From positions 1 through 33,338 of the IMG/VR virus record IMGVR_UViG_3300038701_003273: a DNA stretch of 33,338 nt; one strand, given 5' to 3'. The notes under the pieces were generated by a model. It did not search any database, had not been told where the DNA came from, and saw only the letters and a program-made list of their open reading frames with translations. A program made the translations under genes and the position numbers. Positions 1 through 33,338 of the stretch are shown one piece after another. This DNA is from a virus. Each line of letters starts with the position of its first letter. Position 1 is the stretch's first letter.

Positions 1-102
1 AAGGAAGGAGGAGATCCCCCCGGCGGTCCCCAGGGGCCTTCCCTAGACTTTTGATCCCCCCGCCCGCGCTCTTTATCGCGTGCGGGCATATGTCGATTGA
101 CG
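1..102. other. Intergenic region downstream of HNH; candidate cos/terminase-binding region
   Basis: No gene is visible in these 102 bases; any downstream gene of the minus-strand operon begins off the window edge. The stretch carries two copies of GATCCCCCC (at about 13 and 53) and an 8-bp stem with one G.T wobble at 62-69/80-87 around a TTTAT-containing loop. In HK97- and lambda-like phages, the interval between an HNH gene and the small terminase gene usually holds the cos site, so this is the best place in the window to look for it. That role is inferred from position only. Confidence 0.3.
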
Positions 103-453
103 CTACCTATTGCTCCGCTCTCGGGCGGTCTTGGCGCGATGGCACTCTGAACAGATCGCCTCGAGGTTCTCGTCGTCGTCCGTGCCGCCTCGCGCCTTCG
201 CCACCACATGATCGACTTCAGTCGCGCGGCGCGGCAGACGCCCTGCGCGCAGGCACCGCTGGCACTCGTAGCTGTCGCGAGTGAGGACGCCCTGTCGGCG
301 CTTTACCCACGCCGATCCGTAGCCACGCTCGTGCCGGGACCCTCGAGGTGCTCGCTCCCACCCGGGCCGTTGATGCTGCTCGCAGCGCGAATCGCGCACC
401 GAGTAGCGAGAGCATCCTGGCGCCGAGCAGGGCTTGTGAGCGCGGCGAGGCAC
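103..453 (-). CDS. HNH endonuclease, packaging-associated type
   Basis: A 116-residue HNH nuclease. The C-terminal half carries the signature: CxxC at residues 64-67, Asp-His at 81-82, Asn 96, CxxC at 101-104 and His 105. It is thus a metal-dependent HNH with two structural zinc knuckles. A further Cys/His cluster (C9, C14, C24, H27) near the N-terminus suggests another zinc site. The start is GTG, one base after the stop of the upstream 30-codon remnant. In HK97-like phages an HNH protein encoded next to the terminase genes assists cos cleavage. Here the gene points off the left edge toward where the terminase should lie, which supports that role. A free-standing homing-type nuclease is the alternative. 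Confidence 0.9.
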   Translation of the reverse strand: MPRRAHKPCSAPGCSRYSVRDSRCEQHQRPGWERAPRGSRHERGYGSAWVKRRQGVLTRDSYECQRCLRAGRLPRRATEVDHVVAKARGGTDDDENLEAICSECHRAKTARERSNR

Positions 454-454
454 G

Positions 455-547
455 TCAGGTCGCGAACGGCAGCTGCCTGCGCTGCACGCTCGACAGGTAT
501 CGACGAACCTCCTGGAAGTCCGAGCGCACCGAGATGCTGGCAGGCAT
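455..547 (-). pseudogene. 30-codon remnant resembling the N-terminus of a phage minor tail/neck protein
   Basis: A short ATG frame encodes 30 residues, MPASISVRSDFQEVRRYL followed by SSVQRRQLPFAT, and stops one base before the HNH start. The shape (a short beta-strand lead, an amphipathic helix, then a QLPFA motif) resembles my recollection of the start of a class of phage virion proteins whose full length is usually well over 100 residues. Nothing resembling the remainder follows. I read it as the truncated 5' end of a gene whose body was lost, possibly when the HNH gene arrived. It could instead be a genuine short coupled peptide. The family likeness comes from memory and is weak. Confidence 0.4.
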
Positions 548-595
548 CTCAGGCTGCCAGCTCCCCCGCGTACTGCTTCGCCGGATGCGTCGGGT

Positions 596-961
596 TCAAG
601 TCGCCGACCTCACCAGACCATGCGCGGCCAGTGCGGCGCTCCAGTGCGCCAGCGGCGAAGGGTGTGCGCCTGCCTCGTCGAAGTCAGCGACCAGCGCGTC
701 CACGACAGCAAGTGCCCGCGTTTCGTCAATGCCGACTGCGCTCCAGTCCACCGGAGGCAGCGTCCCGGCCTTGCCTGCTGCGACGACCGCGATGAACTCC
801 GAAGACACGTCTGCTCGGGCCCCGTAGTGCGTGACCGTTCCGGGGTCCGCGTCCGACGCGAGCGGGACGGTGTAGTTGTTCGGGCCGTGGCCCAGAGCTA
901 GGCCGACAGCGTTGGCGTCGTCGAGCACAGCGGCGGGAATGATGAGAACTGCGCTCGTCAT
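596..961 (-). CDS. Small phage protein of unknown function, downstream of fibre genes
   Basis: A 121-residue protein that I cannot assign to a family. It starts with a hydrophobic, Ala/Val-rich segment (SAVLIIPAAVLDDAN) that looks like a short buried strand and helix rather than a signal peptide. It ends in an Ala-rich helical stretch with a PLAHW motif. The ATG overlaps the stop of the upstream gene (ATGA), so it is translationally coupled to the LamG-like virion gene. Position suggests a virion or fibre accessory, or a chaperone. That is inference. Confidence 0.7.
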   Translation of the reverse strand: MTSAVLIIPAAVLDDANAVGLALGHGPNNYTVPLASDADPGTVTHYGARADVSSEFIAVVAAGKAGTLPPVDWSAVGIDETRALAVVDALVADFDEAGAHPSPLAHWSAALAAHGLVRSAT

Positions 962-1923
962 GGGATCGACTCCAGCATCGAGGCGCCGCCACGCGCCGAG
1001 AAAAAGGCTTCGAGGTTGTTGCGTTCGGTGTCAGTGATGGCGTGATCTACGCAGACGACGCCGATCACGGCGCCCAGGGCGGTCAGCAGCCCTGCAGTGA
1101 CGGGGCCGTCATCCGGACCAATGTCCAGCGTCCCGCCCGCAGCCACCGTCACGTCGCGTTCAATCCAGCACCCGTTCCGGCCTGCGAAGAACACGTCACC
1201 GGAGAAGCCGGACGGGAAGGTCGCGGTCATCACGTCGTCGACGAGATCGAAGACGAGGGCGCCATTGCCGTCTACGCTCTGCGCGGTGGGACGCAGCGAC
1301 GCAGAATCCTGATAGCCGACAATGCTGAGCACCTTGCGAACGCTCACGCCGCGCAGGGTTTGTGTATTACCCGCCGCCGTTCGCATGTGTATGTAGCGAG
1401 TGCCAGTGCTGCTTACGAAGATAAGCTCTTTGCCCGTGGCGTTGGTAACAAGTGACTGAGGAGGGAATCCGTCTGCGTCGGCTGTTAGCTGAAGCTCCAC
1501 GCTGCCATCTTGATCAATGTCCACAAAATAGAAAGCCGGACCTTCAAGCGAGCCCAGGTTCGTGAAATAGCGCACACCGTTCGGCGAATCCGCGACCACT
1601 TCGATCGCGCCGTCAACTACGCCGATGCTCACAGGCGTAGACGCTCCCGTCGCCTGCCATCCTGTCGTGTTCACGAACGGAGCGCCCGGATTGCTGACGA
1701 TCTCCGGCCCGAGCACTAGCGGGCCGTCCTTGACTGAAACGACCCGCTCCACCGGTTCTCCAGCGGCGGCAGGAGAGCGGCCACCCGCATCAACCGCGGC
1801 GACTCCCGACCGCACCGGCTGATCAAACAGAAGAAGCGCGCCGTCCTCGCCGTTGGCGAAGAGCGCGTGCGGCGACCACGTTCGGCGCGTGTTGCGTGCC
1901 AAGGCTTTACCGAGAGCGGCCAC
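958..1923 (-). CDS. Putative virion/fibre protein with LamG-like C-terminus
   Basis: A 321-residue protein starting at GTG 1923, two bases after the stop of the upstream gene. A longer frame exists but would overlap that gene by more than 40 bases. The middle is rich in beta-strand-like segments (FVDIDQDGSVELQLTAD, YIHMRTAAGNTQT). The C-terminus reads VVCVDHAITDTERNNLEAF, then a Gly-rich end. This matches the closing motif of many phage LamG/concanavalin-type adhesion proteins, in which a last strand is followed by a helix of the pattern D.ER..LE.....RGG. Together with the two preceding fibre-like genes it suggests a host-surface-binding or decoration protein. No enzymatic motif is visible. 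Confidence 0.6.
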   Translation of the reverse strand: MAALGKALARNTRRTWSPHALFANGEDGALLLFDQPVRSGVAAVDAGGRSPAAAGEPVERVVSVKDGPLVLGPEIVSNPGAPFVNTTGWQATGASTPVSIGVVDGAIEVVADSPNGVRYFTNLGSLEGPAFYFVDIDQDGSVELQLTADADGFPPQSLVTNATGKELIFVSSTGTRYIHMRTAAGNTQTLRGVSVRKVLSIVGYQDSASLRPTAQSVDGNGALVFDLVDDVMTATFPSGFSGDVFFAGRNGCWIERDVTVAAGGTLDIGPDDGPVTAGLLTALGAVIGVVCVDHAITDTERNNLEAFFSARGGASMLESIP

Positions 1924-1924
1924 T

Positions 1925-2284
1925 TCAGACGATCTCGCCCGCAAGCAGGTACTCGGTCCCGCCGTCACCGTCCTTGATGATCGTCGCCTGGGCGTTGAGG
2001 CCGGCGGTCTGCGCTGCGCCGAGGTACGCGTTCAGCGTCGAGCCTCCGGCTGCGACGAAGGTCACGACGCCCGCGCCCTTCTGCACGATCATGCAGCCGA
2101 AGCCGTCGGCCAGTCCTCCGACCGTGATCGCGCAGCCCGCCGCGTTGGTGCAGCGGATGACCCGCCCGTTGTCGGCGTCGGTGAGGGTGCGGGCAGTGGT
2201 GGCCTCGTCGATCACGTCGAGGGCCACGAGGCGTTGCTCGATTTCCTCGAGTTCCTCGTACAGCACCAGGTCATAGGCGGGCAT
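1925..2284 (-). CDS. Small beta-rich virion protein (fibre-tip/decoration type)
   Basis: 119 residues. A short acidic N-terminal helix (YEELEEIEQRLVALDVI) is followed by the pattern ARTLTDADNGRVIRCTN..ITV, a Gly-rich turn, VVTFVAAGGSTLNAY and a final ATIIKDGDGGTEYLLAGEI. This arrangement (D.G..I.C.N...ITVP, G.G.VT..A..G..., last strand .YL.AG.) recurs in the C-terminal modules of phage tail fibres and capsid decoration proteins. Here it stands alone after a short helix. It starts three bases after the large repeat-containing fibre gene, so the two are probably made together. It may form the tip of that fibre. Confidence 0.6.
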   Translation of the reverse strand: MPAYDLVLYEELEEIEQRLVALDVIDEATTARTLTDADNGRVIRCTNAAGCAITVGGLADGFGCMIVQKGAGVVTFVAAGGSTLNAYLGAAQTAGLNAQATIIKDGDGGTEYLLAGEIV

Positions 2285-2287
2285 GGG

Positions 2288-3427
2288 TCACTCCGGAAGT
2301 GTGAGGCGCATGGTGCGGATGCCGTCCGCCTGCGTGACGATCGTCGGCGTATAGCCGGTTCCTGTGGCGACGCGGAGACGGCCGCCGTCCTGCTCGAGGA
2401 CGAACAGCGCGTTCGCCAGGTTGTCCGCGACGAACGTGCGGTCCGCGCTTGCCTTCGCGGCGAAGTGCTTCGCGGAGTAGTCGTCGACCTCGTCGCCGCC
2501 GGCGTCCGCGGAGACGAGAGCGTCCTCGGCCTTGTTCGCCCACTCGGCCGCGTAGTTGACTCGGAGGCCTGCCGCTGTGTTCGAGGCCGCCGCCGCCACG
2601 GCGGACGCTGCAGCCTTCGCCGCGTAGTGCAGCGCGGAGAACAGGCCGGTCGAGAGCCCTGTCTCTGCGTCGACGACCTCGACGTCCTCCGCTGCCGAAG
2701 CGAAGCGGGCCGCAGTAGTCTCACGATGCCCGGCAAGCGTCGCCTGCGCCGCGGCGAGGACGACCTGCGCTGCAGCCTTCGCAGCGTGGTGCAGCGCGGA
2801 GAACAGGCCTGTCCCGGTCGACGTGTCCGCGTCGACGACCTCGACGTCCTCCGCTGCCGACGCGAACCGCTCCGCGGTCGTGCGGTGATTCGATGCCGCC
2901 GCGACCTGATCGGCGACGCCGCCCGCGCTGGCCGCGGCCTTCGCCGCGAAGTGCCTCGCGGAGTAGTCGTCGGCCTCGTCGCCGCCGGCGGCAGCGGAGA
3001 CGAGCACGTCCTCGGGCTTGTTCGCCCATTCAGCCGCTTTCGCGACCTCCGCGGCAGCAGCGGACTGTGGGCTCGGCGTGACGGCAGTAGCGTCCACCAG
3101 CGCCGAAAGCACCGAATCCGCTCGCGGCATCTGGACGATTTCGTCCACCAGCGCCAGCCGCGTGGCCGGATCCACGATGCGGACGCGGTAGCGCGTGTCC
3201 TGGTTTCCGTCGAGATTGGACGGCAGGCTCACCGCCCAGGCGCCGTTCGCGTCCGTGACGTCCGTGACAGCGATCGGCAGTTGAGCGCCCGACGGAGACC
3301 CTGTGAAGAAGTCTGCAGCGGGGTTGCCGCGTTGGTCGACGAGTTGAATGTGGACCGTGGCGGCTGAGAGCACGGACCCGTCGCCGCTATGCGCGACGCC
3401 AGAGAGCTCGAAGGTCGTGAGGGCCAT
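2288..3427 (-). CDS. Tail-fibre-like protein with internal helical repeats
   Basis: 379 residues. The N-terminal ~110 residues look like an immunoglobulin- or carboxypeptidase-regulatory-like beta domain (SGVAHSGDGSVLSAATVHIQLV, TDANGAWAVSLP, RYRVRIVD), which in tail proteins often serves as attachment. The centre is Ala-rich with two repeat types in the order B-A-A-B. B contains AEWANKxEDxLVSAxAGGDE and DDYSAxHFAAKA; A contains RFASAAEDVEVVDA and TGLFSALHxAAKAAA. Such WA...YS.KH.A.KA repeats are known from phage tail fibres, where they form trimeric coiled shafts. The C-terminus is a short beta segment. It starts four bases after the o-spanin stop and is the first non-lysis gene of the late operon. 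Confidence 0.75.
   Translation of the reverse strand: MALTTFELSGVAHSGDGSVLSAATVHIQLVDQRGNPAADFFTGSPSGAQLPIAVTDVTDANGAWAVSLPSNLDGNQDTRYRVRIVDPATRLALVDEIVQMPRADSVLSALVDATAVTPSPQSAAAAEVAKAAEWANKPEDVLVSAAAGGDEADDYSARHFAAKAAASAGGVADQVAAASNHRTTAERFASAAEDVEVVDADTSTGTGLFSALHHAAKAAAQVVLAAAQATLAGHRETTAARFASAAEDVEVVDAETGLSTGLFSALHYAAKAAASAVAAAASNTAAGLRVNYAAEWANKAEDALVSADAGGDEVDDYSAKHFAAKASADRTFVADNLANALFVLEQDGGRLRVATGTGYTPTIVTQADGIRTMRLTLPE
2453..3036 (-). repeat. Imperfect DNA repeats B-A-A-B inside the fibre gene
   Basis: Two ~100-bp units, each present twice in the same orientation: B at 2453-2552 and 2940-3036, A at 2611-2709 and 2771-2870. The copies differ mostly by single substitutions. They encode the helical shaft repeats of the fibre, and recombination between them could change shaft length. 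Confidence 0.8.
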
Positions 3428-3430
3428 GGA

Positions 3431-3730
3431 TCAGGGCTCGGCAGCTACCGCCTCGAGGTACTCACGCAGGCGCGCGAGCTGTGCGTTGCAGGCCACCAGC
3501 GCCCGCAGCCGCCTGAGATCCAGCGGCACCAGATCGCCGAGCACGATCGTGGCCGAGGCCGGCTGCGGGATCGCGCAGTCCGCCGTCAGCGCCGGCGGCG
3601 GAATCACGTGCTCCACTTGCGTCACCGTCACCACCTTCGGTGGCGGCGCCGGCGTCGTAGACGAGCAGGCGCTGAACATCAGCAGGCACAGGCACAGCCA
3701 TGCAGGCCTGGTACTCGGGCGGAGCGGCAT
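3431..3730 (-). CDS. o-spanin, Rz1-like outer-membrane lipoprotein
   Basis: 99 residues with a lipoprotein signal peptide (hydrophobic run at about 10-20, lipobox MFSAC, Cys 22). A Pro-rich segment follows (TTPAPPPKVV) and then a C-terminal helix (LRRLRALVACNAQLARLREYL). This is the standard build of an outer-membrane spanin subunit, which joins the inner-membrane subunit to fuse the two membranes at the last step of lysis of a Gram-negative host. The gene begins inside the i-spanin gene in another frame and runs 31 bases beyond its stop. It is somewhat longer than lambda Rz1. Confidence 0.85.
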   Translation of the reverse strand: MPLRPSTRPAWLCLCLLMFSACSSTTPAPPPKVVTVTQVEHVIPPPALTADCAIPQPASATIVLGDLVPLDLRRLRALVACNAQLARLREYLEAVAAEP

Positions 3731-4046
3731 CGGTCACCTCCTTCAGCTCGTGCAGCTGGGCATCGGTCTCCGTCTTGAGGCGGGCGAGGTCCGCCCGGGC
3801 GTCGGCGACGACGCGGCGCTCGAGTTGCAGATCCCTGCGCAGGCGCTCGACGGTGGCGCGCTCGGTGGCGACCGCCGCGGTCGCGGACTGAAGGGCGGCA
3901 TCCCAGCCGACGCGGTCCTCGGCGCGAGCGATGCGCTCGTCCTGGAGGGCATCGGCCAGATTCCCGGCGCGGACGTGCTGGACACCGACCAGGGCGACGA
4001 GTGCGGCGATCGCGATGAACCGCCAGTTCTTGATCACTGCGAGCAT
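3462..4046 (-). CDS. i-spanin, Rz-like inner-membrane protein
   Basis: Starts at ATG 4046, sharing TGATG with the upstream holin-like gene. The protein has an N-terminal signal-anchor (residues 8-22, FIAIAALVALVGVQ) and then a long helical, coiled-coil-like periplasmic region to about residue 95. A CMAVPVPADVQRLL motif closes the conserved part, as in many Rz proteins. The frame stays open for ~75 further residues of Gly/Ala/Asp-rich sequence exactly where the o-spanin gene overlaps it. That tail has no domain-like features and is probably shaped by the overlapping gene. Its partner is the o-spanin. Confidence 0.8.
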   Translation of the reverse strand: MLAVIKNWRFIAIAALVALVGVQHVRAGNLADALQDERIARAEDRVGWDAALQSATAAVATERATVERLRRDLQLERRVVADARADLARLKTETDAQLHELKEVTDAAPPEYQACMAVPVPADVQRLLVYDAGAATEGGDGDASGARDSAAGADGGLRDPAAGLGHDRARRSGAAGSQAAAGAGGLQRTARAPA

Positions 4047-4297
4047 CAGTAGCTTCCTCCGTGCGAAGTGGTGCCGCGGCCTCGCATGACCTCGGCGACG
4101 TTCTCCCAGGTGGCACCGCCCGAGTAGAGGACGATGGGCAGCGCGAGGAAGGTGTAGAGCTCGCCTGAGATCGACGTGAGGTCGGCGCCACCCAGCGTCA
4201 GCGCGGGCACGACGAAGCCGCCGAGGGCCATGGACAGCCAGGCCATCCAGCGCCGGTTCTTCCAGCGGAGTCCGGGATTCGGGTGCACGTCGGTCAC
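4046..4297 (-). CDS. Small two-helix membrane protein, candidate holin
   Basis: 83 residues, GTG start overlapping the endolysin stop (GTGA). Two hydrophobic segments, roughly residues 18-36 (MAWLSMALGGFVVPALTL) and 47-62 (YTFLALPIVLYSGG), are preceded by a basic N-terminus (RWKNRRW) and followed by a hydrophilic tail. Size, topology and position between endolysin and spanins fit a phage holin that permeabilises the inner membrane and times lysis. I recognise no specific holin family. The membrane protein upstream of the endolysin is the competing candidate, or the two may be holin and antiholin. Confidence 0.65.
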   Translation of the reverse strand: MTDVHPNPGLRWKNRRWMAWLSMALGGFVVPALTLGGADLTSISGELYTFLALPIVLYSGGATWENVAEVMRGRGTTSHGGSY

Positions 4298-4866
4298 GAG
4301 TACTTCCCTCCGAGGCGATGCAGCGCCCAGCCGAACAGGAAGTCCTCCTGGCGTTCGTCACGTTCGGCGAACTCGAGGTAGTGCGTGCCCTGCAGGCTGT
4401 CGAGCAACCGGAGCATCACGAGCTCGCCCTGCTGTCGGCCGCGGGCCTGCAGGTAGCTCGCCAGCGACGCTCGCGTCATGGGGCCGCAGCGGCCGTCGAC
4501 CCTGATGTCCTGGTACAGGCGGCCGCGGCGGTTCAGGCCGTTGAGCACGCGCTGGAAGAAGTGCGCAGCGCGCCCGGGCCCGCAGTTCACGCCGGTGTCC
4601 ACCAGCTCCTCCGCGATGGGCACCGAAAGCGGAAGGAGCGTCGAGAAGCCCGGACCGTAAATGAACTGTTCGAGGTAGATCTCCTCGGCGAAGGCGCGCG
4701 GGAGATTTCGCATGTCGCCATGCCAACCTGAGGCGCGCGCCACGGCCTCCTTCACGCCCCAGTTCGTGGGACCACCCTTGTCCGACGGGTGATCGACGAA
4801 GCCGCCCTCACGCTCGAGGATGCCGTCGATGAAGCCCTGCAGGCGCGGCGTGATCTCGGCGGTCAT
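4294..4866 (-). CDS. Endolysin, glycoside hydrolase 108 family muramidase
   Basis: 190 residues, ATG overlapping the upstream stop (ATGA). The N-terminal domain carries the GH108 signature: Glu 20 in LEREGGF, then DKGGPTNWGV at about residues 29-38, with Glu 20 as the expected catalytic acid. A typical LPRAFAEEIYLEQFIYGPGF segment and NCGPGRAAHFFQ follow. The C-terminal part (DGRCGPMTRASLASYL onward) matches the small peptidoglycan-binding module common in this family. The enzyme should cleave the glycan strands of peptidoglycan. There is no signal peptide, so it should depend on the holin for release. Length is usual for the family. Confidence 0.92.
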   Translation of the reverse strand: MTAEITPRLQGFIDGILEREGGFVDHPSDKGGPTNWGVKEAVARASGWHGDMRNLPRAFAEEIYLEQFIYGPGFSTLLPLSVPIAEELVDTGVNCGPGRAAHFFQRVLNGLNRRGRLYQDIRVDGRCGPMTRASLASYLQARGRQQGELVMLRLLDSLQGTHYLEFAERDERQEDFLFGWALHRLGGKYS

Positions 4867-5270
4867 CCGAGCACTTCCTTCGGGTCGAGCCCCGACAGCA
4901 GCGCGATGGTGCTCGCAGTGAGTACGGCCGCCGCCGCGAACCATGCGAGAGTGCGGAGAAGCGTCGACGTCTGCTTCGGACTCAGACGCAGGGAGAGGCT
5001 GGCCTTCTCGGCCTCGACCTCGACGTGCTTCACGCCCGACAGGCTGGCGACCCGCTCCGAGATCAGGTCCGTCTTGTCCCAGTTGCGCTCGAGCGAGTCC
5101 TGCAGCATCTCGACCCGCGTGTCGACGCTGGCGACGCGCTCGTGCAGCGGCTGCAGGCGTCGCACGACGATTGCGTCGACGCCCTCGAGCACGGCCTGAT
5201 GCTCCTTCGAGACACGGGGGCGATCTCGACGCTCCGTGCCGTCCCAGTCGCCGCCAGCGTCGTCGGCCAT
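4863..5270 (-). CDS. Membrane protein with coiled coil, first gene of the lysis cassette
   Basis: 135 residues from ATG 5270, chosen because a GGGGG ribosome-binding sequence lies just upstream. A longer frame would run through the terminator hairpin. The N-terminus is hydrophilic (DWDGTERRDRPR). Residues ~30-95 form a heptad-rich helix (LHERVASVDTRVEMLQDSL), and the C-terminus has one transmembrane helix (LLRTLAWFAAAAVLTASTIALLSGL). A cytoplasmic coiled coil on a C-terminal anchor directly before an endolysin gene is a common arrangement for a holin, antiholin or lysis regulator. The family is not recognised. Confidence 0.65.
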   Translation of the reverse strand: MADDAGGDWDGTERRDRPRVSKEHQAVLEGVDAIVVRRLQPLHERVASVDTRVEMLQDSLERNWDKTDLISERVASLSGVKHVEVEAEKASLSLRLSPKQTSTLLRTLAWFAAAAVLTASTIALLSGLDPKEVLG

Positions 5271-5288
5271 CCAGACCCCCAGAACGAA

Positions 5289-5326
5289 GAAGCCCCGCGC
5301 CGGAACGACCGGGCGGGGCTTCGTTT
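5289..5326. terminator. Strong hairpin with TTT tail, between late control genes and lysis genes
   Basis: GAAGCCCCGC at 5289-5298 pairs perfectly with GCGGGGCTTC at 5313-5322, followed on the plus strand by GTTT. On the minus strand the stem is followed by TTCG. It lies between the regulator genes and the lysis genes, inside the minus-strand transcription path. It could be the terminator that a Q-type antiterminator must overcome, or it may stop plus-strand transcription. Confidence 0.65.
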
Positions 5327-5390
5327 GCATCTATCAGGGCGCATTCGCCCAACTTGCGCCACCGTGCCAGAGTCGATTAAGGGCCGGTAG

Positions 5391-5418
5391 ATGGCGCGTC
5401 ATACACGTGTCGCGCCAT
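5391..5418. promoter_or_regulatory. Long palindrome, candidate operator at the late promoter
   Basis: ATGGCGCG (5391-5398) and CGCGCCAT (5411-5418) are exact complements and flank ACACGTGT, itself a palindrome. Without the four bases TCAT at 5399-5402 the whole would be a perfect 24-bp palindrome. A smaller palindrome ATACAGTAT follows at 5417-5425, giving TACTGT as a weak -10 on the minus strand. The site lies where a lambda-like phage has its late promoter and directly after the wHTH gene. Confidence 0.5.
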
Positions 5419-5427
5419 ACAGTATCG

Positions 5428-5688
5428 CTACGTCGCGGCCTCGACGCGGACGCTGTGGCGCACCAGCACCGGAAGCCTGCGAGGACCGCGGCGACCGATC
5501 CACCCCTTGCGCTCCAGCGCCTCGAGGACCTGCTGCGCCGCGTTCGGCGAGCTCCAGCCCATGGCCTCGGCGATCTCTGCCCGCGTCGGCCAGTGCTGCG
5601 TGCGCTCGATCTGCTCGACCACGTAGTCGCGAACCGCGCGCTGGGTCGGCGTCAGTCCGTCGTCCTGCTCGTCCACGTCGGGCACCAT
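5428..5688 (-). CDS. LexA-type winged-helix DNA-binding protein (no protease domain)
   Basis: 86 residues from ATG 5688, chosen because GGGAG lies eight bases upstream. The sequence LTPTQRAVRDYVVEQIER, TRAEIAEAMGWSSPNA, then QVLEALERKGWI.R is a clear match to the N-terminal winged helix of LexA: helix 1, the helix-turn-helix (AEIAEAMGWSSPNAAQQVL) and the wing. The S24 protease half of LexA is absent, so it should not self-cleave. It is the last gene before the palindrome at 5391-5418 and overlaps the small Cys protein gene by 37 bases. Likely role: repressor or activator of late or lysis transcription, perhaps acting at that palindrome (inference). Confidence 0.75.
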   Translation of the reverse strand: MVPDVDEQDDGLTPTQRAVRDYVVEQIERTQHWPTRAEIAEAMGWSSPNAAQQVLEALERKGWIGRRGPRRLPVLVRHSVRVEAAT

Positions 5689-5849
5689 CGCCAATCTCCC
5701 GCCATCACCAGTCCGAGGGTCTGGCCCGCCGTGCATCGTGCGAGCCATGGATAGTCCGCGTGGTGCTGCGCGTGGGCGCAGGTGCTGCACTGCGCCTCGT
5801 CGCGGTAGCGGTCCGGCCAGGGGCGCTCAGCCGGCGCCGTAGGCGTCAC
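5652..5849 (-). CDS. Small cysteine-rich phage protein
   Basis: 65 residues with CSTCAHA, ARCTAG and WRWCP: four Cys arranged as CxxC...C...C, likely one zinc site or a small iron-sulfur-like knuckle. Its frame overlaps the upstream Q-position gene by 23 bases and the downstream wHTH gene by 37 bases, as is typical of compact phage operons. Similar tiny C..C..H proteins are common beside late regulators, but no function is established that I can name. Confidence 0.6.
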   Translation of the reverse strand: MTPTAPAERPWPDRYRDEAQCSTCAHAQHHADYPWLARCTAGQTLGLVMAGDWRWCPTWTSRTTD

Positions 5850-6240
5850 GGACCCATCGCTCCACCACGGCCATGCCTTCGTCCGCCATCTGGCTCACGC
5901 GGGCCGGGGTGACGCCGAAGCGGCGAGCGAGATCCTTCATCGCGACGTGCTCGCTCCAGGCGACGAACCGGCTGCGCACCGCCAGCGCCTTGCTCGGGAT
6001 CTGATCGTCCAACCGGCGGACGCCCTGCCCGATCGCTTCGGCGAGGTCCTCGTCGCGCGGTGTCAGGCCGAACAGCTGGCGCACCGAGTGGAGCTCCACC
6101 GGACCCCGCTCGATGTGCACCTGCGCCAGGCGAGGGCCGGCGACGGCGGTACCGCGAGCCATCTCGCCCCAGAGCTGCCAGTGCACGTGCCGGATCTCGA
6201 TCTCCTCGCCGTCGAGGTCGTAGAGCGTCGGGATGGCCAT
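5827..6240 (-). CDS. HTH protein at the Q position, candidate late-gene regulator
   Basis: 137 residues from ATG 6240, which has GGGAG eight bases upstream; an in-frame ATG at 6255 overlaps the previous stop. The C-terminal third, DLARRFGVTPARVSQMADEGMAVVERW, is a helix-turn-helix closely resembling sigma-70 region 4. The preceding IPSKALAVRSRFVAWSEH is a basic helix. The N-terminal half (YDLDGEEIEIRHVHWQLWG) is not recognised. It lies at the end of the replication operon, just before lysis, where lambda-like phages place Q. A role in switching on late transcription is therefore likely but rests on position and fold only. Confidence 0.6.
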   Translation of the reverse strand: MAIPTLYDLDGEEIEIRHVHWQLWGEMARGTAVAGPRLAQVHIERGPVELHSVRQLFGLTPRDEDLAEAIGQGVRRLDDQIPSKALAVRSRFVAWSEHVAMKDLARRFGVTPARVSQMADEGMAVVERWVRDAYGAG

Positions 6241-6254
6241 GGCGGGTGCTCCCA

Positions 6255-6773
6255 TCAGGTCGTCTCCGGTGTCCGGAACGGGCCGAGCTGCCAGTAGTCC
6301 AGAGCGATGCGCTTCGCGTGCTCGGCTCCCTCGGCGACGACGGCGAGATAGCCGTGACGCAGCAGCTTCGAGATCCACGCGAGCTGGTCGTCGCTGACCA
6401 CGCCGTCCTCGGCCTTCATTTCGATGCGCAGGCCGTGCCATGGGCCTCGGGCCACGTCGAACTGCAGGTCCGGGTAGCCCTTCCGCGCACCCTCGGCGTA
6501 CAGCTTCCCGGCGACGCCCTTTTTCCGGAGACCGCCGAGCGGGTTGCTCGTCATGCACTCCGCCAGCCCCGGCAGATGAATCTCCACCCAGCTGACGAAC
6601 TCCACCTGCTCGCGGTGCTCGCGATCGTCGCGCGGCGCCGAGGCCGCGCTCGAGGAGCTGCTCGTCGACGAGGACGTGCTCGTAGGGCGTGGCGACGCTG
6701 TGGCGCCGGGCTGCTTCGCCTCGACCTGGCGGCGCAGCGCCTCGGGCAACTCGCTGGCGTCGCGTACCCGCAT
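6255..6773 (-). CDS. VRR-NUC (PD-(D/E)XK) nuclease
   Basis: 172 residues, ATG sharing TGATG with the upstream DUF6378 gene. The nuclease core runs from about residue 52 to the end: EQVEFVSWVEIHLPGL, then GYPDLQF with Pro-Asp 101-102, then RIEMKAEDG with the E-x-K pair at 118-120, then DQLAWISKLLRHGYLAVVAEG. That is the VRR-NUC pattern found in phage and FAN1-type structure-specific nucleases. Residues ~24-45 are an unusual Ser/Thr-only linker joining a short N-terminal helix. The probable role is processing branched or flapped DNA during replication or recombination, in the place many phages carry RusA or NinG. An anti-host role is possible. Confidence 0.85.
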   Translation of the reverse strand: MRVRDASELPEALRRQVEAKQPGATASPRPTSTSSSTSSSSSAASAPRDDREHREQVEFVSWVEIHLPGLAECMTSNPLGGLRKKGVAGKLYAEGARKGYPDLQFDVARGPWHGLRIEMKAEDGVVSDDQLAWISKLLRHGYLAVVAEGAEHAKRIALDYWQLGPFRTPETT

Positions 6774-7171
6774 CAGGCCCCCGGCTTCGCGCCAGCGACC
6801 TCGGCGGCGCAGGCTGCGTAGCCGGCGAGATCGACCCAGCTGTCGGCGTGGGCAGGCGTCTGAGCTGCCCGGGCGAGCTTCAGCAGCGCCAGCATGGCCG
6901 CCACGTCCTCCGCATCGAGATCCGCGTCGCGACCTCGGGCACGAAGCCACCAGTTCCAGCCGTCCGCGATCCGGGCGAAGGACTCGTCGGGCGGGCCGTA
7001 GTCGTCTGCGCGCGCACCCGTGACCAGACGCTCCGCATCGCGGAGGACCATCTGCCGGATCGTGAGCGCCTCTCCGGTGGCTGGGTCGTGGTCGACGCCG
7101 GCCGCCGCCATGACGGCGCACCGCTCCTCGAGGGCGAGCTCGGCGTCGAGCTCCGCGCGGGACTGGCTCAT
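6773..7171 (-). CDS. DUF6378-family phage protein
   Basis: 132 residues. The pattern RLVTGARADDYGPPDESFARIADGW and, near the end, DVAAMLALLKLARAAQTPAHADSWVDLAGYAA is the recognisable core of the DUF6378 family. That family is found in many tailed phages near replication or nucleotide-metabolism genes. The DYG.P.E.F, LK..R and DSW.D..GY motifs look like a helical metal-binding pyrophosphohydrolase-like arrangement. That resemblance is my inference, and the family's activity is not established to my knowledge. ATGA overlap with the upstream nuclease and TGATG overlap with the downstream one. Confidence 0.8.
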   Translation of the reverse strand: MSQSRAELDAELALEERCAVMAAAGVDHDPATGEALTIRQMVLRDAERLVTGARADDYGPPDESFARIADGWNWWLRARGRDADLDAEDVAAMLALLKLARAAQTPAHADSWVDLAGYAACAAEVAGAKPGA

Positions 7172-7641
7172 CTGCGGTACCTCCGGATTGCGTCGATCAC
7201 CTCGGACGGCGGGAGCTCGATGTCTGTCCCGCGGTTGCGGTTCTGCGAGCGGCAGAGCGTCAGCAGGCGCTCGAACAGCTCCTTCTCGCGCGCCTTGCGG
7301 TGCGGGTGCGCGTGGATCCCGTCCGGGCCTTGGTGCTGCGCCCGGGTCAGCGGGAGGATCCAGTAGTGGCCGATCGCGACGCCCTCGTGGCGGGCCGTCC
7401 GGCCTGCGCAGTGGTGGATCTCCACGTTCGCGCTGCAGTTGATGATCGAGCCCAGGCTGCGGACGGCCTCGCGCCAGCGCAGCTCGCGAGCGTTCGGCTG
7501 CGAGATGCGGGAGCGCAGGCGCTGACCGCCGGCGGAGTACCAGGACGTCGGCAGGCGGTCGCTACCGATGCGCGAAGGAGTGGCGCGGACGGCGCGGCGG
7601 GCGCGCAGCGGGGTCTTCCGCTTCAGGGGCGTGCGCTTCAT
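7168..7641 (-). CDS. Ref-like HNH nuclease
   Basis: 157 residues. A very basic N-terminus (MKRTPLKRKTPLRARRAVR) precedes a core with EIHHCAGRTARH, HYWILPLTRAQHQGPDGIH and AREKELFERLL. This H-H...LPL...HHQ...GIH layout is typical of the phage P1 Ref (RecA-dependent nuclease) family and its relatives in many temperate phages, which nick DNA within RecA-bound structures. A basic N-terminus is also present in Ref. One member of the usual second His pair is replaced (AQHQ). Start at ATG 7641 overlaps the preceding stop (ATGA). A role in phage recombination is probable; strict RecA dependence is not shown by the sequence. Confidence 0.7.
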   Translation of the reverse strand: MKRTPLKRKTPLRARRAVRATPSRIGSDRLPTSWYSAGGQRLRSRISQPNARELRWREAVRSLGSIINCSANVEIHHCAGRTARHEGVAIGHYWILPLTRAQHQGPDGIHAHPHRKAREKELFERLLTLCRSQNRNRGTDIELPPSEVIDAIRRYRR

Positions 7642-8084
7642 CCGAACCGCACCTCCTCGAGGTCTTCGCCCTGCTCTTCGGCGCGGATCCGCTCGGCCGT
7701 GGCCTTGATCAGCCGCAGGCGCCACTCGAGGAAGCCCTCCGGGTCGTCGAGGGCATCAGGCGGGCCTGCGCGGCGGCGCTCGAGGCGGACTTTCGCGGGA
7801 CGGGCCGGCGCCGGGTCGGTCTCCGCCGCGGGCGCTTCGTCCGGCTCGGACGCGGGCGACGCCGGCTCGCCCAGCGCGACGCGCAGATCCGCCACACGGC
7901 GTGCATGCCGCTTCGGCTGCCGGACGTGATCGCCAGGCACGGCCGCCATGACGGACAGGTCGTGCTCGAGCTGGACGTCGAGCAGGGCCTGCAGCGATAC
8001 GCCCAGGGCGTCCGCCCACTCCTGCCGGGTGTAGCGGATGCCGCGCTCGCGCAGGAGGGCAATCGCTGCAGGCGTCACAGTCAC
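7638..8084 (-). CDS. Unknown protein with N-terminal HTH-like segment
   Basis: 148 residues from GTG 8084, which overlaps the preceding stop (GTGA). The first 45 residues (ALLRERGIRYTRQEWADALGVSLQALLDVQLEHDL) look like a helix-turn-helix. The centre is a low-complexity Pro/Ala/Glu linker, and the last 40 residues form a charged amphipathic helix (PEGFLEWRLRLIKATAERIRAEEQ). This could be a DNA-binding adaptor in the replication module, but I recognise no family. Confidence 0.6.
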   Translation of the reverse strand: MTVTPAAIALLRERGIRYTRQEWADALGVSLQALLDVQLEHDLSVMAAVPGDHVRQPKRHARRVADLRVALGEPASPASEPDEAPAAETDPAPARPAKVRLERRRAGPPDALDDPEGFLEWRLRLIKATAERIRAEEQGEDLEEVRFG

Positions 8085-8287
8085 GACACGTCTCCGGCAG
8101 GCTGACCAGCCCCGGTCCACGGCCGGCACGTCAGTCGTCCGGCGTCCGTTTGCGGCCAGGTGCGCGCCAGCATGCGGTTTTTCGCTCGGCGCTCCTGGTC
8201 GCGGACGCACAGTCCGCACTGCCCGCGGCGGAACCGGTCCTTGTAGGTCTCCCGCGTTCCGCAGGCGCAGGTCTTCAGGCCAGGCAT
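8081..8287 (-). CDS. Small zinc-ribbon protein
   Basis: 68 residues with CACG near the start and CGLC twelve residues later (CACGTRETYKDR...GQCGLCVRD). This is a compact four-Cys zinc ribbon followed by a basic tail. It starts at the TGATG junction with the DnaB-like helicase gene, so it belongs to the replication operon. Its function is unknown. Nucleic-acid binding is plausible from the basic charge. Confidence 0.6.
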   Translation of the reverse strand: MPGLKTCACGTRETYKDRFRRGQCGLCVRDQERRAKNRMLARTWPQTDAGRLTCRPWTGAGQPAGDVS

Positions 8288-9684
8288 CAGATGTCGTCCT
8301 CCGGCGCAGCGGGCGCGGCCGGCGGCGTCCAGCCGTCCGCCAGCGCCTCGAAGCTCATGCGATGCAGGTGCGTCGCGACGCGGTCGGTCCCGATGCCGAT
8401 ATCGCGGCCCTTGAGCGTGATTAGCTCGGCCACGCCCTTCTCGCGGCTGTGCTCGTTGTAGACCTCGTCGCGGTACAGGCCGAGGACGATGTCCGCGTCC
8501 TGCTCGATCGCGCCGGAGCCACGCAGGTCGGCCATCGTCGGGCGCTTGTTCGTGCGCTGCTCGAGGGCGCGGTTCAGCTGGCTCAGCGCGATCACCGGCA
8601 CCTGCAGCTCGCCGGCGAGGCGCTTGAGCGCACGGCTGATCTGCCCGAGGCGCTCGGCCTGGTTGTCGTCGCCGCCCTGGTCCAGCAGTTGCAGGTAGTC
8701 CACCGCGAGCAGCCGCAGGCCGCCCCGTGCCGCCTGCCGGCGCGCACGGGCGCAGACGCCCTCGATCGTCTGGCCGGCGTCATCGTCGTAGTCGATCGCC
8801 AGGTCGCGCGCCGTGCGCATGGCGCCGGTGACGCGCTGCCAGCCGGCGTCGTGGTCGAGATCGACGCGCTGCAGGGCGGTCATGCCGACCTTCGCGCGGC
8901 GGCTGATCTCGCGCTGGAAAATCTGCTCGGCGCCCATCTCGCCGGACCAGGCCAGCACGCGAGAGGTCGCCGGCTGCTCCGCGTCACCGGCTACGTGGTG
9001 CGCGATCTGCATCGCGAGGGCCGACTTGCCCATGCTCGGCCGCCCAGCGATCACGATCAGCTGGCCGGACTGCATGCCGCCCCAGCGGTCGTCGAGCGGC
9101 CCAAGGCCAGTCGACATGCCCACGAGCCCGCCGGCCTTGCGGCGGTCCAGGGCGTCGACGAACAGGCGAGCGGCGTCCAGGGCGCTGACCGGGCCGCGGC
9201 CGCCACGATCGGCGTCAAGGCCCATGATCTCGGCCTGCGCCTCGGGCACGCCGACCTGCCCAGCGAACGCGCCGTCGGCTATGCGATTCGCGGCCGTGAT
9301 CACCGTGCGGTGCTGAGCCGTCCGGCGCACGATCTCGGCGTAGGCGCGGATGTTCGCGACGCCTGGCACTGCGTCCAGCAGCTCGGCGAGGTACGCCACG
9401 TCGACGCCCCGGCCGGCCGCGCCGGTGTCTGCCAAGTGCGTGCGCACAGTCAGGATGTCCACGGGCTGCTCGCCGGCCACGAGCTCCGCACAGGCCGTCC
9501 AGATCAGGCGATGATCGCCGCGGAAGAAGTCCTCGCGCCGCAGCACGTCTGCGACCTCGAACCACGCGTCCGGCGACAGCAGCAGTCCGCCGAGGACCGC
9601 CTGCTCCGCCTCGAGGCTGTGCGGCGGAAGCTTGAGGTGCGCTAGACGCGGATCGGTGCCCTCGACGTAGCCACCGGCGCTCAT
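8287..9684 (-). CDS. dnaB: Replicative DNA helicase, DnaB-like
   Basis: 465 residues, the usual length for DnaB. The N-terminal helical domain begins LPPHSLEAEQAVLGGLLLSP, the signature start of DnaB, and continues to about residue 165. The RecA-like ATPase has Walker A AGRPSMGKSAL (residues ~213-223), a DnaB H1a-type GEMGAEQIFQRE, Walker B LLAVDYLQLL, and the sensor segment PVIALSQLNRALE. The C-terminal GSGAIEQDADIVLGLYRDE is the conserved DnaB motif before the arginine finger. It unwinds DNA at the phage fork and is presumably loaded by the initiator encoded just upstream, with which it overlaps by ATGA. Carrying its own helicase frees the phage from host DnaB. Confidence 0.96.
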   Translation of the reverse strand: MSAGGYVEGTDPRLAHLKLPPHSLEAEQAVLGGLLLSPDAWFEVADVLRREDFFRGDHRLIWTACAELVAGEQPVDILTVRTHLADTGAAGRGVDVAYLAELLDAVPGVANIRAYAEIVRRTAQHRTVITAANRIADGAFAGQVGVPEAQAEIMGLDADRGGRGPVSALDAARLFVDALDRRKAGGLVGMSTGLGPLDDRWGGMQSGQLIVIAGRPSMGKSALAMQIAHHVAGDAEQPATSRVLAWSGEMGAEQIFQREISRRAKVGMTALQRVDLDHDAGWQRVTGAMRTARDLAIDYDDDAGQTIEGVCARARRQAARGGLRLLAVDYLQLLDQGGDDNQAERLGQISRALKRLAGELQVPVIALSQLNRALEQRTNKRPTMADLRGSGAIEQDADIVLGLYRDEVYNEHSREKGVAELITLKGRDIGIGTDRVATHLHRMSFEALADGWTPPAAPAAPEDDI

Positions 9685-10583
9685 GCCGGCACCCCGCGAC
9701 CGGTCGAGACGTGGACATGCGGGCAGACGCCGGCATCGCAGTACGCGTGGCTGCGAGCCTTGGCGAACTCCTCCTCGCGGAGCAGCCAGTCGAGGCGCAG
9801 CCGGAAGGGCTGGCCGCTGCGCTGCATCCGCCGACCGGCGAGGAAGTCCGACTGCGCCAGGTGCGCGAACAGGCGAGGCCAGTACTCGGCGTCCGGCTCG
9901 ATGCCCTCGCGGCGGAGATCCGCACAGCGCATCGCGAGCGACTGGATCAGGCCCGTGGTCGGCGACTTCGGCACGACGGCAACCGTGCCCTCGAACGCGC
10001 TCCCGAACTCGTGGATCACATGCTCGACGATCGCCATGCCCTCGGCGAATGGAGACCGGATTCCATCGGCCGCAGATGGCGCATCGGGCGCGCGCTCATG
10101 CGCGCCCGCGTCCTCCTTCTGAAGACCTCCTTCCCTAAGACTTGTAGTAGGTGGACAAATCTGTCCCGGTTGAATGGACAGATCTGTCCCGGTTACCGGG
10201 CCAATCCTGTCCTGGTTGACCGGGACAGATGTGTCCCGGTTCGGCTGGACAGATTTGTCCGAGGTCCTCCGCTGAACCGGGCCATTCCTGTCCCGGTTCG
10301 GTGTCGGCGTCGGGTCGCCCTTCTCGTTGATCGCCGGGAACAGCTGACGCTTCTTAGAGTTGCCGTCGACGACGCGCAGCAGCTCCGCATCAACGAGCTC
10401 CGCGATCCACCGCTTCACGGTCCGCTCGTGCTTCCCGAAGGCCTTCGCGAACCAGGCGTTCGTGGCAAAGCAGTAGCCGTCGCGATAGCTCAGGGACAGG
10501 ATGTGCCCGTACAGGATCTTCGCGTCGCCGCTCAGGTTCGGCGACAGCGCGATCTCGCGCGGGATGGTCATGGCGCGGCTCAC
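9681..10583 (-). CDS. Replication initiator/helicase-loader with N-terminal winged helix; contains the origin
   Basis: About 300 residues. I chose GTG 10583 because it overlaps the upstream stop (GTGA) as most genes here do; ATG 10571 is the alternative. The N-terminus MTIPREIALSPNLSGDAKILYG...FATNAWFAKAFGKHERTVKRWI is the helix-turn-helix domain of lambda O/RepA-type phage initiators. The middle (~residues 105-150) is a low-complexity segment with repeated NRDxSVP and GPV motifs. The C-terminal part (YWPRLFAHLAQSDFLAGR, FRLRLDWLLREEEFAKAR) is typical of phage proteins paired with DnaB. The low-complexity segment is encoded by six iterons at 10153-10298, the layout of lambda O and its internal ori. 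Confidence 0.88.
   Translation of the reverse strand: MSRAMTIPREIALSPNLSGDAKILYGHILSLSYRDGYCFATNAWFAKAFGKHERTVKRWIAELVDAELLRVVDGNSKKRQLFPAINEKGDPTPTPNRDRNGPVQRRTSDKSVQPNRDTSVPVNQDRIGPVTGTDLSIQPGQICPPTTSLREGGLQKEDAGAHERAPDAPSAADGIRSPFAEGMAIVEHVIHEFGSAFEGTVAVVPKSPTTGLIQSLAMRCADLRREGIEPDAEYWPRLFAHLAQSDFLAGRRMQRSGQPFRLRLDWLLREEEFAKARSHAYCDAGVCPHVHVSTGRGVPA
10153..10298. repeat. Iteron array, candidate phage origin of replication
   Basis: Six copies of a 14-bp dyad, consensus GGACAGATCTGTCC, most followed by CGGTT. Positions are 10153, 10176, 10199 (degenerate), 10223, 10247 and 10280 (degenerate), so the spacing is 23, 23, 24, 24 and 33 bases, about two helical turns. The array lies inside the initiator gene, exactly in its low-complexity linker, as the O-binding sites do in lambda ori. 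No long AT-rich stretch is obvious; the least GC-rich flank is about 10130-10155. Confidence 0.88.
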
Positions 10584-10813
10584 GTGTGGGCGGTCTCCAG
10601 AGCGCGTCGGCGGGCGTCTGCCTCGGCCGCCCGCGTCGTCCGCTGGTACGCGTCCTCGTACCATTCGCACTGCCAGCAGCTCGCCTGCTCGTCGCTCTCG
10701 CGGGCCTGGCCGTCGATCCGGGTCTCGATCTCGTGCCGCTCGAGCGGGATGCCGCAGCTGACGCACTTGGGGCGCGTCATGGACGGACGAAAGCGCAGGA
10801 CAACGGCACTCAC
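10580..10813 (-). CDS. Small zinc-binding protein in the replication operon
   Basis: 77 residues if translation starts at GTG 10813, which overlaps the preceding stop (GTGA). ATG 10780 is a shorter alternative without a ribosome-binding sequence. It carries CVSCGIPLERHE and, ~20 residues later, CWQCEWYEDAY: two CxxC pairs forming one zinc site, followed by a basic helix. It lies between the CII-like and initiator genes. Function unknown. Confidence 0.6.
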   Translation of the reverse strand: MSAVVLRFRPSMTRPKCVSCGIPLERHEIETRIDGQARESDEQASCWQCEWYEDAYQRTTRAAEADARRRALETAHT

Positions 10814-11241
10814 GCAGCGCGCCCCGGGCGCACGACGCCGGTCACGGCCCGGCGCTTCGATAGCGTCTCCATCCGCTCCACCAGCGCCTGCATGTCCTCC
10901 TGGGCGCGAATGAAGGACCGCTGCAGCTCGGCCTCTTCGTCGTCCGGCGAGATCGGGATGGGCGGAGCGCACCCACAGCAGTCATTCACGTAGGCGACGC
11001 CGGCCAGGCATCCGCGCTCGCGAGCAGCCCGCCAGAGCACCAAGTACTGGCGCACGTCGAGCTTGTCCCGCTTCCGCGGGTTCAGGCAGTCGCGCAGCCA
11101 CCGGGCACCCTGCTCCATCTCGAGCTCCGGGCGCAGCAACAGCGCCGCCGCCTTGATCCCGCCCACAGCCGCGATGCACTCGGCCGTCGCGTCGTCCGGC
11201 GTGTCATGGGCCAGAAGCGACCCTTGTCCGCACTCGTCCAC
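10810..11241 (-). CDS. CII-like phage regulatory protein
   Basis: 143 residues from GTG 11241, selected because AAGGAG sits six bases upstream; the in-frame ATG at 11247 abuts that sequence and is too close. The core, GGIKAAALLLRPELEMEQGARWLRDCLNPRKRDKLDVRQYLVLWRAA, resembles the CII/Cp76 family: a helical array in which a four-helix region contacts DNA and the NP.R..KL....L motif is typical. Three Cys in DCCGC lie just after the core. It is the second gene of the rightward operon after cro, where lambda has cII, so it may activate lysogeny promoters. Family placement is moderate. Confidence 0.65.
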   Translation of the reverse strand: MDECGQGSLLAHDTPDDATAECIAAVGGIKAAALLLRPELEMEQGARWLRDCLNPRKRDKLDVRQYLVLWRAARERGCLAGVAYVNDCCGCAPPIPISPDDEEAELQRSFIRAQEDMQALVERMETLSKRRAVTGVVRPGRAA

Positions 11242-11291
11242 AGTCATCTCCTTGCCCGCGGACAAGCGCGGACAGTCTCGTGAGGTCGAAG

Positions 11292-11314
11292 AAAAAGGGC
11301 CCGACGTGCCGTCG
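11292..11314 (-). terminator. Weak hairpin plus T5 between cro and the CII-like gene, tR1-like
   Basis: On the minus strand CGACG/CGTCG form a 5-bp stem with a 3-base loop, followed by GGCCC and then TTTTT. It lies in the 140-base gap between cro and the CII-like gene, the place of tR1 in lambda. The stem is short and five bases from the T-run, so it would be leaky. Confidence 0.3.
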
Positions 11315-11381
11315 CAGAGTTCTGCTCAAGAATCGGAAGGACTGGGATCGCTGCTGTGCGGCTCATCGGCTGGACGCAGGC

Positions 11382-11579
11382 TCAGGCGACGTTCTTCGAA
11401 CGAACAGGAAGGTCTTCGAACGAGAACCTCCCTTCGCTCAGCACGACGATCTGATAGGCGCGGAGTTCCGGAATCGTGTCGCCCCACGCCGAAACGGCCT
11501 GATGCGTCACACCAAGCGCGCGAGCGAACTTCGTCAGGCCGCCGAAGTGCTGCTGAACCTGTTCGAGGGTGACTTGCAA
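11382..11579 (-). CDS. cro: Cro-like repressor
   Basis: 65 residues from TTG 11579, with GGAGG nine bases upstream (11589-11593); no ATG fits this frame without extending through the operators. The sequence QVTLEQVQQHFGGLTKFARALGVTHQAVSAWGD is a helix-turn-helix of the Cro type. The final part, LRAYQIVVLSEGRFSFEDLPV, forms the beta-hairpin by which Cro dimerises. Length equals lambda Cro (66). It diverges from the CI-like repressor across an operator region, reads away from it and heads the replication operon. It should compete with the repressor for OR and favour lytic growth. Confidence 0.85.
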   Translation of the reverse strand: MQVTLEQVQQHFGGLTKFARALGVTHQAVSAWGDTIPELRAYQIVVLSEGRFSFEDLPVRSKNVA

Positions 11580-11594
11580 GGGGGTCGTCCTCCA

Positions 11595-11682
11595 TTGGCT
11601 TGCGGAGAACGTAATGCAGGTTGCGAGAGAAGGCAATATAGATTGCGAGACAGAAAGCAGGCTTCCCGTAACCTCGCTTGCG
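11595..11682. promoter_or_regulatory. OR-type operator and divergent promoter region
   Basis: Between divergent cro and cI genes. Three direct TTGCG(G/A) elements at 11600, 11621 and 11643 are spaced 21-22 bases (two helical turns), and a fourth lies at 11678 over the repressor start. The middle one extends to the dyad TTGC-N8-GCAA (11621-11636). AT-rich AATATAGATT at 11635-11644 offers TATAGA as -10 for the repressor. On the minus strand, TTGCCT with a 17-base gap to TACGTT is a possible cro promoter. The repressor ATG has no evident ribosome-binding sequence. Confidence 0.7.
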
Positions 11683-12396
11683 ATGAACACTTTCGCAAAA
11701 CGCCTGCGCAGTCAGCTAGATGTCCTCGGCAAGACAACGCAATGGCTTGCCGATCAATCAGGCGTGAGTCGACAGGCGGTCGCTCAATGGCTGGAAGGGA
11801 AGACAGAGGGCGCTCGAGGCGACGCCATCCTGAGAGCCGCCCGAGCCCTAAGCTGCGACCCGTACTGGCTCCTGCTCGGAGAAGAGGCAGACGCGCAGGG
11901 CGGAATTCGTTTTTCTCGTTCTGGTGCGCACGCTGCGAACGAGCGGGAGCATTTGGACGAGTACGCCTTCGTTCCGCGCCTTTCCGTTTCCGCCGGCATG
12001 GGGCCAGGCCAGGAGCTGCACAGCGAGCAGATCACAGACGCCCTCGCCTTCCGCAAGGCCTATCTCGAAATCATGGGGCTGCATGCACACCAGGCTCTGT
12101 GCATTCGCTGCAAGGGTGACTCGATGGCTCCTACGCTTTCGGACGGAGGCGTTGCGTTGATCAACATGACGCAGCGTCGCGGCGATGGCGTGTTCGCGAT
12201 CTCCCGCCCGGGCGTCGGCGAAGAGCATGAGCTCGTGGTGAAGCGGATCACTGCGCGCATGGATGGCGGGCTGCTGATCTCCAGCGACAACCCCGACAAG
12301 GCTCGCTATCCAGACGAAGTCATTCCGCCCGGCTACGATCTTGAGGCCATGCACATCATTGGTCGGGTGGTCTGGTTCGGCGGCAACGTCTACTGA
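11683..12396 (+). CDS. cI: CI/LexA-type repressor with S24 self-cleavage domain
   Basis: 237 residues from ATG 11683. Residues 1-60 are a helix-turn-helix (WLADQSGVSRQAVAQWLEGK). The C-terminal half is the S24 peptidase: cleavage site Ala104-Gly105 (SVSAGMG), nucleophile Ser147 in CKGDSMAPTL, general base Lys187 in ELVVKRI. All catalytic parts are intact, so RecA-stimulated self-cleavage and SOS induction are expected. The same TTGCG elements in OR and at 13240-13288 indicate that it controls both early operons. The gene lies between the operator sets and converges, 15 bases apart, with the membrane-protein gene downstream. Confidence 0.94.
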   Translation: MNTFAKRLRSQLDVLGKTTQWLADQSGVSRQAVAQWLEGKTEGARGDAILRAARALSCDPYWLLLGEEADAQGGIRFSRSGAHAANEREHLDEYAFVPRLSVSAGMGPGQELHSEQITDALAFRKAYLEIMGLHAHQALCIRCKGDSMAPTLSDGGVALINMTQRRGDGVFAISRPGVGEEHELVVKRITARMDGGLLISSDNPDKARYPDEVIPPGYDLEAMHIIGRVVWFGGNVY

Positions 12397-12411
12397 CGAA
12401 CTCAGGCGCGT

Positions 12412-13155
12412 CTAGTCGGCATCGTACGTGGCGCAGCGCGCTCGAGCTTCAGCGACTGCGGCGCTCGACCCCCTCAGGGGAACGTCGAAGTGCACTCGCC
12501 CCTCCCCGTACCAGTTCAGCTCCAACCGCACGACCGAAGACGCGATCACGCGCGAAATCGCGTCTTCTCGATCCGTATATGAGACGCGCAGGAACCGTTC
12601 CCCCCATTCCTGTGTAAGGCGCGTCTCCACGACCTCCTCGTCCCACCTCAGCCTCGTTCGGATCACGTTGTATCCGCTCTCCGTTTCGTCGTCGGCAATG
12701 TTCGGCTTTTCGGATGCCGCGAAGTAGATCCACTCTGAGTCGAAGTCACAGCCGACGTGCAGCGAGACCGTCACACGGCTGTACGGGAAATCCATTGTCC
12801 TCACAGCGGCGACACTCGGCGAGTTCGCGAAGGAGCTTTGCTTGCCTGTCATCTCGTCGGTGGACTTGTGTGACGTCCAGCGGGGAAGGGCGGGTTCTGG
12901 GGCGAGAGCCGAAGCCTTCGCCGGCGCAGAGCCCGCGACTGACGGGGCCTGAGCGGAAGGTGTCCGGGCGGCGCGTTGAGGAGGGGCTTCGAACGCCCCG
13001 TAGCCGACGAGCAGAACGCCGACAATGACCACCGCGAGCACGACGACCGGCGCGCAACCGCCCGAACCCCTTTTGACCGGGGCCCCGCATCGAGGACACG
13101 TCTCGGCCTTCGTGCTGACCTCTCCCTCGCATTCCTTGCACTTCGTCAGGGCCAT
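12412..13155 (-). CDS. Zinc-ribbon, single-pass membrane protein in the rex position (candidate lysogenic-conversion gene)
   Basis: 247 residues, ATG 13155 with GGAG seven bases upstream. Order: N-terminal zinc ribbon (CKECEGEVSTKAETCPRC, residues 6-23), a transmembrane helix (~34-53, VVVLAVVIVGVLLVGYGAF), a Pro/Ala linker, and a C-terminal domain of about 150 residues. That domain begins WTSHKSTDEMTGKQSSFA and ends in a pattern (VVRLELNWYGEGRVHFDV..GSSAAVAEARARC) resembling periplasmic VasI/TagO-like domains. The ribbon should be cytoplasmic and the last domain periplasmic. It lies between repressor and OL, where lambda has rexAB, but on the opposite strand, so it needs its own promoter near 13160-13290. 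Superinfection exclusion or host modification is plausible but unproven. Confidence 0.7.
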   Translation of the reverse strand: MALTKCKECEGEVSTKAETCPRCGAPVKRGSGGCAPVVVLAVVIVGVLLVGYGAFEAPPQRAARTPSAQAPSVAGSAPAKASALAPEPALPRWTSHKSTDEMTGKQSSFANSPSVAAVRTMDFPYSRVTVSLHVGCDFDSEWIYFAASEKPNIADDETESGYNVIRTRLRWDEEVVETRLTQEWGERFLRVSYTDREDAISRVIASSVVRLELNWYGEGRVHFDVPLRGSSAAVAEARARCATYDAD

Positions 13156-13239
13156 TCCCTAGCTCCGCTATTGCCACTGACCTATCTCACCGGCGACGTT
13201 CGAGAACTTCAACCGACGCGCACGACCGCCTGTCGGCCT

Positions 13240-13288
13240 CGCAACCCTTGTTGCGCAATCTTTGTTGACGTATCGCAATTCAAATTGC
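13240..13288. promoter_or_regulatory. OL-type operator region of the left operon
   Basis: CGCAA, the complement of the OR half-site TTGCG, occurs at 13240-13244, 13254-13258 (within the palindrome TTGCGCAA 13251-13258) and 13274-13278 (start of the dyad GCAATTcaAATTGC, 13275-13288). TTGACG at 13265-13270 is a good -35 for rightward transcription, although the -10 at 17 bases is poor. The site lies between the divergent zinc-ribbon membrane gene (13155) and the first left-operon gene (13335), so repressor binding may control both. Confidence 0.65.
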
Positions 13289-13334
13289 AGTCTGGTCTTA
13301 TCGAAAGCGCAGCAGCGCCAGAGGATGAGACTTG

Positions 13335-13658
13335 ATGACCCACGACCCACTCCCATGCCCCTTCTGCGGCAGCAACGACGTCCACGTGAACGGCATCGGC
13401 CAGCAGGTCGTGCGGTGCATGAAGTGCAGGTGCGAAGGCCCGGCGATCTGCGCGGCCGCCCCGGAGATCCAAGCACGCCTCAACCGCATCTCGCCCGCCG
13501 AGACGTGGATTCAGGCGCTGCGCCGATTCGCAATCGAGGCCTGGAACGCGGCGCCTCGACCGACCTTCCTGCAGACGATCACGTGCGGTGAATGCGGTGA
13601 CCAGGTCTCCGTCGAGGCCTGTCAGTGCGAGCGAGCGGCCGAGGAGGCTGCAGCGTGA
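13335..13658 (+). CDS. Lar family restriction-alleviation-type zinc-ribbon protein
   Basis: 107 residues from ATG 13335 with GAGG about ten bases upstream. The start LPCPFCGSNDVHVNG, then VRCMKCRCEGP and, after a spacer, AIEAWNAAPR, is the signature of the Lar/restriction-alleviation family: two CxxC pairs, then a W(N/A) motif. Lar of Rac prophage modulates host type I restriction. A second cysteine set near the C-terminus (CGECGDQ...CQC) is an extra zinc knuckle not present in short family members. It is the first gene after OL, so it is expressed early, which suits a protein that protects incoming DNA. The alleviation activity itself is inferred from the family. Confidence 0.8.
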   Translation: MTHDPLPCPFCGSNDVHVNGIGQQVVRCMKCRCEGPAICAAAPEIQARLNRISPAETWIQALRRFAIEAWNAAPRPTFLQTITCGECGDQVSVEACQCERAAEEAAA

Positions 13659-13867
13659 GCGCCCGCGTCGCCTCCCTGCCCTGCCCGTTCTGCAAGGGCC
13701 TCGACCTGAACCGCACGGCTGCGTTCATCGAATGCCTCACCTGCGGCGCTCGAGGGCCGCTGGCCGCTCAGGCAGTCGCTGACCAGCAGCGCCAGGCGCG
13801 GCACTGGAACACCCGGGCATGGCGGCCGAAGGAGGCGACGCGCTCGCCACGGCGGTGGGTGCGATGA
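13655..13867 (+). CDS. Second Lar-like zinc-ribbon protein
   Basis: 70 residues from GTG 13655, which overlaps the preceding stop (GTGA). It repeats the Lar pattern in short form: LPCPFCKGLDLNRTAAFIECLTCGARGP, then ARHWNTRA. It is thus a tandem relative of the gene before it rather than its continuation; the two share motif order but little other sequence. It may broaden or tune the same anti-restriction function, or act as a small nucleic-acid-binding protein. Confidence 0.75.
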   Translation: MSARVASLPCPFCKGLDLNRTAAFIECLTCGARGPLAAQAVADQQRQARHWNTRAWRPKEATRSPRRWVR

Positions 13868-14037
13868 GCGGCGATCTGGTCGTCCTCGCCTACCTCGCCG
13901 TCGGCGCCGTGATCGGCGAAGCCATGGCCCCGCAGCCGCGCCTGTCGGTGCGGATCGGGTGGTGCCTGATCTGGCCTGTCGCGCTGCTGGTCGCAGCCAT
14001 AGACCGCGCCTTCGATGCGCTGGGGGCTCGCCGATGA
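13864..14037 (+). CDS. Small two-helix membrane protein
   Basis: 57 residues, ATG 13864 overlapping the previous stop (ATGA). Two hydrophobic segments (LVVLAYLAVGAVIGEAM and IGWCLIWPVALLVAAI) are separated by a short polar loop (APQPRLSVR), with a basic C-terminal tail. It is a likely inner-membrane hairpin protein. Early-expressed membrane peptides of this size can affect host division, superinfection or host metabolism; nothing here selects among these. Confidence 0.65.
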   Translation: MSGDLVVLAYLAVGAVIGEAMAPQPRLSVRIGWCLIWPVALLVAAIDRAFDALGARR

Positions 14038-14219
14038 GCGTCGTGCACAGCACCGGCTCCGGGCGCTACGCCGTCACGCATGACGACGACGGCTATCGCG
14101 TCACCGACACCGCGACCTGGCGCAGCACGGTCGTCGACTTCCTCACCGAAGCGATCGTGCTGGCGGAGTACGCCGAGGATCTCGATCTCCCCGTCCACCC
14201 CAGGAGTGCAGCCGCATGA
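14034..14219 (+). CDS. Small hypothetical early protein
   Basis: 61 residues, ATG overlapping the previous stop (ATGA). The first half is beta-like (GRYAVTHDDDGYRVTDT) and the second an acidic helix (TEAIVLAEYAEDLDL). The shape resembles a tiny wing or antiparallel sheet plus helix, as in small phage inhibitors. The family is not recognised. Strong coupling in the operon supports that it is translated. Confidence 0.55.
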   Translation: MSVVHSTGSGRYAVTHDDDGYRVTDTATWRSTVVDFLTEAIVLAEYAEDLDLPVHPRSAAA

Positions 14220-14440
14220 AGCCGATCGATCTGCTGCGCGGGCTGTGCCCGAGCGCGCTGAACGTAACCCTGACCGTGGGCCAGGTCCGCGAGCTCGAAC
14301 AGGCGCGGATCCGGCGCGAGTACGCGGCGAACGGGCTGCGGGTCGTGGGCGGGACGCTCCACCAGCGCCGGCAATCGCTGATCTCGCAGATTGCAGCGGA
14401 GCGGCAGGGCGAGCATCCGTTCGGAGGTGGTGCGGCATGA
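14216..14440 (+). CDS. Small helical early protein
   Basis: 74 residues, ATG overlapping the previous stop. Sequence LNVTLTVGQVRELEQARIRREYAANG suggests a short strand followed by a long basic helix, and the end is Gly-rich. The pattern could suit a small DNA-binding or protein-binding adaptor. No family is recognised. Confidence 0.55.
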   Translation: MKPIDLLRGLCPSALNVTLTVGQVRELEQARIRREYAANGLRVVGGTLHQRRQSLISQIAAERQGEHPFGGGAA

Positions 14441-14826
14441 GCGATCACGAGCAGCTCGGCTTCTTCGAGGGCGACCAGATGCGCGAGGCGGCCGAAGCCT
14501 TCCACACGGCGAACCCGAAGCTCTGGGACCTGTTCGTCCGCTTCTGCTGGGCAACGATCCAGGCTGGCCACCAGCACTACAGCGTGAACGCCATCTTCGA
14601 GCGGATCCGCTGGGAGACCGACGTAGGCGAGCAAGGCGCGCCCGGTCAGGCCTTCAAGATCAACAACAACCACCGGGCCTTCTACGCGCGGCGCTTCATG
14701 CGCGTGTTCCCCGAGCACGACGGGTTCTTCCGGACTCGGGAGCAGCGACCGATGGCAGAAGAGCCCGCGACCGGCGGCGAGCTCGGTCCGGGCGAATTCC
14801 CCGAGGAGCGGAGGGACGTCGCGTGA
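14437..14826 (+). CDS. Conserved-looking phage protein of unknown function
   Basis: 129 residues, ATG overlapping the previous stop (ATGA). The core LWDLFVRFCWATIQAGHQHYSVNAIF, ERIRWETD, FKINNNHRAFYARRFMRVFPEH is one I recall from several phages and integrated elements, near recombination genes. The aromatic, basic FKINNNHRAFYARRF stretch looks like a substrate- or DNA-binding surface. The C-terminus (after about residue 100) is an acidic, Pro/Gly-rich tail. No enzyme motif is visible. It directly precedes rdgC and overlaps it by four bases. Confidence 0.65.
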   Translation: MSDHEQLGFFEGDQMREAAEAFHTANPKLWDLFVRFCWATIQAGHQHYSVNAIFERIRWETDVGEQGAPGQAFKINNNHRAFYARRFMRVFPEHDGFFRTREQRPMAEEPATGGELGPGEFPEERRDVA

Positions 14827-15734
14827 CCCTGTTCCGCAACTTCCGCGTGTGGCAGCTCGACGCGCCCATCCGCGACGCGCTCGAAAGCGATCGGACCATG
14901 CAGCTCGAGGATGCGGTGTTCGCGCCGTGCGGCCCGGGCCAGGTCGAATCGATGGGCTGGGAGGAAGTGCTGCCCGAGCAGGGCCTGCGCCGGGATCTCT
15001 CAGACGCGGCGTTCCTGAAGGCGCGCATTCAGGAGCGCGTGCTGCCGTCCGCAGCGATCGCCGAGGTGCTCACCGATCGGATCGAAGAGGTCGAGGCCCG
15101 CGAGGGTGCGCCCGTGCGCGGTGCACGGCGCCGGGAGCTCGCTGACGAGGTCCGCGCATCGCTCATACCGAAGGCACCGCTGAAGTCCTCGAGGCAGTGG
15201 CTGTGCATCGATCACGAGCAGGCGCTCGCCATGGTCGACACCACGACGCTCGCGAGGGGCGAGGCGGTTCTCTCGATGCTCCGGGGCTGTCTCGGCAGCC
15301 TGCCGCTACGCCCGCTCGCCTTCGCGCACCCGCTCGACGGCGTGCTGACGGCCTGGCTGCGCACCGGCGATCTCCCGTCCGGGTTCTCGCTCGGTGAGTG
15401 GTGCGATCTGCAGCACCCGCAGGACACGGCGAACACCGTGAAGCTCCGCGGCCAGCAGCTCGACGAAGACGAAGTCCCCGCGATGCTCGACCGCGGCATG
15501 CGCGTCACGGCCCTTGAGCTGGTCTGGGAGGTCGACGCCGACGCCCCGCTGAAGTTTGTGATCGGCGAGGACGGATCGTTTCGGCGCGTGTCGGTGCCCT
15601 GGGAGTACGGCGGGGATCTCGACGTTGAGGACGAGGCGTCGCGCATGGACGCCGACCTGACGCTGGTCGTTCTGTCGATGCGGCGCCTGTTCGCGGCGCT
15701 GTTCCCTGCGCTGGGCGGGAGGGTCGTGGAGTGA
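14823..15734 (+). CDS. rdgC: Recombination-associated protein RdgC
   Basis: 303 residues, the normal length, starting at GTG 14823 (GTGA overlap). It begins FRNFRVWQL and contains DAVFAPCGPGQVESMGWEEVLP, close to the conserved RdgC N-terminal 'F.PCG..E..S.GWV.P' segment. Also present are QWLCIDHEQALAMVDTTT, SLPLRPL, FSLGEWCDLQHPQDTANTVKLRGQQL and the final LDVEDEASRMDADLTLV. RdgC forms a ring around DNA and limits RecA-promoted recombination in beta- and gammaproteobacteria. In a phage it could restrain the host RecA response or protect phage replication intermediates. It is a good indicator of a proteobacterial host. Confidence 0.93.
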   Translation: MTLFRNFRVWQLDAPIRDALESDRTMQLEDAVFAPCGPGQVESMGWEEVLPEQGLRRDLSDAAFLKARIQERVLPSAAIAEVLTDRIEEVEAREGAPVRGARRRELADEVRASLIPKAPLKSSRQWLCIDHEQALAMVDTTTLARGEAVLSMLRGCLGSLPLRPLAFAHPLDGVLTAWLRTGDLPSGFSLGEWCDLQHPQDTANTVKLRGQQLDEDEVPAMLDRGMRVTALELVWEVDADAPLKFVIGEDGSFRRVSVPWEYGGDLDVEDEASRMDADLTLVVLSMRRLFAALFPALGGRVVE

Positions 15735-15937
15735 GCGAACCGCGCGTGATCTACCTGCAGCCTCAGTGCCCGTGCGGCTCGGAGACCGGGATGGACTTCT
15801 CGGGCGACGGCGTCGGCCGCTTCTGGTGCGAGGACGACGTGTGGGGCGGCGAGATCTGCGAGGCGTGCGGCGAGCACCTGCCGAGCGCGACTCGCTACGA
15901 GGCAGCGCCCTCGTCGACCGCCGAGGCCGAGACGTGA
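15731..15937 (+). CDS. Small zinc-ribbon protein
   Basis: 68 residues from GTG 15731, overlapping the RdgC stop (GTGA). CPCGSETG near residue 13, FWCEDD and EICEACGEHLP later give five Cys and one His, consistent with a single zinc ribbon. The tail is Ser/Ala/Glu-rich. It is the third zinc-ribbon gene of this operon. No specific family. Confidence 0.6.
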   Translation: MSEPRVIYLQPQCPCGSETGMDFSGDGVGRFWCEDDVWGGEICEACGEHLPSATRYEAAPSSTAEAET

Positions 15938-16146
15938 CCGAGGAGCGGGCCGCGTACAGGGTTGCCGGACTGCGCGTCGAGCCGGTCGATCTCGGCGAGT
16001 ACGTGCAGCTGCGCTGGGGCGTGGTCCTGCACCGCGCCGGACGGCGCCCGGCGCTGATTGCGCAGTTCGCCGCCGAGCGCGAGCGGGACGCCTACGTGAT
16101 CCAGCGAGGGCGGGCAGAGCGGAGAGTGGCGGGGGTGCGGGCGTGA
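15934..16146 (+). CDS. Small hypothetical early protein
   Basis: 70 residues from GTG 15934, overlapping the stop of the zinc-ribbon gene before it. Beta-strand-like, Val- and Arg-rich sequence (GLRVEPVDLGEYVQLRWGVVLHRAG), then a helix (LIAQFAAERERDAYVIQ). The last 12 residues are basic and probably disordered. It overlaps the methyltransferase start by four bases. Function unknown. Confidence 0.5.
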   Translation: MTEERAAYRVAGLRVEPVDLGEYVQLRWGVVLHRAGRRPALIAQFAAERERDAYVIQRGRAERRVAGVRA

Positions 16147-17549
16147 GCCGGACGCCAGGCAACGCGGACCTGTTCCAGGGGCTCGTCGTCGACTCGTTCG
16201 CGGGCGGCGGCGGGGCGTCGATCGGCATCGAGCGCGCCCTCGGGCGGCCGGTTGACGTCGCGATCAACCACAGCGACGACGCGATCGCGATGCACGAGGC
16301 GAATCACCCGCACACGCGGCACTTCCGCGAGGACATCTGGGAGGTCGACCCGATAGAGGCAACCCGCGGGCGCCCGGTCGATCTGGCGTGGTTCTCGCCG
16401 GACTGCACCCACTTCTCGCGGGCCAAGGGCGCACGGCCCTGCTCGCCGCGGATCCGTGGACTGGCGTGGGTCGTCGTGCGGTGGGCCCGAAAGGTCCGGC
16501 CCCGGATCATCCTCCTCGAGAACGTCGCCGAGTTCGAAACCTGGGGGCCGCTGACGGAAGAACACCGCCCGTGCCCGAAGCGCCAGGGCGAACACTTCGC
16601 TTTGTGGCGGAAGCAGCTCGAGAAGCTCGGTTACACGATCGACTGGCGCACGCTCTGCGCAGCCGACTACGGCGCGCCCACGAGCCGCCGGCGCCTGTTC
16701 CTCGTCGCGCGCTGCGACGGTGCACCGATCAGGTGGCCGGAGCCGACGCATGGCCCCGGGCGCGTGCCGTACCGAACAGCGGCCGAGATCATCGACTGGT
16801 CGCTGCCGTGCCCCTCGATCTTCCTGACGCCGGACGAGGCCCGCGCCGTCGGGTGCCGCCGCCCCCTCGCCGAGAAGACCATGGCGAGGATCGCCGCTGG
16901 CATCCGCCGCTACGTGCTCGAGCATCCGGACCCGTTCGTGGTCGACGTCGACGGGCACCCCGCGGCGCCCTTCATCGCGCCCCGCTACGGCGAGCGGCCG
17001 ACTCAGACCCCGCGCACGCACGATGTCCGCGCTCCAGTGCCCACGATCGTGCCCTCCGGCAACGGGCAGCGGCTCGTAGCCGCCTGGCTGGCGCAGCACA
17101 ACGGCGGGATGGTCGGGCACGACGCGCGGGAGCCTTTCTCGACGATCACCGGGAAGGCCAGTCACCAGCAGCTCGTCACCGCGGACTTGGACGGGCCGAC
17201 GGATCGGCGGAGCCAGGTGCACGCGTTCCTGTCGAGCTACTACGGCATCGGTATAGGGCAGGACTGCCGCGACCCGCTGCGCACGATCACCGGCCGCGAT
17301 CGCTTCGGGCTGGTCCTCGCCGAGCGCCGGCACGAGATCACCGACGTGGGCATGCGCATGTTCAGCGTGCCCGAGCTGTATCGCGCCCAGGGCTTCCCCG
17401 ACTGGTACGTGACGGACGTCGGTGCGCGCGGGCAGCGCCTGACGAAGACCGCGCAGCTGAAGCTCGTGGGCAACAGCGTGTGTCCGGACATGAGCGCCGC
17501 GCTCGTGCGCGCGAACGTCGGCGTGGCGGCCGGGAGCGTTGCGGCGTGA
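16143..17549 (+). CDS. C5-cytosine DNA methyltransferase
   Basis: 468 residues, GTG start overlapping the previous stop. Motif I is VDSFAGGGGASIGIE (residues 16-30). Motif IV carries the catalytic Cys88 in FSPDCTHFS instead of the usual PPCQ, a variant I recall from phage enzymes. Motif VI is ENV (126-128). Motif VIII-like SRRRLFLVARC, motif IX YRAQGFPDWY and motif X LVGNSVCPDMSAAL close the fold, so the enzyme is complete. The region between motifs VIII and IX is long and holds the target-recognition domain. It should methylate the C5 of cytosine in its own target, most likely to shield phage DNA from host restriction. No partner nuclease gene is present. The target sequence cannot be read from the protein. 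Confidence 0.93.
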   Translation: MSRTPGNADLFQGLVVDSFAGGGGASIGIERALGRPVDVAINHSDDAIAMHEANHPHTRHFREDIWEVDPIEATRGRPVDLAWFSPDCTHFSRAKGARPCSPRIRGLAWVVVRWARKVRPRIILLENVAEFETWGPLTEEHRPCPKRQGEHFALWRKQLEKLGYTIDWRTLCAADYGAPTSRRRLFLVARCDGAPIRWPEPTHGPGRVPYRTAAEIIDWSLPCPSIFLTPDEARAVGCRRPLAEKTMARIAAGIRRYVLEHPDPFVVDVDGHPAAPFIAPRYGERPTQTPRTHDVRAPVPTIVPSGNGQRLVAAWLAQHNGGMVGHDAREPFSTITGKASHQQLVTADLDGPTDRRSQVHAFLSSYYGIGIGQDCRDPLRTITGRDRFGLVLAERRHEITDVGMRMFSVPELYRAQGFPDWYVTDVGARGQRLTKTAQLKLVGNSVCPDMSAALVRANVGVAAGSVAA

Positions 17550-17866
17550 CGCCCACCAGCCCCTACCGCTGCTGCAGCGCCTGCGACGGCTCTGGTGAGT
17601 GGCGCGGCATGTTCCGCGGCCACGAAGGACCCTGCGCGCCCTGCGGCGGCATCGGGCTCGTGCTTCAGGACGGCTCGCTGCTACCGCCAGACGAGATCGC
17701 CCGCGTCGTGCGCGTCTACCGGCAGATGCTGCGGACGCGCGACAGCCAGCTGAAGCGACTGCAAGCGCAGCTCGACGCCCTGCAGCCACCAGCGCCCAAG
17801 AAGACCCCCGACGACATCCTGCGCGACGCGGTGTATCCGCCCGGCTCGCGCTATCACGGAGACTGA
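17546..17866 (+). CDS. Small protein with DnaJ-type zinc finger and coiled coil
   Basis: 106 residues from GTG 17546 (GTGA overlap with the methyltransferase). The N-terminus has CSACDGSGEW and CAPCGGIG, the CxxCxGxG pair of DnaJ-type zinc knuckles, with about 15 residues between. A helical, coiled-coil-like segment (IARVVRVYRQMLRTRDSQLKRLQAQLDAL) and a Pro-rich end follow. Such proteins occur beside phage DNA-modifying enzymes. Nucleic-acid binding is a fair guess only. Confidence 0.65.
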   Translation: MTPTSPYRCCSACDGSGEWRGMFRGHEGPCAPCGGIGLVLQDGSLLPPDEIARVVRVYRQMLRTRDSQLKRLQAQLDALQPPAPKKTPDDILRDAVYPPGSRYHGD

Positions 17867-17868
17867 CC

Positions 17869-18420
17869 ATGGACAGGATCGACGGACTGGCACTGCAGGA
17901 GCTCCGAGAGACGTGCGAGGAGGTGCTCGAGGGAGCGGTCGGAGAGCAAGTCTTCGACACGAAGGACGCGGCGTTGATCATCGCCCTGATGGACGAGCGC
18001 GATGCGCGCCTGGACGCAGCCCCGGAGGACGATCTCGCGCGCGCCGCTCGCTTGATTAGCGTGAGCGATGTGTCTGAGGGGCTGAAGAGCCTGGCGGGTC
18101 AGGACGAGGCACCGGAGCCGGAGGGGCTCAGGGAGGCGCTGCTCGACGTGCAGGGCATCTTGGCTACTGCTGCGGATCGTTGCGTCCGCATGTCGGACGC
18201 TCGTGAATTGATCAGGCAAGCAGAAGTGAAGGTTCGCACCGCCCTCGCCCGCCCCGCCGCTGCCGAGGGGGTGGAGAGAGGGGCGGCACGCCTCCTGCGC
18301 GAGCTGATCTCAGGCTTTGCCGGCGACTACACCGTGCCGAGCCACTGGCACATGCGCGCGAAAGACGTTGTTGCTCGTGTTCGCGCCCTCGCCCCCGACG
18401 AGGAGCAGGCCGATGGGTGA
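17869..18420 (+). CDS. Hypothetical acidic helical early protein
   Basis: 183 residues, ATG 17869, two bases after the previous stop. It is mostly helical and acidic in its first two-thirds (LQELRETCEEVLEGAVG, AALIIALMDERDARLDAAPEDD). The second half has GLREALLDVQGILATAADRCVRMSDARELIRQA, then a Gly/Ala region and FAGDYTVPSHWHMRAKDVVARVRAL. No domain is recognised. It may be a fusion of two short helical modules. It overlaps the next gene by eight bases. Confidence 0.6.
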   Translation: MDRIDGLALQELRETCEEVLEGAVGEQVFDTKDAALIIALMDERDARLDAAPEDDLARAARLISVSDVSEGLKSLAGQDEAPEPEGLREALLDVQGILATAADRCVRMSDARELIRQAEVKVRTALARPAAAEGVERGAARLLRELISGFAGDYTVPSHWHMRAKDVVARVRALAPDEEQADG

Positions 18421-19195
18421 TGCGAAAGCGCGACCGATCCTGTTCTCGGCGCCGATGGTGCGGGCACTGCTGGACGGCAGGAAGACGCAGACGCGGCGAG
18501 TCGTGAAGCCGCAGCCCGCCCACTGCGTCGTCCCATGCGGCTACACCCCGACTGGCTGGGCAGCCGGCGACGACGGCGGCGGCTGCACATGCCGGCCGGT
18601 GCGGTGTCCGTACGGCGCCCCGGGCGATCTGCTGTGGGTGCGGGAGACATGCCGCGCGCACGAGCTGACGACGGCAGAGGCCGAGGATCAGACCGATCCG
18701 TTTGGGCTGTGGAAGCGGCAGGGCCTGGAAGAGCCGCCGTACGGGCTCGATGGCGTGATCTACAGGGCTGACGGTACGTTCCGAGAGATCGAGAACTCGC
18801 CAGCCGCCTCCGATGCGTGGAGCGCGCTGAACGCCTATCGCGGCAGACGGGGCGCCACCGTGCCGCCGATTCATATGCCTCGCTGGGCGTCCCGCCTGAC
18901 GCTCCGCATCACCGACGTGCGCGTCGAGCGGCTGCAGGAAATCAGCGAGGAAGACGCGCGCTGGGAGTCGATCGGCCTCCGAACTGCGGACGACTTCGAC
19001 GGCGACCGGATGGCGATGACGAACGCCTGCGCACGGTCGAGGCGCGGCGGCTTCGCGATGTTGTGGGATCACATCAACGGTGCCGGCGCCTGGGAAGTGA
19101 ATCCGTGGGTCTGGGCCGTCTCGTTCGAGGTCATCCGCCGCAACGTGGACGACGTACTCGCCACCACCGATGCCCCACGGAGCGAGCAGGGATGA
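18413..19195 (+). CDS. ASCH/PUA-type phage protein
   Basis: 260 residues from ATG 18413. The pattern PILFSAPMVRALLDGRKTQTRRVVKP at the start, GAPGDLLWVRETCR in the middle and IHMPRWASRLTLRITDVRVERLQEISEEDA later is a well-known phage family with the ASCH/PUA fold. Such proteins bind RNA or modified bases, or take part in nucleic-acid surveillance. An internal Cys-rich insert (HCVVPCG...CTCRPVRCP) looks like a zinc site. The end FAMLWDHINGAGAWEVNPWVWAVSFEV is also typical. Its biochemical role in phages is not established. It is the largest unknown of this operon. Confidence 0.8.
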   Translation: MGDAKARPILFSAPMVRALLDGRKTQTRRVVKPQPAHCVVPCGYTPTGWAAGDDGGGCTCRPVRCPYGAPGDLLWVRETCRAHELTTAEAEDQTDPFGLWKRQGLEEPPYGLDGVIYRADGTFREIENSPAASDAWSALNAYRGRRGATVPPIHMPRWASRLTLRITDVRVERLQEISEEDARWESIGLRTADDFDGDRMAMTNACARSRRGGFAMLWDHINGAGAWEVNPWVWAVSFEVIRRNVDDVLATTDAPRSEQG

Positions 19196-19722
19196 GCGCC
19201 GTGATCTCAGACTGCGGGACCTACCGCTACCAGCTCACACGAGAACTCGGCCCGCAGCTTGGCGGCCCGGTCTTCGGCGCCTGCGTGTTCGTCATGCTGA
19301 ACCCGAGCACCGCGGACGCCGAGCAGGACGACCCAACGATTCGGCGCTGCATCGGCTTCGCGCGCTCGATGCGGATGACGTGTCTCCGCGTCGTCAACCT
19401 GTTCGCCTATCGCGCGACAGATCCCGCCAGGCTGCGTGCGCTCTCGCTGGAGGACGCTATCGGGCCGGAGAACGACGAGCACATCGCTGACGCCTGTCGG
19501 CTGACGCACGACGGCTTCGGGATCGTGATCTGCGCATGGGGTGCGAACGAGACTCGCGGGCGAGATCGCGAAGTGCTGGAGATCATCCGCCGGCAGGGCG
19601 TCACGCCCTACGCTCTCGGCGTCACCAAGGCGGGTCACCCGCGGCACCCGCTGTACCTCAAGAAGACAGCCGTCCCGACGCCGCTCGCACACCACCCCGA
19701 TGCGGGCGAGGGGGGAGCGTGA
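19192..19722 (+). CDS. DUF1643-family protein
   Basis: 176 residues, ATG overlapping the previous stop (ATGA). It begins CGTYRYQLTRELG, then VFVMLNPSTADAEQDDPTIRRC, LRVVNLFAYRATDP and ICAWGANETRGRDREVL, and ends PRHPLYLKKTAVPTPL. These are the characteristic motifs of DUF1643 (LNPS.A....D.T...C..fa, NLF..R.T.P..L, AWG..). The family is common in phages and restriction-rich islands. Its function is undetermined; conserved Asn, Asp and Trp residues suggest a nucleotide- or base-binding pocket. Confidence 0.88.
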   Translation: MSAVISDCGTYRYQLTRELGPQLGGPVFGACVFVMLNPSTADAEQDDPTIRRCIGFARSMRMTCLRVVNLFAYRATDPARLRALSLEDAIGPENDEHIADACRLTHDGFGIVICAWGANETRGRDREVLEIIRRQGVTPYALGVTKAGHPRHPLYLKKTAVPTPLAHHPDAGEGGA

Positions 19723-19979
19723 GCGAGACCACCGGCTACCCAAAGCAATTCTGGCGCTGCTCACAGTGCCTACAGGAGTTCGAATGGGGCGATGAGTCGA
19801 GGCGCTATTCCAGCGTGGCTATGGACGAGCACCTTCCCGAAGACGCCCCCATGCTTTGCAGCGAGGTGTGCGTCGCGCGATTTGAGGCGCGCATGAACAG
19901 CGGGGAAGTCGAAGTCCCGCTCGTCACGGCCGTTGGCTACACGGGCGCGCGGATCAAGGGGAAGCGCCGTGGCTACTGA
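19719..19979 (+). CDS. Small zinc-finger protein
   Basis: 86 residues, GTG start overlapping the DUF1643 stop (GTGA). CSQCLQEFEWGDE and, about 30 residues on, MLCSEVCVARFEARM provide CxxC and CxxxC, a TRASH/MYM-like treble-clef spacing. The tail (ARIKGKRRGY) is basic. Likely a nucleic-acid- or protein-binding zinc finger; the family is not certain. Confidence 0.6.
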   Translation: MSETTGYPKQFWRCSQCLQEFEWGDESRRYSSVAMDEHLPEDAPMLCSEVCVARFEARMNSGEVEVPLVTAVGYTGARIKGKRRGY

Positions 19980-20017
19980 CCGCCGCCCCACAGACAAGAG
20001 CGCAGGAGATCACTGAC

Positions 20018-20245
20018 GTGAACGCGCCAGACCACCAGCCCCGCCGCATGATCGCGATCGGCGAAGTGATCGGCATGACGTCGCTGTCGAAATCGACGAT
20101 CTATCGGCTCATGGGCGAGGGCGACTTTCCGCAGCCGGTCGCGCTGACGCCGTGCACGAAGCGATGGGTCGAGAGCGAGGTGCAGGCCTGGATCGATGAG
20201 CGCATCGAGGCCGCGCGGGCGCCGCTGGCCGTCGGTCAGGACTGA
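20018..20245 (+). CDS. AlpA-like excisionase/HTH regulator
   Basis: 75 residues from GTG 20018, with AGGAG nine bases upstream. The sequence IAIGEVIGMTSLSKSTIYRLMGEGDFPQPVALTPCTKRWVESEVQAWID is the AlpA (MerR-related winged helix) pattern: IG...V...TGLS.STIYR.M..G.FP.PV.L......W...EV..W. AlpA-type proteins act as excisionases or activate integrase genes of P4-like elements. It closes the left operon and its last 10 bases overlap, tail to tail, the end of the integrase gene. A role in excision fits this location. Confidence 0.88.
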   Translation: MNAPDHQPRRMIAIGEVIGMTSLSKSTIYRLMGEGDFPQPVALTPCTKRWVESEVQAWIDERIEAARAPLAVGQD

Positions 20246-21435
20246 CGGCGGCGCCCGATCGACACCACGTCCGCACCACCCCGCAGCCCGTCCAGATAGT
20301 CCGCCCACGCCTGCATCATCTTCGTCCGCGTCTCGAGGTGCTGAGACCGGTTGTAGGCCGCCTTCACCTTCGACTCCTCCGTGTGCGCCAGCTGCCGCTC
20401 GATCGCGTCGGGGAGCCATCCCTGCTCGTGCAGGAGCGTCGATGCCACCGCGCGCCACCCGTGCGAGGTCTGCTGCGTCTTGTCGTAGCCGAGGCGCCGT
20501 AGCGCGGCGTTCAGGGTGTTCTCGCTGATCGGCCTGGCCGCGGTGCGGATCCCTGGGAAGAGCAGCTCGCCGTGACCGCTGAACTCGTGCAACTCGAGCA
20601 GGATCTCTCCGGCCTGGCGCGCCAGCGGGACGATGTGATCGCGGGACCGCTTCATGCGCGCGGCGGGGATCACCCAGCGGGATGCGTCCAGGTCGAACTC
20701 GGACCAGCGGGCGGCGCGGAGCTCCGTCGGGCGGACGAACAGGTACGGCGAGAGGCGCAGGGCCATGCGCACGACGTAGGTGCCCTCGTAGTCCCAGCAG
20801 GCGCGCAGCAGCCCGCCGAGCTCGCGCTCGTCGAGGATGGCCGCGTGCGGGTTGCGAGGGGCGGACCGGAGGGCGCCGCGGAGATCGCCGGCGGGATCCC
20901 GGTCGGCGCGGCCGGTGACGATCGCCCAGCGCCACATCTGCGACAGGCGCTGCCGGGTGCGGTGGGCCATGTCCAGGGCGCCGCGGTCGGCGACGCGCTC
21001 TAGCACGGGGAGCAGCTCGGCCGGACCGATCTCGCGCATGGCGCGCGCACCGATCCACGGGAAGACGTCTTTCTCGAGGTTTCGGCGGGTGCGCTCCAGC
21101 GTCCCTGCGGTCCAGGACGGCCCGATGCGCTTCATCCACTCCCGCGCGATGGCCTCGACGGTGTCGCCCGTCAGGGCGGCATTCCGGGCCTTCGTGGGGT
21201 CGATGCCCTGGCGGACCTGCTGGCGCGCAGCATCACGGGCCTCGCGCGCGGCCTTCAGGCGGACTTCGGGATAGGGCCCGATGGCGAGGGTCCGCTCCTT
21301 CCCGCGCAGCCAGTAGCGCCAGCGCCAGAGCTTCGAGCCATTCGGCTTCACGAGCAGATACAGCGACTGCCCGTCGGTCAGCTTGTAGGCCTTCGGACGG
21401 GGCTCGGCGTTGCGGATTTCGACGTCGGTGAGCAT
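20236..21435 (-). CDS. int: Tyrosine integrase, DUF4102/P4 type
   Basis: 399 residues. The N-terminal ~85 residues form the DUF4102 arm-binding domain (LTDVEIRNAEPRPKAYKLTDGQSLYL through the AREARDAARQQV helix). The catalytic domain carries Arg235 (RPTELR), His325-x-x-Arg328 (SHGWR), His351 (LAHTEE) and the nucleophile Tyr361 (AAYNR), so it is intact. It integrates the phage at attB, which for this family is usually the 3' end of a tRNA gene. The 5' end faces the attachment region at 21442-21729. It is transcribed against the left operon, unlike lambda int, so it likely has its own promoter near the arm-type repeats. Confidence 0.95.
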   Translation of the reverse strand: MLTDVEIRNAEPRPKAYKLTDGQSLYLLVKPNGSKLWRWRYWLRGKERTLAIGPYPEVRLKAAREARDAARQQVRQGIDPTKARNAALTGDTVEAIAREWMKRIGPSWTAGTLERTRRNLEKDVFPWIGARAMREIGPAELLPVLERVADRGALDMAHRTRQRLSQMWRWAIVTGRADRDPAGDLRGALRSAPRNPHAAILDERELGGLLRACWDYEGTYVVRMALRLSPYLFVRPTELRAARWSEFDLDASRWVIPAARMKRSRDHIVPLARQAGEILLELHEFSGHGELLFPGIRTAARPISENTLNAALRRLGYDKTQQTSHGWRAVASTLLHEQGWLPDAIERQLAHTEESKVKAAYNRSQHLETRTKMMQAWADYLDGLRGGADVVSIGRRRQS

Positions 21436-21739
21436 GCGGTACCACGGTCACCCGATCGGTGCCACGGACCGTACCACGGTGCCGGCTGGGCTGGCATGGG
21501 GCGCATGGAACTGCATGAGACGCAAGAGGGAGGAAAGAATGCCGTCGAATCAGCCACTTAGGCGGTGATGCGACGGCATGAATCCGATTCGATGGTGGGT
21601 GCGGCTGGATTCGAACGAGGCGCCGGGCGCTGCGTCTCCGGCGGCGTGGCCGCCGCTGGCCGGATGTGATGCCACGGTCGGTACCGCGGTCTGGAACGGA
21701 GTGCAGGCAGGCTTCGAACCAGCGACCCCGTAGTCGCGA
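21436..21739. other. Attachment region (attP) with tRNA-3'-end core
   Basis: No gene. The complement of 21593-21615 reads TTCGAAT, CCAGC, CGCACCC, A, CCA: T-loop, T-stem half, acceptor half, discriminator and CCA of a tRNA. The T-stem partner is absent upstream, so only the 3' part is preserved, as expected for an attP core. CCACGG recurs at 21442, 21462, 21474 and 21672, mostly preceded by TA or TG; these may be integrase arm-type sites. A second tRNA-like fragment (complement of 21710-21729) has GCTGG-TTCGAA, the missing T-stem half. Confidence 0.75.
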
Positions 21740-22132
21740 TCAGCCCTTCTTGTTGACCCAGCCGGCGACGAGACGGTCGATCAGCTTCTGCACCTCTTCG
21801 ATCTGTCCTCGGCGCGCAAGCACGTAGACCAGTATCAGCTCGATGACGAGCACGCCGATCGCCGCCGCCCACGTCTGCATGTCATCGAGCAGGGCGTAGT
21901 TCAGCATCATCAGGGCGATCAGCTGCCACTCGAACACGGCCTCACGCTTCTCGTCCTGCAGTCGCGCTACGCGCTCGGAAAGATCCTCGATCGCGTCGTC
22001 CTTCGCGTCCTCGAGCTCCGCCGCGCGCTCCTGAAGTCCGCGCACCACCGCGGTGAGCCGCTCCGCCGAGATGTTCATGCTCTTCGGGGGCGGGCCGGGA
22101 TCTTCGTCCGGGGACTTCGGGTCACTCGTCAC
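21740..22132 (-). CDS. Small membrane protein coupled to Panacea gene, candidate toxin
   Basis: 130 residues from GTG 22132, overlapping the Panacea gene by 11 bases; ATG 22078 would give 112 residues. A Pro/Asp-rich N-terminus is followed by a coiled coil (RLTAVVRGLQERAAELED through RVARLQDEKREAV). Then come two hydrophobic helices (WQLIALMMLNYALL and AAAIGVLVIELILVYVLA) and a basic amphipathic end (VQKLIDRLVAGWVNKK). It is the last minus-strand gene before the attachment region. If the Panacea protein is an antitoxin, this membrane protein is the natural toxin candidate. It could also be an unrelated membrane protein. Confidence 0.6.
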   Translation of the reverse strand: MTSDPKSPDEDPGPPPKSMNISAERLTAVVRGLQERAAELEDAKDDAIEDLSERVARLQDEKREAVFEWQLIALMMLNYALLDDMQTWAAAIGVLVIELILVYVLARRGQIEEVQKLIDRLVAGWVNKKG

Positions 22133-22571
22133 CGAGCAGGCCTTCGTACTCGGCGAGGATGTCGGAATCGCGCAGGCGCACGTTCCGGCCGCGCTCGTAG
22201 GCAACGTCCCAGGCGCTTCCGTGAGAGTGGGTCAGCGCGATGAGCTGCGGGCCGCTCAGGCTTCCGAACAGGGCATGCCCCAGTTCAAGGCTCTGCTGCT
22301 GGACGCTCCCTTCCGGGGCGCCCTGGAAGCGGCGGAACACGTCGCCCACGGGCTCGGCGCCGAACGCCTTCACCTCGTGGTACACGGACGGAAGCACAGG
22401 GCCATAGGCCCATGCCTCGAAAGGCTCGTCGACGAGATGCTCGTGCCCCTCCGTTCGCCCCATGCAGACCATGTGCGAGAGATAGAGCAGCTTCTGTAGT
22501 TCGAGGTTCGATAGGCGCCAGCCCGCCAGCTGGCAGAGAGTCTTTGCTGCAGACAACGGGTGAATGGCCAT
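22122..22571 (-). CDS. Panacea (DUF4065/SocA-like) domain protein, probable antitoxin
   Basis: 149 residues from ATG 22571. It has the defining features: an N-terminal helical part WRLSNLELQKLLYLSHMVCMGR and, 20 residues on, FEAWAYGPVLPSVYHEVKAFG. Panacea (PanA) is an established antitoxin domain that neutralises many unrelated toxins, often encoded next to it; SocA, in the same family, is a proteolysis adaptor. Here the partner would be the overlapping downstream membrane protein. The pair stands apart from the tail operon and next to the attachment region, where phages carry cargo genes. The Panacea assignment is firm; antitoxin function is inferred. Confidence 0.85.
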   Translation of the reverse strand: MAIHPLSAAKTLCQLAGWRLSNLELQKLLYLSHMVCMGRTEGHEHLVDEPFEAWAYGPVLPSVYHEVKAFGAEPVGDVFRRFQGAPEGSVQQQSLELGHALFGSLSGPQLIALTHSHGSAWDVAYERGRNVRLRDSDILAEYEGLLGDE

Positions 22572-22623
22572 GATTCGCCTCCTCCGTCGCAAGTGCGCGG
22601 AGACTACCAGATCAAATCGAGTG

Positions 22624-22665
22624 GCGCCCCGGCCCGAGGGATCGCCGTGACGAGGGCCGGGGCGC
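22624..22665. repeat. Perfect 12-bp inverted repeat, structured intergenic element
   Basis: GCGCCCCGGCCC (22624-22635) and GGGCCGGGGCGC (22654-22665) are exact complements around an 18-base loop. No T-run follows on either strand, so it is not a classic intrinsic terminator. It fills much of the 220-base gap between the Panacea gene and the plus-strand lipoprotein gene, which diverge here. The remainder of the gap shows no ORF. Confidence 0.7.
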
Positions 22666-22791
22666 TGACGCTGAGCGGGTCCGCGAGCGTCAGGGGCAGT
22701 ATCCGCCACCAGCACCTGCGGCGTCTGTGGGTGATCTCTCGCGATCGTGTGCGCTATCGTCGGCTCGGGCCGATCACGGAGGAGAAAACCC

Positions 22792-23163
22792 ATGCGCACC
22801 AAGATGCTTGTCGCTCTGCTGAGCTTAAGTGGGTGCGCCTCGACGACGAACGAGATAACCCAAGGCGACCCGCTTGAGGTCTTCGAGATCACGGGGAACC
22901 CGGAAGCGGTTGCTCAGTGTATCGCGGGCGAGCACTCGGCGAGAGGTCTGCGCGTACCCACTACGACGGTAGACGTCCTGCGGCGCGCCGACTCCTGGGT
23001 GGTGCAGCTGTCAGGGTGCACGCTGATCGGTTGCAGCCTCGGGAAGTTCCCGGGTGGCGCGCTCGTCATCACCGAGGGGCGAATCGAGTCGCATCGCACG
23101 TTGGTATCGAAGTGGCATCGGGAGATGCCGGCGGTGCTTGAGGCATGTTCCGGCGCCACCTAA
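22792..23163 (+). CDS. Lipoprotein, isolated plus-strand accessory gene
   Basis: 123 residues from ATG 22792, preceded by a strong ribosome-binding sequence GGAGGAG (22778-22784, seven bases away). The signal peptide is short (MRTKMLVALLSLSGC) with lipobox LSGC, giving a mature lipoprotein with Ser/Thr after the Cys. The rest (~105 residues) has four Cys (QCIAG, GCTLIGC, EACSG) and a beta-rich core (DSWVVQLSGCTLIGCSLG). Its strand opposes the flanking late genes and it meets the last tail-operon gene with a 4-base tail-to-tail overlap. This isolation suggests a moron expressed from the lysogen, for example for surface modification or exclusion. Confidence 0.7.
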   Translation: MRTKMLVALLSLSGCASTTNEITQGDPLEVFEITGNPEAVAQCIAGEHSARGLRVPTTTVDVLRRADSWVVQLSGCTLIGCSLGKFPGGALVITEGRIESHRTLVSKWHREMPAVLEACSGAT

Positions 23164-23369
23164 TCCCCCCCGGCGATCGCCGCCGCGTCGACCTCGGCCC
23201 TTGCGGCGAGGAGCTGCGGGCGAAGCTCCGCGATCTGCTGCTCGGCGAGCCGGACGCGCTCCTTCGCCGACTCGTCCCCGAGCAGCGCCTCACGCAGGGA
23301 GCGGCTGTTCCGCTGCTCGATCTCGCTGATCCGCGCCACGATCGCCCGCCAGCGTCTTTCCGGCGTCAT
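23160..23369 (-). CDS. Small coiled-coil protein after the tail-tip gene
   Basis: 69 residues, ATG overlapping the tail-tip gene's stop (TGATG). Almost the whole sequence is a charged helix (RWRAIVARISEIEQRN..REALLG, ERVRLAEQQIAELRPQLLAARAEV) with heptad-like Leu/Ala positions. It could be a fibre chaperone or a minor virion protein. No family is recognised. Confidence 0.6.
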   Translation of the reverse strand: MTPERRWRAIVARISEIEQRNSRSLREALLGDESAKERVRLAEQQIAELRPQLLAARAEVDAAAIAGGD

Positions 23370-26300
23370 CACGTCTGCACCCTCACAAGCGAGCACGCCG
23401 CCTCGCGGTAGTAGATGGTCTGCGCCGGCGTCGAGCCCGCAGTGTCGAAGTCGCGGTACACCCGCAGCCGGACCTCGATCTCGTCTCCCGCCGGAACGTC
23501 GAAGGACAGGCCGCCGGCCAGTGTGCCCCACAAGCTCTGCGCGGTCGTGAAGCCCTCGAGCACAAGCGCCTCGGTGTGCTCGACTACGCCGTCGATCAGG
23601 ACGACGGCCTCGAGCAGGGCCTCGCCGATCGCCGTGCCTGAGGTCGTGTTGCTGATCTGCGCTTGCGCGCCCCAGGCGACATAGACGCGACTGTCGACGT
23701 CGGGCGTCATGGTGGCGCTCGCGTTGAGCCCCGTTGTCTCGATGGCCGGCTGCGTTCCCGAGGCGTAGGCCTTGCTCCCGGTGGCGACTGTGTCCTCGCT
23801 GGTGTCGAGGATCAGCTCGCCACGGTTGCCCCGAGCTGGCGGTTCCTCATAGGGAAGAGCGACCGGGCCGCGATTCAGCATCATGCGTCGGACGGTCGCA
23901 GTCTCCGTCTCGTCATCGTTCACAGGATAGACGAGCACCCTCGCGGTAAGCGCCGGGATCGTAACCCCCTCCTCCGCTGCGCGGACGAAACTCGACGATG
24001 CCGGGGCCGCTTCAGAGAAGGTATCGACGAGGGTGTTGTCTGCCTCTCGGAACTGAATCGTCGCGATCGTCACGTCGGCGCCGGTCGCGCTCTTCAGATC
24101 CATCCCGAGACTGACTACATCTCCGACCTCGAGGCCGAGCTGCTCAAGCGTGAACGCGTACGTGGGCCCGAAGCGCCCCGACCAGGACTGCTCGACGACG
24201 CTCGCGCGTGACAGCAGGTTCTGGCCGGCGGACAGCCCGTCAACGTTCACCGCGTTCAGGTTGAGCTGACCGCTGCCCACGGTGTGCGTGGTCGTCGCGC
24301 TCCACGCGGACGCGCGGCCGTTCCTGAGCGATCGCACTTGAAGGTCGACTACCTGCCCAGGCTCGACTCCGTCGTGCAGCGTCAGGAAGCCGCGCTCAGA
24401 TGGCGTAACGGATCCGAAGGTGCGCCACTTGGTGGAAAGCTCACCGGCGGCGCCCGCCGGCGTCTCGCGGCGCCGGAAGCGGCCCTCGACATAGGTGCCG
24501 ATGAGACCCGGCGGCATCTCGAAGTCGATCAGAACGACCGCTTCCTGGATTCGACCCGCGCCACCAGCGCCGGCGAGTAGGCCAGAGCTGACCTCAAGGA
24601 TGCTCGGCTTCGTCGGGGGCAGCAGGGAAGGGTCCACCGGCTCAGTGATCACGGGATCCCACGCCGGGATGGTGCCCGTGAACGCGTCGAGGATGTCCGG
24701 CGCCTCGGGGAGCGCGACTACGTCTGCCAGGAAGTCTCCGATCGGGTTGATTCGCGCGATGCGCACGGGGATCGATTCCGCCCCGGCCTCTCCGAACAGA
24801 AGGTGATCACCCACGGCGATATTGCTCGAGGGCGTGGCGAGCTCGACAGTTCTCTGTGCCCCTGCCTCCGTGACCAGCGCGTGCGTAGCGATCGCGCCGC
24901 TCGCCACGCGCTGCGCACGAACCGCGTAGGACGTCCCGCCCTCCATGACGAGGTCCTCGTCGACGCGGATGTGTGTGACGTCCCCGCCCCCGTCCGTGGT
25001 CACCTCTCGGACGCGGGCCCACGCCAGGCCGACCTTGATCGAATCGTCGGCGAGCAGGACCGTGTCTCCTCGCTGAAAGACGAGGTGCTGCAGGTCCATG
25101 CGCCACCGGTAGGACTCCGCTCGAAGGCGGAGCGCCGCGAGGAAGTAGCGGCCGAGCTTCCACGCGTGATCCGGGTCTCTAATGCCGATCGTGGGCAGCT
25201 GCTCGAAGCGCGTGGCGTTCGTGGCGTCGTAGCCGTCGTCGTAGACGATGCGTTCGGCCACCTCGTCGGCGGCCGTGTCGTAGAACTCGACGCGAAGCGC
25301 GTGCGGGCGCTTCCGGAAGGCGCGGCTGAGCTCGAAGCCTGACGCGTTGCGGGGCGAGACGAGCATCACCGGGGTCTGCGCAGAGCCTGGCTCGCGCACG
25401 ACCGAGACCTCCGCAGCGTCGTTGACGAGCCAAGAGCCGAGGCCGGCGGCGGCGGCCTCCCGAAGCCGGTCGAACGGGGTCCCCTCCGCGTCGTAGACGA
25501 TGTCGAAGTGGAAGCCTTCCGAATCGCATTGCGTGGCCCACGCCGCCAGCGCCGTGGTGTCGATCAGGGAGCGATCGATAGGGGACCGGTTGGCGTTGCC
25601 GGTGATGATGTCCGCGTACGCCCATGCCGGGTTGCGCGTCGCCTGCTCGACCCACGCCGAGCCGTTCCAGGCCTGCAGCACCGCCATCGCCTCGACAGAC
25701 AGGCGATCGAGAGGCCCGGAAAGCTGGTCGGTCGCGCGGATCCGCATGGCCATGCACACGGTGCCAGGTACATCGAAAGGCACAGCGTCGCGCTTGATCG
25801 AACGCAAGACAGTCCACTGGAAGTCCGTCGCCGTGCTCGCGATGCGCTGATAGTAGGTCTGCAGACGCGTGAGGCGGACGTCGTACTGGCCCGCTGACGG
25901 CAGAACGATTCGACGCCCCTCGCGCACTGCCGACCGCTCGCGATTCGAGATGCGCCACGTGGAGATCGCCGTCGTCCAGGTGTCGGCGCCGGCCGGCGAG
26001 TACTCCACGCGGAAGTCGACGGACGCCCAGACCGTGTCGCCGTCGGCGGTGAAGGTGAACAGCGCAGGGGAGAAGAGCTCGACGGAGAACTCGTCCGTGT
26101 CGGGCTCCGTGGTGCGGGTCACGGAGTTGCCGTCGGTGAGCGTCTGCTCGTTCGCCGTCGGCGTCCCCTGCTCGTTCAGGTTCACGCCGACCGCCTGCTC
26201 CACGATCTGCTTCGTGAACAGCGAGAGATCGGTTGGTGCGCCAATCTCGAACTCGACGTCCTCGAACGAATCGATGGCGGTGTCGCCGATCTTGATCGGG

Positions 26301-27007
26301 TCACCGGTCAACGGGAGGTCTGCCTCGGTCAGCAGCGCCTTGCCCTCGCCGACGATCGTGCCACCGATGTCCAGCGGGCCGTAGCCGAGGCAGACCATGA
26401 TCCGAAGGTACTGGTCGCGGCCCACCAGCTCCGTGAAGGGCAGCGCCGTCATCGGGATCGGCGGGTAGTACTTGCAGCGGCCGTACAGGCGAGGGATCGG
26501 TCGGAACGGGGCCACCTGGTTGCGCACGCCTGTGATCGCGGCAAGCTGATCAACGCCGGCGCCCCCGCCGCCTGGCTCTGGGACAGCCGGCGGAATCAGT
26601 GCGTTCAACGCGAGCGTGCCAACGACGCTGACAGCTGCTGCTGCACCCGCGGCCAGCGCAGCGCCCGTAGCGGTGCTGTAGCCCACCGCCGCGCTCGTCG
26701 CCCAGCTGAAGATCGCGCCGCCCGTATAGGCCGCCAGCACGATCACCGCGATGGTCCCGAGGATTCGGCCGATCTGCTCGCCCCGGGGCACCCGCTTGAT
26801 GGTCACCAGCTCCGAGGGCACCGCGGTTGCGTGCTCGTGCTCCTCGAGGACCCGGCCGTCGCAGTACACGACCACAGGGAGGTCGTCGCGCCCGAGGATC
26901 TCGCCGACGGTCATGCCCCGGGGCGCAACCGTCTCCAGGATGCGACCGTCGTCCAGACGCATGCCCGGCGCCAGGTGCGCGACGACGCGCACGCCTTCAG
27001 CGGACAC
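23369..27007 (-). CDS. Tail-tip/receptor-binding protein, J (TipJ) type
   Basis: 1212 residues from GTG 27007, giving MSAEGVRVVAHLAPG; a TTG at 27058 would overlap the upstream peptidase gene further. The order matches lambda J-like proteins. There is an N-terminal domain with VAPRGMTVGEILG, then two hydrophobic segments near residues 80-140 (IGRILGTIAVIVLAAYTGGAIF). The hub region follows (RNQVAPFRPIPRLYGRCKYYPPIP, the well-known 'G..R..P..YG' motif, and RDQYLRIMVCLGYGPLDIG). A series of fibronectin-type-III-like and beta domains and a variable C-terminal third complete it. The tail tip protein closes the tail tube and recognises the host surface. It is the largest gene in the window. Confidence 0.88.
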   Translation of the reverse strand: MSAEGVRVVAHLAPGMRLDDGRILETVAPRGMTVGEILGRDDLPVVVYCDGRVLEEHEHATAVPSELVTIKRVPRGEQIGRILGTIAVIVLAAYTGGAIFSWATSAAVGYSTATGAALAAGAAAAVSVVGTLALNALIPPAVPEPGGGGAGVDQLAAITGVRNQVAPFRPIPRLYGRCKYYPPIPMTALPFTELVGRDQYLRIMVCLGYGPLDIGGTIVGEGKALLTEADLPLTGDPIKIGDTAIDSFEDVEFEIGAPTDLSLFTKQIVEQAVGVNLNEQGTPTANEQTLTDGNSVTRTTEPDTDEFSVELFSPALFTFTADGDTVWASVDFRVEYSPAGADTWTTAISTWRISNRERSAVREGRRIVLPSAGQYDVRLTRLQTYYQRIASTATDFQWTVLRSIKRDAVPFDVPGTVCMAMRIRATDQLSGPLDRLSVEAMAVLQAWNGSAWVEQATRNPAWAYADIITGNANRSPIDRSLIDTTALAAWATQCDSEGFHFDIVYDAEGTPFDRLREAAAAGLGSWLVNDAAEVSVVREPGSAQTPVMLVSPRNASGFELSRAFRKRPHALRVEFYDTAADEVAERIVYDDGYDATNATRFEQLPTIGIRDPDHAWKLGRYFLAALRLRAESYRWRMDLQHLVFQRGDTVLLADDSIKVGLAWARVREVTTDGGGDVTHIRVDEDLVMEGGTSYAVRAQRVASGAIATHALVTEAGAQRTVELATPSSNIAVGDHLLFGEAGAESIPVRIARINPIGDFLADVVALPEAPDILDAFTGTIPAWDPVITEPVDPSLLPPTKPSILEVSSGLLAGAGGAGRIQEAVVLIDFEMPPGLIGTYVEGRFRRRETPAGAAGELSTKWRTFGSVTPSERGFLTLHDGVEPGQVVDLQVRSLRNGRASAWSATTTHTVGSGQLNLNAVNVDGLSAGQNLLSRASVVEQSWSGRFGPTYAFTLEQLGLEVGDVVSLGMDLKSATGADVTIATIQFREADNTLVDTFSEAAPASSSFVRAAEEGVTIPALTARVLVYPVNDDETETATVRRMMLNRGPVALPYEEPPARGNRGELILDTSEDTVATGSKAYASGTQPAIETTGLNASATMTPDVDSRVYVAWGAQAQISNTTSGTAIGEALLEAVVLIDGVVEHTEALVLEGFTTAQSLWGTLAGGLSFDVPAGDEIEVRLRVYRDFDTAGSTPAQTIYYREAACSLVRVQT

Positions 27008-27362
27008 GCCAGAAGGACTCGACTCGGGCACGCCAGCGTGGGCCGTCGTAGCGGTCAAGATGGGCTCCTCTCTGATCGATGGAGTGCAGCATCCGGCATC
27101 GAGCAGGGTCGACGACGATGCCGCAGTGGTAGGGGGCGCCCGGGGGGCCGATGAGGATCACGTCGCCCTCGAGCGGCGCGTCGACGCGGTCGGCGTGGCG
27201 ATCCATCAGCAGCAGGAAGGCCGCCGTGCGCTGCGCCTCGGTGATCGCCGATGCGTAGTCAGGGACCTCGACGCCGAGCTGCTCGATGACGACGCTGCGC
27301 ACGAGCTCGAAGCATCCGAACGGCTGCGCGTACGGGCGCCCTACGTACTGGGAGAATTCCAC
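26997..27362 (-). CDS. NlpC/P60 tail peptidase
   Basis: 121 residues from GTG 27362, preceded by GAAGGA; ATG 27386 would add eight residues and overlap the upstream gene further. The nucleophile is Cys17 in YAQPFGCFELVR, where the family usually has DCxGL. The catalytic His is His79 in PYHCGIVVD, and a third polar residue (~His93) completes the set. This small NlpC/P60 enzyme stands between DUF1833 and J genes, as lambda gpK does. It probably cleaves peptidoglycan peptides during DNA ejection and helps assemble the tail tip. Confidence 0.85.
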   Translation of the reverse strand: MEFSQYVGRPYAQPFGCFELVRSVVIEQLGVEVPDYASAITEAQRTAAFLLLMDRHADRVDAPLEGDVILIGPPGAPYHCGIVVDPARCRMLHSIDQRGAHLDRYDGPRWRARVESFWRVR

Positions 27363-27811
27363 GGTGCGAAGTTGTCCTTCGGCCATCGCTCGCCGAGCAC
27401 CTCGAAGGCGAAGGCGATGCGAAGCGAGAGCGTACCGGCGTTGGCGAGGAAGTCGCGGACCTCGAACTCCATCGGCCCGACCTGCACCGTGTTCGGCTTC
27501 GACACGAGCACCGCCTCGTAGGTGACCTTCGGAGGATCCTCGATGGTTCGGAACTCGTCGATCAGCTCGCGAGAGACGTTGTCGGCGAAGATGTCTGCTT
27601 CCGCGACACTGTCGTCGGCGCGAGCCGGGAGCCGAACCACGAACGGAAAGGCCGTGAACGTCAGCGCCCCGCGCACGAGATCCACGCGGTCGTTCACGAC
27701 CCGGATCGGGCTGGCGAAGGATGCGTGCTCGAACGTCAGGCACTCGACCATGACCTCGTCGGCCGTCTCGGCGAGCGCCTGGCGGAGGCCATCCAGATCG
27801 GTGAGGCTCAT
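27341..27811 (-). CDS. DUF1833 minor tail protein (gpL-like position)
   Basis: 156 residues, ATG overlapping the previous stop (ATGA). It begins with a helix LTDLDGLRQALAETADEVMVECLTFEH, then the family core FASPIRVVNDRVDLV..LTFTAFPFVVRLPARADDS, VSRELIDEFRTIEDPPKVTYEAVLVSKPNTVQVGP and EVRDFLANAGTLSLRIAF. It is an easily recognised DUF1833 member, found in many siphophages at the tail tip between the tape-measure distal proteins and NlpC/P60. The frame continues 22 bases into the peptidase gene. Confidence 0.9.
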   Translation of the reverse strand: MSLTDLDGLRQALAETADEVMVECLTFEHASFASPIRVVNDRVDLVRGALTFTAFPFVVRLPARADDSVAEADIFADNVSRELIDEFRTIEDPPKVTYEAVLVSKPNTVQVGPMEFEVRDFLANAGTLSLRIAFAFEVLGERWPKDNFAPWNSPST

Positions 27812-28158
27812 GAGGGCAGGATCTCGACCTCGATGCGTGCCTGGAACAGGTCATCGGTGATGGCGCTGATCGCCGGCGGCGAGCGCCAGCGCATCGTGAC
27901 CGAGTCGCCTGTGACCGGATGCTCCCAGTCGAACGACAGTGATCCGGCCTTGCACGTGGTGTCGTGGAAGGCGAGCAGCGTGGCGCGCTGCGCCTTCGTG
28001 ACCTGGAGCGAATTCGCGATGTCGACGGGAACCGCGCTGGTCCGCTGCCGAACATAGTCCGGGCCCGCGCCAACTTCCGACCGCACGACCCCCGACCGAG
28101 CCTGCTCCGAATACCCGCCGACATTCATGCCGGGCAGGCTGCTCGGCCACGTCGGCAT
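27808..28158 (-). CDS. Minor tail protein, gpM-like position
   Basis: 116 residues, ATG sharing TGATG with the tape-measure gene. It starts PTWPSSLPGMNVGGYSEQ, then RSEVGAGPDYVRQRTSA, FHDTTCKAGSLSFDWEHP and a final QARIEVEILPS. This shape (WP..LP at the start, R...G....R.R in the second block, F.W.HP later) is common to small tail proteins directly after the tape measure, which cap the tail tube tip. Assignment rests on pattern and location. Confidence 0.75.
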   Translation of the reverse strand: MPTWPSSLPGMNVGGYSEQARSGVVRSEVGAGPDYVRQRTSAVPVDIANSLQVTKAQRATLLAFHDTTCKAGSLSFDWEHPVTGDSVTMRWRSPPAISAITDDLFQARIEVEILPS

Positions 28159-30287
28159 CAGCGGCCCCTCCGGCGCAGAGGCACGCCCGTGGCGGCCAGG
28201 CCGCGCGCGAGGCTGCCGTCACCCACGGCCGCAGCCATCTCCGAGCGCACAAGCACCCGGATCGCTTCCCGGCCTTCGACCATCTGGCGTGTCACGTCCA
28301 CCGGGGGCGCATTGCTGCCGCGCTGGTCGATGATCGTCACCTCCGTGCCCATGCCTGCCTGCTGGCCCACCGTCGAGACAGTGACGAGCTCGCCGGGCGA
28401 GAGCTTCATGGGGAAGTACTGCGAATCGGGGCTGCCAGAGCCGCCGACCCGGAACGTGCCGCCCTGCGCTGCGGCCGTGACGCTCGGAACGGCGAAGCCT
28501 GGCGGCGTCGAAGCCGGGGCGGACGCACTGCCGCCGCCGAATCCACCGAAGAAGCCCCCGATCGAGTCCACCAGCGGCTTGATGATCAGCAGGCGCGCCA
28601 TCACCCGCGCGAGGTCGCGCAAGAATGCCTCGGTGAAGTTCTCGAGGCTGATCGTGCCCCGAGCGAACATCTCCTCCATGGCACCGCCGATCTGGTTCTC
28701 GAACTGGTCGCGGATGTTGTTCGCGAGCGTGTCCGCGCGGCGATTCACCTCGTCCAGCTGCGTCTGAAGGCGCTCGAGCACCTGCTCGTCGTCGATGGCA
28801 GCGTCCTGGAAGACGCCCTGGGCGGCCAGATCCCGAACGCGCTGCATCTGGGCCTCGAGCTGCTCCGCCTCGGTGCGCGTGTTCTCGAAGTAGCCCTGCA
28901 CCTCCTGCACTTCGTCCGAGATGGCGCCGAGATCCCGCTCCCGAAGCGTCTGCAGACGCTGCTGAAGGCGACCGAGCGTCTCGTCGGCGGCCAGGGGCGC
29001 ATCTCGGAAGAAGCCGTCGGCGATGTCCTGCCGCAGCTGATCGATTCGCAGCTGCAGCGCCTCCGTCTCCGTCAGAACGGAGGAGACTGTGGAGCGGATC
29101 CGCGTCTGCGCCGCTTCGAAGTCGTCCGTGCTGAACGTCACGGACGGGGAGATCCCGGGGGCGGGACGAGGGCGCGGCGCGGGAGTCGCCGGATTCGCCG
29201 CGGCGGCGCCAGCGTCGACGAGGCCGGCCAGGCGCTCGGCCTCACGCTGCGCTTGGACGAACTGATCACGCAGATCGTTGACGGCGTCCCGCTGATGCGA
29301 AAGGAACCTATCGCGCGCGCCGCCCTCAAGCGTCGCATTCATCTCGTGGAGCTTCGACGTCGCGTCCTCAAGGCGCGTCTCCAGCTCAGCAGCACGCTGC
29401 TGTGCTTCACCGAGCGACGCCCGGGCCTGGCTCAGCTCGAGGGCCTGATCCGCCTCTCGCACTCCGTCGATGATCCGAGAGGCGCCCTCGAGCATGCTCG
29501 TCGCGCGGCGGATGCCGTCCTCCATGGCTCCACCGACGTCCGTGCGCGTGATGGATCGGAACAGCGCATTCCAGCCTTCGGAGAGGTTCGAGAGCGCGCC
29601 GTCCATGGTCTCCGCACGTTCCTTCGCGGCGTTGGCGAACTCCACCTCACCGATCCGGGTCAGGTACTCGACGATCTCGTCGGAGCGGTTGCGCACCTCC
29701 GTCGACACGCCCCGGAATGTGAAGCGGATCGTGTCGCCCTGATTGCGGGCCCGAATCCCGAACTCCTTGAGGCGCTCGAACTCAGCCGTGGATGCGTCAG
29801 CGACTGCCTCGATGAAGTCCTGCAGCGTCTTTCCCATGGCGGACGCGGTGTTCGCGTAGGACCGCATCGCGCGCTCGGAGGGCGCCAAGCCGAGGTTGGT
29901 CAGCTTGGCGAAGCCCTCGACAGCTTCCGCCAGCGTGAACGGCGTCTCACGCGCGAACGCCTCGAGGCGGCCGAACTGATCCGCGGCGGCAGCCGCCGAA
30001 CCGGTGGCGGTGACCAGCTGCGCCTCGAGGATCGACGTGTCCCGAGCCGTCTGCAGGAGCTTGGCGCCTGCACCTGCAGCGGCCGCACCGGTCGCCACGA
30101 GGATCCCAGCCATCGATCGGCGGGCCGTGGCGTTGATCTTCTCGAAGCGCCGATCGACCCGCGCCAGTGAGCGGTCCATGCGCCCTGTGGAGCGGTCGAC
30201 CTCGGTCTCGCCGCGGCGCATCTCCCGGCGAAGCTGCTCGGTCGTGGCGTCCAGGCGGACGAGCAGGTCATTCAGGTCCGTCGTCAT
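28158..30287 (-). CDS. Tape measure protein
   Basis: 709 residues. The N-terminal ~60 residues are a charged helix (LNDLLVRLDATTEQLRREMRRGE). A typical tape-measure core follows: QLVTATGSAAAAADQFGRLEAFARETPFTLAEAVEGFAKLTNLGL and SEGWNALFRSI. The centre is long coiled coil with two repeats of the form QAEAEQL/R...DLA..G.F.DA (residues ~380-520). The C-terminus has two hydrophobic stretches (AFLRDLARVMARLLIIKPLVD, IGGFFGGFGGG). The length of this protein fixes the length of the tail. By the lambda rule of ~1.5 angstrom per residue the tail is about 100 nm; this is an estimate. It starts inside the end of the GT frame. Confidence 0.92.
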   Translation of the reverse strand: MTTDLNDLLVRLDATTEQLRREMRRGETEVDRSTGRMDRSLARVDRRFEKINATARRSMAGILVATGAAAAGAGAKLLQTARDTSILEAQLVTATGSAAAAADQFGRLEAFARETPFTLAEAVEGFAKLTNLGLAPSERAMRSYANTASAMGKTLQDFIEAVADASTAEFERLKEFGIRARNQGDTIRFTFRGVSTEVRNRSDEIVEYLTRIGEVEFANAAKERAETMDGALSNLSEGWNALFRSITRTDVGGAMEDGIRRATSMLEGASRIIDGVREADQALELSQARASLGEAQQRAAELETRLEDATSKLHEMNATLEGGARDRFLSHQRDAVNDLRDQFVQAQREAERLAGLVDAGAAAANPATPAPRPRPAPGISPSVTFSTDDFEAAQTRIRSTVSSVLTETEALQLRIDQLRQDIADGFFRDAPLAADETLGRLQQRLQTLRERDLGAISDEVQEVQGYFENTRTEAEQLEAQMQRVRDLAAQGVFQDAAIDDEQVLERLQTQLDEVNRRADTLANNIRDQFENQIGGAMEEMFARGTISLENFTEAFLRDLARVMARLLIIKPLVDSIGGFFGGFGGGSASAPASTPPGFAVPSVTAAAQGGTFRVGGSGSPDSQYFPMKLSPGELVTVSTVGQQAGMGTEVTIIDQRGSNAPPVDVTRQMVEGREAIRVLVRSEMAAAVGDGSLARGLAATGVPLRRRGR

Positions 30288-30830
30288 TGGCGATGCTCGT
30301 TCCTATGGCCCTGAACGTAGCGAGCACCTGCTCGCCTATGTCTTTCGGCTTCGCGAAGCGGTTGCGACCCGTCATGGCGTCGATTCGCGCCTCGAAAGCG
30401 ATGAAGATCAGCGGGATGGGCGCCGACAGCGTTTCGTCCGGGCTCCATCCCAGCCACCCGGTGCCGAGTCCGAAGACGTATTCCTCGAACTCGGCCGCCG
30501 TCAGGGGTTTTCGTCGTCCTCCTCGGACGAGGTCTGCCCCAGCGGGTTCTGAAGGACGTCGATGAGATCGATGCAGGCCATCGCACCTGACTCCAAGCCG
30601 GCCTCGAAGAGCTGCTGGTCGAACTTGGTGGCGGCCTTCCCCGTGAGATCGGCGCCTGCCTTCGCGATGAAGGCCACCGCCTCGAAGTCGCCGTTCCGGA
30701 TAGCCCCGAGCGCAGGCACGAGACCGCCGAACTGCCGGCAAACCTTGCGCATGACCTCGAGCGACGGAGACAGGAAGTAGGTGTTCTCCCCGAGATCGAG
30801 GGGTATCGAGTGATCGATGCCCCCCTTCAT
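30268..30830 (-). CDS. GT-type tail-assembly chaperone made by -1 frameshift
   Basis: Read in frame 0 from ATG 30830 to the CCC codon at 30506-30504, then in the -1 frame (CTG ACG GCG GCC ...) to the stop at 30268, giving about 187 residues. The added part includes FEEYVFGLGTGWLGWSPDETL and FEARIDAMTGRNRFAKPKDI. In lambda the GT product binds the tape measure and tail tube and is not in the finished virion. The same order, G, GT, tape measure, is found here. Its own start codon in the -1 frame is not needed and none is good. The T part overlaps the tape-measure start by 20 bases. Confidence 0.82.
30501..30830 (-). CDS. G-type tail-assembly chaperone
   Basis: 109 residues from ATG 30830 (ATGA overlap with the tail-tube gene). 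Sequence GIDHSIPLDLGENTYFLSPSLEVMRKV..QFGGLVPALGAIRNGDFEAVAFI is the pattern of small siphovirus tail chaperones located right after the tube gene. The end is acidic (TSSEEDDENP). The frame stops two codons after the slippery site, so most ribosomes yield this short product and a minority the GT fusion. Confidence 0.85.
   Translation of the reverse strand: MKGGIDHSIPLDLGENTYFLSPSLEVMRKVCRQFGGLVPALGAIRNGDFEAVAFIAKAGADLTGKAATKFDQQLFEAGLESGAMACIDLIDVLQNPLGQTSSEEDDENP
30504..30510 (-). promoter_or_regulatory. Slippery heptamer A_AAC_CCC for -1 frameshifting
   Basis: In frame 0 the minus strand reads GAA AAC CCC TGA, so the X_XXY_YYZ heptamer A_AAC_CCC sits directly before the stop. Slipping by -1 joins the short chaperone to the downstream reading frame. 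The location and type match known G/GT frameshift signals in other tailed phages. Confidence 0.85.
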
Positions 30831-31309
30831 GCTGCTGCGACCTCGATCGGGATCGTGTTGATTGCGAGCTGGATCTGCCACGTGACCGTGTTGTCGGTCC
30901 CGATGTTCTGGATCCGGCGGCTCATCACCTTGGCGCGGAAATAGAGGGTCGTCGGGTTCCCGGTCGAAGGCGTGATCTGATCGTTCAGCGTTACCCGGAA
31001 GTTGAACTCGTCGGCGCCCTGAGCGGCCTCGAATGCTGCCTTCAGCGCATTCTGGCCGGCCTCGCCACCGGGCTTGTGAGCGACGGTCAGCGCGAGGAGG
31101 CCGACGTCCTTGCTGCCACGCGCACGGCGCGTGAGGCCGTCGTTCAGCGCGGTGAAGGCGGCTTCGCCTCGCTGGACGCCGAACTCGCCGATCTCACCGA
31201 TCTGACCGACAACGTCGTAGGTATCGGCCTCGAACTCCGTCTGGTTCGTACCCGCACCGGTGGTGCCGATCGAGAGCAGCGCGCCCTCGCCGCTGATGGT
31301 CTCGGACAT
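30827..31309 (-). CDS. Major tail tube protein
   Basis: 160 residues from ATG 31309 with AGGAGA about seven bases upstream, a stronger signal than most genes here, as befits an abundant product. The pattern GEGALLSIGTTGAGTNQTEFEADTYDVVG, GVQRGEAAFTALNDGLTRRARGSKD and a C-terminal RIQNIGTDNTVTWQIQLAIN matches siphovirus tail tube proteins that stack in hexameric rings. The TITL-like beta-strands and long loop are typical of this fold. It follows the terminator gene and precedes the chaperones. Confidence 0.88.
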   Translation of the reverse strand: MSETISGEGALLSIGTTGAGTNQTEFEADTYDVVGQIGEIGEFGVQRGEAAFTALNDGLTRRARGSKDVGLLALTVAHKPGGEAGQNALKAAFEAAQGADEFNFRVTLNDQITPSTGNPTTLYFRAKVMSRRIQNIGTDNTVTWQIQLAINTIPIEVAAA

Positions 31310-31318
31310 GGTCTTCTC

Positions 31319-31714
31319 CTAGTGCTCCGTGACTACACGAAGGGTCATGCGACCCATGAAGGTGACGTTGTCGGCGTCACGCTGGGTGAGCTTCTGCTCG
31401 ACGTGTGACCAGGCCACGCGCCCGGTATCCAGGGGCAGGCTGGCTTGATGCAGCCTGCTGTCGAGCTCCCCGAGGATTCGTAGCACCTGCTCCTGACCGC
31501 GCACTTCGCTCCAGACGTTCAGGTACACGAACCTGTCGTCACGGCGGTCGTTGAGGAGGTCGGCGCGATTCGAGACGCTGAAGTCGAGAGTCACGTACGG
31601 GAGCGAGGCGCCCTGAGGGACGGCGTCGTAGACTTCGACGTCTTGGCCCCCGTCCGTGATGTCCGCGAGCGCCACGATCAGCGCCTTGTGCAGCGCGAGG
31701 CCCGGATCAGCCAT
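31319..31714 (-). CDS. Tail terminator/completion protein (DUF3168)
   Basis: 131 residues, ATG immediately after the preceding TAG. It begins LALHKALIVALADITDGG, has VEVYDAVPQGASLPYVTLDFSVS and ends TLRVVTEH. These are typical of DUF3168 proteins (gpU-like), which cap the tail tube and make the connection to the head. Its place between the gp10-like and tube genes agrees with that. Confidence 0.92.
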   Translation of the reverse strand: MADPGLALHKALIVALADITDGGQDVEVYDAVPQGASLPYVTLDFSVSNRADLLNDRRDDRFVYLNVWSEVRGQEQVLRILGELDSRLHQASLPLDTGRVAWSHVEQKLTQRDADNVTFMGRMTLRVVTEH

Positions 31715-32215
31715 CTACCCGCCCCTCGCCACGCGCTTCAGCGCCTTGTCCACACTGGTGCGGATTCGGCGCACCATGCGCCCCTTGTTGGAGTCGAACG
31801 CCGGCGTCATGAACGGGCGCGCAGGCTGCGGAGGGACGTCGTCGGAGCCCTTCGTGCCGAACTCCATCCAGTAGCCCTTGAAGTAGTTCCAGAGCGCCTC
31901 GCGAGTGCTCGCCCGGATGCTCACGGACCCGGCGCCGAAGGCGCTGCCCGCTTTCTTGCGGACGATCTCGGCTGCGCCGGCGCCAGGCCCGACGATGCCG
32001 GTCAGGCCGTCCCGGCTGAGCTTGCTCTCGACGCTGCGGACCAGATCGCCCGTGTCGATGCTGCCCCGGGACGCAAGGATTCCAACAGCGTCGAGCTCGA
32101 TCTGCTCGAGGCCATCCGCCAGCTCCTCTCGAACAGCGTCGGTGGCCGCATCCGGCATTCGTCGCAGCTTCCGCCGCAGCTTCGAGACGCCTTCTACGCG
32201 GGAGCGACGCCTCAC
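31715..32215 (-). CDS. HK97 gp10-like head-tail protein
   Basis: 166 residues from GTG 32215, which overlaps the previous stop (GTGA). The start RRRSRVEGVSKLRRKLRRMPDAA resembles the beginning of HK97 gp10 proteins (V.G...L...L..LP). The internal TGDLVRSVESKLSRDG and WNYFKGYWMEFGTKGSDDVPPQPARPFMTPA are the family's 'TG.L..S.....' and 'FGT....PA.PF..PA' motifs. It takes part in joining tail to head. The central region is slightly longer than the HK97 protein. Confidence 0.9.
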   Translation of the reverse strand: MRRRSRVEGVSKLRRKLRRMPDAATDAVREELADGLEQIELDAVGILASRGSIDTGDLVRSVESKLSRDGLTGIVGPGAGAAEIVRKKAGSAFGAGSVSIRASTREALWNYFKGYWMEFGTKGSDDVPPQPARPFMTPAFDSNKGRMVRRIRTSVDKALKRVARGG

Positions 32216-32538
32216 GGCGCCCCCATCTCCGCTTCGATTTCCATGAACTGTTCGCGGTTCGAGCGATGCTTCACGAAGCGCACGTTGAGCGTCTCGCCAC
32301 GCCAGACGATGCGGTCTTTCTCCGAGAGATCGCCGCGCGTGCGGATCACGACGAGGTAGTCGGCGCGCGCATCCGTCTGCTGCGCGTGATCGCGCTCTCG
32401 ACCAGACATGGGCCGCACGTGCGCCCACACCGTGCCGAGCGACGTCTCGGTCTCACCGAGCGTGCCGTACTCGTTCTTCTCGGTGCTGACGCTCACCAGC
32501 TCGACGCGCTGGTCGAGCTCGCCGATCGAGTACCGCAT
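32212..32538 (-). CDS. Head-tail adaptor (phage head-tail joining protein)
   Basis: 108 residues, ATG sharing TGATG with the connector gene. It starts IGELDQRVELVS and has YGTLGETETSLGTVWAHVRPMSGRERDHA..TDARADYLVVIRTRGD, then DRIVWRGETLNVRFVKHRSNREQFMEIEAE. These are the hallmarks of the small head-tail joining family (G.L..R......, W..V.P..G.E, R..I..R.......D.I.W.G....I). It forms a ring under the portal/connector. Confidence 0.92.
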   Translation of the reverse strand: MRYSIGELDQRVELVSVSTEKNEYGTLGETETSLGTVWAHVRPMSGRERDHAQQTDARADYLVVIRTRGDLSEKDRIVWRGETLNVRFVKHRSNREQFMEIEAEMGAP

Positions 32539-33110
32539 CAGATGAGGCTGCCGTCTCGGTACGGGAACAGCAGGTGTTGCACGTGCAGCGGCAGCTCCTC
32601 CGGGGCCGCGCCCTGCACGACGGGCTGCCGGTTGTGGAAGTGGTGCGCCACCAGCGCCCGGATGCCGCGCTTGATCGGGCCCGGGACGGCGTCCGCATCT
32701 GCGTACCCGGCGCTGACGATGATCTCCACGGCGTCGATCCGCTCGGCCGTGTCCGGCCAGTCCTCGACGGGCTCTACCTTCGTCGGCTCCGCGAGCAGCG
32801 CGATGTAGTCCTCCGGCGCGAGCGTCTGCAGCTCTCCATCGGGGTCGCGGTACTTGATCGAGTCGATCGCCGTGAAGGGCGCGCCGGTCAGGTGCAGGAC
32901 GCCGTCCGGGAACGCCGCCATGTACCGGCGCCACTTCTGCGGAAGCGTGGCCCGATTCAGGGTCAGCTCCACGAAGTCGGTGACCTCCGACAGCAGGTCC
33001 TTCAGCAGGTCGTCCTCGACGTTGTCGTCACCGTCGAGGCGCAGATCCATACGAACCTGCGCCAGGCTGACCGGCTCCCCTTCACGGGGCGTGGTGACTT
33101 CCCAGGCCAC
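32538..33110 (-). CDS. Head-tail connector, gp6-like
   Basis: 190 residues from GTG 33110 with AGGG upstream. It begins TTPREGEPVSLAQVRMDLRLDGDDNVEDDLLKDLL, the typical start of gp6/phiE125-like connectors (EPVTLAEA...LR.D..DED..L..LI..A......). LPQKWRRYMAAFPDGVLHLTGAPFTAIDSIKYRDPDG follows, and near the end GPIKRGIRALVAHHFHNRQPVVQG. The C-terminal helix is typical. It docks on the portal. Confidence 0.92.
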   Translation of the reverse strand: MAWEVTTPREGEPVSLAQVRMDLRLDGDDNVEDDLLKDLLSEVTDFVELTLNRATLPQKWRRYMAAFPDGVLHLTGAPFTAIDSIKYRDPDGELQTLAPEDYIALLAEPTKVEPVEDWPDTAERIDAVEIIVSAGYADADAVPGPIKRGIRALVAHHFHNRQPVVQGAAPEELPLHVQHLLFPYRDGSLI

Positions 33111-33114
33111 GGCC

Positions 33115-33338
33115 CTACTCCTCGACGTCGACCGGGGCGGGCACGGGCACCACGAGCCCGCCCGCGCGGGCGGCAGCCGCGACGGCGTCTTGGTTGAGGT
33201 CCACCGCGGACCCGGAGTACTGCTCGAGCAGCTCCGACGGGCCCTCCGCGATCGAATTGATCTTCAGCGGCTGACCGCCGATCACGCAGTCGACGAGCAC
33301 CCGGCCCTGGATCAGCTCAGGATCCGCGGACCCGTCGC
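33115..33338 (-). CDS. Partial gene at the window edge, capsid-adjacent protein
   Basis: The frame is open to the right edge, so the 5' end is missing and the true start is unknown; GTG 33300 is an internal possibility. About 74 residues are visible: an acidic beginning (DGSADPELIQGR), a beta-like middle (VLVDCVIGGQPLKINSIAEG), then an Ala-rich helix and a Pro/Val-rich end. It precedes the gp6-like connector, where small unassigned proteins often follow the major capsid gene. A capsid-associated role is a guess from location. Confidence 0.6.
   Translation of the reverse strand, partial: DGSADPELIQGRVLVDCVIGGQPLKINSIAEGPSELLEQYSGSAVDLNQDAVAAAARAGGLVVPVPAPVDVEE

Follow-up and report, generated by a model that had tools for sequence, protein, structure and literature searches.

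The stretch of DNA analysed here, called the window below, is an entire IMG/VR record of 33,338 bases from a lambda-like phage with genes for a DnaB helicase, a tape measure protein, tail protein J, an integrase, and an AlpA-type excisionase. Around the repressor, the order is a cro-like gene (-), OR, a cI-like S24 repressor (+), the open reading frame at 12412-13155 (-), OL, and the early operon (+) (Table 1). No family match was found for the cro-like gene. The order cro, OR, cI, gene, OL, early operon is identical in the sole close relative, L002 (IMGVR_UViG_3300001970_000365). The 12412-13155 frame is convergent with cI: the window has 15 bp between the two stop codons, which in L002 overlap. 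No terminator-like site was found between the two genes, and an Rfam search of the window gave no matches.

Among the other genes of this phage, the first gene of the early operon and the adjacent frame at 13676-13867 (+) both encode small zinc-ribbon proteins with weak matches to phrog_599 (Lar-like restriction alleviation). The same operon encodes an RdgC-like protein at 14832-15734 (+; PF04381, E 1e-64), and an RdgC-like frame was also seen by eye downstream in another locus discussed below (L078, 7952-9133, +). Near the integrase, a protein with a Panacea/SocA antitoxin domain (22122-22892, -; PF13274, E 4e-12) is followed by a small coiled-coil/membrane protein (about 21740-22078, -), and the two possibly form a PanAT-type toxin-antitoxin pair. 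A 120-residue protein at 5428-5790 (-) has a LexA DNA-binding domain (PF01726, E 2.5e-17) without an S24 peptidase match, and might compete with host LexA.

Table 1. Genes, protein parts, putative operators, and candidate promoters around the repressor (window positions)
Feature	Coordinates	Strand	Basis or remark
Cro-like gene, 65 aa, start TTG	11382..11579	-	Assigned from position and conservation in L002
OR operator (putative), GTAATGCAGGTTGC	11611..11624		2 mismatches
OR operator (putative), GCAATATAGATTGC	11633..11646		Perfect
OR operator-like site, GTAACCTCGCTTGC	11668..11681		3 mismatches; abuts cI start; spacing as in L002
cI-like repressor, HTH + Peptidase_S24, 237 aa	11683..12396	+	PF00717 E 2e-11; phrog_4 E 1e-42
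Zinc ribbon + membrane helix + linker + VasI/IalB-like periplasmic domain (predicted), 247 aa, ATG start	12412..13155	-	ORF, kept in L002
VasI/TagO-like (IalB fold) domain, residues about 89-245 (157 residues)	12421..12891	-	AF2, Foldseek, hhalign
Predicted membrane helix, residues about 35-54	12994..13053	-	Hydropathy 2.8 over 19 residues
Zinc ribbon, residues 1-30 (C6, C9, C20, C23), predicted cytosolic	13066..13155	-	Pfam, PHROG, AlphaFold
Candidate promoter toward gene, TTGAAG-N17-TGAGAT	13184..13212	-	Clear of OL; weak score
OL operator (putative), GCAACCCTTGTTGC	13241..13254		2 mismatches
OL operator (putative), GCAATCTTTGTTGA	13255..13268		2 mismatches
Candidate PL, TTGACG-N17-CAGTCT	13265..13293	+	OL-covered; L002 version TTGACA-N17-CAGTCT
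OL operator (putative), GCAATTCAAATTGC	13275..13288		Perfect
Candidate promoter toward gene, TTTCGA-N17-TTGAAT	13278..13306	-	Overlaps OL, would be repressed
First gene of divergent early operon, Lar-like	13335..13658	+	phrog_599 E 1.5e-7

The sequence-only reading had described the 12412-13155 frame as a protein of 247 residues with a zinc ribbon, one membrane helix, and an outer domain, and its exact coordinates and all three parts were confirmed. The protein begins with a head of the form M-A-L-x-K-C-x-E-C, CPxCG, and then the helix, which is its single strongly hydrophobic segment (37-55); the linker is rich in Pro and Ala. The N-terminal part matches PHROG 14275 and 38187, and AlphaFold gives pLDDT values of 71-78 over the zinc ribbon. 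The match to Pfam Zn_Ribbon_1 is weak in the window protein (E 0.008, under the cut-off); the L002 protein passes, with 28.1 bits against a cut-off of 25. The two proteins are about 75-76% identical, and dN/dS between window and L002 is 0.16 for the gene, about 0.10 for its C-terminal domain, and 0.16 for cI. Because the frame is conserved at this level in L002 with a low dN/dS, like that of cI, it is a real gene, and the substitution pattern indicates that its product is under purifying selection. We infer that the zinc ribbon lies in the cytosol and the VasI/IalB-like domain in the periplasm, since the cytosol suits a reduced zinc ribbon, the domain outside probably carries a disulphide, and some homologues have signal-peptide-like starts.

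The C-terminal domain has no direct family match in Pfam, NCBIfam, PADLOC, or PDB sequences; a tblastn search of phages with it gave no match, and neither the whole protein nor the domain alone reaches the curated cut-off of PF11319 (VasI/TagO). An alignment search with the window cI returned the L002 contig only, and queries with the D14O and Microcystis sequences found no window-type relatives. Relatives came from searching GTDB genomes for the DNA motif of the head and from profile searches of genomes and IMG/VR. Loci that share the outer domain, with an identity of about 40%, are L048 (Marinobacter), L049, L054 (Gilvimarinus), L071, L072, L077, L078, and L079.

With a five-sequence alignment, AF2 gave a confident model of the outer domain (pLDDT 79.4, pTM 0.78); a two-sequence alignment had given a pLDDT of 42 for it. 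Foldseek matched this model to IalB of Bartonella (PDB 3dtd, five chains; TM 0.52-0.65, probability 1.00), at a sequence identity of 14-19%. In hhalign, the domain matched a set of VasI sequences at 91.3% (E 9e-7 over 137 columns), against 1.4% for the control. A search of a Gilvimarinus genome with the domain profile found a signal-peptide-like VasI protein (E 9e-5, genome-wide), whose own Pfam VasI score is 44 bits. W93, C136, and C241 are common to the outer domain and VasI, as is a C-terminal helix, and the conserved C136/C241 pair is probably a disulphide. Signal-peptide-like versions of the domain occur in L079 and L070; behind its signal-peptide-like start, the L079 domain has lost both cysteines. 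The likeness to VasI/TagO-type domains, for which the earlier reading had pointed to structure prediction, is thus supported by the profile alignment and the IalB fold, with the Pfam match absent, and at the level of modelled fold and profile the outer domain is a divergent VasI/TagO relative. The homologues at L054, L071, and L072 lie on chromosomes, and no phage genes were seen around them, so the use of the domain is not confined to phages. At L072 (384-901, -, and 1588-2208, -), the homologue has an in-frame TAG, lies near small toxin-antitoxin-like frames (YefM/YoeB-like by eye), and is perhaps in a mobile cassette.

The gene lies in a rex-like slot between cI and OL and is oriented against cI, as had been read from the window, but the position of its relatives elsewhere would let them share the transcript of the repressor. 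Same-domain genes directly follow S24 repressors in two further phage lineages. In the Marinobacter-type L048 and L077, the same-domain gene lies 33-34 bp after an S24 repressor on the same strand; in L078, it lies 53 bp after a different S24 repressor, again on the same strand; and many relatives in other phages lie 13-63 bp after the repressor, on the repressor strand. A VasI-type gene directly follows a repressor in L070, and Labrenzia phage vB_LagS-V1 has another at a distance of two genes from CI. In other words, judged by gene order, the family is normally placed for co-transcription with the repressor, and the window shows an inverted form of this arrangement. In the Marinobacter phage of L048, the zinc-ribbon gene is followed on the repressor strand by a ClpP-like SDH-type protease (6698-7690, +; PF01972).

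The head motif was also surveyed by itself. Among the matches listed, 80 IMG/VR loci carried it, in 63 clusters at 50% identity; the sample is non-random, and of the eight repressors used to build the repressor model, most adjoin such head-motif genes. Of these 80 listed loci, 23 have a detected S24-type repressor and 57 have none detected. In all 23, the repressor is upstream on the same strand, and in 17 of them (16 clusters) it lies within 450 bp; random genes of the same loci gave 2.24 ± 1.42, with a maximum of 8 in 2000 draws. Among the genome loci, 3 of 28 have an S24 repressor. The convergent layout of the window is absent from all listed survey loci.

The outer domains found after a repressor include VasI proper in L089 (PF11319 above cut-off), an OB-type domain in L094 (PF12869; phrog_8545, E 1e-25), DUF4875 in L113, and several further domains. 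The L094 domain is "superinfection exclusion Sie-like" in the annotation of PHROGs, and it is a domain other than that of the window. P2-like and other phages carry head-motif genes elsewhere, so the repressor slot is preferred and not exclusive. In P2-like phages (L003 4001-5231, L004, L037), a separate zinc-ribbon membrane gene and then a VasI/TagO gene form a two-gene unit after gene D, possibly a split version of the same design. In the tail region of a Klebsiella phage (L006 4001-4669, L098), the zinc-ribbon head is fused to a Sie-like OB-type domain (phrog_8545, E 2e-23). These sequence comparisons point to a modular phage class, in which a near-constant zinc-ribbon/helix head carries exchangeable outer domains and often directly follows an S24 repressor. 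No account of zinc-ribbon exclusion proteins beside repressors was found in the open-access literature.

What such a protein does in the lysogen might have nothing to do with other phages. It could convert the host envelope, a VasI/TagO- or IalB-like periplasmic protein altering secretion, stress tolerance, or the surface. The fold match to IalB, the profile match to VasI, and the chromosomal homologues are in keeping with this idea, as is the fact that Pfam names VasI proteins as type VI secretion proteins. However, none of the type VI secretion genes searched for was seen in the window, and a recurrent repressor-side placement combined with a fast-changing outer domain resembles phage conflict, not one host function. 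We regard envelope conversion as unlikely.

The control of the gene has to be read from the operators. A 14-bp palindrome, GCAATNNNNATTGC, has two mismatch-free copies in 33 kb, at 11633 (OR) and 13275 (OL). The spacings between successive operators, 22 and 35 bp at OR and 20 and 14 bp at OL, are identical in L002. What supports the assignment is that two copies are perfect, that the sites cluster, and that their spacing is conserved; the total count does not, being at chance level over the whole window (7 matches at up to two mismatches, with 6.2 expected); L002 has 5 matches at up to one mismatch, against 0.09 expected. Putative operators at 13241-13288, spaced as in L002, support the original placement of OL upstream of the zinc-ribbon gene, in the gap between it and the early operon. 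Promoter-like sites toward the gene within OL score 5.3 and 4.8 in the window and 8.0 in L002; for comparison, 97.5% of random stretches from the window stay under a score of about 5.0. The top-scoring site in L002, TTGAAA-N16-CAGATT, likewise overlaps its OL, and the L002 counterpart of the OL-free site is TTGCTC-N17-TGAGAT. Because promoter-like sites are found both inside OL, where they would be repressed, and outside it, where they would not, the repressor could turn the gene off or on.

The convergent layout also occurs in a Microbulbifer prophage (L064), with an unrelated repressor and a D14O-type outer domain, so the inverted arrangement of the window and L002 is recurrent. In L064, operator palindromes, ATAAYTATARTTAT, are present at both ends (5 at up to two mismatches, against 0.04 expected), and the best promoter-like site toward the gene, TTGACA-N16-AATTAT, lies over the operator at 5474-5487. 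Between gene and repressor is a terminator-like hairpin (6371-6392), which would end transcription of the gene short of the repressor; this layout therefore does not always come with antisense read-through into cI. One could imagine a switch in which antisense transcripts between the gene and cI contribute to the lysis-lysogeny decision and the protein matters less, and the close or overlapping stops of the window and L002, with no terminator-like site between the genes, would suit it. Nevertheless, the L064 hairpin downgrades antisense control of cI, purifying selection at the protein level is strong, and we consider such a switch very improbable.

The overlap with OL of the best promoter-like sites in the window, L002, and L064 is an objection to a role in the lysogen, since a bound repressor would shut the gene off there, against an exclusion function. 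The gene could then be an early-lytic one, silenced from OL along with PL, whose product acts at the envelope just after infection or on induction, for example by excluding late-coming phages or aiding takeover. Its start adjoins PL and it faces away from PL, which favours this reading. On the other hand, AT-rich palindromic operators by themselves give promoter-like matches on both strands, the weak OL-free site is kept in both the window and L002, and in other lineages the relatives stand where they could be expressed together with the repressor. An early-lytic role seems to us on the unlikely side.

We return to superinfection exclusion. The gene is best seen as an accessory of the lysogeny module encoding an inner-membrane protein, and exclusion is its most likely job, to which we would give an even chance; it is suggested by the slot, by the exchange of one outer domain for another, and by the Sie-like member. 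Expression in the lysogen would follow from the placement of the class, not from the promoter region of the window. Against exclusion, PADLOC models gave no convincing match to the window protein. The gene is inverted here, starting beside OL and running toward cI. In the mechanism that we propose, a periplasmic domain held at the membrane would block the entry of an incoming phage. The block might act on phage DNA, on a tail protein that is injected, or on some host protein that entry requires, and the zinc ribbon may be a cytosolic anchor or a partner-binding patch. We also put forward, tentatively and with some doubt, that repressor-linked transmembrane proteins are an unrecognised modular class, in which a fixed cytosolic zinc ribbon and helix would carry swapped periplasmic sensor or blocker heads as a general platform for exclusion or sensing, and in which the inverted form would be controlled by the repressor from OL as cI is from OR.

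Repressor-side genes are those through which a silent prophage can change its host, and, since relatives recur in this slot in many unrelated phages, the resident phage probably alters or protects its host through this one. With the head motif, shared across many unrelated phages, one can gather proteins that may act in exclusion or conversion and whose outer domains differ widely. Because an inverted form exists in nature, regulation of such genes by the repressor itself can also be examined, and VasI/TagO-like domains may have a role outside type VI secretion.

Compared with known systems, the outer domain has its nearest solved fold in IalB (PDB 3dtd). With VasI/TagO (PF11319), it shares the profile-profile match, the Trp, the Cys pair, and the C-terminal helix; it differs in being anchored by a membrane helix and zinc ribbon, with no signal peptide and no direct Pfam match. 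The protein of Pseudomonas Detrevirus phages (vB_PaeS-D14O DBA08798.1) has the same head, one helix, and an outer domain with a phrog_1848 match (E 4e-6), and its gene also lies downstream of cI. However, that gene is on the cI strand with two frames between, overall identity is 28%, and the outer domains are weakly alike. In lambda, the rex genes lie between cI and OL. The window gene resembles rexA and rexB in position only, with no family match found between its product and those of the rex genes; it is a single gene on the strand opposite to cI and so is not co-transcribed with it. The window protein would also resemble HK97 gp15, an inner-membrane exclusion protein, and P22 SieA, all being phage-encoded membrane proteins of the prophage state; the resemblance drawn here is one of type and setting. 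SieA is likewise an inner-membrane exclusion protein (PMC11436027), and lysogen-expressed exclusion genes beside repressors are already known, for example olg1 of Fc02 (PMC9936078).
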